In this document: positions 1-56,011 of the stretch, in pieces
Position numbering within the stretch: the first letter of the stretch is position 1
Layout: each line of letters starts with the position of its first letter
Source of the DNA: Gammaproteobacteria bacterium HGW-Gammaproteobacteria-1
Lineage (GTDB): Bacteria; Pseudomonadota; Gammaproteobacteria; Thiohalomonadales; Thiohalomonadaceae
DNA length: 56,011 bases
Assembly: GCA_002840095.1 (NCBI GenBank)
Contig: PGZL01000014.1
Coordinates: 1 to 56,011 of the forward strand
Reading direction: 5' to 3'
Position numbers and translations under genes: made by a program
Notes under the pieces: model-generated
What the model was told of the DNA's origin: nothing
Seen by the model: only the letters and a program-made list of their open reading frames with translations
Databases searched by the model: none

Positions 1-68
1 CAGGATGGGTACGGCGTCCGACCTTCCTCTCGGGCGAACCCAAGTACAACAATTGCTCGGTTACAATA

Positions 69-149
69 CAAGGATGGGTAGAGCGCAGCGAAACCCATCG
101 CGATTGCGTCATCGACATGATGGGTTTCGCTGCGCTCTACCCATCCTAC
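69..149. repeat. Inverted pair of REP-like hairpins (BIME-type)
   Basis: Two head-to-head copies of one palindromic unit. The left copy has stem GATGGGT (73-79) and ACCCATC (93-99) around a 13-nt loop AGAGCGCAGCGAA. The right copy (119-145) is its reverse complement. On the minus strand the right copy is preceded by GTAG (149-146), the tetranucleotide that heads REP elements mobilised by RAYT (TnpA-REP) enzymes; the left copy has CAAG there. A further GATGGGT at 4-10 may be a decayed or truncated third copy. The pair lies just downstream of the 2OG oxygenase gene. A second pair with the same loop core is at 43191-43258. No RAYT gene is in the window. Confidence 0.75.
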
Positions 150-161
150 GAAATGCAATCT

Positions 162-803
162 TTAGCGGGTGCGGAAAAATCCCGTCAAACTCATGCGCTC
201 CCGCGTCGCGGGCAGCACCTCGTGCCAGCGGCCTTCGGTGATGAATACAGCCAAGGTGCCGGCGCACGGCAGCACGTCCACCCAGGGGCCGTTGCCGGCC
301 TCGTCCAGGTACAGGCGCAGCTGGCCGCCGTCCTCTTCCTTCCAGTCGTCGTTCAGGTAGAACACCGCGGTAAATGAACGCTCTTCGCTGCCGCGAAAAC
401 GATCCAGGTGTTTCTGGTAGAACTTGCCCGGCGGGTAGACGGCGAAGAAGGCCTCGAAATCGAACAGGCCGAGATACAGGTTGCGGTTCAGCGCCTGGCG
501 CAGCCCTTCCATGGTGGCGAAGTAGTGCCGCTGCTGCGGCGTGTCCGGCACGCCGGGATCGAGCCAGTGCACGTGGTCGCTGCGCACCTCGGGGCGGATC
601 TTCAGTTCCGCGCCGCGGCCCACGCCGGCGTGGCGGAAGTCGCCGCCGCGCCAGCGGATGTCGCATTCGGCGCGCAGCATGGCGGTGTCTTCAGCGCTGA
701 GAAAATCAGGCTGCACCGACCAGCCCTGGCGGGTGACATCGGCCAGAATGCGCTCGAAGCGCCGGTCGAGCGCGGCATCGTCCAGCAGGATGTCGGTGAC
801 CAT
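162..803 (-). CDS. 2OG-Fe(II) oxygenase (prolyl 4-hydroxylase-like)
   Basis: A 213-residue soluble protein of the SM-20/PHD-like 2-oxoglutarate and Fe(II)-dependent dioxygenase family, which hydroxylates protein or small-molecule substrates with O2 and 2-oxoglutarate. The double-stranded beta-helix core is recognisable: metal ligands H132-x-D134 in a YQKHLDRF context and H194 in GRWHEV, followed by R203 in the RMSLTGFF strand that would hold the 2-oxoglutarate carboxylate. An upstream reading frame runs through the symporter in another frame; the ATG at 803 lies two bases after the symporter stop and gives a full-length domain. The 2-nt spacing predicts co-transcription with the symporter. 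The substrate cannot be read from the sequence. Family assignment is firm, role unknown. Confidence 0.85.
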   Translation of the reverse strand: MVTDILLDDAALDRRFERILADVTRQGWSVQPDFLSAEDTAMLRAECDIRWRGGDFRHAGVGRGAELKIRPEVRSDHVHWLDPGVPDTPQQRHYFATMEGLRQALNRNLYLGLFDFEAFFAVYPPGKFYQKHLDRFRGSEERSFTAVFYLNDDWKEEDGGQLRLYLDEAGNGPWVDVLPCAGTLAVFITEGRWHEVLPATRERMSLTGFFRTR

Positions 804-805
804 GA

Positions 806-2236
806 TCAGGCCTCCGCCGCGACGGCGCGGCCGTACTGTTGCGGCAGCAGCGAGCCGAGCACCATGCCGACGGCGGCGCAGAGCAGGCCGACCAGCTGCG
901 GCGGCCACATGCTGTCGCCTTCGGGCAGGTAGATTTCCATCAGCAGCCAGGAACCGATGCCGAGCACGATGGCTCCCATGGCGCCCTGGGTGGTGGCGCG
1001 CTTCCAGTAGATGCCGGCCAGCAGCGGCACGAAGGCCGACACCAGGGTGACCTTGTAGGCATTCTCCACCATGCGGTGGATGGTATCGCCGGTGCTCAGG
1101 GCATAGACCGTGACCAGCACGGCGAAGCACACCACCACGATGCGCGTCATGCGCAGGAAGTGGCGATCGTCCATGGAGGGCAGCAGGTTCTTGATCACGT
1201 TTTCGGCGATGGTGGCCGACGGCGCCAGCAGGGTGCCGCTGGCGGTACTCATGATCACCGACAGCAGGGCGCCGTAGAAAATCACCTGGGCGTACAGCGG
1301 CAGGTGCTGGTAGATGAGGCTGGGCAGGATCTGTTCGGGGTCTTCCTCGATCAGCCGCGCCACCATCTCCGGATCGATGAGCGTGGCGGAGTAGGCGAGG
1401 AACAGCGGCACGGCGGCGAACAGCAGGTAGGCCACGCCGCCGGCGATGGTGCCGTGCACGGCGCCGTTCTCGGTACGCGCCGAGTTGACGCGCTGGAACA
1501 CGTCCTGCTGCGGGATGGAGCCGAAGCCCATGGTGATCCAGGCGGCGATGAAGGCCAGCAGTTCCGGCGCGCTGAAGGCGGGCCAGAATTCGAATTTGTT
1601 GCTGGCTGCTGCGTGCTCCACCACGGTGGCCACGCCGCCGGCCTGGTCGGCCACCATCCAGGTGATGACGAGCAGGCCGACGACGATGATCACCATCTGC
1701 ACCGCGGTGGTGACGGCCACCGACCACATGCCGCCGAACAGGGTGTAGAACAGCACCACGGTGGCGCCGATGACCATACCCGCCTCGCGCGAGACGTAGC
1801 CTTCGGTGAGTACGTTGAACACCACGCCGAGGGCGGTGATCTGCGCCGCCACCCAGCCCAGGTAGGACAGGGCGATGCAGATGGAGGTGATCATTTCCAC
1901 CGGGCGGTCGTAACGGCGGCGGTAGAAGTCGCCGATGGTGAGCAGGCCCATGCGGTACAGCGGGCGGGCGAAGAACAGGCCGAACAGGATCAGGCACAGT
2001 GCGGCGCCGAAGGGATCGGATACCAGGCCGCCGAGGCCGTCGGTGAGAAAGGTGGCGGAGATGCCGAGCACGGTCTCGGCGCCGAACCAGGTGGCGAAGA
2101 CCATGGCGAACACCACGAAGACGGGCAGGTGGCGGCCGGCGACGAAGTAGTCGCGCGAGTTGTGCACGCGCGTCGCGGCGTACAGGCCGAGGCCGATGGA
2201 AACGACCAGATAGGCGATCACGAACCAGAGCAGCAT
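806..2236 (-). CDS. Sodium:solute symporter (SSS family)
   Basis: A 476-residue polytopic inner-membrane protein of the sodium/solute symporter family (LeuT fold; proline, pantothenate and sugar symporters). About 13 hydrophobic segments can be picked out. Family signatures include the early AGRHLPVF-FATWFGAETVLG stretch in TM2, the GGLGGLVSDPFGA region and the SVIMSTASGTLLAPSA segment in the second half that resembles the Na+-binding TM8 region. Substrate specificity is not evident; it resembles uncharacterised SSS members rather than PutP itself. It is first in a two-gene unit with the downstream 2OG oxygenase (gap 2 nt). The ATG at 2236 follows a weak Shine-Dalgarno. Confidence 0.88.
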   Translation of the reverse strand: MLLWFVIAYLVVSIGLGLYAATRVHNSRDYFVAGRHLPVFVVFAMVFATWFGAETVLGISATFLTDGLGGLVSDPFGAALCLILFGLFFARPLYRMGLLTIGDFYRRRYDRPVEMITSICIALSYLGWVAAQITALGVVFNVLTEGYVSREAGMVIGATVVLFYTLFGGMWSVAVTTAVQMVIIVVGLLVITWMVADQAGGVATVVEHAAASNKFEFWPAFSAPELLAFIAAWITMGFGSIPQQDVFQRVNSARTENGAVHGTIAGGVAYLLFAAVPLFLAYSATLIDPEMVARLIEEDPEQILPSLIYQHLPLYAQVIFYGALLSVIMSTASGTLLAPSATIAENVIKNLLPSMDDRHFLRMTRIVVVCFAVLVTVYALSTGDTIHRMVENAYKVTLVSAFVPLLAGIYWKRATTQGAMGAIVLGIGSWLLMEIYLPEGDSMWPPQLVGLLCAAVGMVLGSLLPQQYGRAVAAEA

Positions 2237-2289
2237 AGGTGCCTCATGCGCAGCTTGTTACGGGACGGGCAGCGGCCCGGAAAGTGCGA

Positions 2290-2319
2290 AAAATAGCGCG
2301 CGCAGGCCGTGCTAGGCAA
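2290..2319 (-). promoter_or_regulatory. Possible sigma-70 promoter for the symporter gene
   Basis: On the minus strand TTGCCT (2319-2314) and TATTTT (2295-2290) are separated by 18 nt, about 55 nt upstream of the symporter ATG. The hexamers are only moderate matches, so this is a suggestion. Confidence 0.3.
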
Positions 2320-2370
2320 CAGAAAAAACAGGGACTCTTTACCTCGCCCGAGCTGCACCATCGAGGTGCG

Positions 2371-4266
2371 TTACCAGCCCCCGCCGCCGCCGCCGCCGCC
2401 CCCGCCGCCGGACGAGCCGCCGCCACCGCCGCCGGAGCTGGAACCGGGCGCGCTGGAAGAAGAGGAAATGGCGCTGCTCATGGCGCTGCCGAGGCTGCCG
2501 GCAAAGGCGCCCAGGTCGCGACCACTGAAGTGGCTGCCGTGGTACCAGGACGGGCTGTACTCGTGCCGCTCGGCGCTGAGGCGGGCGAAGACCGCGGCAA
2601 AGCGTTCGGCCCAGCGCTGTTCCACGTCCAGCGCCATGGCGTAGGGCAGCAGGCGCTCGAACAGCTGCGGAGTTTTTTCCGGCGGATGTTTGAGTTGCAG
2701 CTCGTCCTTCTCCGCCACGTCCAGATAGAGGTGCAGGCCCTCGATCCGGTCCAGCAGCTTGCGGCCGGCCAGGGTGGGTGCCTTTAGCAGATGGTAGAAG
2801 ACGAGGTTGAGGGCGATGACGCCCAGCAGTATCGCGACCATGCTCAGGGAGGTGAAATGCAGCAGCGCCCAGATGCCGAAGCCCTCGCCGGCCATGAAGG
2901 GGAGGGCGAAGGCGGTGACGGCGATGGCGCTGACGTAGCTGCCGCCGCTGAAGGCATGGCGCCAGGCCGTCAGGGCACCCTTGGCCAGCACCACCACACC
3001 GATGCTCCAGCCGCTCAGCCACACCAACATGAACACGCCGGCAAAGGCATCTTCGCCCTGCGGCAATTGCAGCGCTGCAACAACCAGGGTGGCGAGGGAC
3101 AACAGAATGCCGGGGATCAGCCAGGCGCTGTTGGTGATGAAATACATCTTCTCGTAGTTGCGCTGCAGGGCGTCCTTGTGGGCATCGATGGCGACCTTGA
3201 TGCGGTGGTGATTGTCCTGCTTGAAGGTGATGCTGTCGGAGGAGGCGAACAGGTGCTTGAGCAGGGCCTGCTCACCCGGCGCCAGGTCGGTGGCCGGGGC
3301 CTTTTCGCGCTGGGCGGTGTAATGGCCGTTCAGGTAGTCGATGCGCAGCAGTCCCTTCACGGCGAGACCGACCAGCGCGGCGGCGAAGGCCTTGTGGTCG
3401 TAGCCCATGCGGCGGATGAAGCGCAGTGAGGCGGGGGAGAACTTCGCCGGCGGCTCGTACTGCGGGATGATGACGCCGGCGGCAGGGTCGCGGCCGACGC
3501 GGTGCCACACCATCAGGTAATAGAAGATCAGCAGCAGCAGGCCGCCGCCGGCCACCAGCAGTTCGCGGTTGTCGTCGAGCAGGTAGCGGACCTGCTCCTG
3601 CTGCGTCGGTTCCTGCACGTGGCCCTTGGGCCAGCCCACCACGATGGTCAGCCCCTCGCCGGCGCCCAGCGGGCGGGTGGTCTCGAACCAGGCCATGGCC
3701 TGCTCCGGCTGGGCGGCACGGTACTGCTGTCCCCTGCTGCCGGCCGGGCCGGTGTAGGCCTCCAGGGCGAGGGCGCTGCTGCCCAGCGAGGGCGGCAACT
3801 GCACCGTCGCCCCGGCGTGGTCGATGGGGAAGCCCCAGCCGTTGCCGGTGACGTTCCAGTACAGCTCGTCGTGTTCGGCAAAGAAGCCGAGTTGGCGGCT
3901 GGTGCGGTAGCTCAGGGTGTAGGTGTATTCACCGGTGCGCAGCAGGCGCTCGGCATTGCCTACATAGAGCCGAACACCGTTGCTGCGGCGTTCCGTGTGG
4001 TAGTCCTCGCGGCGGCCGTCACGCAGCACCTCTATCACATCGAAGGCCACCCGGTAGCGGTTGCCGAGATGGTCGCGGTAGTCGGTGGGAAAATCGCGGT
4101 AGATGCCGCGGCGGATCTGCTGTCCTTCGGCGCGCACGCGCAGGGTCTCGGTCACCAGCATGCCGCCGTCGCTGTAGACGATGATGGCGCTGTGAAAGTC
4201 GAGGATGCGTTCGTCGGCGTGAACGCCGGCAGCGATGAGCAGCAACAGCAGTAACCAGTGACGCAT
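2371..4266 (-). CDS. DUF2207 (YciQ-like) membrane protein with Gly-rich tail
   Basis: A 631-residue protein of the DUF2207 family. A signal peptide (about residues 1-17, ending VHA) is followed by the typical extracytoplasmic domain that begins with an ERILDFHSAI-type strand and carries the RGIYRDFPTDY motif. A TM segment lies near residues 235-255, then a cytoplasmic stretch, a cluster of TM segments around 380-490 and a soluble domain. The protein ends in a low-complexity Ser/Gly tail of about 30 residues with a run of 11 glycines. DUF2207 proteins are commonly paired with LemA. The start codon here overlaps the LemA stop as TGATG, indicating translational coupling. Molecular function is unknown; a role in the cell envelope is likely from topology. 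The ATG at 4266 gives a good signal peptide. Confidence 0.85.
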   Translation of the reverse strand: MRHWLLLLLLIAAGVHADERILDFHSAIIVYSDGGMLVTETLRVRAEGQQIRRGIYRDFPTDYRDHLGNRYRVAFDVIEVLRDGRREDYHTERRSNGVRLYVGNAERLLRTGEYTYTLSYRTSRQLGFFAEHDELYWNVTGNGWGFPIDHAGATVQLPPSLGSSALALEAYTGPAGSRGQQYRAAQPEQAMAWFETTRPLGAGEGLTIVVGWPKGHVQEPTQQEQVRYLLDDNRELLVAGGGLLLLIFYYLMVWHRVGRDPAAGVIIPQYEPPAKFSPASLRFIRRMGYDHKAFAAALVGLAVKGLLRIDYLNGHYTAQREKAPATDLAPGEQALLKHLFASSDSITFKQDNHHRIKVAIDAHKDALQRNYEKMYFITNSAWLIPGILLSLATLVVAALQLPQGEDAFAGVFMLVWLSGWSIGVVVLAKGALTAWRHAFSGGSYVSAIAVTAFALPFMAGEGFGIWALLHFTSLSMVAILLGVIALNLVFYHLLKAPTLAGRKLLDRIEGLHLYLDVAEKDELQLKHPPEKTPQLFERLLPYAMALDVEQRWAERFAAVFARLSAERHEYSPSWYHGSHFSGRDLGAFAGSLGSAMSSAISSSSSAPGSSSGGGGGGSSGGGGGGGGGGGW

Positions 4267-4820
4267 CAGCGTAGCTCCGGGACGTGGCGTTCCGCGTCGG
4301 ACTCCAGCGCGAAATATTCGTGGCGGGTGTAGCGGAACAGGCGGGCCAGCAGCAGATCGGGAAAGGAATCGATACGGGTGTTGAGGTTGCGCACTGCGCC
4401 GTTGTAGTAGCGGCGGGCGTATTGAATGTGGTTTTCCACCTCGGTGATGTCGCGTTGCAGGGCGAGGAAGTTCTGGCTGGCCTTCAGTTCCGGATACTGT
4501 TCCGCCACCGCAAGCAATTGGCGCATGCCGGCGCCGAGCGCCATCTCCAGGCGTCCTTTCTCGGCCAGCGCGCTGGTGTGCTCGCTCTGCGTGCGCAGTT
4601 CGACGACGGCGCTAAGGGTGGCCTGTTCATAGGCGGCGTATTGCCGTACCGCATCGACCAGTTTGGGCAGCAGGTCGTGGCGCCGCTTGAGCTGGACGGA
4701 AATGTCCGACCAGGCGGCGAGGACGCGGTTGCGATCGCGCACCAGGGCGTTGTAGATGAACACGCCGCCCAGGAATAGGACGGCGAACAGGGTGGTGAGC
4801 AGGAGACCGATTATTTCCAT
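4266..4820 (-). CDS. LemA family protein
   Basis: A 184-residue LemA-family protein. One N-terminal TM helix (residues about 3-22, IGLLLTTLFAVLFLGGVFIYNALV) precedes a long helical-bundle domain. Typical LemA features are NRVLAAWSDISVQLKRRHDLLPKLV near residue 30, the ENHIQYARRYYNGAVRNLN block in the C-terminal half, and the IDSFPDLLLAR segment after it. The topology is N-out with a soluble bundle. Family function is unclear. It is the first gene of a LemA-DUF2207 pair (1-nt overlap), the usual arrangement. The ATG at 4820 is chosen because it begins the TM segment; the longer open frame upstream runs antisense of nothing useful and overlaps folD in another frame. Confidence 0.88.
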   Translation of the reverse strand: MEIIGLLLTTLFAVLFLGGVFIYNALVRDRNRVLAAWSDISVQLKRRHDLLPKLVDAVRQYAAYEQATLSAVVELRTQSEHTSALAEKGRLEMALGAGMRQLLAVAEQYPELKASQNFLALQRDITEVENHIQYARRYYNGAVRNLNTRIDSFPDLLLARLFRYTRHEYFALESDAERHVPELR

Positions 4821-4867
4821 GGCGGCGGGTTCGTTGGCTGGGTCCCGCCGATGATGCCAAACAACGG

Positions 4868-5722
4868 TTAGCGATGCAGCTGATCGGCGGCGTCGAGGGT
4901 GTTCTGCAGCAGCAGGGCGCGGGTCATGGGGCCGACGCCGCCGGGCACCGGGGTGATCCAGCCGGCGCGCTCGCTGGCGGCCTCGAACTCCACGTCGCCG
5001 ATGAGCTTGCCTTCGGCGGTGCGGTTGATGCCCACGTCGATGACGATGGCGCCGGGCTTGATCCAGTCGCCCTTCACCAGGCCGGGCTTGCCCACCGCCA
5101 CCACCACGATGTCGGCCTGGCGCACCAATTCCGCGCTGTTGCGGGTGAAGCGGTGGCAGGTGGTTACGGTGCAGCCCGCCAGCAGCAATTCCAGGCCCAT
5201 GGGACGGCCGACGATGTTGGACGCGCCCACCACCACGGCATGCATGCCCCTGATCGGCTGGCCCAGGCTTTCCAGCAGCACCATCACGCCGCGCGGCGTG
5301 CAGGGACGCAGCACCGGCATGCGCAGGGCCAGGCGGCCGATGTTGTAGGGATGAAAGCCGTCCACGTCCTTGTCTGGATGGATGCGCTCGATCACTTCCT
5401 CGGCGTCGATGTGCGCCGGCAGCGGCAGCTGCACCAGGATGCCGTCGATGGCCGCATCGCCGTTCAGTTCGTCGATGAGGGCGAGCAGCTTCTCCTGCGT
5501 GGTGTCGCTGGGCAGATCGTAGGCGCGGGAGTCGAAGCCCACCTCGATGCAGTCCTTGCGCTTGTGCGCCACGTAGACTTCGGAGGCCGGGTCGTTGCCC
5601 ACCAGGATCACGGCGAGACCGGGTGCGCGCAGGCCGCGGGCAATGCGTTCGTCGACGCGTCGCTTGACCTGCTGGCGGAGTCGGGATGCGATGGCCTTGC
5701 CGTCGATGATCTGCGCGCTCAT
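4868..5722 (-). CDS. folD: Bifunctional methylenetetrahydrofolate dehydrogenase/cyclohydrolase FolD
   Basis: A 284-residue cytoplasmic enzyme that interconverts 5,10-methylene-THF, 5,10-methenyl-THF and 10-formyl-THF using NADP(H). Visible family features are Y50 and K54 in the [10 protein letters not shown] motif (catalytic lysine), the GILVQLPLP strand, the [11 protein letters not shown] signature, the Rossmann motif [13 protein letters not shown] and the C-terminal [16 protein letters not shown] block. The length matches E. coli FolD (288). An in-frame ATG 33 nt upstream exists, but the ATG at 5722 matches the family N-terminus ([12 protein letters not shown]) and has AAGG five bases before it. 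It stands alone, divergent from the tRNA-Pro/Arg/His cluster. Confidence 0.97.
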
Positions 5723-5863
5723 AACCTTGCCGTTGCCTGGGAGGGGAAGCGGCATATGTTCTCACGCCGGGTGTGGTTTCGCCAAGGTTGGCGCCGCGCG
5801 GAAGGCGGGTTTTCCGCTATAATGCAGCGCGTTTCGACGAACGCGCCGCGCCGCGGCAGGACG

Positions 5864-5892
5864 TTGACTCGCCAGCGGCCGGCGCGTATTAT
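5864..5892 (+). promoter_or_regulatory. Sigma-70 promoter of the tRNA-Pro-Arg-His unit
   Basis: TTGACT (5864-5869) and TATTAT (5887-5892) with the optimal 17-nt spacer, followed by a GC-rich discriminator typical of stringently controlled stable RNA promoters. The predicted start is about 40 nt before tRNA-Pro. Confidence 0.75.
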
Positions 5893-5938
5893 CGCCCGCT
5901 TCGCGCGTCCCGGAACGGTGGGCGCCGGCTCCTGAACT

Positions 5939-6015
5939 CGGGGTATAGCGCAGTCCGGTAGCGCGCCTGCTTTGGGAGCAGGATGTCGGGGGTTCAAATC
6001 CCTCTACCCCGACCA
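5939..6015 (+). tRNA. tRNA-Pro (anticodon TGG)
   Basis: A 77-nt cloverleaf with acceptor CGGGGTA/TACCCCG, anticodon stem CCTGC/GCAGG around loop TTTGGGA (anticodon TGG), T-arm with GGTTCAAAT, and encoded CCA at 6013-6015. First gene of a three-tRNA unit. Confidence 0.97.
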
Positions 6016-6065
6016 ACTCGATATATGGACCGTTTTTCGATAGGATACGCGGACTCGGCCATCCG

Positions 6066-6142
6066 GCGCCCGTAGCTCATCCGGATAGAGCATCGGCCTT
6101 CTAAGCCGAGGGTAGCAGGTTCGAGTCCTGCCGGGCGCGCCA
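6066..6142 (+). tRNA. tRNA-Arg (anticodon TCT)
   Basis: A 77-nt cloverleaf with acceptor GCGCCCG/CGGGCGC, anticodon stem TCGGC/GCCGA and loop CTTCTAA (anticodon TCT, reads AGA/AGG), T-arm GGTTCGAGT, and encoded CCA at 6140-6142. It lies 50 nt after tRNA-Pro in the same unit. Confidence 0.97.
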
Positions 6143-6183
6143 ATCCCGGCGGCCCTTCGTGGCCAAGATTTGCAGTTTCAATG

Positions 6184-6259
6184 GTGGGCGTAGCTCAGTT
6201 GGTAGAGTCCCGGATTGTGATTCCGGCTGTCGTGGGTTCGAGTCCCATCGTCCACCCCA
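6184..6259 (+). tRNA. tRNA-His (anticodon GTG)
   Basis: A cloverleaf with acceptor GTGGGCG/CGTCCAC (one G-T pair), anticodon stem CCGGA/TCCGG with loop TTGTGAT (anticodon GTG), T-arm GGTTCGAGT and encoded CCA. G6183 can serve as the G-1 that marks tRNA-His, facing discriminator C6256. Last gene of the unit. Confidence 0.97.
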
Positions 6260-6270
6260 AACACCGCAAC

Positions 6271-6300
6271 AAAAAAGCCCGCCTTGCGCGGGCTTTTTTG
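6271..6300. terminator. Bidirectional intrinsic terminator
   Basis: GCCCGC (6277-6282) pairs with GCGGGC (6288-6293) around a 5-nt loop, with an A-run before and a T-run after. It can end the tRNA unit from the left and the five-gene operon that converges from the right. Confidence 0.92.
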
Positions 6301-6317
6301 TGCCTGCGATTCCGCGC

Positions 6318-7004
6318 TCAGGCCAGCAGGTTCACGCTGCCGACGACGATGAGCAGCACCGCGCTGAGACGCTGTACGCCATGACGCCAGTGGCGCAGCT
6401 GTTCGCGCAGGCGGCTGCCCAGGTAGGCCACGCCGACGCCGAACACCAGGGCCGGCAGTGCGATGGCGCCGAGCCCGAAGGACAGCCCGAGGGCCAGGCC
6501 GTGGCCGGCGCTGGCGGTGGTGGCGGCGGAGAACAGCACCGTGCCCAGGGGGGCGCAGGGGGTCAGCGCCATGCCGGCCCCCATCAGGAACAGGCCGCCG
6601 GGCATCAGCGTCTGCGGTGCGTCGGGACGGGCCATGTGTCGCAGCGGCTGTTGTGCCGGTGCCGGTGCGGCGCAGCTCCTGCCGGAGCGCTGGCGCAGCA
6701 GCAGGGCGAGGCCGACCATGATGGCGGCACAGCCCAGGACCCAGCGTACCGAAGAGGCGCCGGCGCCGTTGCCGATGTACTGGCCGGCGAAGCCCGCCAG
6801 CAGGCCGAGCCCCGCATAGCTGGACAGGCGGCCCAGGGAGAAGGGCAGCACGGTGCGCCAGGACTGGCGGATGCCGCCCTCGCTGGCCAGGAACACCGGA
6901 CCCAGATAGGGCAGGCAGCTGATGGTGCAGGCGCTGAAGCCGAACACCAGGCCCAGGGCCATGGCCAGCGGCAGGGTGACCAGGGTCTGTTCGATGGGCT
7001 CCAT
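6318..7004 (-). CDS. UreH/DsbD-like (TauE/SafE-annotated) membrane protein
   Basis: A 228-residue protein with six or seven hydrophobic segments, of the UreH/DsbD transmembrane-domain group often labelled sulfite exporter TauE/SafE family. The DsbD/CcdA character shows in C26-x3-C30-L-P in the first helix and the TPCAPLGT motif in the second half, with a GGIRQSWRTVLPFSLGR loop typical of the family. Relatives sit beside cbb3 oxidase maturation genes and are thought to act in metal (copper, nickel) or thiol redox traffic. It is the last gene of a five-gene operon, 2 nt after the activase stop. Whether it moves electrons like CcdA or a metal ion is open. Confidence 0.8.
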   Translation of the reverse strand: MEPIEQTLVTLPLAMALGLVFGFSACTISCLPYLGPVFLASEGGIRQSWRTVLPFSLGRLSSYAGLGLLAGFAGQYIGNGAGASSVRWVLGCAAIMVGLALLLRQRSGRSCAAPAPAQQPLRHMARPDAPQTLMPGGLFLMGAGMALTPCAPLGTVLFSAATTASAGHGLALGLSFGLGAIALPALVFGVGVAYLGSRLREQLRHWRHGVQRLSAVLLIVVGSVNLLA

Positions 7005-7006
7005 CG

Positions 7007-7804
7007 CTACTCGTCCAGATACTGGCTGCGCGCCAGTACCGCCGCGCCGTAGGCGGTGGTGGTCTGCGGTTGCTCCGGGATCACCAGTTCACGGCCCAGC
7101 TCGTCCTGTAATGCCGCCACCAGCCCCTTGTTGAGCGCCGGGCCGCCGTCGAAATAGACGCGGTCCTCGATGCCGACGCGCTTGGCCAGGCGCACGGTGC
7201 GGCGCGCAATGGAATAGTGGATGCCGGCGACGATCTCCTCCTTGCCGTGCCCCTTGGCCAACAGGCCGATGATCTCCGACTCGGCGAACACCGCGCAGGT
7301 GCTGTTGATGGTGAGCGGCGCGCCGCTGCCGCCGAAGTGGTAGTCGCCCAGCTGCTCCAGATCGATCTCAAGGTTGCGCGCCGCCACGTCGAGGAAGCGG
7401 CCGGTACCGGCGGCGCATTTGTCGTTCATCGCGAAATTGCTGACGTTGCCGTTGGCGTCGATCTGGATCGCCTTGGAGTCCTGGCCGCCGATGTTGATGA
7501 TGGTACGCACGCCGCCGAAGGCGCGGCCCGCCTCGCAGGCGCCGATGGCGTTGGCGGTGATCTCGCTGATGGAGTCGTCCGCCTCCTTGAACAGCTTGCG
7601 GCCGTAGCCGGTGGCGGTGATGAACTTCACCGCCTCGCGGACGATGCCGTGCTGGGCCAGCAGCGCCTCGAAGGTTTCCATGGCATTTTTGTGGAACGAA
7701 CTGCCGGTGGGGGCGATGCGCGTGCCGACCAGTTTGCCGTCCTCGTCGACCACGGCGGCCTTGATGGCGGTGGAGCCGATGTCGATGCCGGCGAAATAAC
7801 TCAT
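7007..7804 (-). CDS. BadF/HgdC-type ATP-dependent activase (iron-sulfur reductase)
   Basis: A 265-residue ASKHA-fold protein of the BadF/BadG/BcrA/BcrD family. Known members form homodimers with one [4Fe-4S] cluster held between subunits and couple ATP hydrolysis to delivery of a very low-potential electron. Visible motifs: phosphate-1 GIDIGSTAIKAAVV at residues 6-19, GGQDSK at 106-111, cluster cysteines C130 (NDKCAAGTGRF) and C170 (NSTCAVFAES), and adenosine-binding VYFDGGPALNKG near 225. Its ATG overlaps the stop of the HgdB-type gene as ATGA, so the two are co-translated. Single-subunit pairs like this one match both archerase/dehydratase systems and the double-cubane protein reductase (DCCP-R) system; no HgdA-type second dehydratase subunit is nearby, which favours the latter. 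Confidence 0.88.
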   Translation of the reverse strand: MSYFAGIDIGSTAIKAAVVDEDGKLVGTRIAPTGSSFHKNAMETFEALLAQHGIVREAVKFITATGYGRKLFKEADDSISEITANAIGACEAGRAFGGVRTIINIGGQDSKAIQIDANGNVSNFAMNDKCAAGTGRFLDVAARNLEIDLEQLGDYHFGGSGAPLTINSTCAVFAESEIIGLLAKGHGKEEIVAGIHYSIARRTVRLAKRVGIEDRVYFDGGPALNKGLVAALQDELGRELVIPEQPQTTTAYGAAVLARSQYLDE

Positions 7805-9081
7805 TGCTTGTTCCTCTTGCGGGTCTTGAGCGATTCGAGAAAGGCCTCGATGCGGGTGGACAGCTGGCCCATGTCGTCGGGGCTGTAGTCGGTTTCCACG
7901 TACAGCATGGGGATGCCCTGGGCGGCAAGGACGTCGGCGATGCTGCGGTATTCCATCTCGTAGACCTGGCAGCCGGCAAAGGCCTGGTACACCACGCCGT
8001 CGACGTTGAAGTCGGCGGCCAGCTGCAACAGGCGGCGCTGGCGATCGTCGTTGCGGGTGAAGATGGGGCAGGTGCAGGGCTTGAGATAGCGATCGGCGAG
8101 GCCGTCCACCATGTCGTTGAGCAGCCATTCGTCCACCGCGGTCATGTCGTACAGCATGCGGTTGGCGGAGCAGGTTTCGTCGGCCACCACCACGCCGCCG
8201 GCCTCCTCGATGAGCAGCGGCAGCTTGAGATTGGGGAAGATGGGCGGTGAACCGGTGAACAGGATGCGCGGCGCGCGCTTCTGCGCCGCCTGGAAGCCTT
8301 CCGTTTGCCGCGACCGCAGTTCGGCATTGAGTTGCTCCACCGCCTCGGTCCAGCGATCGATGTCGTCGAAGAAGTAGGCGTTGGTCACCAGGAAGGCATC
8401 CTTGCCGAGGAACAGCGCGGGCGCACTTTTGCGCAACTGGTGCAGGGTGCGGAAGGCGGCCTGGGCGCGGGCGGTGCGGGCCATCGCCGCTTTCAGATTG
8501 TTGCGGGTCAGCTTGCGTCCGGTCAGTTCGCGCAGGCGCAGGGCGAAGCTGCGCACCGAGCGCTGCCAGTACAGCCGCGCCTCCTCGCTTTCCTTGGCCG
8601 GCGGCAGTTCCAGATCGTGCACCTTGTAGCCCATGGCCTCCATCATTGCGCTGGCCTTGGTCTTCTGGTCGCAGGTGGTGGGGTTGACGATCAGCTCCAG
8701 CGATTGGGTGTTGGGCACGGCGGCCTTGGCGTGCAGCGAGCCCAGGGTGGCCTTGACCAGGGGACAGGACTTGGCCGGCATGAAGTCGGCGCCGATCTGG
8801 TCGTAGTGATAGGAACCGTTGCACAGCCGCACCGGCGTGGCGCCGAAGGCGTAGATCAGCTCTTCCGGCGCGTGGATACAGGTGGTGCCGACCAGCGTGC
8901 CCTGGTGCCTGACCGGCTCGCCGTGGCAATAGACGTTGCGGAACAGATCATAGAAGTAGCGCATCGCCTGGGGATTGTCGGGAAAGTCATCCTCGATGCG
9001 ATCGAGCAGGGTCTCGGCCTCGCGCGCCTGGCGGCTGCGGTTGTAGGCGGGCGCGGCGGCGTCAGTGGGGGTGCTGTTCAT
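7801..9081 (-). CDS. HgdB/BcrC-type 2-hydroxyacyl-CoA dehydratase family protein (double-cubane-like)
   Basis: A 426-residue cytoplasmic protein of the 2-hydroxyacyl-CoA dehydratase D-component family (HgdB, BcrC, FldC, DCCP). Nine cysteines are present (52, 68, 87, 106, 137, 304, 336, 338, 371). C68 (GTTCIHAPEEL), C106 (KSCPLVKA) and C371 (FAGCQVYE) sit in the positions expected for cluster ligands in this fold. Classical dehydratases need two different subunits; here only one is encoded, beside its activase, the arrangement of the double-cubane cluster protein from Carboxydothermus that reduces small molecules such as acetylene and hydrazine. No CoA-transferase or acyl-CoA gene is near. It overlaps the polyferredoxin gene by 20 nt. 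Substrate unknown. Confidence 0.83.
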   Translation of the reverse strand: MNSTPTDAAAPAYNRSRQAREAETLLDRIEDDFPDNPQAMRYFYDLFRNVYCHGEPVRHQGTLVGTTCIHAPEELIYAFGATPVRLCNGSYHYDQIGADFMPAKSCPLVKATLGSLHAKAAVPNTQSLELIVNPTTCDQKTKASAMMEAMGYKVHDLELPPAKESEEARLYWQRSVRSFALRLRELTGRKLTRNNLKAAMARTARAQAAFRTLHQLRKSAPALFLGKDAFLVTNAYFFDDIDRWTEAVEQLNAELRSRQTEGFQAAQKRAPRILFTGSPPIFPNLKLPLLIEEAGGVVVADETCSANRMLYDMTAVDEWLLNDMVDGLADRYLKPCTCPIFTRNDDRQRRLLQLAADFNVDGVVYQAFAGCQVYEMEYRSIADVLAAQGIPMLYVETDYSPDDMGQLSTRIEAFLESLKTRKRNKQ

Positions 9082-10048
9082 CGTTGTGTCCTTGGTTCAT
9101 GCGCTTGATGAAGCCCTGCTCGGTGGATTCAAACAGGGTGATGCCGGCAAAGGTGGCCTTGAGGGCGCCCGGTTCCGGGCAGGTGGCGACACATTTCAGG
9201 CACATGATGCAGTCGTCCTGCATGATGCGCGGATCCTTGACCTCGTCGGCGATTTCGCGGATTTCCATGTCGCATACCCGGTAGCAGTCGCCGCAGCGGG
9301 TGCACTTGGCGCCGTCCTTCTTCAGCCGCAGCAGCGCCGGCTTGGACAGCAGGTAGTGCAGGGCGCTCATGGGACAGAAGAAACAGAAAAACCGCTTTTT
9401 GAAGAAGGCGCCGCCCAGGAACAGGCCGGTAACCAGCAGGCCCAGCGCCGTCATCACCGTGGTGGTCTTGGTGGAGAAGTCGATGGTCAGTTGGGAGAAG
9501 TCGCCGGTGAACATGGGGATGATCATGCGGCCGGGGCAGATGTCGCAGAACGGTGTGCCCATGTCGTGGGGCAGCAGCGCACCGCCGATGCCGAGGGGGA
9601 TCAGGATCATCAGTGCCAGCAGCAGGTACTTGATCAGGGTGAGGCGGCGGAACTGGCCTTCGGTATAGCGCGAGTAGCGGATGCCCAGGCGCGTGCGCAG
9701 GCTGGTGATCCAGTCCTGGATGGTGCCCAGGGGGCAGACATAACCACACCAGCCCTTGTTCAGCACGAAGAACCACAGGGCGAAGAACAAAAAGCCCTGC
9801 ACCACCATCAGGCCGGCCCAGCCGAACAGGGTGCGCCAGGACATGGCCAGCTGGTGCTGCAACGGCAACAGGTAGCAGATGCCGCCGCGGCCGGCGTCAT
9901 TGAAGCCGCAGGAGAAGGTGGGCAGATATTGCCCCAGGTTCACCGCCAGGTAACCGCCGTATACCAGCAGCACAAAAAAGAACAGCTGCAGCCAGAAGCG
10001 GAAGCGCCGCAGGTCGACGCCGTTGATGGCGTCCCTAATTCTTTTCAT
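9062..10048 (-). CDS. NapH/CcoG-like membrane polyferredoxin
   Basis: A 328-residue inner-membrane iron-sulfur protein. TM helices lie near residues 17-37, 72-97, 138-160 and 198-214. Cysteine pairs C101/C105 (CGYVCP), C168/C171 (CDICP) and C222/C225 (CFFCP) are at membrane faces, and two [4Fe-4S] motifs follow: C249-x2-C252-x2-C255-x3-C259 and C280-x2-C283-x2-C286-x3-C290-P. This is the NapH/NosR/CcoG architecture; such proteins pass electrons across or along the membrane, and CcoG and FtrD homologues act in Cu or Fe handling. The ATG at 10048 is preferred over an in-frame TTG at 10051. It overlaps both neighbours (14 and 20 nt) in the operon, so it is the obvious electron partner for the activase or for the periplasmic protein encoded upstream. 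Confidence 0.88.
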   Translation of the reverse strand: MKRIRDAINGVDLRRFRFWLQLFFFVLLVYGGYLAVNLGQYLPTFSCGFNDAGRGGICYLLPLQHQLAMSWRTLFGWAGLMVVQGFLFFALWFFVLNKGWCGYVCPLGTIQDWITSLRTRLGIRYSRYTEGQFRRLTLIKYLLLALMILIPLGIGGALLPHDMGTPFCDICPGRMIIPMFTGDFSQLTIDFSTKTTTVMTALGLLVTGLFLGGAFFKKRFFCFFCPMSALHYLLSKPALLRLKKDGAKCTRCGDCYRVCDMEIREIADEVKDPRIMQDDCIMCLKCVATCPEPGALKATFAGITLFESTEQGFIKRMNQGHNDEQHPH

Positions 10049-11009
10049 CAAAGCGTACCTCGTGGAAACGGCGCTGACGGCGGCGGCGATAGAAATAGAC
10101 GCTGACGGCGGTCACCGTAAGGGCGAACACGCCCAGCAACAGGCCATAGGCATAGGAGCGATAGTCCCGGGGCGACGGATAGTAGCTGCCGTTGAGACTG
10201 GCCAGGTAACGGGTCGATTGGTACGGAACGCCCGCGGATTCACCATTCCCGTCCACGCTGTAGGCGGCGGTGACCAGGTAGTCCTGGCGGTAGCGGCGCT
10301 CGAATTCGTGCCACGGCGGATAGTAGTCGCGAATCATCATGAAGCTGGCGTGACCGGTATCATCGGTGCGTACGGTATTGCGCCAGCCGCGCGCGGTGTG
10401 CAGGGTGACCTCGGCGCCGGCGACGGGCCGGCCGAAATGCAGCACCTGGAAGGTAACGGTGTCGCCGAAGCCGAGGGTGGTATGGAAACTCTCCGCATCC
10501 ATGCGCTCGCGCACCAGCTCCAGCGGAATGGTGTCCAGGTGGCGCGGCGCCATGAGGCCCTTGACGTGGTCGTGGCCCTCCCGGCAGCTGTGTTTGAGCA
10601 CCTCCGACTTGGCGGCATCGACCTGCCGCGTGCCGTCGCTCACCGATTCCGCGACGAGGTACAGATTGTAAAAGCCTTCGTCCGGCATGGCGAAGTTCAC
10701 GCCGTAGGTGCCGTGCAGGTTTCCGCCCTGGATTTCCTGCACTTCCCCCGTCACCGAGACCAGCGTCGGCATGGCGCCATCGAAGGACGTCACGTGGCTG
10801 GAATTGGCCGGCCCGTCGCCGGAGCGCAGCCAGAGATTTTTGTAATAGACGCCGCGCCGAATCTCCACGGGACCGCCGTGCGAGTGGCGCGTTGCGCCGC
10901 CTGGATCGGGGTGCGGCATGGTTTCCGACCACCACAGAGGCGTGGCAGCCAACGCCGGTTGTGTGGCGCACAGGATGAACGCCGCAAGCAGGCTGTATGT
11001 CAGCTTCAT
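10035..11009 (-). CDS. DUF4198/NikM-like periplasmic protein with C-terminal membrane anchor
   Basis: A 324-residue protein with a signal peptide (1-21, ending PALA), a beta-rich periplasmic region and one C-terminal TM helix (about 285-305, YGLLLGVFALTVTAVSVYFY) followed by an Arg-rich stop-transfer. The middle contains a carboxypeptidase-regulatory-like stretch (VAGAEVTLHTARGWRNTVRTDDTGHASF) as in DUF4198/NikM proteins, which occur with metal-uptake systems. It is rich in His (including a PHPDPGG and RHSHGG N-terminus) and has an SCREGHDH motif that could bind metal. ATG 11009 is preferred because TGGGA lies about 7 nt upstream; an ATG at 11015 is possible. First gene of the operon, 88 nt from the centre of a perfect FNR site. 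Family call is moderate. Confidence 0.7.
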   Translation of the reverse strand: MKLTYSLLAAFILCATQPALAATPLWWSETMPHPDPGGATRHSHGGPVEIRRGVYYKNLWLRSGDGPANSSHVTSFDGAMPTLVSVTGEVQEIQGGNLHGTYGVNFAMPDEGFYNLYLVAESVSDGTRQVDAAKSEVLKHSCREGHDHVKGLMAPRHLDTIPLELVRERMDAESFHTTLGFGDTVTFQVLHFGRPVAGAEVTLHTARGWRNTVRTDDTGHASFMMIRDYYPPWHEFERRYRQDYLVTAAYSVDGNGESAGVPYQSTRYLASLNGSYYPSPRDYRSYAYGLLLGVFALTVTAVSVYFYRRRRQRRFHEVRFDEKN

Positions 11010-11090
11010 GTGCATGTCCCAGTGGAATGTGGAGAACCGATAAATTCGGCGCGTGGCGGAAACTGTGTGCTCGAAGCAGGAGAGTCGTCG

Positions 11091-11104
11091 TTGATCATAA
11101 TCAA
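11091..11104. promoter_or_regulatory. FNR/Anr-type binding site 1
   Basis: TTGATCATAATCAA matches the consensus TTGAT-N4-ATCAA at all ten fixed positions. It is centred about 88 nt upstream of the DUF4198-type gene on the minus strand. If it works as a class II activator site (centre at -41.5), transcription would begin near 11056; I see no strong -10 there. Confidence 0.78.
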
Positions 11105-11462
11105 TGGGCTTGGTGTTGTTGTTGTCGGCTGTAGGTACGGCGCAGAACGCGAGCATGATGCGTGCCAGCGCGTAACCCGTTGAACTTGCAGTGGGACGGC
11201 TGACGCTCTCCCGGAGGGGTGCGGCAAAGCACCTGTCCGGTGAGTGAAATGACGCAAATGTCATTGTATGTGTGACGGCCGTGAAAAATTTTCTGTGCTC
11301 TTGTGTCGGAAAATAAATTCGCTGCGGCATTTGCCGCGTTCCTGTGTCGGTTGGCTCAGGCGCCATGAGGTCGTGCATCGTCGTGGTGAGCCGTATCAAC
11401 GGTTTATGTGTCGGCATGAAATCTGCTATCCCGAACGTCTGTCTGTGGTCCGCAACAGTGGC

Positions 11463-11476
11463 TTGATCGCGATCAA
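11463..11476. promoter_or_regulatory. FNR/Anr-type binding site 2
   Basis: TTGATCGCGATCAA is a fully symmetric match to TTGAT-N4-ATCAA, centred about 125 nt upstream of the TonB-dependent receptor ATG. A class II geometry predicts a start near 11511, with only a weak -10 (TAAGAG, 11498-11503). Confidence 0.78.
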
Positions 11477-11594
11477 TGCCGGGCCTGGCGATGACCGTAA
11501 GAGTGATCGCGCACATGCAGGCGCCGGGTATGCGTTCACGATGGAGCGCGTAACAGGCGATAACAGAGATAACAACAAACTACGGGGTGAAGAT

Positions 11595-13847
11595 ATGCAT
11601 CATTTGCGCAGTGCGGCCGTGCTTGGCTGCTCGTTGTTGGGTGGCGTCGCCTGGACCGGCGTGGCCTTGGCGGAGAGTCTGGGTGTCATACAGGTCGAGT
11701 CGACGACCATCGATGACCGCTTTGAGAGCAAGCGCGGCGAGCCCTCCAATGTCAGCACCATCTCCGGCGAGAAGGTCGATCAGTCGCATGTGGAGAATCT
11801 TCAGCAGGTGCTGCAGGCGGTGCCCGGCATCACCTCCGAGTTCACCAGTGGCGGCAACCTGAAGATTCATATCCGCGGCGTGGAGAATCAGCGCTATATG
11901 GGTGAGAAGCCCGGTGTGGCCGTGGTGATCGACGGCGTTCCGGTGTTCGAGCGCACCGGTGCGGTGAACATCGACCTGGACAACATCGAATCCATCAAGG
12001 TGATCAAGGGCGGCGCGTCATACCTGTTCGGCGACGACGCCCTGTCCGGCGCGGTGATCATTACCACCAAGCGCGGCGCCAAGCTGGCGGGCTATCGGCT
12101 GGAAACCGAGGTCGGCAGTTTCGACTACCGCAAGTACCTGGCCCGGGCGGGCTATGCGGACGACGGGATGAACGCCCATCTGCAGGTGTCGCGCCGCGAA
12201 AGCGACGGCTACTGGTATCAGTCGGACTATATGGCCGAATATGCCGACGGCAAGATGCAGTGGTATCTGGATGAGAGCAGCGACCTCACCTTCGGCTTCG
12301 AGGCGTCCAACCGCAACAAGGACAGCCACGGCTCGGTGGAGGGCGTCACCCAGGCCGCCCTGGACCCTCAGAGCTATGAGGGTCGCGACTATGCCCGCAT
12401 GTTCGACGTGGCGTTGGGCAAGTACTACCTCACCTACGCCCGCGACGTCAGCGACAACGACAACCTGCTGTTGAACGCCTACCAGTTCAACGATCATACC
12501 AAGTTCGTTTCGGCGCCGCAGAACTACACATCCACCGGTGTGCCGGTGACCGATGTGGATGCCTATACCAACGGCAACGACTACAAACAGATCCAGCGCG
12601 GCATCAAGAGCGAATACCGCAGCGCGGGCGAGAGCCTGGCCTGGATGGCGGCCGTGGACCTGCGTGACAACTCCTACCGCAACTACTCGGAATACCTGGT
12701 GGACTTCAAGACCAGTCCGTCGCCGATGTCGCCCGTCAAGTACGCCGGCACGGTCACCTCCGACAACAAGACGCTGGAACGGGTGCAGGCGATGTATGGC
12801 GAGTTGCGTTTCCGTCCGGCCGATCGGCTGACCACGACCATCAACGGTCGCTACGACCATATTGCACTGGATTACGAGGACTATCTCAATCTCATGCAGA
12901 TTGACAAGAGCTTCAATGTCAACTCGTGGCGTCTGGGCGGAAACTACGCGTTGAAGGACAATGCCGATATTTACGCCAATGCCTCGACCGGTTTCCGCGC
13001 CCCGTCCATCGAGCAGTTGTTTGCCGGCACGATCTCTCCCACCGGCAACACAGCCAGCAACCCCGATCTGCGGCCGGAGCAGTCGCTCAACCTGGAACTG
13101 GGCCTGCGCGGTACCGGCACCGTCGGGGGCGTGGGCTGGGATTACGACGTGGCGGTATTCCAGCTGGAGCGCAATGACTACATCATGTCCTCGGTGGGCC
13201 AGTACAGCATCCCGGCCACCGGCGAACAGGCGCAGTACCAGAATATCGGCGGCATGCGCTCACGCGGCCTGGAATTTTCCCTGCGCAGTGACGAGTCCCG
13301 CGATGTCTGGATGACCGTAGCGTACACCTACCTGCGCTCAGAATTTACCGACTACAAAAACTTCATGCTGTTGCTGGGCAACCGTTACCGTACCTATAAC
13401 GCGGACTGTTCGACCCTCAACCCCCTCACCCAGTATTGCCTCCAGCCCATGGACCTGACCGGCAACGTGATCCCGCGCACGCCGGAACACCACCTCAATA
13501 CCTCGCTCAACTACCGCCCGGCGCCGGGCTGGACCCTGAGCGGCGAGGTGGACGCCTATACCGACTACTTCGCCGACGAGACGAACTTCATCCGCATCAG
13601 CAGCCGGGCGGTGTTCAACGTGCTGGCGCGCTACGAGCACCGGTTCGGCGGCAACAACAGGGCCGCGTATTTCCTGCGCGTCGACAACCTGTTCAACGAG
13701 TATTACTACAATACCGCCCGCGGCAGCAGCGACGGTGCCAGCCCGGGGACCGGCGATGTCCCCGACGGTGTATTCAATAACGAAGACATCTCGCTGGTGG
13801 TCAATCCCGGTCGTGTGCTGACCGCGGGTGTTTCGCTGCAATTCTGA
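11595..13847 (+). CDS. TonB-dependent outer-membrane receptor
   Basis: A 750-residue outer-membrane gated channel. Signal peptide 1-26 (GVALA), a TonB-box-like stretch near 28-35 (SLGVIQVES), plug domain about 45-160 with LQQVLQAVPGI, NLKIHIRG, and IESIKVIKGGASYLFGDDALSGAVIITTKR, then a 22-strand barrel ending in the canonical aromatic residue (SLQF). The barrel carries ASTGFRAPSIEQLF and NPDLRPEQSLNLELG. Two cysteines 14 residues apart in a late loop (NADC...QYC) may form a disulfide. ATG 11595 is chosen for its signal peptide and GGTGA six bases upstream. ExbB, ExbD, TonB and a copper chaperone follow on the same strand, so a dedicated energiser and a metal or metallophore ligand (copper is favoured by context) are likely. 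The ligand cannot be read directly. Confidence 0.92.
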   Translation: MHHLRSAAVLGCSLLGGVAWTGVALAESLGVIQVESTTIDDRFESKRGEPSNVSTISGEKVDQSHVENLQQVLQAVPGITSEFTSGGNLKIHIRGVENQRYMGEKPGVAVVIDGVPVFERTGAVNIDLDNIESIKVIKGGASYLFGDDALSGAVIITTKRGAKLAGYRLETEVGSFDYRKYLARAGYADDGMNAHLQVSRRESDGYWYQSDYMAEYADGKMQWYLDESSDLTFGFEASNRNKDSHGSVEGVTQAALDPQSYEGRDYARMFDVALGKYYLTYARDVSDNDNLLLNAYQFNDHTKFVSAPQNYTSTGVPVTDVDAYTNGNDYKQIQRGIKSEYRSAGESLAWMAAVDLRDNSYRNYSEYLVDFKTSPSPMSPVKYAGTVTSDNKTLERVQAMYGELRFRPADRLTTTINGRYDHIALDYEDYLNLMQIDKSFNVNSWRLGGNYALKDNADIYANASTGFRAPSIEQLFAGTISPTGNTASNPDLRPEQSLNLELGLRGTGTVGGVGWDYDVAVFQLERNDYIMSSVGQYSIPATGEQAQYQNIGGMRSRGLEFSLRSDESRDVWMTVAYTYLRSEFTDYKNFMLLLGNRYRTYNADCSTLNPLTQYCLQPMDLTGNVIPRTPEHHLNTSLNYRPAPGWTLSGEVDAYTDYFADETNFIRISSRAVFNVLARYEHRFGGNNRAAYFLRVDNLFNEYYYNTARGSSDGASPGTGDVPDGVFNNEDISLVVNPGRVLTAGVSLQF

Positions 13848-13875
13848 ACCGGCGCAGCGCGGGGATGCTACGCAC

Positions 13876-13908
13876 ACGGTGCCCGGCAGCCATGACGCCG
13901 GGCACCGT
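13876..13908 (+). terminator. Strong hairpin after the receptor gene
   Basis: ACGGTGCCCGGC (13876-13887) pairs perfectly with GCCGGGCACCGT (13897-13908) around a 9-nt loop. There is no T-run, so it may be a processing or attenuation structure that lowers exbB expression rather than a full terminator. Downstream, GCGGTT (13940) and AACCGC (13970) could form a second structure before exbB. Confidence 0.5.
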
Positions 13909-14020
13909 CGCTAGCGCAAGACTTGTATTTTGTCCCGTTGCGGTTAACCTGACGAACCGGTGTGCCGTGAACCGCAGGGGCGGGGCGAAAGCTAACAAAG
14001 GCAGGGTGACGGAGTAGGCC

Positions 14021-14680
14021 ATGACGGTTGAGGATATTTTTGCCAAAGGCGGAGTCGTCGTTTGGGTGCTGCTCGGCTATTCAATAGTGGCGGTGGCGCT
14101 GTTGATTGAGCGCTTTGTCAATTTTGCCCTGTTGGGGCGGCCGCCGCGGGATTTCGAAGGTACGCTGCGGGAGGTGGTGCGCGGCACCGAAGCCGGTTCC
14201 GTGCTGCAAGGCCTGCGCGGGCCGGAGGCCGCCATCGTGCGCGGCATGCTGCAGGCCGGCGCCGCCGGTGTAAAGGACTTGGGGCGCGTGGCCTCGCGCA
14301 TCGGTTCCGAAGAGTTGCAGCGCATGGAGCGGGGTTTCCGCACCCTGGGCGTGCTGGGCAATACCGCGCCGCTGCTGGGGTTGTTCGGCACCATCACCGG
14401 CATGATCAAGGCTTTCATGGTCATCGAGCAGGCCGGCGGCCGGGTGGACGCGCAGGCGCTGGCGGGCGGGATCTGGGAGGCGATGCTCACTACCGGCGTG
14501 GGCCTGGCGGTGGCCATTCCCATCCTGCTGATGCTGCATCTCCTGGAAGGCATGGCCGATCGCCGTGCCCAGTCCATGCGCAGCTGCGCCTCGGTGGTGC
14601 TGGAGCAGATGCCGGGATGCGATGTTGCCGAAGCCGCCGAGCCGGTGCATCACCGCGAGGGGGTGGTGCATGCAGTTTGA
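14021..14680 (+). CDS. exbB: MotA/TolQ/ExbB-family proton channel protein
   Basis: A 219-residue inner-membrane protein of the ExbB/TolQ family, which forms the pentameric channel around ExbD and harnesses proton flow for TonB. TM1 is near residues 12-30 (VVWVLLGYSIVAVALLIERFV); the family core GFRTLGVLGNTAPLLGLFGTITGMIKAF lies near 106-132 (TM2), and TM3 near 152-175 (MLTTGVGLAVAIPILLMLHL). The ATG is preceded by GGAG. It overlaps exbD by 11 nt. Context (receptor upstream, ExbD and TonB downstream) says ExbB rather than TolQ or MotA. The symbol is by family and context. Confidence 0.9.
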   Translation: MTVEDIFAKGGVVVWVLLGYSIVAVALLIERFVNFALLGRPPRDFEGTLREVVRGTEAGSVLQGLRGPEAAIVRGMLQAGAAGVKDLGRVASRIGSEELQRMERGFRTLGVLGNTAPLLGLFGTITGMIKAFMVIEQAGGRVDAQALAGGIWEAMLTTGVGLAVAIPILLMLHLLEGMADRRAQSMRSCASVVLEQMPGCDVAEAAEPVHHREGVVHAV

Positions 14681-15068
14681 AGGGCGCCGCCGCCTGAGTC
14701 ATGTGCCCAACCTGACTCCGCTGATCGATATCGTCTTTCTGCTGCTGGTATTCTTCATGCTGACCTCGCACTTCGTCCGCGAGGAGAGCATCAAAGTCGA
14801 CCTTCCCATAGCGCAGAGCGGCGAACCGGACGACAACGAGTACGTCCAGGTGACGTTGGACGCCCAGGGGCGCATCCTGCTGCGGGATCATTTCATCGAC
14901 ATCACCGAGCTCGAGACGCGTCTGCGCGACGAACTCGCGCAGCATGCCGAGAAAGTGGTGCGCATCCGCGGCGATCGTGCGGCACAACTGGGGCTGGCGG
15001 TCGGTGTGCTTGATGCTGCGCGCAAGGCCGGCGCCGAAGGCGTCGATATCGTGACAGAGGAACAATGA
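14670..15068 (+). CDS. exbD: ExbD-family biopolymer transport protein
   Basis: A 132-residue protein with a short cytoplasmic N-terminus, one TM helix (about 14-34) and a periplasmic domain. The functional aspartate of the family is D20 in NLTPLIDIVFLLLVFFML, equivalent to E. coli ExbD D25 in the proton path. The start at 14670 has a GAGGGGGT stretch upstream within exbB. It overlaps exbB (11 nt) and tonB (ATGA, 4 nt), giving a translationally coupled energy-transducing unit. Confidence 0.92.
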   Translation: MQFEGRRRLSHVPNLTPLIDIVFLLLVFFMLTSHFVREESIKVDLPIAQSGEPDDNEYVQVTLDAQGRILLRDHFIDITELETRLRDELAQHAEKVVRIRGDRAAQLGLAVGVLDAARKAGAEGVDIVTEEQ

Positions 15069-15721
15069 ACCTGCGCGAACGGGGGATTTGGGCAGGCGCT
15101 GTCGTCGTTTCCCTGGGCCTGCATCTGGCACTGTTCTGGCCGGGCAGGATCATGCTCAGTGCCGATGACGGCACGGCACGGCAGCAGGCCGGCGTGACCC
15201 GTCTCAGCTTTCGGGTGATGGAGAAGCCGCCGCCGCCCGCACCCGTACCTGAGGTAAAACCGCAGCCCAAGCCGCCGGAGCCGCCCAAGCCCAAGCCGAA
15301 GCCGCCGGAGCCCAAACCCGAACCGCGTCCGGTGAAGAAGAATGTGCCGGTGGAGAAGATTCCGGTGAGCGAGCCGGAGCCGGTGGAGGATACCGCGCCG
15401 GCTCCGGTGGAAACGGCCGGGGATCCGCGCGAGGCGGAGCAGGCGCGGAGCCACTATCTGGGCCGCCTGCTGGCACACATCGAGGAGCACAAATTCTATC
15501 CCAGGGCCGCACGGCGGCGCGGAGTGCAGGGCGTTATCCAGGTGTCGTTCCTCCTGCATGAAAACGGCCAGGTCAGCGCCTTGGTGCTGGACGATGGGCA
15601 TGAGGTGTTGCGCAAGGCGGCGGAAGAGGCCGTGCAGGCCGCGTTGCCGTTGCCGCAACCGCCCAGTGATGTGGTGTGCCCGTTGCGGGTAAGCTTCGGG
15701 ATGGAGTTCAAGTTGAACTAG
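15065..15721 (+). CDS. tonB: TonB energy transducer
   Basis: A 218-residue protein with an N-terminal TM anchor (about 9-25) carrying the S16-x3-H20 motif essential in TonB, a proline-rich periplasmic spacer with Pro-Lys and Pro-Glu repeats (about 54-100), and a C-terminal TonB domain (about 130-218) with FYPRAARRRGVQGVIQVSFLL, the YP-x-A and G-x-V-x-V-x-F signatures. It connects the inner-membrane ExbBD motor to the TonB box of the receptor encoded upstream. Its ATG overlaps the exbD stop. A PCu(A)C gene begins 31 nt downstream. Confidence 0.93.
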   Translation: MNLRERGIWAGAVVVSLGLHLALFWPGRIMLSADDGTARQQAGVTRLSFRVMEKPPPPAPVPEVKPQPKPPEPPKPKPKPPEPKPEPRPVKKNVPVEKIPVSEPEPVEDTAPAPVETAGDPREAEQARSHYLGRLLAHIEEHKFYPRAARRRGVQGVIQVSFLLHENGQVSALVLDDGHEVLRKAAEEAVQAALPLPQPPSDVVCPLRVSFGMEFKLN

Positions 15722-15752
15722 GGTTTGATTCTACGTAGCAAGGAGATAGGTA

Positions 15753-16229
15753 ATGTTGAAGATGTTCAGGCTGGTGATGGTTCTGTTCGCGGCAAGCTAT
15801 ACCGCACTGGCAGGTGCCGCCGATATGGGCGCCATGGTAATGCATCCGTGGGTGCGCGAGGCGCCGCCGACAGCGGCTGCGCTCGGTGCGTTCATGGTGC
15901 TGCAAAATCACGGTGCCAAGCCGCTGGTGTTGGTTGGCGCCGAATCCGCTGCGGCCGGCGAAGTACAGCTGCATCGTACGGTGATGGCGGACGGTATGGC
16001 CAAGATGATCCGTCAGAACAGTATCGAGATTCCCGCCGGTGGACAGGTGGAGTTCAAGCCCGGCGATTACCACCTGATGCTGATGAAGCCGAAGCAGGTG
16101 CTGAAGGCCGGCGACAAGGTGGGGATCACCCTGAAGTTCAAGGACGGCAGCAGCCTGCCGGCCACGTTTGAAGTGCGCGCCGGTATGGCGATGCCCATGA
16201 ATCACGGCAATATGCACAGCGGCCACTGA
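15753..16229 (+). CDS. PCu(A)C-type periplasmic copper chaperone
   Basis: A 158-residue secreted protein with signal peptide 1-22 (GAA) and a cupredoxin-like PCu(A)C domain. The Cu(I)-binding signature H-x10-M-x21-H-x-M is exact: H74, M85, H107, M109. A short C-terminal tail rich in Met and His (MAMPMNHGNMHSGH) may add a second copper site, as in PmoF-like and PcuC variants. Members deliver copper to cytochrome oxidases or other cuproproteins. AAGGAGA lies ideally upstream of the ATG. It ends the TonB receptor block, 31 nt after tonB, which is the best evidence that this block handles copper. Signal, fold and ligands are seen; the copper recipient is not known. Confidence 0.92.
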   Translation: MLKMFRLVMVLFAASYTALAGAADMGAMVMHPWVREAPPTAAALGAFMVLQNHGAKPLVLVGAESAAAGEVQLHRTVMADGMAKMIRQNSIEIPAGGQVEFKPGDYHLMLMKPKQVLKAGDKVGITLKFKDGSSLPATFEVRAGMAMPMNHGNMHSGH

Positions 16230-16242
16230 TTACGGCAGCTAC

Positions 16243-16280
16243 AAACGACAAGGGCGGCCTGATGGCCGCCCTTGTCGTTT
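16243..16280. terminator. Bidirectional terminator
   Basis: A perfect 17-bp stem (16243-16259 with 16264-16280) around the loop TGAT, beginning AAA and ending TTT. It separates the convergent PCu(A)C and sigma-54 activator genes. Confidence 0.88.
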
Positions 16281-16297
16281 CTGCCGCTGACGCGGTA

Positions 16298-17257
<960 letters not shown>

Positions 17258-17402
17258 GGCAGCTGCTCCTGTCCCATCGGATTATTGTTCGGTTCCGGTG
17301 CTGCCCCGCGGGGCCGTGTCTTGTCCTAGCGCGGGAGTGCGATATCTCACCGGTAATGCGTGCAAAGGATAGCGCCTGTCGTTGCACACGGTAAAGGCCT
17401 GT

Positions 17403-17449
17403 CTTATATATGGCCATGCTGGGGTCCCGACCGCCTTGACAGGGATCAA
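17403..17449 (-). promoter_or_regulatory. FNR-like site and -10 upstream of the sigma-54 activator
   Basis: TTGACAGGGATCAA (17436-17449) matches the FNR consensus at nine of ten positions. Reading the minus strand, TATATA/TATAAG (17410-17403) lies where a class II promoter's -10 should be, putting the site centre about 43-46 nt upstream of the start. This would give an mRNA leader of about 140 nt. Confidence 0.5.
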
Positions 17450-17512
17450 GCTGGCGCTGACCGTGGCCGCAGAATTTTTTGCCCTTGCGTCGTAACAGTT
17501 GCATTTGCCCCC

Positions 17513-17541
17513 TTGATCACGCCGGATGAATTTGGTTTAAT
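17513..17541 (+). promoter_or_regulatory. Promoter of tRNA-Lys
   Basis: TTGATC (17513-17518) and TTTAAT (17536-17541), 17-nt spacer, then a GC-rich discriminator; the start would be a few bases before the tRNA. Confidence 0.65.
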
Positions 17542-17555
17542 CTGCGCCCTCGCAC

Positions 17556-17631
17556 GGGCCGTTAGCTCAGCTGGTAGAGCAGGAGACTCTTAATCTCTTG
17601 GTCGTAGGTTCGAATCCTACACGGCCCACCA
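17556..17631 (+). tRNA. tRNA-Lys (anticodon CTT)
   Basis: A 76-nt cloverleaf: acceptor GGGCCGT/ACGGCCC, anticodon stem GGAGA/TCTCT (one G-T), loop CTCTTAA (anticodon CTT), T-arm GGTTCGAAT, encoded CCA at 17629-17631. Confidence 0.97.
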
Positions 17632-17747
17632 TTTTCCCCTCCCTCGTTTTTGTTGTGCACTGAATCCCAACGCGACCATATTCCGATGCCGCAGCAGCGC
17701 ATCAGGGCTATGTCGTGCCGGTGGGAACCGTTATAATCGCCCGATTC

Positions 17748-17832
17748 GCGAAAGTGGCGGAACTGGTAGACGCGCTGGATTTAGGTTCCAGTGGGGCAAC
17801 CCGTGAGAGTTCGATTCTCTCCTTTCGCACCA
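17748..17832 (+). tRNA. tRNA-Leu (anticodon TAG)
   Basis: An 85-nt class II tRNA with a long variable arm: acceptor GCGAAAG/CTTTCGC, anticodon stem CTGGA/TCCAG, loop TTTAGGT (anticodon TAG), encoded CCA. A perfect TATAAT (17732-17737) lies 10 nt upstream and probably serves as its own -10; the -35 is weak. Confidence 0.97.
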
Positions 17833-17941
17833 GCCAGGCTTGGCACGACGCTATATCCCGGATGCACCGTATGCCCTACCCGCGAGCGGGCGGCCGAATT
17901 TCCCAATTACGATTAATTAATATTGGAATTAAGGAGTTGCA

Positions 17942-19234
17942 ATGCAGGTTTCAGTTGAGACGACTTCCGGCCTCGAGCGCCGCATGACTGTCCAGGTTCC
18001 CGAAGAGCGCATCGCGTCGGAAGTGGATAACCGTTTGCGTCAGCTGGCCCGCACCACCAGCATCAAGGGTTTCCGCCCCGGCAAGGTCCCGTTCAAGATG
18101 GTGCAGCAGCGCTATGCGGAACAGGTACGCCAGGAAGTGCTGGGCGACGTGATTCAGTCCAGCTACTTCGAGGCCGTCAGCCAGGAGAAGCTGCGCCCGG
18201 CGGGCTATCCCTCCTTCGAACCCAAGAGCCTGGAGCAGGGCAAGGGGATGGAGTATGTGGCCACCTTCGAAGTGATGCCCGAGATCGAGCTGGCCGGCCT
18301 GGCCGGGGTGTCCATCGAGAAGCCGGTGGCCGAAGTGACCGATGCCGATGTGGATACCATGCTGGACACCCTGCGCAAGCAGAACGCCGGCTGGACCGCT
18401 GCCGAGCGCGCCGCTGCCGACGGTGACCGAGTCACCATCGACTTCAAGGGCACCATCGATGGCGCCGAGTTCCAGGGCAACAAGGGCGAGAATGTCCCCG
18501 TGACCCTGGGCGGCAAGCGCATGATCGCCGGCTTCGAGGACGGCCTGGTGGGCGCCAAGGCGGGCGAGGAGCGCACCCTCGATCTGCAGTTCCCGGACAA
18601 CTATGGTTATAAGGACGTCGCTGGCAAGCCGGTGCAGTTCAAGGTCAGCATCAAGCAGGTGGAAGAGCCCCAGCTGCCGGAACTGGACGACGCCTTTGCC
18701 GCCAAGTTTGGTGTGGAAGGTGGCATTGATGCCCTGCGTGGTGAGGTTCGCACCAATATGGAGCGTGAACTGGAGCAGCGCCTGAGCGCCACCGTGAAGC
18801 AGCAGGTTATGGATAAGTTGTTGGAAATCAACAACATCACCGTTCCCCAGGCACTTGTTATGCAGGAAGCGCAGGCTTTGGCACAACAAATGCGTGAAAA
18901 CATGCAGCTGCCGGCCGACAAGAGCGGGTCCGTTTCGCCGGCGATGTTCGAGGAGCAGGCCAAAAAGCGCGTCACCCTGGGATTGCTCCTTGCAGAACTG
19001 GTGCAGCGCCACAATCTAAAGGTCGATGCCGATGTCCTGCGCGGCAAGGTCGAACAGATGGCCGCCGGTTATGACCAGCCGGAAGAGGTGGTGAAGTGGT
19101 TCTACGCCGACAAGCGCCGCCTGGGGGAAGTGGAATCCCTGGCGCTGGAAGAAGTCGTGGTGGCGTGGGTGCTGGGACAGGTGCAGGTGACGGAGAAGCC
19201 GCAGGGCTTCAATGACCTTATGAACCGTGCGTAA
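17942..19234 (+). CDS. tig: Trigger factor
   Basis: A 430-residue ribosome-associated chaperone and peptidyl-prolyl isomerase. The N-terminal ribosome-binding domain contains the signature GFRPGKVP near residue 44. The FKBP-like PPIase domain runs about 155-245 ([14 protein letters not shown] ... [16 protein letters not shown]), and the C-terminal helical chaperone arms follow. Length matches E. coli (432). AAGGAGTTGC precedes the ATG. It heads the conserved tig-clpP-clpX-lon-hupB order and lies 109 nt after tRNA-Leu, in an AT-rich leader with no clear -35. Confidence 0.97.
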
Positions 19235-19257
19235 GCACGCCAGTTAAAGGAACGTGC

Positions 19258-19890
19258 ATGTTTACCGATAAGGGGCCTATGGCCGGTATGCAGGAAATCC
19301 GCAACCTGGGACTGGTTCCCATGGTGATCGAGCAGACGGGGCGCGGCGAGCGCGCCTACGATATCTATTCGCGGCTGCTCAAGGAGCGGGTGATCTTCGT
19401 GGTCGGCCCCATCGAGGACCACATGGCCAACCTGATTGTGGCGCAGTTGCTGTTCCTCGAATCGGAAAACCCGGACAAGGACATCCACCTTTATATCAAC
19501 TCCCCCGGCGGCTCCGTCACCGCGGGCATGGCCATTTACGACACCATGCAATTCATCAAGCCCCATGTGAGCACCATGTGCATCGGCCAGGCGGCGAGCA
19601 TGGGGGCGGTGCTGCTGGCGGCGGGCGAGCAGGGCAAGCGTTACTGCCTGCCCAATTCACGCGTCATGATCCACCAGCCCCTGGGCGGTTTCTCCGGCCA
19701 GGCGTCCGATGTGGAGATTCATGCCCGTGAACTCCTTTATATCCGTGAGCGCCTCAACGGCATCCTGGCCCATCACACCGGGCAGCCGCTGGAGCGCATC
19801 CAGCAGGACACCGAGCGCGACAATTTCATGAGCGCCACGGTTTCCCAGGACTACGGCCTGGTGGACAAGGTGCTGGAAAAACGCGTCTGA
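19258..19890 (+). CDS. clpP: ATP-dependent Clp protease proteolytic subunit ClpP
   Basis: A 210-residue serine protease forming the double heptamer that degrades substrates unfolded by ClpX or ClpA. Catalytic triad S114 (GQAASMGA), H139 (VMIHQPLGG) and D188 (DTERD) is at the E. coli positions plus three. The oxyanion-loop glycines in INSPGGSV are intact. ATG 19258 has AAAGGAACGTGC upstream; the propeptide is slightly longer than in E. coli. It begins 23 nt after tig, so probably shares its transcript. Confidence 0.97.
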
Positions 19891-19947
19891 CGCGCAGCCC
19901 GCTCCCGCAGGGGGCGGCGGATAGGTAGCGACCCGGCAGGCGGTCGG

Positions 19948-19976
19948 CTTGAAAATCGGGCCAAAACGCTGCATGG
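19948..19976 (+). promoter_or_regulatory. Possible heat-shock (sigma-32) promoter for clpX
   Basis: CTTGAAA (19948-19954) matches the sigma-32 -35 exactly; 14 nt later CTGCATGG (19969-19976) is a partial match to CCCCATnT. It lies 36 nt upstream of the clpX ATG. Confidence 0.4.
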
Positions 19977-20011
19977 TGTAAACAGGTAAACGAAAGACGC
20001 GAGGACAGCCC

Positions 20012-21289
20012 ATGAGCGAAGGTTCCAACAGCACGGGCGACAACGACAAGCTGCTTTACTGCTCCTTCTGCGGCAAGAGCCAGCATGAGGTGCGCAAGCT
20101 CATTGCGGGGCCGTCGGTCTTCATCTGCGACGAGTGCGTCGAGCTGTGCAACGACATCATCCGCGAAGAGGTGCAGGAAGAGCAGGCCTCGGGTGGACGC
20201 AGCAAGCTGCCGACGCCGCGTGAAATCAAATCCATCCTCGACGAGTACGTCATCGGCCAGGAGCGGGCCAAGAAGGTGCTGTCAGTGGCCGTGTACAACC
20301 ACTACAAGCGCCTCGATGCCGGTCACAAGAAGGATGAGGTCGAGATCGCCAAGAGCAATATCCTGCTCATCGGCCCCACCGGCAGCGGCAAGACCCTGCT
20401 GGCCGAGACGCTGGCGCGGCTGCTCAACGTGCCGTTCACCATCGCCGACGCCACCACGCTGACGGAAGCCGGCTATGTCGGCGAGGATGTGGAAAACATC
20501 ATCCAGAAGCTGCTGCAAAAGTGCGACTACGATGTGGAGAAGGCGCAGACCGGCATCGTCTACATCGACGAAATCGACAAGATTTCCCGCAAGTCGGACA
20601 ATCCCTCCATCACCCGCGACGTGTCGGGCGAGGGCGTGCAGCAGGCGCTGCTCAAACTGATCGAAGGTACCGTGGCCTCGGTACCGCCCCAGGGCGGGCG
20701 CAAGCATCCGCAGCAGGAATTCCTCCAGGTGGACACGCGCAACATCCTGTTCATCTGCGGCGGTGCCTTTGCCGGGCTGGAGAAGGTGATCCGCAGCCGC
20801 TCCGAAAAGGGCGGCATCGGCTTCTCCGCCGAGGTGAAGAGCAAGGAAGACAAGCGCAACGTCGGCGAGGTGCTGTACGACGTCGAGCCCGAGGACCTGA
20901 TCAAGTACGGCCTGATCCCCGAGTTCGTCGGCCGCCTGCCGGTGGTCGCCACTCTCGGCGAGCTGGACGAAGCCGCGCTGGTGCAGATCCTGACCGAGCC
21001 GCGCAACGCCCTGACCAAGCAGTATTCCAGGCTGTTCGAGATGGAGGGCGTGGAGCTGGAATTCACGGTCGAGGCCCTCTCTTCGGTGGCCCGCAAGGCC
21101 ATGGAACGCAAGACCGGCGCCCGCGGACTGCGCTCCATACTTGAGTCCATCCTGCTGGACGTCATGTACGACCTGCCGTCGCTGGAGAACGTCAGCAAGG
21201 CGGTGATCGACGAAGGCGTGATCAAGGGAGAGTCCGAGCCTCTGCTGATGTATGAAAGCGGTGAACGCTCGGCAGCGGCCAGCGAATAG
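20012..21289 (+). CDS. clpX: ATP-dependent Clp protease unfoldase ClpX
   Basis: A 425-residue AAA+ unfoldase. The N-terminal zinc domain has C17, C20, C39 and C42. Walker A GPTGSGKT is at 121-128; Walker B is [10 protein letters not shown]; the pore loop GYVGEDV and the ClpP-docking loop IGF (in [10 protein letters not shown]) are all present. The sensor-2 region ends [10 protein letters not shown]. Length equals E. coli (424). It hands unfolded substrates to the ClpP encoded 122 nt upstream. It may have its own heat-shock promoter in that gap. A stem-loop follows the stop. Confidence 0.97.
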
Positions 21290-21297
21290 CCCCCGAC

Positions 21298-21328
21298 TCA
21301 CGGCCGCCCCAGGGCGGCCGTGATGTTT
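21298..21328 (+). terminator. Terminator after clpX
   Basis: TCACGGCCGCC (21298-21308) pairs with GGCGGCCGTGA (21313-21323) around CCAG, followed by TGTTTT. The T-run is short, so read-through to lon is possible. Confidence 0.7.
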
Positions 21329-21335
21329 TGGCTTG

Positions 21336-21364
21336 CTTGAAAACCCTAGGCGCAATCCGCATAT
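21336..21364 (+). promoter_or_regulatory. Heat-shock (sigma-32) promoter of lon
   Basis: CTTGAAA (21336-21342), 14 nt, then CCGCATAT (21357-21364), one mismatch from CCCCATnT. This is an excellent RpoH promoter placed about 95 nt before the lon ATG, as expected for this heat-shock gene. Confidence 0.75.
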
Positions 21365-21458
21365 CGTTCCCATGCGCACAGGGCTCGCATGCCCCTACAC
21401 GAACAAGCCCTGATGCCCGTTCCAGGGTGCGACCTGCCGGGCGAAGAGGTAACCGAGA

Positions 21459-23885
21459 ATGACAGATCAGGACAAGACGTCGGAATTGACCGACCAGCTG
21501 CAGGTGATGCCGGTACTGCCCCTGCGTGACGTGGTGGTTTATCCCCACATGGTGATCCCGCTGTTCGTCGGGCGCGAGAAATCGATACTTGCCCTGGAAG
21601 AGGCGATGGCCGGCAACAAGCACATCCTGCTGGTGGCGCAGAAGAGCGCCGCCCAGGACGATCCGGAACAGGACGACGTGTACCGCATCGGTACCGTGGC
21701 CAACATCCTGCAGCTGCTGAAGCTGCCCGATGGCACCGTCAAGGTGCTGGTCGAGGGCACCAAGCGCGCCAAGATCATTCATTTCCTGCCCAATGAAAAG
21801 TTCTTCTCCGCCCAAATCAGCCTGCTGGAAACGCCGCGGCTGGACGAGCGCGAGACCGAGGTGCTGTCGCGCTCGGTGCTCAATCAGTTCGAGCAGTACG
21901 TAAAACTGAACAAGAAGGTGCCGCCCGAGGTGCTCACCTCGCTGGCCGGTATCGAGGACAGCAATCGCCTGGCCGACACCATTGCCGCGCACATGGCGCT
22001 CAAGATCGACGAAAAGCAGAAGATCCTAGAGATCGTGGATCTGCGTGATCGTTTCGAGCACCTGATTGCCGCGCTGGAATCCGAACTCGATCTGTTGCAG
22101 GTGGAGAAGCGCATCCGTACGCGCGTCAAGCGTCAGATGGAGAAGAGCCAGCGCGAGTACTATCTCAACGAGCAGATGAAGGCTATCCAGAAGGAGTTGG
22201 GCGATCTGGAAGAAGCGCCCAATGAAATGGAAGAACTGGAGCGCAAGATTCAGAAGGCCGGCATGAGCAAGGAGGCCAAGACCAAGGCCACCACCGAGCT
22301 GAACAAGCTGAAGATGATGTCGCCCATGTCGGCCGAGGCCACCGTGGTGCGCAACTACATCGACTGGCTGGTGAACGTGCCCTGGAAGAAGCGCAGCAAG
22401 GTGCGTAACGATCTCGCCGTGGCGGAAGAGGTGCTGGAAGCCGATCACTATGGCCTGGAGAAGGTCAAGGAACGCATCCTGGAGTATCTCGCCGTGCAGC
22501 AGCGCGTCAACAAGCTGAAAGGGCCGGTACTGTGCCTGGTCGGTCCTCCGGGCGTGGGCAAGACCTCGCTGGGCAAGTCCATTGCCCGTGCCACCAACCG
22601 CAAGTTCGTACGCATGTCCCTGGGCGGCGTGCGCGACGAGGCGGAGATCCGCGGCCATCGTCGTACCTACATCGGTTCCATGCCGGGCAAAATCGTGCAG
22701 AACCTGTCCAAGATCGGTACCCGCAATCCGCTGTTCCTGCTCGATGAAATCGACAAGATGGCGATGGACTTCCGTGGCGACCCGGCGTCGGCGCTGCTGG
22801 AGGTGCTGGACCCGGAACAGAACAACACCTTCAACGATCACTATCTGGAAGTGGACTACGACCTGTCGGACGTGATGTTCGTCGCCACGGCCAACTCCAT
22901 GAACATTCCGGCACCGCTGCTGGATCGCATGGAAGTGATCCGCATCCCGGGCTACACCGAGCACGAAAAGCTCAACATCGCCCAGCGCTACCTGCTGGCC
23001 AAGCAGATCAAGGCCAATGGCCTCAAGGAAGACGAACTGGATCTTGGTGATGAAGGCCTGCGGGCGATCATCCGCTACTACACCCGTGAGGCGGGCGTAC
23101 GCAATCTGGAACGTGAGATATCCAAGATCTGCCGCAAGGTGGTGAAGGATCTGTTGCTGCATCCGGAGCAGGGCAAGGCGACCGTGAACGAAGCCAATAT
23201 CGAAAAGTATCTCGGTGTGCGGCGTTTCCGTTTCGGCCGGGCCGAGGAGACGGATCAGGTGGGTCAGGTGACCGGGCTGGCCTGGACCGAAGTCGGCGGC
23301 GAGCTGCTCAGCATCGAGACCGCCGTGGTTCCGGGCAAGGGCAAGCACACCATCACCGGGCAGTTGGGCGACGTGATGAAGGAGTCGATTCAGGCCGCCA
23401 TGAGCGTGGTGCGCAGCCGTTCGCGCAAGTTGGGCATCGATCCGGAGTTTTATGAGAAGAAGGACATCCACATCCACGTCCCGGAAGGGGCGATACCCAA
23501 GGATGGCCCCAGTGCCGGTGTCGGTATGTGTACGGCCCTGGTGTCGGCCCTGACCGGAATCGCGGTACGTGCGGACGTGGCGATGACCGGCGAGATCACC
23601 TTGCGCGGTGAGGTGCTTCCCATCGGCGGCTTGAAGGAGAAACTGCTGGCGGCACAGCGCGGCGGGATACGGACCGTGGTAATACCGGACGAAAACCGGC
23701 GTGATTTGGCCGACATTCCCGACAGCATCAAGGAAAACCTTGCCATCCATCCGGTGAAGTGGATCGACGAAGTGCTGCAGCTGGCGCTGGTGCACATGCC
23801 GGAACCTCTGCCGGAGAAAGTGGAAGTCGCTGAACAAAACAAGCCGGCGGAAGCGGAAGGGCAGGGTACTATCCGTCCGCACTGA
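21459..23885 (+). CDS. lon: ATP-dependent Lon protease
   Basis: An 808-residue homohexameric AAA+ protease for damaged and regulatory proteins. The N-domain starts [23 protein letters not shown]; a coiled-coil region spans about 190-300; Walker A GPPGVGKT is at 362-369 and Walker [10 protein letters not shown] at about 426. The catalytic dyad is S685 (KDGPSAGVG) and K728 ([10 protein letters not shown]), 43 residues apart as in E. coli (679/722). The C-terminus is somewhat longer than in E. coli (784) and polar. GAAGAGGTAACCGAG precedes the ATG. It sits between clpX and hupB in the standard order. Confidence 0.97.
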
Positions 23886-23898
23886 TATATAATGCCCA

Positions 23899-23929
23899 CA
23901 TCCTGCCGTCACGACGGCAGGATGTTTTT
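23899..23929 (+). terminator. Terminator of lon
   Basis: CATCCTGCCGTC (23899-23910) pairs with GACGGCAGGATG (23913-23924), then TTTTT. Confidence 0.92.
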
Positions 23930-23971
23930 CCTGAAAAATCAATTCAGAATCACAGCCGGGCAAATCCTTGC

Positions 23972-24001
23972 TTGACAGTGTCTCGGGGCAGTTGGTATAA
24001 A
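23972..24001 (+). promoter_or_regulatory. Sigma-70 promoter of hupB
   Basis: Perfect -35 TTGACA (23972-23977), -10 TATAAA (23996-24001), 18-nt spacer. The predicted leader is about 70 nt. Confidence 0.85.
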
Positions 24002-24077
24002 ACTGCCCTCGAATCGCCGACCGCCCAATTATGAGGCGGTGTTTTTTTTGAACAGCGGAATATAGGGGAGATATCTG

Positions 24078-24350
24078 GTGAATAAGTCAGAGTTGATCGA
24101 TGCGGTTGCTGCTGGCGCCGACATTTCCAAGGCTGCCGCCGGCCGGGCATTGGACGCCATGATCGAGGCTGTAACCAGTGCGCTGAAGAATGGCGAGCAG
24201 GTTAACCTGGTTGGGTTCGGCACTTTCGTCGTGCGTGAGCGTGCTGCCCGTAGCGGTCGCAATCCGCGTACCGGCGAAACCATCAACATCAAGGCTGCAA
24301 AAAATCCCAGCTTCAAGGCTGGCAAAGCCTTGAAGGATGCAGTAAACTAG
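24078..24350 (+). CDS. hupB: DNA-binding protein HU-beta
   Basis: A 90-residue histone-like protein, same length as E. coli HupB, with the helical N-terminus, the GFGTF turn and the DNA-binding arm [12 protein letters not shown]. It bends and compacts DNA as a dimer. The start is GTG at 24078, set by GGGGAG seven bases upstream and by the family N-terminus ([11 protein letters not shown]). Two tRNA genes follow after 14 nt and may be on the same transcript. Confidence 0.97.
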
Positions 24351-24364
24351 CGCGCCTTCAGTCT

Positions 24365-24441
24365 AGGGTGCTTAGCTCAGTTGGTAGAGCGTCGCCCTTA
24401 CAAGGCGAGGGTCGGGGGTTCAAGTCCCTCAGCACCCACCA
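24365..24441 (+). tRNA. tRNA-Val (anticodon TAC)
   Basis: A 77-nt cloverleaf: acceptor GGGTGCT/AGCACCC, anticodon stem TCGCC/GGCGA, loop CTTACAA (anticodon TAC), encoded CCA at 24439-24441. It starts 14 nt after hupB. Confidence 0.97.
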
Positions 24442-24459
24442 CGTATGAAGTTGTTTTTT

Positions 24460-24536
24460 GGAGTGGTAGTTCAGTCGGTTAGAATACCGGCCTGTCACGC
24501 CGGGGGTCGCGGGTTCGAGTCCCGTCCACTCCGCCA
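24460..24536 (+). tRNA. tRNA-Asp (anticodon GTC)
   Basis: A 77-nt cloverleaf: acceptor GGAGTGG/CCACTCC, anticodon stem CCGGC/GCCGG, loop CTGTCAC (anticodon GTC), T-arm GGTTCGAGT, encoded CCA at 24534-24536. It lies 18 nt after tRNA-Val. Confidence 0.97.
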
Positions 24537-24541
24537 ATAGC

Positions 24542-24578
24542 AAAAGGGCGCACCGCAACGTGCGCCCTTTTCTTTTTT
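24542..24578 (+). terminator. Terminator after tRNA-Asp
   Basis: AAAAGGGCGCAC (24542-24553) pairs with GTGCGCCCTTTT (24560-24571) around CGCAAC, followed by CTTTTTT. Confidence 0.93.
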
Positions 24579-24621
24579 CACGAACCAAAACACTAACCGT
24601 CAGCGTAGGGGCACAACCGCC

Positions 24622-26520
24622 ATGCTGCAATTCATCCGTGAACGCGCCCAGAGCTGGATTGCCTGGGTCATCGTAACCCTGCTCATCATTCCCTTTGCGT
24701 TGTGGGGCATCAATCAATACTTTGATGGCGGCAAGGAGATCGCCGCAGCCCGCGTCAACGACGCAGAGATTTCTCCGCAGCGCCTGCAGCAGGCCTTTTA
24801 CCAGCAGCAACAGCGCCTGCGCGAAATGCTCGGTGCCAATTACCGGCCGGAAATGTTTCCCGAGGAGCAGATGCGTCAGCAGGTGCTGGACGGCCTGATC
24901 GAACAGGAGCTCCTGGTGCAGACTGCCAGCGGCAGCGGGATGCGCATCGGCGATACCTTGCTGGCAGCCACCATCCACGCGGTGCCTGCGTTCCAGCAGG
25001 ATGGAAAATTCTCGCAACAGGTTTACGAAGGCGCATTGCGCAATCGCGGCATGGTGCCGGCCGGTTTCGAGGCGGACCTGCGCCGCGACATGCTGACGCA
25101 ACAGCTGTACGCCGGTATCGTGCGCAGCGACTTCGCCACGCCGGTCGAGCGCCGCGCCATGCAGCAGCTGCTGGGACAGCAGCGCGACATCGGCTTCCTG
25201 CTGCTGCCGCTGGCAGATTTCGTGGCCAAGGCTCAGGTGAGTAAAGACGAAATCCAGGCCTACTACGATGCCCAGGGCGCGTTGTTCATGCAGCCTGAGC
25301 AGGTGAGCATTGCGTACATCGAGCTTTCCGCCGAGCAGATCGCCAAAGGCATCAAGGTGGGCGATGACGAGCTGCGTGCGCGCTATGAATCGCAGCAGGC
25401 CAACTACTCGACTCCGGAAGAGCGCCACGCGCGCCATATCCTTGTTCGGGTTGAGCCCGGTGCGGATGCCGCGGTGGATGCGGCGGCACGGGCCGAGGCC
25501 GAGCAACTGCTGAAGCAGATACGCGGCGGTGCCGCGTTCGCCGATGTGGCGCGCAAGTCGTCGCAGGACCCCGGTTCGGCGGCGGAAGGCGGCGATCTGG
25601 GCTTCTTCGGCCGCGGCGTCATGGACAAGGCATTTGAGGACGCCGCCTATGCCCTCAAGGCGGGCGAGGTGAGCGAGCCGGTACGCAGTGCCTTCGGCTA
25701 TCACCTGATTCGCCTGGAGGCCGTGCGCGGCGGCAGCAGCAAGACCTTCGCCGAGGTGCGCGAGCAGATCCTGGCCGAAATCCGCAACGAACGCGCCGAG
25801 CAGCAGTTCTACGATCAGGCCGAGCGTCTGGCTGCCCTGACTTACGAGCACCCCGATACGCTGGAAGAGGCTTCCCGTGAGCTGGGTCTGCCCATCGTGC
25901 AGAGCGAGCCGGTCACGCGCCGCGGCGGCACCGGCCTGCTGGCCAACCCCAAATTGATAGGCGCGGCCTTCAGCGAGGACGTGCTGGCCCGCAACAACAA
26001 CAGCGAAGCCATCGATGTGGGCCGCAACCAATTGGTGGTTCTGCGGGTGACGCAGCATCAGCCGGAAATGCGCCGTCCGCTGGAGGCCGTACGCGAAGAC
26101 ATCGTCAGCCGCATCCGGCGCGACAAGGCGGCCGCCGCGGCACGCGAGGCCGCGACGGCATTGCAGCAGCAGTTGCAGCAGGGCGGTGATCCGGCGCTGG
26201 TGGCCAAGGGCGCCCGGGCCAAATGGCAGCGCGTCGACGGCGTGTTGCGCGAAGGGGCGAAGCTCGATGCCGCCATTCTGCGTAGCGTGTTCGCCATGCC
26301 CCGTCCGCAGGACGGCAAGACGGTGTGGGAACAGACGGTGGTCGCCAACGGCGACATCGCAGTGGTCGGGCTGTATGCGGTACGTGACGGTGAGGTCGTC
26401 GAGGGCGAGGCGGGGGCCGCCGGTGATTTGGAACGTGCCGCCGGCGAAGCCGCCTTTGCGGCCGCGCTGAATGGAATCCGTGCGGGTGCGAAAGTCACTC
26501 GCCCCGGCAAGCAACAGTAA
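24622..26520 (+). CDS. ppiD: Periplasmic folding chaperone/peptidyl-prolyl isomerase PpiD
   Basis: A 632-residue inner-membrane-anchored periplasmic chaperone. A single TM helix near residues 12-30 (IAWVIVTLLIIPFALWGI) is preceded by FIRERAQS, the standard PpiD start. A SurA_N-like chaperone region follows. The parvulin domain lies about 265-360, with RHARHILVRV and the GGDLGFFGRGVMDKAFEDAAYALKAGEVSEPV core and GYHLIRLE end. PpiD assists proteins leaving the Sec translocon. It follows hupB (with two tRNAs between), the usual gammaproteobacterial order. The ATG at 24622 has only a distant AGGGG upstream. Confidence 0.94.
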   Translation: MLQFIRERAQSWIAWVIVTLLIIPFALWGINQYFDGGKEIAAARVNDAEISPQRLQQAFYQQQQRLREMLGANYRPEMFPEEQMRQQVLDGLIEQELLVQTASGSGMRIGDTLLAATIHAVPAFQQDGKFSQQVYEGALRNRGMVPAGFEADLRRDMLTQQLYAGIVRSDFATPVERRAMQQLLGQQRDIGFLLLPLADFVAKAQVSKDEIQAYYDAQGALFMQPEQVSIAYIELSAEQIAKGIKVGDDELRARYESQQANYSTPEERHARHILVRVEPGADAAVDAAARAEAEQLLKQIRGGAAFADVARKSSQDPGSAAEGGDLGFFGRGVMDKAFEDAAYALKAGEVSEPVRSAFGYHLIRLEAVRGGSSKTFAEVREQILAEIRNERAEQQFYDQAERLAALTYEHPDTLEEASRELGLPIVQSEPVTRRGGTGLLANPKLIGAAFSEDVLARNNNSEAIDVGRNQLVVLRVTQHQPEMRRPLEAVREDIVSRIRRDKAAAAAREAATALQQQLQQGGDPALVAKGARAKWQRVDGVLREGAKLDAAILRSVFAMPRPQDGKTVWEQTVVANGDIAVVGLYAVRDGEVVEGEAGAAGDLERAAGEAAFAAALNGIRAGAKVTRPGKQQ

Positions 26521-26535
26521 GGGCCGGTCACACGG

Positions 26536-27822
26536 ATGAATCTGCTGCGGCTGAAACTCCACTGGCAGATTTTCATCGCACTGGCGCTTGCCGTCGCGGC
26601 CGGCCTGCTGGCCGGCCGCGACGGCGGCCTGTTCGGCGTCACTTTCTACCAGGTGTTCGACTTCGTCGGCACCCTGTTTCTCAATGTCCTCAAGATGCTG
26701 ATCGTGCCGTTGGTGGTGGCCTCCATCATCAGCGGTATCGCCGGCATCGGTTCATCCTCCGCCCTGGGCCGTTTGGGCGGGCGCACCCTCGTCTACTACC
26801 TGCTCACCAGCCTGCTGGCGATCCTGGTCGGTCTGCTGCTGGTCAACCTGGTCGCGCCTGGAATCGTGGACGGCGTACCCGCTCGGGAACGCCTGGGCCT
26901 GGTGGCCGACGGACAGAGCGTGCTGGCGGGGATGACGGGCCGCGGTGCCGGCGACGTGGTCGACGTGTTCCTGCGCATGGTGCCGGTCAACATCGTGGCC
27001 GCGGCCGCCGACGGGCAGATGCTGGGCCTGATCTTTTTCAGCCTGCTGTACGGCTATTTCATGACCCGCATCGGCGAGGCCTATGCGGAGGTGCAGTACA
27101 ACTTCTGGCACGGCCTGTTCAAGGTGATGATGCTGATCACCGAATGGGCGATGCGCTTCGCCCCCATCGGCGTGTTTGCCCTGGTGGCGCGGGTGGTCGC
27201 CGACACCGGTTTTGCCGCCTTTGCCCCCCTGGCCATGTTTTTCTTCACCGTAGTGGCCGCGCTGGCCGTTCATTTCCTCCTGACGCTGCCGCTGCTGCTG
27301 CGCCTGGTGGGGCGCGTCCACCCGTTGCGCCATTACCAGGCCATGGCGCCGGCGCTGCTGACGGCCTTTTCCACTGCCTCGTCTTCGGCCACCCTGCCGC
27401 TGACCCTGGAGTGCGTGGAGAAGAACGCCAAGGTCTCGAACCGCACCAGCAGTTTCGTGTTGCCCCTGGGGGCCACGGTGAACATGGACGGCACCGCGCT
27501 TTATGAGTGCGTGGCGGCCATGTTCATCGCCCAGGCCTACGGCCTGGAACTGAGTTTCGCCGTGCAGTTCACCGTGGTGCTGGTGGCGCTGCTCACCTCC
27601 ATCGGCGTGGCCGGCATCCCGGCGGCCAGCCTGGTGGCCATTGCCATCATCCTGGGCAGCATCGGCCTGCCGCTGGAGGGCATCGCCCTGATCCTGGCGG
27701 TGGACCGGGTGCTCGACATGTGCCGCACGGCGGTGAATGTCTACAGCGATTCCTGCGGCGCGGTGATCATCGCGCGGCTGGAGGGGGAGGAGGGGCTGCT
27801 GCCGGGAACGGCGCAGAGCTGA
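26536..27822 (+). CDS. Dicarboxylate/amino acid:cation symporter (DAACS, GltP/DctA-like)
   Basis: A 428-residue elevator-type transporter of the glutamate/aspartate and C4-dicarboxylate family. Signatures are the re-entrant hairpin motif [10 protein letters not shown] near 280, the TM7 motif NMDGTALYE near 320, the HP2 region [13 protein letters not shown], and the TM8 motif [22 protein letters not shown] in which the Asp/Arg/Asn residues bind substrate. The presence of Arg in DMCRTAVNV is compatible with acidic amino acids or dicarboxylates; I cannot separate them. It begins 15 nt after ppiD and converges on fabI with no clear terminator between. Confidence 0.92.
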
Positions 27823-27835
27823 ACCGTCCGGCTGC

Positions 27836-28624
27836 CTATTCGTCCTGCGGCACCGCCATGGCCTGGACGTGGTAGCCGGCGTCGACATAGAGCACGTCGC
27901 CGCTGATGCCGGAGGCAAGGTCCGAGCAGAGGAAGGCGGCGGCATTGCCCACTTCCTCGATGGTGACGTTGCGCCGCAGCGGTGAATTCTGCTCGCCATA
28001 ATCCAGCAGTTTGTTGAAGTCGCTGATGCCCTTGGCGGCCAGCGTCTTGATGGGGCCGGCGGAGATGGCATTGACCCGTATCTGTTCCGGCCCCAGGGCC
28101 GCCGCCATGTAGCGCACATTGGCTTCCAGGCTGGCCTTGGCCAGTCCCATCACGTTGTAGTGCGGCACGGCGCGCACGGCACCCAGATAGCTCATGGTGA
28201 GCAGGCAGCTGCCGGGACGCAGCATGCGGCGTCCGGCCTTGGCCAGGGCGACGAAGCTGTAGGAACTGATGTCGTGGGCGATCTGGAATCCTTCGCGGGT
28301 GACGTCGTCCAGGTAGTTGCCCTCGAGCTGACCGGCGGGCGCATAGGCCACGGAATGGACGATGACGTCCAGATGATCCCAGTAATCGTCCAGCTGCTCG
28401 AATACCTGCTCGATGTCAGTGTCGCTGCCGACGTCACAGGGCAGGATGATGTCCGAGTCGAGCTCGGCGGCCATTTTGCCGACACGCTCGCGCAGCTTGT
28501 CGTTCTGATAGGTAAAGGCCAGTTCGGCGCCTTCGCGGTGCATGGTCGCGGCGACGCCCCAGGCGATGGAGCGGTTGCTGGCCAGGCCGACGACGAGTAC
28601 ACGTTTTCCCTGCAGGAATCCCAT
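27836..28624 (-). CDS. fabI: Enoyl-[acyl-carrier-protein] reductase FabI
   Basis: A 262-residue SDR enzyme that reduces trans-2-enoyl-ACP with NADH in each cycle of fatty acid elongation, and the target of triclosan-type inhibitors. Residue numbering equals E. coli: Y146 (MSYLG), Y156 and K163 (YNVMGLAK). The NADH-binding [11 protein letters not shown] lies at residues 13-23, where FabI replaces the usual SDR glycine motif. The ATG at 28624 gives the exact family length; longer in-frame starts exist but are not supported. It is a single gene, divergent from the yej operon. Confidence 0.97.
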
Positions 28625-28772
28625 GGCGATCTTCTGTTGTTCTGGTGTTCGGGCTCGTACTACTATGCATTGGCGTCCGCAGTGGACGGAACGAAAACCA
28701 TAGTACAACCGAAAAGGTCCGATTAACCAGCGACGCCATTCGCGCTTGCGCGGCGTTGCCATCATCACGACG

Positions 28773-30572
28773 ATGATAGTGCGAATATTCCGATATGCTC
28801 TTCTCGTCGGCGCGTTGTGCGGCGCGCCGTCTGCCGCCAGCGCCGCGCCGGCGCAGGCGCTGGGCTATGAGCCGGCCTATGCGCCGGGCTTTGCGCATTT
28901 CAACTACGTCAATCCCGCCGCCCCCAAGGGCGGCAGCGTCAATCTGTCGGCGGTGGGCAGTTTCGACAGCCTCAATCCGTATACCCTCAAAGGACAGGCG
29001 GCGGCGGGGCTGGATGCATTGATGTTCGAGACGCTGATGGCGTCGAGCATGGACGAGCCCTTCAGCCAGTACGGCCTGCTGGCGGAGGACGTGCAGCTGG
29101 CGCCGGACGGCCTGTCGGTCACCTATCGGCTGAACCGGCAGGCGCGTTTTTCCGACGGCAGCCCGGTCACCGCGGGCGACGTCAAGTTTTCCTTCGATAC
29201 CCTGCGCGAGAAAGGCCATCCGCGCTACCGTTTCTATTGGGCCGACATCACCGGCGCGGTGGTGGTGGACGCGCGCACAGTGCGTTTCGAGTTTGTCCGG
29301 GTCAATCCCGAGCTGCACATGATCGTCGGCCAGGTGCCGGTGTTTTCGCGCGCCTGGGTCGGCGGCGGCGAGTTCGACAAGACCGCCCTGACGCCCCCGT
29401 TGACCAGCGGTCCTTATCGCATCGAAAGGTACGAGCTGGGCAAATACATCACCTATGTGCGCAATCCGGACTACTGGGCCCGTGATCTGGGCGTGCGGCG
29501 CGGCATGTACAACTTCGAGCGCATCACTTTCAAGTTCTATCGCGATTTCACCGTGGCCCTGGAAGGGTTCAAGGCGGGCGAATTCGATTTCATCGTCGAG
29601 TACAACTCCAAGGTCTGGGCGCGTGACTACGGCGGCGCCAAGTTTCGTGACGGCCGCATCGTCAAGACCGAACTGGCCCATCACAACAACGCGGGTATGC
29701 AGGGCTTTGTGTTCAACCTGCGGCGGCCCCTGTTCCAGGACATCCGGGTGCGCCGTGCCCTGTCGCTGGCGCTGGATTTCGAGTGGTCCAACCGCAATCT
29801 GTTCTACAACCAGTATCAGCGCTGCGACAGCTACTTCAGCAATAGTGAACTGGCGGCACGCGGCGTGCCGCAAGGGGAGGAGCTGGCCTTGCTGGAGCCG
29901 TTCCGCGCCCAGCTGCCGCCGCAGCTGTTTACCCGGCCCTGGCTGCCGCCCAGCACCGATGCGCCCCACAGCCTGCGTGAGAACCTGTACCAGGCGCGGG
30001 CGCTGTTGCAGCAGGCGGGCTGGAACTATCGCGACGGCGCCCTGCGCAACGAGCGGGGCGAGCCCTTCCGTTTCGAGATCATGCTGGTGCAAAAGGGCTT
30101 CGAGCGTATCGTCGCACCGCTGGCGCGCAACCTGGAGAAGCTCGGCATCACGGTGGATTACCGCACCGTGGATCCGGCCCTGTACCAGCGGCGCACCGAC
30201 ACCTTCGACTTCGACATGATCGTGGAGGGCTTCGGCCAGTCGCAATCGCCGGGCAACGAACTGATGGACATGTTCCATTCGTCCTCCGCCGGACAGGAAG
30301 GCACCCGCAACGTCATCGGCATCAAGGACCCGGTGGTGGATGCGTTGATCGAAAAGGTGATCTACGCGCAGGATCGCCAGACGCTGGTGACCGCGGTGCA
30401 TGCCCTCGACCGGGTCCTGTTGTGGGGCGATTACCTGATTCCCCATTGGTACATCGGCACCCATCGCGTCGCCTATTGGAACCGCTTCGACCGTCCCGCC
30501 ACGCTACCGCTGTACTACAGCGCGGCGGACTGGATGCTGGCCACGTGGTGGTTCGGGGAGGATGCACGCTGA
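28773..30572 (+). CDS. yejA: Periplasmic oligopeptide-binding protein (YejA-like, SBP family 5)
   Basis: A 599-residue extracytoplasmic solute-binding protein with signal peptide about 1-24 (SAASA). Family 5 features: [24 protein letters not shown] at the mature N-terminus, [26 protein letters not shown] and [23 protein letters not shown]. These are close to the YejA/MppA peptide-binding group. The in-frame TTG at 28746 would lengthen the signal; ATG 28773 gives a normal one, though the Shine-Dalgarno is weak. It is the first gene of yejABEF; its stop overlaps yejB as TGATG. In E. coli the system imports peptides and microcin C. Confidence 0.92.
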
Positions 30573-31624
30573 TGGCCGCCTACATACTGAAACGCCTGTT
30601 GCTGATGGTGCCGACCCTGATCGGCGTGCTGCTGATCACCTTCATCGTGATTCAGTTCGTTCCCGGCGGTCCGGTCGAGCAGTTGGTGGCCCAGCTCAAG
30701 GGGCAGGGCGCCCACGGTGAGGTCAGTGCCGGCACCGAAGGGCTGTACCGCGGCGCCAAGGGCCTGGATGAGGAGCGCATCGCCGAACTGAAGGCGTTCT
30801 ACGGTTTCGACAAGCCGGCCTGGCAGCGTTTCGCCGCCATGCTGGGCAACTATCTCACCTTCAATCTGGGCGACAGTTACTTCCATCACCAGTCGGTGCT
30901 GGAGCTGGTGCTGGACAAGCTGCCGGTGTCCGTCAGCATCGGGCTGTGGACCTTCTTCATCACCTACCTCGCGTGTATTCCCCTCGGTATCGCCAAGGCG
31001 GTGCGCGACGGCTCGCGTTTCGACCTGGTGACCAGCACGCTGATCCTGATCGGCTACGCCATCCCCGGCTTCGTGCTGGGCATCGCCCTGCTGGTGCTGT
31101 TCGGCGGCGGCAGCTTCTGGGACCTGTTTCCCCTGCGCGGCCTCACCTCGGACAACTGGGAGCAGATGTCGCTGCTGGGCAAGGTGCTCGACTACCTGTG
31201 GCACATGGTGTTGCCCATCACGGCGTCGGTGGTGGGCAGTTTCGCGGTAATGACCATGCTCACCAAGAACAGTTTTCTGGAGGAGATACGCAAGCAATAC
31301 GTGCTCACCGCGCGCGCCAAGGGACTGAGCGAAAACGCCGTGCTGTACCGGCACGTGTTCCGCAACGCCATCATTCCGCTGATCACCGGTTTCCCCAGCG
31401 CCTTTCTCGCCGCCTTTTTCACCGGCAGCCTGCTCATCGAAACCATTTTTTCCCTCGATGGTCTCGGCCTGCTGTCCTATGAGTCGGTGCTCAAGCGCGA
31501 CTATCCGGTGGTGATGGGCACGCTCTACCTGTTCACCCTCATCGGCCTGGTCGGCAAGCTGCTGACCGACATCTGCTACGTGCTGGTGGACCCGCGCATC
31601 CAGTTCGAGGCGGTGAAGCAATGA
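30572..31624 (+). CDS. yejB: Peptide ABC transporter permease YejB
   Basis: A 350-residue inner-membrane permease of the DppB/OppB family with six TM helices. The N-terminus [24 protein letters not shown] is typical. The YejB hallmark is the extended periplasmic loop between TM1 and TM2 (GQGAHGEVSAGTEGLYRGAKG). The EAA loop that contacts the ATPase reads LTARAKGLSENAVLYRHVFRNAIIPLI. It is coupled to yejA (TGATG) and to yejE (ATGA). Confidence 0.94.
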   Translation: MAAYILKRLLLMVPTLIGVLLITFIVIQFVPGGPVEQLVAQLKGQGAHGEVSAGTEGLYRGAKGLDEERIAELKAFYGFDKPAWQRFAAMLGNYLTFNLGDSYFHHQSVLELVLDKLPVSVSIGLWTFFITYLACIPLGIAKAVRDGSRFDLVTSTLILIGYAIPGFVLGIALLVLFGGGSFWDLFPLRGLTSDNWEQMSLLGKVLDYLWHMVLPITASVVGSFAVMTMLTKNSFLEEIRKQYVLTARAKGLSENAVLYRHVFRNAIIPLITGFPSAFLAAFFTGSLLIETIFSLDGLGLLSYESVLKRDYPVVMGTLYLFTLIGLVGKLLTDICYVLVDPRIQFEAVKQ

Positions 31625-32643
31625 ACCCGTCGCCGGTCCGTTCCCGCGCCTGGCGCCGCTTCAAGGCCAATCGCCGCGGCTACGTCAGCCTGTGGCTGTT
31701 CGGCGTGTTGTTCGCGCTGTCGCTGGTGGCCGAGGCGCTGTCCAACGACAGGCCGCTGCTGGTGCGCTACGACGGCGAATATTATTTTCCGTTGCTCGTC
31801 ACCTATCCGGAAACCACCTTCGGCGGTGGCTTCGTCACCGAGACGGACTACCTCGATCCCTTCATCCGCGAACAGCTGAGCCGGGGCGACAACTGGGCGC
31901 TGTTTCCGCTCAATCCCTACGACTACGACACCATCAACTATTTCGCCCAGGCGCCCAATCCGGCGCCGCCGTCGGCGCAGAACCTGCTCGGTACCGACGA
32001 TCGCGGACGCGACGTGCTGGCGCGCCTGATCTACGGATTCCGCATCTCGGTGCTGTTCGGCCTGGCGTTGACCGTTATCGGCACGGTGGTGGGCATCGTG
32101 GCCGGGGCGGTGCAGGGCTATTTCGGCGGGCGTGTCGACCTGTATGCGCAGCGCTTCATGGAAATCTGGGGTTCCATGCCGGAGCTGTACCTGCTCATCA
32201 TCTTCGCGTCCATCTTCCAGCCCAGTATCCTGCTGCTGGTGGTACTGCTCAGCCTGTTCGGCTGGATGGGACTGGCCGACTACGTGCGCGCCGAATTCCT
32301 GCGCGGCCGCAACCTGGACTACGTCACCGCGGCCCGGGCCCTCGGCGTGTCCAATCGCACCATCATGTGGCGCCACCTGCTGCCCAACGCCATGACGCCG
32401 GTGGTGACCTTTCTGCCGTTCCGCGTCAGCGCCGCGATACTGGCGCTGACCAGCCTGGATTTTCTCGGTCTCGGCGTGCCGCCGACCACGCCCAGCCTGG
32501 GCGAGCTGCTGTCCCAGGGCAAGGAGAACATCGACGCCTGGTGGCTGTCGATCACCACCTTCGGCGTGCTGGTGGGCACCCTGATGCTGCTCATCTTCAT
32601 CGGCGAGGCGCTGCGTTCGGCGCTGGACACCAGGCAGGGCTAG
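31621..32643 (+). CDS. yejE: Peptide ABC transporter permease YejE
   Basis: A 340-residue permease of the DppC/OppC family, partner of YejB. TM1 near 20-40 is followed by a long periplasmic segment (about 45-130) as in YejE, with the LLGTDDRGRDVLARLIYGFRIS motif before TM2 and the EAA loop VTAARALGVSNRTIMWRHLLPNAM near 240. Its ATG overlaps the yejB stop; yejF begins 3 nt after its own stop. Confidence 0.94.
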   Translation: MNPSPVRSRAWRRFKANRRGYVSLWLFGVLFALSLVAEALSNDRPLLVRYDGEYYFPLLVTYPETTFGGGFVTETDYLDPFIREQLSRGDNWALFPLNPYDYDTINYFAQAPNPAPPSAQNLLGTDDRGRDVLARLIYGFRISVLFGLALTVIGTVVGIVAGAVQGYFGGRVDLYAQRFMEIWGSMPELYLLIIFASIFQPSILLLVVLLSLFGWMGLADYVRAEFLRGRNLDYVTAARALGVSNRTIMWRHLLPNAMTPVVTFLPFRVSAAILALTSLDFLGLGVPPTTPSLGELLSQGKENIDAWWLSITTFGVLVGTLMLLIFIGEALRSALDTRQG

Positions 32644-32646
32644 CGC

Positions 32647-34251
32647 ATGGAACCCTTGTTGCAGGTGGAGCAGCTCAGCGTCGCCTTCGGCCGGGCCGGG
32701 GCGCGGCAGAAGGTGGTGGACGGCATCAGTTTCTCCATCGCGCCGGGCGAGAAGCTGGCGCTGGTGGGCGAGTCGGGTTCGGGCAAATCGGTCACGGCGC
32801 TGTCCCTGCTGCGCCTGCACGACCGGCAGCAGAGCGAGTACCACGGCAGCGTGCGTTTTTCCGGCCGCGAACTGTTCGCCCTCGACGAGGCGGAGATGCG
32901 CCGGGTGCGCGGCCGCGACATCGCGATGATCTTCCAGGAGCCGATGATCGCGCTCAATCCGGTGTACACCATCGGCCAGCAGCTCATCGAGCCCCTGTTG
33001 CTGCATGAAAGGCTCGACGCCGCAGCGGCGCGCACGCGCGCCGTCGAACTGCTGGGGCGGGTGGGCATTCCCGATCCGGCGCAGCGCCTCGACGCCTATC
33101 CGCACATGCTGTCCGGCGGCCAGCGCCAGCGCGCCATGATCGCCATGGCCCTGGCCTGCAAGCCCAAGCTGCTCATCGCCGACGAGCCGACCACGGCACT
33201 GGACGTGACCATCCAGCGGCAGATACTGGATCTGCTCGATGAACTGCAGCGCGAATTCGGCATGGCCGTGCTGCTCATCACCCACGATCTCAACATGGTG
33301 CGCCACTTCGCCCACCGGGTCTGCGTGATGCAGAACGGGCGGCTGGTGGAACAGGGCGGCATGGCGGAGCTGTTCGCCGCGCCGCAGCATGCCTACACGC
33401 AGCAGCTGCTGGCCAGCGAGCCTGACGTGCTGCCCGCCGCAGCGGAGCGCAAGGCGCTGGAAGGGCAGCCGGATCTGCTCAGCGCGCACGGCCTGTCCTG
33501 CCACTTCCCCATCAAGGCCGGATTCTTCCGCCGCCAGGTGGGTGCGGTACGGGCGGTGGACGCCGTCGACCTCGCCCTGCGCCCCGGCGAAACCCTGGGC
33601 GTGGTGGGCGAGTCGGGTTCGGGCAAGTCGACGCTGGGCATGTGCCTGCTGCGGCTGCAATCATGCCGCGGCGAGATCAGCTTTGAAGGCCGCCGCCTGG
33701 ACACCCTGGACGGACGCGCCCTGCGCCCTTTGCGCCGCAACTTCCAGGTGGTGTTCCAGGACCCTTATTCGTCGCTGTCGCCGCGCATGACGGTGGAGCA
33801 AATCGTCGGCGAGGGATTGCAGCTGCACTTTCCGCAGCTGGATGCCACGGCGCGGCGGGCGCGCATCGTGCAGGGGCTGGAGGAAGTGGGCCTGTCCGGC
33901 GACATGCTGGAGCGCTATCCCCACGAATTTTCCGGCGGTCAGCGCCAGCGTATCGCCATTGCCCGCGCCGTGGTGCTGGAGCCGAAGTTGATCGTGCTCG
34001 ACGAGCCCACCAGCGCCCTCGACGTCTCGGTGCAGAAACAGGTACTCACCCTGCTGCGTGATCTGCAGCGCAGGCACCGCATGAGCTACCTGTTCATTTC
34101 CCACGATCTGAAGGTGATCCGCGCCATCGCCCATCGCGTGCTGGTGATGCGCGACGGCAGGGTGGTGGAACAGGGAGCGACGGAAGAGGTGTTCGATGCG
34201 CCGCAGCACGACTATACGAAGTCGTTGCTGGCGGCGGCGCTGTTTAAGTGA
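32647..34251 (+). CDS. yejF: Peptide ABC transporter ATP-binding protein YejF (two NBDs)
   Basis: A 534-residue tandem ATPase. Walker A GESGSGKS occurs at 41-48 and again at 321-328; each half has an ABC signature ([28 protein letters not shown]), a Walker B ([24 protein letters not shown]) and an H-loop (LLITHDL, LFISHDL). Both sites therefore look catalytically competent, and no separate second ATPase gene is needed. The TGA stop lies inside the first copies of the 7-nt repeat array at 34248, so the last two codons are part of the repeat or abut it. Confidence 0.95.
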
Positions 34252-34327
34252 CAAGTGACAAGTGACAAGTGACAAGTGACAAGAATCTGGAGCCGTTTCT
34301 TGCAACTTGTAACTTGTAACTTGCAAC
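34248..34327. repeat. Facing 7-nt tandem arrays (GTGACAA / TTGTAAC)
   Basis: Five exact tandem units GTGACAA (34248-34282), an 17-nt spacer, then four units TTGCAAC/TTGTAAC (34300-34327) that are near-complements of the left units, with one mismatch per unit. Transcripts could form an imperfect stem between the convergent yejF and mltD genes. The yejF stop is within the first unit; the mltD stop is 4 nt beyond the last. Confidence 0.85.
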
Positions 34328-34331
34328 TTTC

Positions 34332-35957
34332 TTAAAGATTCCCCGACTGCCGAATCACGTCCACGTACAGGGTCAGGCGCTGGCCCGGTTGCAGGTACTT
34401 CTTGCCGTCGAGTTTGTTCCAGCGCATGACGTTGTCGACGCTGACGCGGAAGCGCTGCGAGATGGTGGCGAGGGAGTCGCCGCTGCGCACGATGTAGCCG
34501 ATGCGTTGGCGGGTGCTGCTGCTGAAGGGGTGGGTGAAGCGGGCGGGATTGGTGCTGGCCACCTTCTCCTCCGCGGCGTCGGTCCAGATCACCAGCTTGC
34601 GGCCGGGCATCAGGGGATCGCGCGGCGCCATGCCGTTCCAGCGCGCCAGGGCGTTGACGCCCACGTCGTAGCGGCGCGCGATGCTCCACAACGAATCGCC
34701 GCCCCGGACCTGGTACTCCACGCGCTTGCCTTCGCGCGCCTGGTTCTGGGTGGCGAGCAGGCGTTGTTCCTCGCTCAGGCGGTAGCTGGCCAGCTTCTGC
34801 CGCGCCACCGGTATGGTCAGGGTGTGGCCGGCGCGTATGGTGTTGCCGCGCAGGCCGTTGACGCTTTTGACCAGTTCCACCGTGGTGCGGTAGTTCTGCG
34901 CGATCTGCAGCAGGCTTTCGCCGCTCTTGACGCGGTGCCGTTCCCAGCGCACGCGCCGTTCCGGCGGATAGTCGGCCAGTCTTTCCTTGAATCCCGCCAC
35001 GCGCTCGATGGGCAGCAGCAGCTGGTGCGGACCGTCCGGATCGGTGGCCCAGCGGTTGAAGCCGGGGTTGTAGAGGTAGATTTCCTCCAGGGAGATTTCC
35101 GCCAGCTCGGCGGCCAGGGCCAGGTCGATCTGGGAGTCCAGTTCCACCGCGGTAAGGAAGGGCTCGTTGGGCAGGGGCTCCAGGGTGACGCCATGGGTCT
35201 CGGGCTCGGTGACCAGGCGGGAGATGGCCAGCAGCTTGGGCACGTAGCCGCGGGTCTCGCGCGGCAGGTCCAGCGACCAGAAGTCCGTTGGCTTGCCGCG
35301 TGCCTTGTTGCGCGCCACGGCGCGCTGCACGGTGCCTTCGCCGGAATTGTAGGCGGCCAGGGCCAGCAGCCAGTCGCCGTCGAAGTGGTCGCGCAGGTAC
35401 TCCAGATAGTCGAGGGCGGCGCGGGTGGAGGCGGCGACGTCGCGGCGGCCGTCGTACCACCAGTTCTGTTTCAGGTCGAAGCGGCGCCCGGTACCGGGGA
35501 TGAACTGCCACAGTCCGGCGGCGCGGCCGTGGGAATAGGCGAAGGGCTGGAAGGCGCTTTCCACCACCGGCAGCAACGCGATTTCGGTGGGCATGTTGCG
35601 CTCTTCCACCGCCTCCACCAGGAGGTGGAGGTAGGGGGTGGCACGGGTGGCGACGCGGTCGAGGTAGGCCTGATGGCTGGCGTACCACTCCAGGTCGTTG
35701 CGGATGCCGGGATGTTCACGGTCCTGCAGGGCCATGCCGGTGCGGATGCGATCCCATAGGTCCTGCGGCGGCTCGCACAGGGCGCCGGGCAGGTCGGGCG
35801 TCAGCCAGAGGACGGCGACGGGCTCGGCCTGCTGTGCCGGTGCGGCAGCGTCGGCTGCCACCGCCTCGGTGGCGGCGGCATCGTCCTGTCGGGCCTGCTG
35901 CTGCAGACAGCCGGCCAGGACCAGCGGGAGCAGTGACAGCGTAAAAATCCGTAGCAT
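34332..35957 (-). CDS. mltD: MltD-like membrane-bound lytic transglycosylase with three LysM domains
   Basis: A 541-residue predicted outer-membrane lipoprotein (lipobox LAGC, C17). The Slt-type transglycosylase domain (about 105-230) has the catalytic glutamate E133 in LLPVVESAF, followed by AAGLWQFIPGTGRRF and the LALAAYNSGEGTV motif. Three LysM peptidoglycan-binding repeats follow, near 347-390 (HRVKSGESLLQIAQNY), 425-470 (YQVRGGDSLWSIARRY) and 495-538 (YIVRSGDSLATISQRF). It cleaves glycan strands to 1,6-anhydromuropeptides. ATG 35957 gives the best lipoprotein signal; an ATG at 35987 would add ten residues. MltD next to gloB matches the E. coli neighbourhood. Confidence 0.93.
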   Translation of the reverse strand: MLRIFTLSLLPLVLAGCLQQQARQDDAAATEAVAADAAAPAQQAEPVAVLWLTPDLPGALCEPPQDLWDRIRTGMALQDREHPGIRNDLEWYASHQAYLDRVATRATPYLHLLVEAVEERNMPTEIALLPVVESAFQPFAYSHGRAAGLWQFIPGTGRRFDLKQNWWYDGRRDVAASTRAALDYLEYLRDHFDGDWLLALAAYNSGEGTVQRAVARNKARGKPTDFWSLDLPRETRGYVPKLLAISRLVTEPETHGVTLEPLPNEPFLTAVELDSQIDLALAAELAEISLEEIYLYNPGFNRWATDPDGPHQLLLPIERVAGFKERLADYPPERRVRWERHRVKSGESLLQIAQNYRTTVELVKSVNGLRGNTIRAGHTLTIPVARQKLASYRLSEEQRLLATQNQAREGKRVEYQVRGGDSLWSIARRYDVGVNALARWNGMAPRDPLMPGRKLVIWTDAAEEKVASTNPARFTHPFSSSTRQRIGYIVRSGDSLATISQRFRVSVDNVMRWNKLDGKKYLQPGQRLTLYVDVIRQSGNL

Positions 35958-36018
35958 TGTTGTTCTCGTCCAGATAGTGGCCGCCATGGTAGGCCGGAGG
36001 CGCAGGCTGGTTCAAGGA

Positions 36019-36792
36019 TTAATCGAGCGAGTCCTTCCAGCCGCGCACGACGGCGAACACCGCGGCGCCGTCCGCCAGGGGGTGGCCGGCAAAGCGCTCC
36101 GCCGCCTGGATGACGGCGGGATCGGCGCTGCGCAGAAAGGGATTGGTCTTCAGTTCCTGCAACAGCGGCGCCGGCACGGTCGGTTCATGACGGGCACGGC
36201 GCCGGGCCACCTCGTCGCGGCGCAGCTGGATGTCAGCGTTGTCCGGCTCCACCACCAGGGCGAAGCGCAGGTTGGCGGCGGTGTATTCGTGGGCGCAGTA
36301 GAGCAGCGTGGCCTCGGGCAGGGCGGCGATGCGGCTGAGGGAGGCGTGCATCTGCTGCGGCGTGCCCTCGAACAGCCGGCCGCAGCCGGCGGTGAACAGG
36401 GTGTCGCCGCAGAACAGGGCGCCGTGGCCGAAATAGCACACGTGGCCGCGGGTATGGCCCGGCGTTTCCAGCACGGTGAACTCCAGGCCCAGCTCGTCCA
36501 GCGTCACCGTGTCGCCGTCGCTGACCGGATGGGTCAGGCCGGCGATGCGTTCGCGGGCCGGGCCGTAGACCGGGATATCATAGCGTTCGGTGAGGTCGCC
36601 GATGCCGCCGGTGTGGTCACCGTGATGGTGGGTGATGAGGATGGCCGCCGGTTCCAGGCCGTCCCGGGCCAGCCGCTCCAGCACCGGCGCCGCATCGCCC
36701 GGATCGACGATGGCGACACGGCGGCTGCCGGGCAGGCCCGGCAGCCAGATATAATTGTCGTCAAAGGCGGGAACACAACGGACATCAAGCAT
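36019..36792 (-). CDS. gloB: Hydroxyacylglutathione hydrolase (glyoxalase II)
   Basis: A 257-residue metallo-beta-lactamase-fold enzyme that hydrolyses S-D-lactoylglutathione to lactate and glutathione, the second step of methylglyoxal detoxification. Metal motif THHHGDH at 54-60; further ligands in ETPGHTRGH, the FCGDTLFTAGCGR block and the YCAHEYTAANLRFA block. The C-terminal glutathione-binding segment ends KTNPFLR. ATG 36792 gives the family start (MLDVRCVPAFDDNYIW). No Shine-Dalgarno is visible. It is divergent from the yafS-rnhA-dnaQ unit. Confidence 0.96.
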   Translation of the reverse strand: MLDVRCVPAFDDNYIWLPGLPGSRRVAIVDPGDAAPVLERLARDGLEPAAILITHHHGDHTGGIGDLTERYDIPVYGPARERIAGLTHPVSDGDTVTLDELGLEFTVLETPGHTRGHVCYFGHGALFCGDTLFTAGCGRLFEGTPQQMHASLSRIAALPEATLLYCAHEYTAANLRFALVVEPDNADIQLRRDEVARRRARHEPTVPAPLLQELKTNPFLRSADPAVIQAAERFAGHPLADGAAVFAVVRGWKDSLD

Positions 36793-36830
36793 AATGGGGC
36801 GAATGGTGACAGGGGTGGGGAGCGGGGTCA

Positions 36831-37634
36831 ATGTGGGCTAGTCTGAAGCGCTTGCTGCAATCCTACCGCTGCGTTTCCGGGCGCAGGGCGCGGGCGGATC
36901 TGCACCGCTGGTACGACTCGCCCCTGGGCCGCAGCCTGGCGGCGGGCGAACGGGTCATACTGGACGATACCCTGGGCAACCTGTTCGGCTACCACCTGTT
37001 GCAGGTGGGCGCGCCGCAGCACGCCGATCTCACCGCCGCCTCGCGCATCTCCCACCGCATGGTGCTGGTGGACAATGCCGCCGGCCTGCCGCCCCTGGCG
37101 GGCAGTGAGGGCTGCATCGGTCTGCCTGAAGCCCTGCCCGTGGCCGCCGATTCCCTGGACCTGCTGCTGCTGCCCCACACCCTGGGGTTTGCCGACCAGC
37201 CCCACCAGGTGCTGCGCGAGGCCGAGCGGGTGCTGATCCCGGAAGGGCACGTGGCCATCCTCGGCTTCAATCCCTGGAGCCTGTGGGGCCTGTACCGGCT
37301 GGTGCTGGGCTGGCGCCGGCGTGCGCCCTGGTGCGGCCGCTTTCTCAGCCCCTGGCGGGTAAAGGACTGGCTGTCCCTGCTGGGCTTTGATACGGTGCTG
37401 CTGCGCCACATCCACCACCGGCCGCCGCTGCACCATCCCGGGCTGCTGCGGCGGCTGGCATTTCTCGAACGCTGGGGTGCGCGCTGGTGGCCGGTGCTCG
37501 GCGGCGGCTACCTGCTGGTGGCCAGAAAACGCGTCGCCACCCTGACCCCCATCCGCCCCCGCTGGCGGCCGCGCCGCGCCCTGGTGGCCACCGGCCTGGC
37601 CGAACCCACTGTCAGAAAGCAGAGACATGACTGA
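36831..37634 (+). CDS. SAM-dependent methyltransferase-like protein (YafS-like)
   Basis: A 267-residue protein with a class I methyltransferase fold. [17 protein letters not shown] stretch near residue 42 corresponds to motif I but lacks the full GxGx[53 protein letters not shown] (about 100-150) contains the usual motifs II-III. It lies between gloB and rnhA exactly as E. coli yafS does, and matches that family in length. Substrate unknown. It overlaps rnhA by 8 nt. Confidence 0.85.
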
Positions 37635-38085
37635 AAGCTGTAGCGATACCGTAGAAATCTTCACCGACGGCGCCTGCCGCGGCAACCCCGGCCCCGGCGG
37701 CTGGGGCGCGCTGCTGCGCTTCAAGGGCAAGGAAAAGAACCTGTACGGCGGCGAGCCGCTGACCACCAACAACCGCATGGAGCTGACCGCCGCCATCATG
37801 GCGCTGGAGGAACTGAAGCGGGGCTGCCGGGTGCGCCTCACCACCGACTCCCAATACGTGATGAAGGGCATTACCGAATGGCTGCCCAACTGGCGCCGGC
37901 GCGGCTGGAAGACGGCGGACAAGAAGCCGGTGAAGAACGCCGATCTGTGGCAGCGCCTGGACGAGGCCTGCAAGCGCCACCAGGTGGAGTGGGCCTGGGT
38001 GCGCGGCCACAACGGCCATGCGGAAAACGAGCTGGCCGATCAACTGGCCAATCGCGCCATCGATGAAATGCAGGAGCAAGCCTGA
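37627..38085 (+). CDS. rnhA: Ribonuclease HI
   Basis: A 152-residue nuclease degrading RNA in RNA-DNA hybrids. Active-site residues D14 ([11 protein letters not shown]), E52 (NRMELTA), D74 (TTDSQYV) and D138 (ENELAD) and the catalytic-loop H128 are all present at the E. coli positions plus four. The basic protrusion ([20 protein letters not shown]) is intact. It overlaps the yafS-like gene and touches dnaQ as TGATG. Confidence 0.97.
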
Positions 38086-38798
38086 TGCGGCAGATCGTAC
38101 TGGATACGGAAACCACCGGCCTGGAAGCGAGCAACGGCGATCGCGTGATCGAAATCGGCTGCGTCGAGCTGGTCAACCGCCGCCTCACCGGCAACACCTA
38201 TCACCAATACCTGCAACCGGATCGCGAGATCGACCCCGGCGCCATCGAGGTGCACGGCATCACCAACGAGATGCTGGCCGACAAGCCGCGCTTCGCCGAC
38301 GTGGCACGGGACTTCCTCGACTTCGTCACCGGCGCCGAACTGATCATCCACAACGCGCCGTTCGACGTGGGCTTCATCAATCATGAGCTGAAGCGCCTGG
38401 GCAGCGAGTGGGGCCGCATCGACGGCTGTTGCAGCGTGCTGGATACCCTGGCCATGGCGCGCCAGTTCCACCCGGGACAGAAGAACAACCTCGACGCCCT
38501 GTGCAAGCGCTACGGCATCGACAACACCCATCGCGAACTGCACGGCGCGCTGCTCGACGCCGAGATACTGGCCGACGTCTATCTGGCCATGACCGGCGGG
38601 CAGACCACGCTGTCCCTGGGCGGCAGCGGGCAGGGGGGAGGGGCGGCGGCGCCGGAAGCGATCCGGCGCATCAGCGGCCGGCCGGCACTGCGGGTGGTGC
38701 GCGCCAGCGCGGATGAACTGGCGGCCCATGAGGAGAGGTTGCAGGCCATCGACAAGGCCAGCGGCGGCAACTGCCTGTGGCAGAAACTGGATGGGTGA
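38085..38798 (+). CDS. dnaQ: DNA polymerase III epsilon subunit (3'-5' proofreading exonuclease)
   Basis: A 237-residue DEDDh exonuclease. Exo I is LDTETTGLE with D7 and E9; Exo II is HNAPFDVGFINHEL; Exo III contains HRELHGALLDAEILADVYL with the proton-acceptor His and final Asp. The C-terminal region that would bind the alpha subunit follows. Length is close to E. coli (243). The start overlaps the rnhA stop; in E. coli rnhA and dnaQ are divergent, whereas here they are co-directional and coupled. Confidence 0.96.
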   Translation: MRQIVLDTETTGLEASNGDRVIEIGCVELVNRRLTGNTYHQYLQPDREIDPGAIEVHGITNEMLADKPRFADVARDFLDFVTGAELIIHNAPFDVGFINHELKRLGSEWGRIDGCCSVLDTLAMARQFHPGQKNNLDALCKRYGIDNTHRELHGALLDAEILADVYLAMTGGQTTLSLGGSGQGGGAAAPEAIRRISGRPALRVVRASADELAAHEERLQAIDKASGGNCLWQKLDG

Positions 38799-38801
38799 GT
38801 C

Positions 38802-38914
38802 GGTTCAGGGTTCAAGGTTCAGGTTTCAGGGTTCAGGGTTCAGGGTTCAGGGGTTGAAGGAATCCCGGGCACCCTCTTGCTGAACCTTGAACCTTGAACC
38901 TTGAACCTTGAACC
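38802..38914. repeat. Facing 7-nt tandem arrays (GGTTCAG / TTGAACC)
   Basis: Seven tandem units of GGTTCAG type (38802-38850), a spacer of about 30 nt, then CTGAACC and four exact TTGAACC units (38880-38914). The right units are exact complements of the left units, so a long stem can form in transcripts from either the dnaQ or the nhaD side, 3 nt from each stop codon. It may act as a terminator substitute. Confidence 0.88.
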
Positions 38915-38917
38915 CTC

Positions 38918-40360
38918 TTACATCAGGTCACTGTTGATGAGGAAGTGCAGCCAGATGCTGCCGACGTAGCCGAGGGCGATGGCCCAGGTCCACTTGAGGT
39001 GGGCGAAGAAGGTGTAGATGCCGCGCGCCTGGCCCATCAGGCCCACGCCGGCGGCGGAACCGATGGACAGCAGCGAGCCGCCGACGCCGGCGGTGAGGGT
39101 CACCAGCAGCCACTGGCCGTGGGACATGTCCGGGTACATGGTCAGCACGGCGAACATCACTGGGATGTTGTCGACGATGGCCGACAGGATGCCCACCAGC
39201 ACATTGGCCCAGGTGGCGCCCAGCTCGCCATACATGAACTGCGAGGCCTGGGCCAGGTAACCGATGGTGCCCAGGCCGCCGACGCACAGCACCACGCCGT
39301 AGAAGAACATCAGGGTGTCCCACTCGGCGCGCTTCATGCTGATGAAGATGTCGAAGGGCTTGTGTCTGGGCTTGACCAGGGACGCCAGCTCGCCGTTTTC
39401 CAGCAGCTGCTCGGGGCCGGAGATGTGGCCGCCGCTCTCGCGCAGCTCGTGGCGGCGGATGATGTAGCCGAACACCTTGAGCAGGCCCAGGCCGGTCATC
39501 ATGCCCAGTGCCGGCGGCAGGTGCAGGAAGTTGTGCATGGACACCGCCGTGGCGATGGTGGCGATGAACAGGCCCACCACCACGTAGCCGCCGAACTTCA
39601 CGTCCACTGTTTCCTCCACCGCGTGCGGCTGGCCTTTGGGCACGGCGAAGGCCATCAGCACCGCCGGGATCAGCCAGTTGGCCAGGGAGGGGATGAACAG
39701 GGCGAAGAAGGCGCTGAAGCTGAGCACGCCCTTCTGCCATACCATCAGGGTGGTGATGTCGCCGAAGGGGCTGAAGGCGCCGCCGGCGTTGGCGGCCACC
39801 ACGATATTGATGCAGGCCAGGGCGATAAACTTGTTCTGGCCCACGCCCACGGCCATCACCACCGCGGCCATCAGCAGGGCGGTGGTCAGGTTGTCGGCGA
39901 TGGGGGAGATGAAGAAGGCGAGCAGGCCGGTGATCCAGAACATGGTACGCAGGGAGAAGCCGCGCGACACCAGCCAGGCGCGCAGGGCGTTGAACAGCTG
40001 GCGCTCCTCCATGGTGTTGATGTAGGTCATCGCCGCCAGCAGGAACAGCAGCAGTTCGGCGTATTCGAGGATGTTGTGGCGCACGGCGGCGGCGGCGGTG
40101 TGGGTGTCGCCGTGCATGGCATAGGCCACGCCCACCAGGGTCCAGATGATGCCGGCGGCGATGAGCACCGGCTTGGATTTGCGCAGGTGCAGGAACTCTT
40201 CCGCCACCACCAGGCCGTAGGCCAGCACGAACAGCACGATGGCGCTGATGCCGACCCAGTTGCCGGTGAGATCCAGGGCCGTGCCCGCTTCCGAGGCCAG
40301 GGCCGGCAGCGGCAGGGACAGGGCGGCCAGCAGGCCGGTCAGTACAGCGATGTAGCGCAT
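38918..40360 (-). CDS. nhaD: NhaD-type sodium:proton antiporter
   Basis: A 480-residue member of the ion transporter superfamily (ArsB/NhaD). An N-terminal signal-like segment (1-22, PALA) is typical of NhaD. About 12 TM helices follow; the family region ISPIADNLTTALLMAAVVMAVG and the NAGGAFSPFGDITTLMVWQKG motif are in the first half, and a SIVDNIPVMFAVL-type helix (AIVDNIPVMFAVLTMYP) and GSLLSIGSAAGVGLMGQ in the second. It expels Na+ (and Li+) at alkaline pH, common in haloalkaliphilic and marine gammaproteobacteria. It is monocistronic; a repeat array lies just after its stop. Confidence 0.94.
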   Translation of the reverse strand: MRYIAVLTGLLAALSLPLPALASEAGTALDLTGNWVGISAIVLFVLAYGLVVAEEFLHLRKSKPVLIAAGIIWTLVGVAYAMHGDTHTAAAAVRHNILEYAELLLFLLAAMTYINTMEERQLFNALRAWLVSRGFSLRTMFWITGLLAFFISPIADNLTTALLMAAVVMAVGVGQNKFIALACINIVVAANAGGAFSPFGDITTLMVWQKGVLSFSAFFALFIPSLANWLIPAVLMAFAVPKGQPHAVEETVDVKFGGYVVVGLFIATIATAVSMHNFLHLPPALGMMTGLGLLKVFGYIIRRHELRESGGHISGPEQLLENGELASLVKPRHKPFDIFISMKRAEWDTLMFFYGVVLCVGGLGTIGYLAQASQFMYGELGATWANVLVGILSAIVDNIPVMFAVLTMYPDMSHGQWLLVTLTAGVGGSLLSIGSAAGVGLMGQARGIYTFFAHLKWTWAIALGYVGSIWLHFLINSDLM

Positions 40361-40546
40361 AGGAGTACCCGCGTTTTGTTATTGGGAGAGCGGGCGCCAA
40401 TGCTACCACAAGGCGCGGGGGTGAAAACCAGTGCGCAATGCTTGGCTAAACCTCATTTTGTGGTAGCGTATGGGAGCCGGTCGCCCGCTCCGCGGGGCCG
40501 CGCCGTCAAGCAAAGAACACACAATAACAGTGTATGGAGGATGTCC

Positions 40547-41023
40547 ATGGCCCAGGAACTCAAATCCCGTGGTGAATCAGTATCCCGCTGGGTGACCTTC
40601 CGGCTCGGCAGCGAGACCTACGGCATCGACGTCATGCAGGTGCGCGAGGTGCTGCGCGGCACCGAGATTTCCCCGGTGCCCGGCGCCCCCTCCTACGTGC
40701 TGGGCATCATCAACCTGCGCGGCAACGTGGTCAGCATCATCGACACGCGCAGCCGCTTCGGCCTGCCGCCCCACGACATGGACGACGCCTCGCGCATCCT
40801 GATCCTGGAGGCGGGGGACCACGCCATCGGCTTCCTGGTCGACAGCGTGTGCGAGGTGGCGGAACTGCGCGCCTCCGAAGTGGAGTCGGCGCCCGATACC
40901 GGGGCCGGCGATGCGGCCCAGTTCATCTCCGGGCTGTCCAACCGCAAGGTCGGCCTGCTGATCCTGGTGGACGCCAGCAAGCTGCTGTCGGACGAGGAAC
41001 TGTCCGAGCTGTCCAGCTTCTGA
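40547..41023 (+). CDS. cheW: Chemotaxis coupling protein CheW
   Basis: A 158-residue CheW-domain protein linking chemoreceptors to CheA. Family features are SRWVTFRLGSETYGIDVMQVREVL, the GAPSYVLGIINLRGNVVSIID motif and the NRKVGLLILVDASKLLS end. GGAGG lies six bases before ATG 40547, which is preferred over ATG 40541. It is followed after 26 nt by the CheV-like gene. No cheA, cheR or cheB is in the window. The upstream frame that extends far to the left is antisense to nhaD. Confidence 0.93.
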   Translation: MAQELKSRGESVSRWVTFRLGSETYGIDVMQVREVLRGTEISPVPGAPSYVLGIINLRGNVVSIIDTRSRFGLPPHDMDDASRILILEAGDHAIGFLVDSVCEVAELRASEVESAPDTGAGDAAQFISGLSNRKVGLLILVDASKLLSDEELSELSSF

Positions 41024-41049
41024 ACGGCACCGCTGCACAGGGACTAGGC

Positions 41050-41940
41050 ATGGCCAATCAGGCACAGGGTTCGGAAGATCGCCTCGAGCTGCTGCTGTTC
41101 GATCTGGGCGGCACGCAGCGTTTCGGCATCAACGTGCTCAAGGTCAAGGAGATCATTCCCTGCCCCAGCCTGACCCGTCTGCCGCAGGGCCATCCGGCGG
41201 TACGCGGCGTCGCCCACCTGCGCGGCGCGCCGGTGACGGTCATCGAACTGACCGAGGCCATCGGCCGCGGCCGGCCGCAACCGGAAGGCGAGTGCGACGG
41301 CTCGATCATCATTACCGAATTCAACCGCAGCATGCAGGGTTTTCTGGTGCACAAGGTGGATCGCATCGTGCACTGCGACTGGAAGAAAGTGTTGCCGCCG
41401 CCGGTGGGCACCGGGCTCGGCAGCTACATCACCGGCGTCACCGACGTGGACGGTGCACTGATACAGATACTGGACGTGGAGAAGGTCATCGGCGAGGTGA
41501 TCGAGCCGGTGGACCCCGAGGGCGAACTGCAGCTGGACGAAGGCGAGCGCGCACGCCTGCAGGGACGCCGCGTCATGGTGGTGGATGACTCGCTGGTCGC
41601 CCGTCACCAGACTGCGCACACCCTGGAGCCGCTGGGCATGGAATGCCTGATGGTGCGTGACGGCAAGGAGGCGCTGGCCGCGCTGAAATCCCTGGCCGGC
41701 GAAGGGGCGCTGGTGGACATGGTGCTGTCCGACATCGAGATGCCGGAGATGGACGGCTACACCCTGACCCGCGAGATACGCAACGATCCTGCATTGCAGC
41801 ATCTGTACGTGCTGCTGCATACCTCCCTCAACGGCGCCATCAACACCGAGAAGGCGCACAAGGCCGGCGCCAACGACGTGCTGACCAAGTTCGTGCCCAT
41901 CGACCTCGCCCATGCGGTGGCGCGCGCCCTGTGCGCTTAG
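41050..41940 (+). CDS. cheV: CheV-like chemotaxis protein (CheW domain plus receiver)
   Basis: A 296-residue fusion of a CheW-like domain (about 10-160; RFGINVLKVKEII, GHPAVRGVAHLRGAPVTVIEL, SYITGVTDVDGALIQILDVE) and a C-terminal receiver domain (about 175-296). The receiver has the acidic pair in MVVDDS, the phospho-accepting Asp in VLSDIEMPEMDGYTL, and the conserved Thr and Lys (LHTS, LTKFVPID). CheV is thought to couple receptors to CheA and to adjust sensitivity when phosphorylated. ATG 41050 lies downstream of GGGACTAGGC. It pairs with cheW upstream. Confidence 0.92.
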   Translation: MANQAQGSEDRLELLLFDLGGTQRFGINVLKVKEIIPCPSLTRLPQGHPAVRGVAHLRGAPVTVIELTEAIGRGRPQPEGECDGSIIITEFNRSMQGFLVHKVDRIVHCDWKKVLPPPVGTGLGSYITGVTDVDGALIQILDVEKVIGEVIEPVDPEGELQLDEGERARLQGRRVMVVDDSLVARHQTAHTLEPLGMECLMVRDGKEALAALKSLAGEGALVDMVLSDIEMPEMDGYTLTREIRNDPALQHLYVLLHTSLNGAINTEKAHKAGANDVLTKFVPIDLAHAVARALCA

Positions 41941-41953
41941 GCCAAACATGGTT

Positions 41954-42129
41954 ACTCTCGCCAAGTCGCCAGGCACGCAAAAGGAAATGCGGGTGATGAA
42001 CGAGTTGATATTGGCAGGCAATTGATTGGTGCCGTCGTTCGCGAAATCGGGAACGGGGCCACTCGTTTTGTAAATCAACCCAGAGAGGGTAAGGAATGAC
42101 ACCTTGGCGTCTTGGCGTCTTGGCGAGAG
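41954..42129. repeat. Inverted octamer repeats flanking the apbE start
   Basis: The left arm ACTCTCGCCAAGTCGCCAGG (from 41954) faces a right arm (42103-42129) made of CTTGGCGT, CTTGGCGT and CTTGGCGA followed by GAGT. The arms are complementary (CTCGCCAAG with CTTGGCGAG). The right arm lies within the first codons of apbE. A related element is at 43271-43392 on the other side of the same gene. Confidence 0.8.
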
Positions 42130-43172
42130 TAGCGTGTCTTTTTTCGTTCAGGACAGCGATTGCTCTCAGTTTGTTGCTGCTGCTGGCCGGCTGCTCGCGG
42201 CCGGCACTGTACGAGGCCAAGGTCTATGTGTTCGGCACCCTGGCCGACATCTCGGTATGGGGGGAGGACGAGGCCCTGGCGCGCGATACGGTCAATGCCG
42301 TGGCCGCCGATTTCCAGCAAATGCACCACGACTGGCATGCCTGGGAGCCGGGACCGCTGGTCGACCTGAACGGCGCCATCGCCGCCGGCAGGCCGGCGCC
42401 GGTGCTTCCCTCCATCATTCCCCTCATCGAACGCTCGCAGGAGATCTACCTGCTCAGCGACGGCCTGTTCAACGCCGGCATCGGCCGCCTGCTCAATCTG
42501 TGGGGCTTTCAGAGCAGCGAACGGCCCAGCGGCCCGCCGCCGTCGCGCGAAGCCATCGCGGCGCTGCTCGCAACGCAGCCGGCGATGACCGATCTCACCC
42601 TGAAGGACGGCGTGCTGACCTCGACCAACCCGGCGGTGCAGCTGGATTTCGGCGGCATCGCCAAGGGCTACGCGGTGGAGCTGGCCTTGCAGCGCATGCG
42701 CAAGGCGGGCATCGAAAACGCCATCGTCAATGCCGGCGGCGGCCTCGGCGTCATCGGCAGCCACGGCGATCGCCCCTGGCGCGTGGGCATCCGCCACCCG
42801 CAGGGACAGGGCATCCTGGCCTCACTGGAGGTGCGCGACGGCGAACACGTGCACACCTCGGGCAACTACGAACGCTTTCGCGAACACGAAGGGCTGCACT
42901 ATGCCCACATCCTCGACCCGCGCAGCGGCTGGCCGGTGGACAGCATAACCTCCTGTACCGTGATCAGCCGCGACGGCACCCTGGCCGATGCCGCGGCCAC
43001 TGCGCTGGTCATCGCCGGACGCGACCACTGGCATCGTCTCGCCGCAAAGATGGGCATCAAATACGTGATGCTGGTGGCCGAGGACGGCACGGTGTACATG
43101 AACCCGGCCATGGCGCAGCGGGTGCAGTTCAGCGACACGCAGCCGCACATCGAGCTGGGTGCGGAACTCTAG
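42096..43172 (+). CDS. apbE: FAD:protein FMN transferase ApbE
   Basis: A 358-residue predicted lipoprotein (lipobox LAGC, C33) of the ApbE family, which attaches FMN through a phosphoester to Thr of periplasmic or membrane targets such as NqrB/C, RnfD/G and NosR-type proteins. Family motifs are VFGTLADISVWG, DWHAWEPGPLVDLNGAIAAG, LDFGGIAKGYAVE, NAGGGLGVIG, HAHILDPRSG-like (YAHILDPRSGWPVDS) and DGTLADAAATALVIAG. AAGGA abuts the ATG and AGAGGG lies 10 nt upstream. Residues 3-11 (PWRLGVLAR) are encoded by the octamer repeat array, so the n-region of the signal peptide seems to be repeat-derived. No flavinylated target is encoded nearby. Confidence 0.93.
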   Translation: MTPWRLGVLARVACLFSFRTAIALSLLLLLAGCSRPALYEAKVYVFGTLADISVWGEDEALARDTVNAVAADFQQMHHDWHAWEPGPLVDLNGAIAAGRPAPVLPSIIPLIERSQEIYLLSDGLFNAGIGRLLNLWGFQSSERPSGPPPSREAIAALLATQPAMTDLTLKDGVLTSTNPAVQLDFGGIAKGYAVELALQRMRKAGIENAIVNAGGGLGVIGSHGDRPWRVGIRHPQGQGILASLEVRDGEHVHTSGNYERFREHEGLHYAHILDPRSGWPVDSITSCTVISRDGTLADAAATALVIAGRDHWHRLAAKMGIKYVMLVAEDGTVYMNPAMAQRVQFSDTQPHIELGAEL

Positions 43173-43190
43173 ACAGCTGTTCGGATGTTC

Positions 43191-43258
43191 GTAGGCCGGA
43201 CAGAGCGCAGCGGTGTCCGGCAACCCAGCCCGATACCTCTGCGCCATATCGGGCCTAC
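43191..43258. repeat. Second REP hairpin pair (BIME-type)
   Basis: The left unit starts with GTAG (43191) and has stem GCCGGACA (43195-43202) with TGTCCGGC (43214-43221) around the 11-nt loop GAGCGCAGCGG. The right unit, on the minus strand, starts GTAG (43258-43255) and has stem GCCCGATA with TATCGGGC (43228-43235 and 43247-43254) around TGGCGCAGAGG. Stems differ from those at 69-149 but the GAGCGCAGCG loop core is shared. Confidence 0.82.
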
Positions 43259-43270
43259 AGTACTGTTGTT

Positions 43271-43392
43271 CTCGCCAAGACGCCAAGCTCGCCAAGAAAA
43301 AAAATGCCGATACTCCGGCGCCGCCTCTGCCAGGGGCGGACGCAACGACGATCTTGTTTTAGGCTTCCTTCGCGCCTTGGCGTCTTGGCGAG
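43271..43392. repeat. Inverted octamer repeats downstream of apbE
   Basis: CTCGCCAAG, ACGCCAAG and CTCGCCAAG (43271-43296) face CTTGGCGT and CTTGGCGAG (43376-43392). It is the same family as 41954-42129. The 80-nt interior is unlike that of the other copy. It lies between the convergent apbE and norF-like genes. Confidence 0.8.
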
Positions 43393-43419
43393 AAATTAAT
43401 TGATGTTTCCTACGCCGCG

Positions 43420-43686
43420 TTACGGCAGGTCGCTGAGCACGTAGCTGAGCACCGTCGCCAGCGGCAGCACATAGAAGTACGCCTGCATCAGGCGGCGGAT
43501 CAGACGGTTCGCGTTCTTCAATTCCATGAAGTGATCGATCACCATGCGGCCTTTGAAGGCCATGGTCAGCACGATGACCAGCATGACGCCGTAGCCCGGC
43601 TGTGCCGTTTCCCCCAGCAGCGTACCTCCCAGCGTCAGGCCCACCAGCAGCAGCCAGAGCAGCGTGACGGTTTGTTTGTGCGTCAT
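43420..43686 (-). CDS. Cytochrome oxidase subunit IV-like small membrane protein (NorF-like)
   Basis: An 88-residue protein with three TM helices (about 8-25, 32-48, 65-84) of the cytochrome c oxidase subunit IV/NorF group. The motif KGRMVIDHFMELKNA between TM2 and TM3 is characteristic. It follows a COX3/NorE-like gene by 14 nt. In denitrifiers NorE and NorF support maturation or activity of the cytochrome c-dependent nitric oxide reductase; the same pair can be an orphan. norB and norC are not in the window. ATG 43686 begins the family N-terminus; the longer open frame upstream overlaps norE. Confidence 0.8.
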   Translation of the reverse strand: MTHKQTVTLLWLLLVGLTLGGTLLGETAQPGYGVMLVIVLTMAFKGRMVIDHFMELKNANRLIRRLMQAYFYVLPLATVLSYVLSDLP

Positions 43687-43700
43687 GGTCCGCCTCCCGT

Positions 43701-44288
43701 TCAGCGCAGCAGATACAACAGCGGAAAAATAATCAGCCACACCAAATCGGTGGCGTGCCAGTAGGAGGCGAAGGACTCCATGGCTTCGTGCTCCGCCGGC
43801 GTATAGGCGCCGCTGCGGGTGCGCACGATGATCCACAGCAGGCCGATCATGCCCCAGCCCACATGCACCATGTGGGTCAGGGTCAGGTAGTAGTAGACGG
43901 TGTAAAAGGCGCCGTTGCCGGCCGTGACGCCGTGGGCGGTGTTCCAGCCGAACTCGAGATACTTGGTGAGCATGTAGCCGGCGGCGGCGAGCAGCACCAG
44001 CACCAGCCAGCGCACGCTGAGGCCGGCGCGATTCTCGCGGATGGCGATCACCGCGTTGACCACGAAGTAGCTGCCGGAAATCATCAGCAGGGTGTTGAGG
44101 GTGCCGGCGTACAGATTGAGGTCCGACGGCCCGGCGCGGAACTCCTGGGGAAAGAACACGCGGGCGGTGAAGTAGACCGTGAACAGCACGGCGAACTCGG
44201 TCATTTCGCACAGTATGCCCGCCCACATGCCCTTGTTGCCGGGGATGTGGCCTGCGGCGGGTAACTGTTCGGCGTAGGCAGTGCTCAT
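43701..44288 (-). CDS. Cytochrome oxidase subunit III-like protein (NorE-like)
   Basis: A 195-residue protein with five TM helices of the heme-copper oxidase subunit III family, short form. GMWAGILCEMTEFAVLFTVYFTARVFF at the N-terminus, LNTLLMISGSYFVVNAV, a THMVHVGWGMIGLLWIIV helix and the terminal SYWHATDLVWLIIFPLLYL are typical of NorE. No catalytic subunit I or II gene accompanies it, so an accessory role in nitric oxide respiration is more likely than an oxidase. It is first of a two-gene unit with the NorF-like gene. Confidence 0.83.
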   Translation of the reverse strand: MSTAYAEQLPAAGHIPGNKGMWAGILCEMTEFAVLFTVYFTARVFFPQEFRAGPSDLNLYAGTLNTLLMISGSYFVVNAVIAIRENRAGLSVRWLVLVLLAAAGYMLTKYLEFGWNTAHGVTAGNGAFYTVYYYLTLTHMVHVGWGMIGLLWIIVRTRSGAYTPAEHEAMESFASYWHATDLVWLIIFPLLYLLR

Positions 44289-44349
44289 GGCTGGACCGCA
44301 ATACGGGTCATCATGAGGGGGAGCCTACCGCAGCGGCGGCACTCGCGCC

Positions 44350-44363
44350 TTGTGCTGCATCAA
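44350..44363 (-). promoter_or_regulatory. Weak FNR/Dnr-like site upstream of norE-like gene
   Basis: TTGTGCTGCATCAA matches TTGAT-N4-ATCAA at eight of ten positions, centred about 68 nt upstream of the norE-like ATG. The right half is perfect. Confidence 0.3.
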
Positions 44364-44402
44364 GACGCAGGGACAACCACAAAGGACGAAGGGATTTACC
44401 CT

Positions 44403-44457
44403 GGAGGACACGGAGAGCCACGGAGATCAGATCGCTCCATCTCCGTGTCCTCCGTGG
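44403..44457. repeat. Inverted CACGGAG-type repeat after the chemoreceptor gene
   Basis: GGAGGACACGGAGAGCCACGGAGAT (split as GGACACGGAG and CCACGGAG, from 44403) faces ATCTCCGTGTCCTCCGTGG (44439-44457), forming two alternative stems. It lies 30 nt after the chemoreceptor stop and between it and the norE-like promoter. Confidence 0.75.
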
Positions 44458-44487
44458 TCGGCGGTTTCTTTGCGGTCCGGCCTGGCG

Positions 44488-46071
44488 TCAGCGGCGCTTG
44501 GCCCAGAACTGGGCCGCCAGCTGCTGCAGGCTGGCGGCGAGTTGGGCTACGTGCTGCGCCCCGGCTTCGCTCTGCGTGCCGGTTTCGGCGTTGGCGTCGG
44601 AGATGTGGCGGATGGAGACGATGTTGCGGTTGATCTCCTCGCCCACGGCGCTCTGTTCCTCCACTGCGGTGGCGATTTGGGTACTCATGTCGGTGATCAC
44701 GCTGACGCTGCGGGTGATGCTGTCCAGCGACTGCGCCGCATGGCGCGCCTGCTCGACGCTGCTGTCCGCCTGTTCCCGGCTCAGGGTCATCACCTTCACC
44801 GCCGAGCGGGCGCCGTCCTGCAGCTTTTCGATCATCGACTGGATTTCCTGGGTCGACTGCTGGGTGCGTGAGGCGAGGGTGCGTACCTCGTCGGCCACCA
44901 CTGCAAAGCCGCGGCCCTGCTCGCCGGCACGGGCGGCCTCGATGGCGGCGTTGAGCGCCAGCAGGTTGGTCTGCTCGGCGATGCCGCGGATCACATCCAG
45001 CACCGAGGTGATTTCGCTGCTGCTCGCTTCCAGCTGCTGGATGACGCCGGCGGCCTTTTCCACCTCGGCGGCGAGGCGGCCGATGGCGGTGCTGGTGTCC
45101 GCCACCACCTGGCGGCCTTCGCGCGCCTCGGCGTCGGCCTTGTCGGCGGCGTCGGCGGTGTTCTGCGCATTGCGCGCCACTTCCTGCACGCTGGCGGCCA
45201 TTTCGGTGATGGCGGTGGCCACCTGATCGGTTTCGCTCTGCTGCTGGCGGATGCCCTCGCTGCTGTGTTCCACCGCAGAGACCAGGTTGTCGGCGGTGCC
45301 GGACAGCTGGCGCGAGGCATCGGCGATGCGTCCCACCACGGCGCTGGCCTCGGCCTCCAGCATCTTGATGGCGAACATGATCTCGCCGGCCTCGTCCATG
45401 CGATCGGTATAGAGCAGCTGGCCGACGGGATTTTTGGCAATGGTGCGGGCGTGGCGCACCATCGCGCAGAGCGGCGCGAGTGCAAGCAGGCTCAGCATGC
45501 CTCCTACTGCCAGCGTCACGCCTGCGGTGATCGCCGCGGTGGACAAGGACATGCCGCCGAAGGCCGTTGCGGCGCCGATGCCGGAGGCAAGGCCCAGGGT
45601 GATGGCGGCCAGCACCTTCTGCCTGAGGTTGATGCGCGGCAGGCGCAGGGCCAGCGGCGTGCGACCGGCATTGAGTTCCGCGTACAGCTGCTCCGCCTTC
45701 TGCACCATTTCGCGGCTGGGCTTGGTGCGCACCGACTGGTATTCGTCCACCTTGCCGTTGTGCAGGATCGGCGTGACATAGGCGCTGACCCAGTAGTGGT
45801 CGCCGTTCTTGCAGCGGTTCTTCACCATGCCCATCCAGGAACGGCCGGTCTTGATCGTATCCCACAGGTCGCCGAAGGCGGCCGGCGGCATTTCCGGATG
45901 GCGCACGACGTTGTGGTTCTGCTGCATCAGCTCGTCGAAGGAAAAGCCGCTGATGGACACGAAGTCGTCGTTGACGTAGGTGATGCTGCCCTTCAGATCC
46001 GTGGTGGAGAGGATGTTCGCGCTGTCCGCGTAGTTCACTTCGCGTCCGGTGACGGGGAAATTCTTCTTCAT
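44488..46071 (-). CDS. PAS-containing methyl-accepting chemotaxis protein (Aer-like)
   Basis: A 527-residue receptor. The N-terminal PAS domain (about 10-120) has the Aer-type region [21 protein letters not shown] and [20 protein letters not shown], which in Aer binds FAD and senses redox state. Two adjacent TM helices (about 155-200) form a membrane hairpin with no periplasmic domain, followed by a HAMP-like segment and a long signalling coiled coil with the conserved hairpin tip [20 protein letters not shown]. It should direct energy or oxygen taxis through CheW and CheA. A sigma-28-like promoter lies 73 nt upstream. Confidence 0.93.
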
Positions 46072-46376
46072 GTGGGTACCTGTGGTGAATGTTGTTTGCC
46101 CGCGCCGCGGCTACCGGTCTAAGGCCGGCTTGCCCCTCCATTTCTATCGGCTGCGTAAGGATTTAGTGTATAGATTTTTTGCGAAAAAATGTCAGAAGAA
46201 TACCCACTTCAAAGTGATGGGTAATATTGGTGCAATGCGCATGAGGAATGGGCTGATTTGGTGCAGAAAATCCCTATGGGAGAGGCTGCACCGGGTTCCG
46301 GAGGTCGGTATCAAACCACGCCGAGTAGGGTCCATGCCTGATCAACGGCGGGGGGGCCCGTGGCTATGCTCTGGCT
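46072..46376. other. Divergent intergenic region (chemoreceptor / gspE)
   Basis: 305 nt, more AT-rich in the middle. It holds a sigma-28-like promoter for the chemoreceptor, a TTTTTTGCGAAAAAA palindrome (46175-46189) and a small hairpin (TACCCA at 46201 with TGGGTA at 46218). No gene and no convincing promoter for gspE were found. Confidence 0.6.
46144..46170 (-). promoter_or_regulatory. Sigma-28 (FliA) promoter of the chemoreceptor
   Basis: On the minus strand TACA (46170-46167), 15 nt, then GCCGATAG (46151-46144). The consensus is TAAA-N15-GCCGATAA, so it matches three of four and seven of eight positions at exact spacing. Confidence 0.7.
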
Positions 46377-48134
46377 ATGCATATGACGGACAGCACCGGC
46401 ACCATGGAAATACCACAGACCGAACCGGGCCTGCCGGCTCCGCAACGGAGCGGCAGGCAGGCGCGGCTGGGTGACGCCCTGCTCGCGGCGGGCAAGGTTG
46501 CGTCGCCGGACCTCGAACGTGCCCTGGAAATCCGCAAGCACCGCGAGGAAAAACTCGGCGCCATCCTGGTGCGCCTGGGCCTGGTGTCGGAGCGCGACGT
46601 GGTGGAACTGGTGGCACAGCAGATGGGCCTGCAGGTCGTGCGGCCCGACGACTACCCGCACGTACCGGTACTGCCGGATCGCTTCGCGGAAAAATTCCTC
46701 AAATACCACCAGGCCATACCGTTGCGCGTGCGTGACGAAGAGCTGGAACTGGCCATGGTCGATCCCCTCGACAGCTATCTGGCCAATGCCGTGGCGCTCA
46801 CCAGCGGCAAGCGCGTGGTGCGGCGCGTGGCGGTGCCGTCGGAACTGGACGCCGCTATCGAACAGCTCTACGGCAGCGGCCGTTCGGCCATGGACAAGAT
46901 CGTCGACGGCGTGCAGCAGGGCAGCCAGGAGATCGCCGCCGAGGAAGTCGAACACCTCAAGGATCTCGCCAGCGAGGCGCCGGTCATCCGCCTGGTGAAT
47001 CTGCTCATCGAGCGCGCGGTGGACGCGCAGGCCTCGGACATCCACGTCGAGCCCTTCGAGAACCGGCTCAAGGTGCGTTACCGCATCGACGGCCTGCTGC
47101 GCGAAGTGGAGGCGCCGCCGCCGCGGCTCAGCGCCGCCGTCATCTCGCGCCTCAAGATCATGGCCCGCCTGGACATCGCCGAGCGGCGCCTGCCGCAGGA
47201 CGGTCGCATCCAGCTGCACAGCCAGGGACGCGAAATCGATCTGCGCCTGTCCACCGTGCCGACCATGCACGGTGAGAGCGTGGTGGTGCGCATCCTGCGC
47301 AAGGACGGCGCCCGCCTCGGTTTTCACGAACTGGGTTTTTCCGATGCGACGCTGGCGCAGTTCATGGATCTGTTGCAGCGGCCGCACGGCATCCTGCTGG
47401 TGACCGGTCCCACCGGCAGCGGCAAGACCACCACTCTTTACGCCGCGCTGCGCACCCTCAACGAACCGACGCGCAAGATCCTGACGGTGGAAGACCCGGT
47501 GGAATATGAACTGGAAGGGGTCAACCAGTTGCAGGTCAAGCCGCAGATCGGACTGGACTTCGCCCGCGCGCTACGCGCGCTGCTGCGCCAGGATCCCGAC
47601 ATCATCATGATCGGCGAAATGCGCGATCTGGAAACGGCGCGCATCGCCGTGCAGTCGGCCATGACCGGACACCTGGTGCTGTCGACCCTGCATACCAACG
47701 ATGCGGTGAGCAGCATCAGCCGCCTGCTGGACATGGGCATCGAAGGCTATCTGGTCACCTCGACGGTGAGCGGCATCGTGGCCCAGCGGCTGGTGCGCCG
47801 CCTGTGCCCGCACTGCCGTGAAGGCTATGAGGTGTTGCCCGAACTGGCGCGCGAGCTGCGCCTGCCGCCCTCGTCGGCGCAACCGCGCCTGTATCGGGCG
47901 GTGGGCTGCCCGCAGTGCAACGGTTCCGGTTACCGCGGCCGCGCCGCGATACTGGAAATTCTGCCCCTGAGCGATCCCATCCGCCGCCTGGTGCTGCGCC
48001 ACGCCGATGCCCACGAAATCGGCGCGGCCGCCGTGGCGGAGGGCATGCGCACCATGTATCAGGACGGCCTGGACAAGGCCCTGGCCGGCGACACCAGCCT
48101 GGAAGAAGTCCTGCGCGTCACGCGGGCGGTGTGA
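46377..48134 (+). CDS. gspE: Type II secretion ATPase GspE
   Basis: A 585-residue cytoplasmic hexameric ATPase powering pseudopilus assembly. The N-terminal T2SSE_N (MshEN-like) domain starts about residue 25 (RQARLGDALLAAGKV). Walker A GPTGSGKT is at 344-351; the Asp box (ILTVEDPVEY), Walker B (IIMIGEMRD) and His box (STLHTNDA) follow. A zinc site C477/C480 and C511/C514 is intact. It could also be compared with PilB, but the following gspF-K genes settle the assignment. An alternative ATG is two codons downstream (46383); no strong Shine-Dalgarno. It is the first gene of the secretion cluster. Confidence 0.94.
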   Translation: MHMTDSTGTMEIPQTEPGLPAPQRSGRQARLGDALLAAGKVASPDLERALEIRKHREEKLGAILVRLGLVSERDVVELVAQQMGLQVVRPDDYPHVPVLPDRFAEKFLKYHQAIPLRVRDEELELAMVDPLDSYLANAVALTSGKRVVRRVAVPSELDAAIEQLYGSGRSAMDKIVDGVQQGSQEIAAEEVEHLKDLASEAPVIRLVNLLIERAVDAQASDIHVEPFENRLKVRYRIDGLLREVEAPPPRLSAAVISRLKIMARLDIAERRLPQDGRIQLHSQGREIDLRLSTVPTMHGESVVVRILRKDGARLGFHELGFSDATLAQFMDLLQRPHGILLVTGPTGSGKTTTLYAALRTLNEPTRKILTVEDPVEYELEGVNQLQVKPQIGLDFARALRALLRQDPDIIMIGEMRDLETARIAVQSAMTGHLVLSTLHTNDAVSSISRLLDMGIEGYLVTSTVSGIVAQRLVRRLCPHCREGYEVLPELARELRLPPSSAQPRLYRAVGCPQCNGSGYRGRAAILEILPLSDPIRRLVLRHADAHEIGAAAVAEGMRTMYQDGLDKALAGDTSLEEVLRVTRAV

Positions 48135-48135
48135 G

Positions 48136-49341
48136 ATGAGCCTGTTCCGCTACAAGGCGGTGGACGGCAACGGTGTCCTGCTCCAGGGCGAGCTGGACGC
48201 GGCGACGGAACAGGATGTGTTTCTGCGCCTCAAGGCCATGGGGCACGCTCCCATCAGCGCGGAGCTGCGCGGCCGCAGCTGGCAGTGGCTGCGGCTGCCG
48301 CAGCGCCGCCGCCGCGTGCTGCCGGTGGCGCGTTTTGCCCGCGACGTGGGCACGCTGCTGGCGGCGGGCGTGGCGCTGGAGCGCGCCCTGTCGATGCTGG
48401 TCGACATGGCGCAGAGTCCGCGCGAAGCCGCCGTGATCAGCGAGCTGCTCGATGCGGTGCGCAACGGCCAGCCCCTGTCCGCCGCCATGGAACGGCACGG
48501 CGCCGTGTTCAGCCGCTTCCACGTCAACATGGTGCGCGCCGGCGAGGCGTCGGGCGCGCTGGACAAGGTGCTGCTGCGCCTGGCCGATGCCGCCGAGCAG
48601 GTGGACGCGCTCAGGGACAGCGTCAAGACGGCGCTCATCTACCCCAGCCTCCTGGTGCTGGTCACCGGCGCCTCGCTGATGATCCTGATGACCTTCGTGG
48701 TGCCGCAGTTCACCGTGCTGTTCACCGACATGGGGCGCGAGCTGCCCTTGCCGACGCGCATCGTCAGTGCCGCCGGCGAGTGGCTGCGCGGCTACTGGTG
48801 GGTGCTGCTGCTGGCGCTGTTCGCGCTGTTCCGGCTGGCACAGTGGCAATGGTCGGTGCCGCGTTCGCGCTACCGCTGGGAACTGCGCCTGGCGCGCTGG
48901 CCGCTGCTGGGCGAGGTGCTGCTCAAGCTGCAGATGGCGTTGTTCGCGCGCACCTTCGCCACCTTGCTCGGTAACGGCGTGCCGCTGCTGGCGGCCCTCC
49001 AGATCGTGCGCGAGACCCTTGCCAGCCACGTGATGCAGGAGGCCGTGGGTGAGGTCGCCGCGGGGGTCAAGGACGGCGGCACCCTGGCCGGGCAGATGGC
49101 GCAGGCGGCACGGTTTCCGGCCCTGGCGGTGCACCTGGTGCGGGTGGGTGAGGAGACCGGGCAGCTGGAAGGGATGCTGCTGCGGCTGGCGGAGATTTTC
49201 GAACGCGAGGTGCGCACCGCAGTACAGCGTGCGCTGGCCTTGCTGGAGCCGGTGCTGATCATCGGCCTGGGGGTGATCGTCGGCGGCATCATCATGTCGA
49301 TCCTGGTGGCGATCCTGAGCATCAACGATTTGACGTTGTAG
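48136..49341 (+). CDS. gspF: Type II secretion inner-membrane platform protein GspF
   Basis: A 401-residue polytopic protein with two homologous GspF cytoplasmic domains, each followed by TM segments. MSLFRYKAVDGNG is the standard start; FARDVGTLLAAGVALERALSML begins repeat one and FARTFATLLGNGVPLLAALQIV repeat two. TM helices lie near 170-190, 220-240 and 370-395. It begins 1 nt after the gspE stop. Confidence 0.95.
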   Translation: MSLFRYKAVDGNGVLLQGELDAATEQDVFLRLKAMGHAPISAELRGRSWQWLRLPQRRRRVLPVARFARDVGTLLAAGVALERALSMLVDMAQSPREAAVISELLDAVRNGQPLSAAMERHGAVFSRFHVNMVRAGEASGALDKVLLRLADAAEQVDALRDSVKTALIYPSLLVLVTGASLMILMTFVVPQFTVLFTDMGRELPLPTRIVSAAGEWLRGYWWVLLLALFALFRLAQWQWSVPRSRYRWELRLARWPLLGEVLLKLQMALFARTFATLLGNGVPLLAALQIVRETLASHVMQEAVGEVAAGVKDGGTLAGQMAQAARFPALAVHLVRVGEETGQLEGMLLRLAEIFEREVRTAVQRALALLEPVLIIGLGVIVGGIIMSILVAILSINDLTL

Positions 49342-49359
49342 CGGGCAAGGAGGGCGGAC

Positions 49360-49806
49360 ATGAAACACAGGATGCAGTTGTCACGGGAAGTGCACGGCAA
49401 GGGCTTCACGCTCATCGAACTGCTGGTGGTGCTGGTGATACTCGGCCTGCTGGCGGGCGTGGTGGGGCCGCAGGTGATGAAGTATCTCGGTTCGTCCAAG
49501 AGCAAGACCGCACGCCTGCAAATCGAGGAGCTGTCGGCGGCGCTCGATCTCTACCGGCTGGAGCTGGGCCGCTATCCCTCCAGCGAGGAGGGGTTGACGG
49601 CCCTGGTGCAGCCGCCGGGCGTGGTGGAGGCGCGCTGGCAGGGACCGTATCTCAAGAAAAAGACTGTGCCGAAGGACCCGTGGGGCTTCGACTATCACTA
49701 CCAGTTTCCGGGACAGCAGGACGTTTACGATCTGTTTTCCCTGGGAGCCGACAACGCCAGCGGCGGTGACGGTGAAAACAGTGACGTCCTTGGCTGGGAG
49801 AGCTAG
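49360..49806 (+). CDS. gspG: Major pseudopilin GspG
   Basis: A 148-residue prepilin with leader cleaved at G15-F16 (HGKG/FTLIELLVV), E5 of the mature protein present, and the hydrophobic N-helix. The C-terminal part has YPSSEEGLTALVQPP, VPKDPWGFDYHYQFPG and the calcium-site region LGADNASGGDGENSDVLGWES. It forms the pseudopilus shaft. AAGGAGGG is ideally placed. It overlaps the gspH frame at its 3' end. Confidence 0.96.
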   Translation: MKHRMQLSREVHGKGFTLIELLVVLVILGLLAGVVGPQVMKYLGSSKSKTARLQIEELSAALDLYRLELGRYPSSEEGLTALVQPPGVVEARWQGPYLKKKTVPKDPWGFDYHYQFPGQQDVYDLFSLGADNASGGDGENSDVLGWES

Positions 49807-50236
49807 CGCGGCAGGCTATACGCTGCTGGAGCTGCTGCTGGTGCTGGCCATACTTGCCGGCATGCTGAGCCTGGTGCCGCCGATGTTTGCCGGCGCCGTC
49901 GCCGGCAACGAGCCGCACTCGGCAGCGCGCCAGGTGCTGGCTGCCCTGCGCTATGCGCACAGCAGGGCGGTGGCGTCGCGCCGGCCTGTGGCCTTCACCC
50001 TCGATCTCGATCGGCGGCGCTACCAGGTGGACGGCCGTCCCGCCGTCGCCTTGCCCTCATCCCTGGCCTACACCCTGATCACCGCGGAGTCGGAGGTGCG
50101 CGACGGCGGCAGCGGCGCGATCCGCTTCTACGCCGACGGCAGCGCCAGCGGCGGCCGCATCACCCTCGGCAATGACGCCGTCACCTACCGTCTGGACGTG
50201 GCCTGGCTCAGCGGCCGGGTGACCTTGCTGGAGTGA
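49766..50236 (+). CDS. gspH: Minor pseudopilin GspH
   Basis: A 156-residue type IV pilin-like protein with leader ending SAAG/YTLLELLLVLAI and the GspH C-terminal beta domain. A GTG start is inferred; GTG codons at 49766, 49772 and 49781 are all possible, and all lie inside the end of gspG, so translation is probably coupled. GspH is part of the pseudopilus with G, I, J and K. Confidence 0.88.
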   Translation: MTVKTVTSLAGRASAAGYTLLELLLVLAILAGMLSLVPPMFAGAVAGNEPHSAARQVLAALRYAHSRAVASRRPVAFTLDLDRRRYQVDGRPAVALPSSLAYTLITAESEVRDGGSGAIRFYADGSASGGRITLGNDAVTYRLDVAWLSGRVTLLE

Positions 50237-50243
50237 TGCCGTC

Positions 50244-50633
50244 GTGAGCCGACCACGCCAGCGCGGTTTTTCCCTCATCGAGGTGCTGGTCGCCTTCGCC
50301 ATTCTTGCGCTGGCGGTAAGCGTGATCTTTTCCCTCTTCGCCACCGGCCTGCGCAATACCGCCGTGGCCGGGGAATACGGTGTGGCCCTGGCCCTGGCCG
50401 AATCGAAGATGGCCGTGTTGCAGGGCATGGACGCGGCGCGCCTGGAGCCGCAGTTGCAGGAGGGCAGCTTCGACGGCGCCTATCACTGGCGCAGCGAGGT
50501 GCGGCCCGCCGCCGGCGACAGCGGCGTCGCCGGTGTCGCCTTATACGTACTGGCGGTGCGCGTGTCCTGGGGCGGGACGGCGCGCAGCCGCAGCGTCGAT
50601 CTGTCCACGCTGCGCCTGGGGCGGTTGCCGTGA
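50244..50633 (+). CDS. gspI: Minor pseudopilin GspI
   Basis: A 129-residue pseudopilin with a very short leader (QRG/FSLIEVLVAFAILAL) and the GspI fold after the helix. The start is GTG 50244; a nearby ATG at 50235 runs straight into a stop. With GspJ and GspK it makes the tip complex. It is 7 nt after gspH and overlaps gspJ. Confidence 0.9.
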   Translation: MSRPRQRGFSLIEVLVAFAILALAVSVIFSLFATGLRNTAVAGEYGVALALAESKMAVLQGMDAARLEPQLQEGSFDGAYHWRSEVRPAAGDSGVAGVALYVLAVRVSWGGTARSRSVDLSTLRLGRLP

Positions 50634-51256
50634 ACGGGCGCCCGGCACGCAGCGGCGGCTTTACCCTGCTCGAACTGTTGATCGGCCTGGTGCTGCTGGC
50701 CATCACCCTGACCATTGCCTTCGCCGCGCTGCGTTTTTCCGGCCGCAGCCTGGAACGCACCGATGCGCTGGTGGGCGACATCGAGGAGATCCGCGTTGCC
50801 CGCAGCGTGATGCAGCGGCAACTGGCGCAAGCGCGGCCGCTGATCCACGAAACGCCGCAGCGCCGGATGGCGTTTCGCGGCGAGCCGCAGCAACTGGAGT
50901 TCGTGGCGCCGGTGCCCGCGCAGGACGGGCGGCTGGCGGGCATGTACCACTACCGCCTGCACTTTGTTGTCGCTGCGAATGGCACCCAGTTGGTGCTCGA
51001 CTATCAACCCTATATCCCGGACGGCACGCTGGACTGGCGCGAGGGGCATGACAGCGCGGTGCTGGCGCAGGGGCTGGCCGGCGGCGGCTTCAGCTACTTC
51101 GGCCAGGCCCGGGCGCAGGAGGCGGAGGAATGGATCGAGCACTGGCCGGTGGCCGAGGCCATGCCGCTGCTGGTGCAGGTGCAGCTGGCGCACGGCGCCG
51201 ACAGGGTGCCGTGGCCGGAACTGGTGGTGCCGCTGCGCGCGCACCGGGTGCGTTGA
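50630..51256 (+). CDS. gspJ: Minor pseudopilin GspJ
   Basis: A 208-residue pseudopilin with leader SGG/FTLLELLIGLVLL. The GTG start overlaps the gspI stop as GTGA. The size is in the GspJ range and the protein has the family's beta-rich C-terminal domain (RMAFRGEPQQLEFVAPV, MYHYRLHF). Confidence 0.9.
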   Translation: MNGRPARSGGFTLLELLIGLVLLAITLTIAFAALRFSGRSLERTDALVGDIEEIRVARSVMQRQLAQARPLIHETPQRRMAFRGEPQQLEFVAPVPAQDGRLAGMYHYRLHFVVAANGTQLVLDYQPYIPDGTLDWREGHDSAVLAQGLAGGGFSYFGQARAQEAEEWIEHWPVAEAMPLLVQVQLAHGADRVPWPELVVPLRAHRVR

Positions 51257-51258
51257 TC

Positions 51259-52185
51259 ATGCGCCGCCGGAACAGCATCCCCAGGCGACGCAACGCGGGC
51301 ATCGCGCTGGTGATCGTGTTGTGGCTGATCGCCCTGCTCAGCCTGCTGGCGGTGGGGCAGACGGCGACGGTGCGCACCGAGACGCTGGTGACCGGCAACC
51401 AGGTGACGGCGGCGCAGGCGCGGGCCGCGGCCTATGGCGGCATCCAGCTCGGCCTGCTGGAGCTGCTGCGTCCGTCGCAGGCGCGCAACTGGCACGCCGA
51501 CGGCAGCGTGTATCCGGCCGAGCTGGACGGCGTCGCGCTGCACATCAGTCTGGCCGACGAAACCGGCAAGGTGGATCTCAATTTCGCCTCGGGCCCGCTG
51601 CTCGATGCATTGCTGCGCGCGGCAGAGGTGGAGGACGACGTGCGCATCCCGCTGGTGGACGCGATTCTCGACTGGCGTGATCCCGACGATCTGCACCGCG
51701 CCGACGGCGCCGAACGCGAAGCCTACGCTGCGGCCGGTCTGGATTACGTACCGCGCAACGGACCCATGCAGAGCACCGAGGAACTGATGTTGGTGCTGGG
51801 CATGGATGCCGCGCTCTATCACACCCTGGCCGACAGCATCACAGTGCATTCCGGCAATGCCGTGTTCAATCCGACGGTGGTCTCGGGCCGCGTGCTGCAA
51901 CGCATGGTGCAGGACGGCGTGACGCAGGGCGGCACGGTGGGCGTGCACGACGATGACGGCGCCGATGCCGCACCGCCCGCGGCAGCGGCGCGCGGCGGCG
52001 CCGTGGGACGCGTATACACCGTGCGCTGCACGGCGCAAATGCCGGACGGCGTGCGGGAGCAATACGAGGCGCTGGTGCGCGTGACGCCGGCGCGCGGTAC
52101 CGGCGCGCCGCTGCATGAAATGCTGGTGTGGCGCGAGGGCGCCGGGTTCGACAACGCGACCGGGTGGAATGTGGAGCCGGAATAG
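51259..52185 (+). CDS. gspK: Tip pseudopilin GspK
   Basis: A 308-residue pseudopilin. The leader ends RRRNAG/IALVIVLWLIALLS and, as usual for GspK, position 5 of the mature protein is not Glu. The large globular insert typical of GspK contains the LVDAILDWRDPDDLHRADGAE block, part of the helical domain. ATG 51259 is 2 nt after the gspJ stop. The Ala-rich stretch AAPPAAAARGG is a variable loop. gspL and gspM, which usually follow, are absent here. Confidence 0.92.
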   Translation: MRRRNSIPRRRNAGIALVIVLWLIALLSLLAVGQTATVRTETLVTGNQVTAAQARAAAYGGIQLGLLELLRPSQARNWHADGSVYPAELDGVALHISLADETGKVDLNFASGPLLDALLRAAEVEDDVRIPLVDAILDWRDPDDLHRADGAEREAYAAAGLDYVPRNGPMQSTEELMLVLGMDAALYHTLADSITVHSGNAVFNPTVVSGRVLQRMVQDGVTQGGTVGVHDDDGADAAPPAAAARGGAVGRVYTVRCTAQMPDGVREQYEALVRVTPARGTGAPLHEMLVWREGAGFDNATGWNVEPE

Positions 52186-52300
52186 GGTGTTAACCCGCTT
52201 GTTGCACTTTACCCCCTTGCCTATACCTCGAAATACGGCATGTTCTACCCGTTGCAGTCTGCCGTGATGATACGGGCAGTGCCGGAACGAGGATACGCAG

Positions 52301-52795
52301 ATGCAGATGCAGGTGACGGGAGGCAAGGCGGCGACGGCGACACTGCTGGCGATCAACGGCGTGCTGGTGTTGACGTTGTGGTTGCAGCTCGGCGTGGCGC
52401 CGCAGGACGCGGTGGCTGCGGTGCCGGCGGCAGCGCCTCCCGTTCCCCTGTCGCTGCCGGCGGCGCGGCCCGAACTGCCGCCGTTCAGCGCTTACCAGGA
52501 TGTGATCGAAAGGCCGTTGTTCTGGGAAGAGCGTCGCAGGCAGCAGGACGCCGTCGCGTTGCCCGCCGACGGCGCGCCGGCGCAGGTGCCCTTCATCCTG
52601 CTCGGCGTGGTGCAGGCGGAACAGTCCCATGCCGTGCTGGGACGGTCCGGCTCCAAGGACGTCAACCGCGTGTACGTGGGTGATGTGGTCGAGGGCTGGA
52701 TCGTTGAATCCATGACGCGGGACAGCGTCACCCTGATGGCCAACGGTGTGCGCAGGGAATTGCAATTCGGCACGGGCCGCACAGGCGCGAAGTAG
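52301..52795 (+). CDS. GspC/GspN-like type II secretion protein (HR domain, no PDZ)
   Basis: A 164-residue bitopic protein: TM helix about 10-30, a Pro/Ala linker, then a homology-region (HR) type domain (PFILLGVVQAEQSHAVLGR, VYVGDVVEGWIVESMTRDSVTLMANGVRREL). GspC links the inner-membrane platform to the secretin; this copy ends after the HR domain and lacks the PDZ or coiled-coil part, like XcpP-type short forms or XpsN. It begins 115 nt after gspK, with a possible promoter (TTGTTG 52199, TATACC 52222, spacer 17), and precedes gspD. ATG 52301 and 52307 are both possible. Confidence 0.8.
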   Translation: MQMQVTGGKAATATLLAINGVLVLTLWLQLGVAPQDAVAAVPAAAPPVPLSLPAARPELPPFSAYQDVIERPLFWEERRRQQDAVALPADGAPAQVPFILLGVVQAEQSHAVLGRSGSKDVNRVYVGDVVEGWIVESMTRDSVTLMANGVRRELQFGTGRTGAK

Positions 52796-52841
52796 GTTTC
52801 CTGACTCGGGAAGCCTGCACGCCTCACTGAGGAGAGCAACG

Positions 52842-54962
52842 GTGGCGACATCGCAACGCAGGGCTTGGATACTGGGCATGGCACTGGTGCTGATGTCGGG
52901 ATGCGCCGGTACGCCGGACAAAATGGCCGCAGGCACCGAACCCGCCGCAGTGCGGCCCACGGCGACCATGGACGGCGGCGGCTCGTCGGTGCTGATCGGC
53001 GAAGACGACAGCGGTGACGCGACGGCACCGCGCGGCGCGGACATCACGCGCGGCACCGGCCAGTTCATCAATTCAGCCGCGGCGCAGCGCCGGGCCAAGG
53101 CCCTGGCCCAGGGCGACATCACCCTCAATTTCGAGAACACCTCCATCGACGAAGTGGTCAAGCTGGTGCTGGGCGACATCCTGGGCGAGAACTACAGCCT
53201 CGACCCGGCGATCAAGGGCGCGGTCACCCTCAAGACCACCAAGCCGGTGAAGCGCGATGCACTGCTGCCGATCCTGGAGGAACTCCTGAAGATGAACGGC
53301 GCGGCCTTGGTATGGAGCGACGGTCTGTATCGCGTCACCCCGCTGAGCGGCGCGGCGCGCGCCGCGCTGCCGCCGCGCCTGCGCAACGGCGCCGGCGATC
53401 CCGGCTTCGGGCTGCAGATCATCCAGCTGCGCTATATCGCCGCCAAGGAAATGATGAAGCTGCTGGAGCCGATGGTGCCCAAGGAAAACCAGATCATGGT
53501 GGACGAACACCGCAACCTGATCGTGGTCGCCGGTACCGGGCGCGAATTGCAGGGCTGGCGCGAAACCGCGGAGATCTTCGACGTCGACTGGATGAGCGGC
53601 CATTCCATCGGCGTGTTTCCGCTGCACTACGCCGATGCCAAGACCATCGCCGAGGAGCTCAACCGCATCGTCGGCCAGCACATGAACGCCGATTCCGCCG
53701 GCATGGTGCGCATCGAGGCCCTGGACCGGTTGAACTCCATCCTGGTGCTGACGCCGCAGCCGCGTTACCTGGAGCAGATGCAGGTATGGGTCGAGCGCCT
53801 GGACCGCGTCGGCGACGGTCCCGGCACGCGCCTGTTCGCCTATGCGGTGAAGAACCGCAAGGCCTCCGAGCTGGCGGCGGTGCTCACCAGCGTGTTCGGC
53901 GGCAGCTCCGCCGGCGGCGTCATGCCGGTCAAGGCGCCGGCCATGGCGCCCGGTCTCAAGCCGGTCAAACTGGGCACGGCCAAGGGCGGTGACGCCGCCG
54001 GCGCGGCGGTGCCCGATATTTCGGCGCAGGGGCAAAGCCTGACGCTGCCGGCGGGCGGCGTGGTGCGCATCGTCGCCGACGAAAGCAACAACGCCATCCT
54101 GGTGATGGCCTCGGCGCAGGACTTCAAGCTGATCGAGTCGGCGCTCAAGCGACTCGACGTGCAGGAGATGCAGGTGCTCATCGAGGCGTCGATCCTCGAG
54201 GTCAGCCTCACCGACGAACTGAGCTACGGCCTGGAGTGGTACATCAAGCAGAACCAGTTCCACAAGAACTACAGCACCGAGGCCCTGCTGGACCTGAACA
54301 CCACCGCCGGCATCGGCGCGACCATCCCCGGCTTTTCCTACACCATTACCGGCGGCACCAACGTCAGTGCGGTACTGAACGCGCTGGCCACCGATTCCAA
54401 GCTGAACGTCATTTCCAGTCCATCGCTGATGGTGCTGGACAACCGCACCGCGCGCATCACCGTGGGCGATCAGGTGCCGGTGCGCACCGAGACCGCCACC
54501 ACAGAAGGCGGCGTGATCATCGAGTCGATCCAGTTCAAGGACACCGGCGTACAACTGGAGGTCAAACCGCGCATCAACACCGGCGGGCTCATCACCCTGG
54601 ATATCCGCCAGGACGTGACCGACGCCGGCGAGCGCGACGCCGCCACCGGACAGCGCAGCTTCCGCCAGCGCAACATCGAAAGCTCCATCGCCATCCAGAG
54701 CGGCGACACCATCATGCTCGGCGGCCTGATCACCGAGAACAACACCGACACCGAGTCCGGCGTGCCGGGGCTGAGCAAGCTGCCGCTGATCGGCGCGCTG
54801 TTCGGCAAGACCACGGAATCGAAACGGCGCACCGAGCTGGTGGTGCTGATTACGCCGCGCGTGGTGCGCACCTCCGACGATGCGCGCCTGCTGACGGACG
54901 AGTTCCGCCTGCGCATGAACAGCCTCAGCCAGCGGGCGCAGCAGACGCTGGCCACGCCGTAG
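52842..54962 (+). CDS. gspD: Type II secretion secretin GspD (predicted lipoprotein)
   Basis: A 706-residue outer-membrane secretin. N0 domain (about 85-155: ITLNFENTSIDEVVKLVLGDILGENY), N1-N3 domains (repeats with VFPLHYADAKTIAEELNRIV and FAYAVKNRKASELAAVLTSVFG), and the C-terminal secretin core (about 470-690: LSVISSPSLMVLDNRTARITVGDQVPV, IEVKPRI-type LEVKPRINTGG, MLGGLITEN, GVPGLSKLPLIGALFG). The GTG at 52842 is preferred because GAGGAGAG lies upstream and it yields a lipoprotein signal with C21 in LMSGC; residues after it (AG) predict outer-membrane sorting. A longer frame upstream lacks a signal. Confidence 0.94.
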   Translation: MATSQRRAWILGMALVLMSGCAGTPDKMAAGTEPAAVRPTATMDGGGSSVLIGEDDSGDATAPRGADITRGTGQFINSAAAQRRAKALAQGDITLNFENTSIDEVVKLVLGDILGENYSLDPAIKGAVTLKTTKPVKRDALLPILEELLKMNGAALVWSDGLYRVTPLSGAARAALPPRLRNGAGDPGFGLQIIQLRYIAAKEMMKLLEPMVPKENQIMVDEHRNLIVVAGTGRELQGWRETAEIFDVDWMSGHSIGVFPLHYADAKTIAEELNRIVGQHMNADSAGMVRIEALDRLNSILVLTPQPRYLEQMQVWVERLDRVGDGPGTRLFAYAVKNRKASELAAVLTSVFGGSSAGGVMPVKAPAMAPGLKPVKLGTAKGGDAAGAAVPDISAQGQSLTLPAGGVVRIVADESNNAILVMASAQDFKLIESALKRLDVQEMQVLIEASILEVSLTDELSYGLEWYIKQNQFHKNYSTEALLDLNTTAGIGATIPGFSYTITGGTNVSAVLNALATDSKLNVISSPSLMVLDNRTARITVGDQVPVRTETATTEGGVIIESIQFKDTGVQLEVKPRINTGGLITLDIRQDVTDAGERDAATGQRSFRQRNIESSIAIQSGDTIMLGGLITENNTDTESGVPGLSKLPLIGALFGKTTESKRRTELVVLITPRVVRTSDDARLLTDEFRLRMNSLSQRAQQTLATP

Positions 54963-54990
54963 CGCCAGGCCGGTGCCACCGGGAGAGCCC

Positions 54991-56011
54991 ATGGGCAGCA
55001 GGATCTACAGCGATTATTTCGGGATTCGGGAAAACGCCTTTTCCATCACGCCCGATCCGCGTTACCTCTACATGAGCGAACGCCATCGCGAAGCCTTTGC
55101 CCATCTGCTGTACGGCGCGGTGGAAAGCGGCGGCTTCGTGCAGCTCACCGGCGAGGTCGGCACCGGCAAGACCACGGTGTGCCGCGCCTTTCTCGATCAG
55201 TTGCCCGAGCAGGTGGACGTGGCGCTGCTGCTCAATCCGCCGGAAACGCCGCGCGAACTGCTGCTGGGGATCATTACCGAACTGCGCATTCCGCTGCGCA
55301 CGCCGGAGGCGCCGCTCAAGGTGCTGGTGGATCGCCTCAATGCCGCGCTGCTGGCCGGCCACGCCAAGGGCCGGCGCACGGTGGTGATCATCGACGAGGC
55401 GCAGAACATCCGGCCGGAGGTGCTGGAGCAGGTGCGCCTGCTGACCAACCTGGAGACCCGCACCGCCAAGCTGCTGCAGTTGTTCCTCATCGGCCAGCCG
55501 GAATTGCGCGAGCAGCTGACGCGACCGTCGCTGCGCCAGGTGGCGCAACGCATCACCGCACGCTATCACTTGGAGCCGCTCAGTCGTGCCGAAACGGAGG
55601 ATTACATCCGCCATCGCCTGACGGTGGCCGGATGCCGCGAGGGCCTGTTTACCACGGGAGCGATGAAGCAGGTGTACCAGGAATCCGAGGGCATCCCGCG
55701 GGTCATCAACATCCTGTGCGACCGTGCGCTGCTCGGCGCCTTTGCCGTGGACAAGGCGCAGGTGGACGGCCCCATGGTGCGTTATGCCGCGCGGCAGTGG
55801 CGCGGCGCGCAAAGGCCGCGCGATGGCCGCCGCGGCCTGTGGCGCGGCGCCGGTATTGCGGCCGCGCTGCTGCTGTTGGCGACGGCGCTGGTGTACACCT
55901 ATCGCGATGAGTATCTCGACCTGCCGCTGCTGCGGACCCTGCTGACGCCGGCGCTGGCCGCGCCGGTGCACGCCCCGGCTGCGCCGGCGGTGGCGGAACC
56001 GGCGGCGCCGC
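54991..56011 (+). CDS. ExeA/GspA-like AAA ATPase (3' end beyond window)
   Basis: The first 340 residues of an ATPase with Walker A GEVGTGKT at 54-61 and Walker B VVIIDEAQN at 131-139, and the start YSDYFGIRENAFSITPDPRYLYMSERHREA shared by ExeA and the MSHA/T2SS GspA group. A TM helix (about 286-305, GIAAALLLLATALVYTY) precedes a periplasmic Ala/Pro region that is cut by the window edge. ExeA with ExeB helps place the secretin across the peptidoglycan. GGGAGAG lies before the ATG, 28 nt after gspD. A GspB-like gene would be expected next. Confidence 0.88.
   Translation, partial: MGSRIYSDYFGIRENAFSITPDPRYLYMSERHREAFAHLLYGAVESGGFVQLTGEVGTGKTTVCRAFLDQLPEQVDVALLLNPPETPRELLLGIITELRIPLRTPEAPLKVLVDRLNAALLAGHAKGRRTVVIIDEAQNIRPEVLEQVRLLTNLETRTAKLLQLFLIGQPELREQLTRPSLRQVAQRITARYHLEPLSRAETEDYIRHRLTVAGCREGLFTTGAMKQVYQESEGIPRVINILCDRALLGAFAVDKAQVDGPMVRYAARQWRGAQRPRDGRRGLWRGAGIAAALLLLATALVYTYRDEYLDLPLLRTLLTPALAAPVHAPAAPAVAEPAAP

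Follow-up and report, generated by a model that had tools for sequence, protein, structure and literature searches.

FNR-type boxes at a TonB receptor and double-cubane reductase locus with a probable role in metal acquisition

Two perfect FNR-type boxes lie in the divergent gap between a TonB receptor gene and an operon for iron-sulfur proteins within a 56,011-nt stretch of gammaproteobacterial DNA (hereafter, the window), and a third box lies upstream of a sigma-54 activator gene in the same window. On balance, and in the main lines of the argument, we favour the view that the boxes are working operators of an FNR-type regulator that would make a locus for reductive metal acquisition part of the anaerobic, denitrifying programme. 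FNR-type boxes as such are the ordinary part of this finding; the unusual part is the set of genes that they would control, together with a probable second regulatory tier. The whole analysis was computational.

The boxes and their conservation

Exact matches to TTGATNNNNATCAA (TTGAT-N4-ATCAA) occur only twice in the window, and both are the sites that the first-pass annotation had reported as perfect FNR-consensus sites. Box 1 (TTGATCATAATCAA, 11091..11104, minus strand, on which it reads TTGATTATGATCAA) is centred 88.5 nt upstream of the ATG at 11009 that begins the DUF4198-NapH-DCCP operon, and box 2 (TTGATCGCGATCAA, 11463..11476, plus strand) is centred 125.5 nt upstream of the ATG at 11595 of the TonB receptor gene. 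Recomputation gave the same 372 nt between them, start to start, within a gap of 585 nt between the two likely ATG codons, with one box for each divergent gene. A start of the minus-strand gene at 11516, which would give a long ORF of 493 aa and place both boxes inside it, was rejected in favour of the signal-peptide-like MKLTYSLLAAFILCATQPALA seen by inspection at 11009.

The annotation had called a chance origin very unlikely, and the statistics agree. One hundred dinucleotide shuffles of the window yielded a mean of 0.02 perfect sites and never two (0/100), and the Poisson probability of two perfect sites in 585 nt is ∼1e-6 at the genomic rate (ten perfect sites in 4,232,253 nt on 70 contigs) and ∼2e-8 at the shuffle rate, both values being post hoc for a region chosen after the sites had been seen.

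The first-pass annotation missed a third site. Four sites in the window have at most one mismatch, and one of the two extra ones has counterparts in relatives: box 3 (TTGATCCCTGTCAA, 17436..17449, minus strand, one mismatch) lies upstream of the sigma-54 activator gene (16298..17257, minus strand). A candidate -10 element, CATATA (17407..17412, minus strand), follows it at 23 nt, about class II spacing; at 22–23 nt after the corresponding box, CATAT is present in three of four genus members and CTTAT in G015. The activator gene is convergent to the receptor-ExbB-ExbD-TonB-PCuAC genes, and its 319-aa product is 93–94% identical within the genus. The domain scan of this protein found an AAA+ domain (PF00158, from residue 12) and a Fis HTH (PF02954) only, and no sensor domain. 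In the leader of the gene (17365-17399, minus strand), conserved stretches near GGCCTTTACCG and GGCGCTATCCTT are recognizable in all four genus members.

The genus set comprised the genome itself and four others contained in the family search. The locus is present in the genome itself and in G014, G015 and G017, where the same layout is maintained with PCuAC and the activator included; DCCP matches were obtained in 9 of the 20 genomes of the family search, and G016 (84% complete) gave none. All four locus-bearing members keep the receptor-side box (perfect in the genome itself, G014 and G017, one mismatch in G015) and the activator-gene box (perfect in G014, one mismatch in the genome itself, G015 and G017), and three of the four keep the DUF4198-side box (perfect in the genome itself, one mismatch in G014 and G017, lost in G015). 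Mean identity among the genus members is 0.43 over the 585-nt gap, 0.71 for box 1, 0.76 for box 2 and 0.71 for both of the -24/-12-like elements discussed below; the positions of boxes 1 and 2 rank 12 and 7, respectively, by identity among the 571 14-nt windows of the gap. Its conserved islands are box 1 with its border, 11152-11167, 11412-11427, box 2 and the start region of the receptor gene. Between the two boxes there are also a perfect palindrome, GCGGCATTTGCCGC (11324-11337), and three copies of TGTGTCGG (at 11302, 11343 and 11408), all of them possible further operators.

For loci outside the genus, 117 regions taken upstream of receptor or DUF4198 matches (each up to 350 nt long, placed from tblastn match ends) contained three with a site of at most one mismatch, against 3.35 expected, and none with a perfect site; this set includes distantly similar receptors and phyla that may not use the TTGAT-N4-ATCAA box, and counts three genomes twice (L038/L121, L039/L072 and L040/L076). 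The expectation, like those given below for -24/-12 elements, comes from first-order Markov samples and not from exact shuffles.

Regulator and promoter architecture

Of the eight perfect boxes elsewhere in the genome, three lie upstream of norC, nirS and nosZ (norC and nirS were named by recognition of their translations, nosZ also by search). Ten Crp/Fnr proteins of the genome exceed the Pfam HTH cut-off, and five were scanned against NCBIfam. Only L012 among these five passes the Fnr model (308 bits, cut-off 228); it has the canonical FNR features C-x2-C-x5-C, a fourth cysteine and ETVSR, corresponding to the E-x2-S-R helix. L015 and L020 gave their best scores, below cut-off, with an FtrB-like model. 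FNR-type control is well supported by the conservation in the genus, the boxes at norC, nirS and nosZ and the FNR protein in the genome, and we are confident that an FNR-type regulator, FNR or DNR, controls the locus. Most likely this is the canonical FNR of the genome, possibly with a DNR-type NO sensor. The first-pass prediction that oxygen controls both transcription units is well supported as regards the type of regulator, whereas an oxygen-specific signal and direct activation exceed the evidence; control by NO, or by FNR and DNR jointly, is possible instead. The shared box core, the boxes at norC, nirS and nosZ and the canonical FNR are as in the FNR/ANR and DNR regulons of denitrifying Proteobacteria; what differs from those regulons is that the box here also covers the TonB/double-cubane locus and the sigma-54 activator gene.

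Two candidate sigma-54 promoter elements lie between the boxes. TGGCACGCATCATGCT (11152..11167, minus strand), with one mismatch to TGGCAC-N5-TTGCW and 0.02 such matches expected per gap, faces the DUF4198 operon; G014 carries a counterpart with one mismatch, G015 one with two, and in G017 the only match, itself with two mismatches, adjoins box 1. The weak candidate CGGCATGAAATCTGCT (11412..11427, plus strand) faces the receptor gene and has the form GG-N10-GC; with three mismatches and ∼0.75 expected per gap it is not significant alone. Its GG-N10-GC is kept in all four genus members, 50–53 nt upstream of box 2 (start to start). This second element could instead be an operator, and reads as a palindrome-like GCATGAATCATGC in relatives. 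The genome has rpoN, and the conservation of the -24/-12-like elements suggests a sigma-54 tier in a feed-forward loop. L159, a locus of a different family that has a related activator, showed no -24/-12 element with two or fewer mismatches in the gap ahead of its DUF4198 operon. As for sigma-70 promoters, the best -10 matches at class II spacing are 3/6 for both divergent boxes, a score reached by ∼27% of random places; the norC and nirS boxes of the same genome have matches of 5/6 and 4/6. Because the boxes of the gap lie downstream of the predicted sigma-54 starts, separate sigma-70 activation and blocking are both possible, and FNR bound there might act as an activator, supplement sigma-54 transcription or block it.

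How the boxes act, and through which protein, can be read in other ways. The DNR consensus, CTTGATnnnnATCAAG, has the same core as that of FNR and lies upstream of most denitrification genes (PMC1274295, in excerpt), and in P. aeruginosa the sites of Anr and Dnr overlap (PMC12403760, in excerpt), so that the core does not distinguish FNR from DNR. It is conceivable, though we suggest it only tentatively, that the boxes are instead targets of an NO-responsive regulator of the DNR type and that NO arising in denitrification, not lack of oxygen as such, turns the locus on. The common core, the same box ahead of nirS, norC and nosZ and the G right flank that the activator-gene boxes (4/4) share with those three promoters fit such a regulator; the right flank is G, however, in only one of the seven divergent boxes (the receptor-side box of G017), and the only model that any of the five scanned regulators passed was that of FNR, the NCBIfam models listed including none named DNR. 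We think it unlikely that FNR has a blocking, not an activating, effect at the two divergent boxes, giving an incoherent loop with boxes downstream of predicted sigma-54 starts. The order of -24/-12 element and then box on both sides of the gap, the receptor-side spacing shared by four of four members and the weak -10 elements would suit blocking, but the sigma-54 starts are predictions only, and the better -10 matches at norC and nirS point to an activating layout in use in this genome. That the boxes are chance or decayed sites with no function is very improbable: box 1 has been lost in G015 and there is no excess of boxes outside the genus, but chance origin was rejected on the shuffle and genome statistics and the conservation in the genus, and the third box also counts against it.

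Genes of the locus and a model of their action

The name 'iron-sulfur operon' used in the first-pass annotation is correct but incomplete, as the minus-strand genes encode a DCCP with its activase and NapH-like, DUF4198-like and DsbD_2 proteins. The first gene from the gap encodes a DUF4198-like protein (10035..11009), probably periplasmic with a C-terminal membrane anchor. It is followed by genes for a NapH/CcoG-like membrane 4Fe-4S protein (9062..10051; Fer4_5 and Fer4_10, with NapH families below their cut-offs), a double-cubane cluster reductase, DCCP (7801..9081; NF040772, 364.3 bits, cut-off 350), an ATP-dependent activase of the BcrAD/BadFG type (7007..7804; PF01869, 181 bits; TIGR00241, 243 bits, over cut-off) and a DsbD_2 family membrane protein (6318..7004; PF13386, 86.5 bits). 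The activase start, an ATG at residue 30 of the translation, overlaps the DCCP stop. On the plus strand are the TonB-dependent receptor (11595..13847; PF00593, PF07715), ExbB (14021..14680; PF01618), ExbD (14616..15068; PF02472), TonB (15065..15721; PF03544) and a PCu(A)C copper chaperone (15753..16229; PF04314, 130.5 bits), the last being kept in all four locus-bearing genus members. The receptor matched 22 NCBIfam models, none over its cut-off, and none of the 22 is a copper-receptor model.

With PF10670 the DUF4198-like protein scores 25.1 bits, short of the Pfam gathering cut-off of 34, yet its predicted model (pLDDT 89.4) appears to have the fold of a solved member of the family: it matches Zcp (Z 18.7, 2.9 Å over 204 residues) and the Ni-bound DUF4198 protein 9gcb (Z 15.5 over 188 residues). 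The predicted fold is thus that of Zcp and the Ni-binding Ideonella protein, and its TonB receptor neighbourhood is a further feature in common with the group formed by these two and the iron-linked DUF4198 proteins of Caulobacter. It differs from known DUF4198 proteins in its score below the Pfam cut-off and in the absence, on inspection, of the mature N-terminal His of the published Ni site (the mature start is likely near ATPLWW); its homologues, unlike them, carry Met/His-rich, NosL-type and 4Fe-4S parts.

In the NapH-like protein C48, C59 and Q65-H66 are conserved. They belong to a motif, C-x(9-10)-C ... QH, that follows the first membrane helix and is common to the NapH proteins of both types of locus described below (11/11 aligned); on the predicted topology it is a candidate metal or redox site. 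The cupric reductase CcoG is the same broad kind of membrane 4Fe-4S protein and is likewise found near copper-handling genes. A periplasmic Ig-like domain is part of CcoG (PMC7558416, in part), whereas the beta-sandwich partner here is the separate DUF4198-like protein; the NapH-like protein also has its own C48/C59/QH loop motif.

The DCCP matches 7yyl and 6eno in sequence (residues 33-419), and seven of its cysteines align with cysteines of 7yyl that we take to be cluster ligands there. Sequence match, conserved cysteines and an adjacent activase gene are as in those systems of double-cubane protein and activator, and the linkage to a TonB receptor and a NapH-like protein sets the DCCP apart from them. 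To our knowledge, the natural, cellular function of double-cubane reductases is open. In the open-access literature searched we found no published tie of a double-cubane protein or 2-hydroxyacyl-CoA dehydratase to a TonB receptor or NapH, which is no proof of absence; PMC12491067, on a double-cubane cluster protein, mentions neither TonB nor NapH.

We propose that, when oxygen is lacking, FNR would bind the three boxes, one at the gene of the sensor-less sigma-54 activator and two in the divergent gap, and that the activator with sigma-54 would then fire the -24/-12 elements of both divergent operons, completing a feed-forward loop. The metal in short supply, probably copper destined for N2O reductase, would cross the outer membrane through the receptor, powered by TonB-ExbBD, and be held on the DUF4198-like protein. 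It would be reduced by electrons passing through the NapH-like protein and then handed on, with PCuAC as the presumed acceptor, and the DCCP/activase pair might add ATP-driven, low-potential electrons.

The module in other genomes and the metal

Loci of this kind were found with a NapH profile, their gene content being scored by tblastn with the window proteins. At least 70 were obtained, several of which end at contig ends; among the 70 listed, NapH is present in 70, DCCP in 68, DUF4198 in 66, the activase in 62, DsbD2 in 55 and the receptor in 54. Record titles assign the loci listed to Gamma-, Beta- and Alphaproteobacteria, Campylobacterota, Bacteroidota, Spirochaetia and Desulfobacterales. 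Judged by gene content, the TonB receptor with DUF4198-NapH-DCCP-activase-DsbD2 is a module present in several phyla. A second type, which lacks DCCP and consists of a receptor, a DUF4198-like protein, a distant NapH, DsbD2 and ExbBD, occurs in other genomes.

That the locus serves metal acquisition of some kind is fairly probable; for copper in particular we put the chances at about even. The case for reductive acquisition of a metal, probably copper, is built on NosL fusion, linkage to and co-occurrence with nosZ, PCuAC, Met/His-rich partners and a metal-binding fold. Long DUF4198 proteins (750–920 aa) occur in 26 of the loci listed, nearly all titled Campylobacterota. Both of the two that were scanned with Pfam carry a Fer4_5 4Fe-4S membrane domain, and one also carries NosL; by tblastn, a NosL-type stretch is present in the DUF4198 protein of ten loci titled Campylobacterota. 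These NosL-carrying loci are L073, L075, L077, L078, L084, L086, L088, L089, L098 and L115; the Pfam-scanned L078 combines the 4Fe-4S membrane domain, NosL and a weak DUF4198 match in one protein. Six DUF4198 proteins from Betaproteobacteria and methanotrophs were inspected; stretches rich in Met and His are present in the four from Betaproteobacteria. PCuAC is found in the window and in L159, L066 and L059. The DCCP-type locus L066 shares a 14-kb stretch with nosZ and Sco-, PCuAC- and NosL-like genes, and at L157 a cluster without DCCP is situated upstream of nos genes. Gene labels at L157 come from translations and from tblastn with window proteins, Sco, NosD and NosL in the nos region being named by recognition.

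In a class sample of 369 genomes, nosZ was present in 11 of 14 with a module-type NapH and in 52 of 355 without; the 14 include the distant DCCP-less type, the DCCP type amounting to five genomes, all with nosZ, and the Fisher tests applied ignore relatedness. Copper demand as a universal correlate was rejected: 28 of 50 genomes searched, taken from 50 of the 70 listed loci, have nosZ, and of the 22 in which it was not found two have pMMO and 20 gave neither.

A TonB receptor tied to denitrification also recalls the TonB-dependent copper receptors NosA and OprC. NosA has been linked to the copper supply of NosZ and OprC expression is raised anaerobically with nitrate (both from excerpts of PMC7558416), and nosA belongs to the NnrR regulon of Brucella (excerpt of PMC1274295). 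The receptor in the window differs from these in that NCBIfam did not score it as a copper receptor and in its company of NapH, DUF4198 and DCCP.

Known DUF4198 proteins bring other metals into question. It is rather unlikely, in our judgement, that the locus is a reductive importer of iron, a parallel to the PepSY/DUF2271/DUF4198 systems of ferric reduction. In Caulobacter the DUF4198 genes are under Fur control and have been tied to iron: one is next to a TonB receptor, and one is in a PepSY operon for which a role in ferric reduction has been proposed (PMC3751524 and PMC11870441, both in excerpt; Fnr appears in the former as a comparison, its DUF4198 genes being Fur-regulated), and the best sub-threshold NCBIfam matches of the window receptor are siderophore and hemin receptors. 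Iron is opposed by the NosL-type fusions, PCuAC, the Met-rich stretches and the linkage to and co-occurrence with nosZ. Ferrous iron is soluble without oxygen, and for this reason anaerobic induction fits iron less well. We are still more doubtful of nickel (or zinc or cobalt), taken up for example for an anaerobic nickel enzyme. Nickel uptake needs no redox partner, which counts against it, as do the missing N-terminal His and the NosL-type fusion, PCuAC and nosZ linkage, all of which favour copper. It draws support from the predicted fold matches to Zcp and the Ni-bound protein and from the Ideonella DUF4198 protein, which binds Ni with nM affinity through a site that uses its N-terminal His, and whose gene lies near those of TonB receptors and NikR; a solved DUF4198 protein prefers Ni over Cu (PMC12537917, for the part consulted).

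How much copper is available limits the final step of denitrification and so bears on the release of N2O. If the proposed explanation is right, the locus would offer a reductive uptake route and a testable role for orphan double-cubane reductases. The regulatory finding is an entry point, with oxygen- or NO-controlled expression, three boxes and one small activator gene. More speculatively, we may be dealing with an apparently undescribed, phylum-spanning system for anaerobic acquisition of a metal (copper), in which receptor, DUF4198 and NapH are coupled to an ATP-driven DCCP that energizes reduction of the imported copper for N2O reductase and other copper enzymes, wired here to denitrification by a feed-forward loop from FNR through the sigma-54 activator.

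A neighbourhood like that of the window also occurs without DCCP. In the different family that contains L159 (G033:C30), the order is activator-PCuAC-TonB-DsbD2-NapH-DUF4198, beside folD. The genome itself has a second receptor-DUF4198-NapH set, at G000:C31:93447-97799 (L162:5448-9800), which has no DCCP; its NapH is 73% identical to that of the window, and in the genome search its frame contained one TAG.
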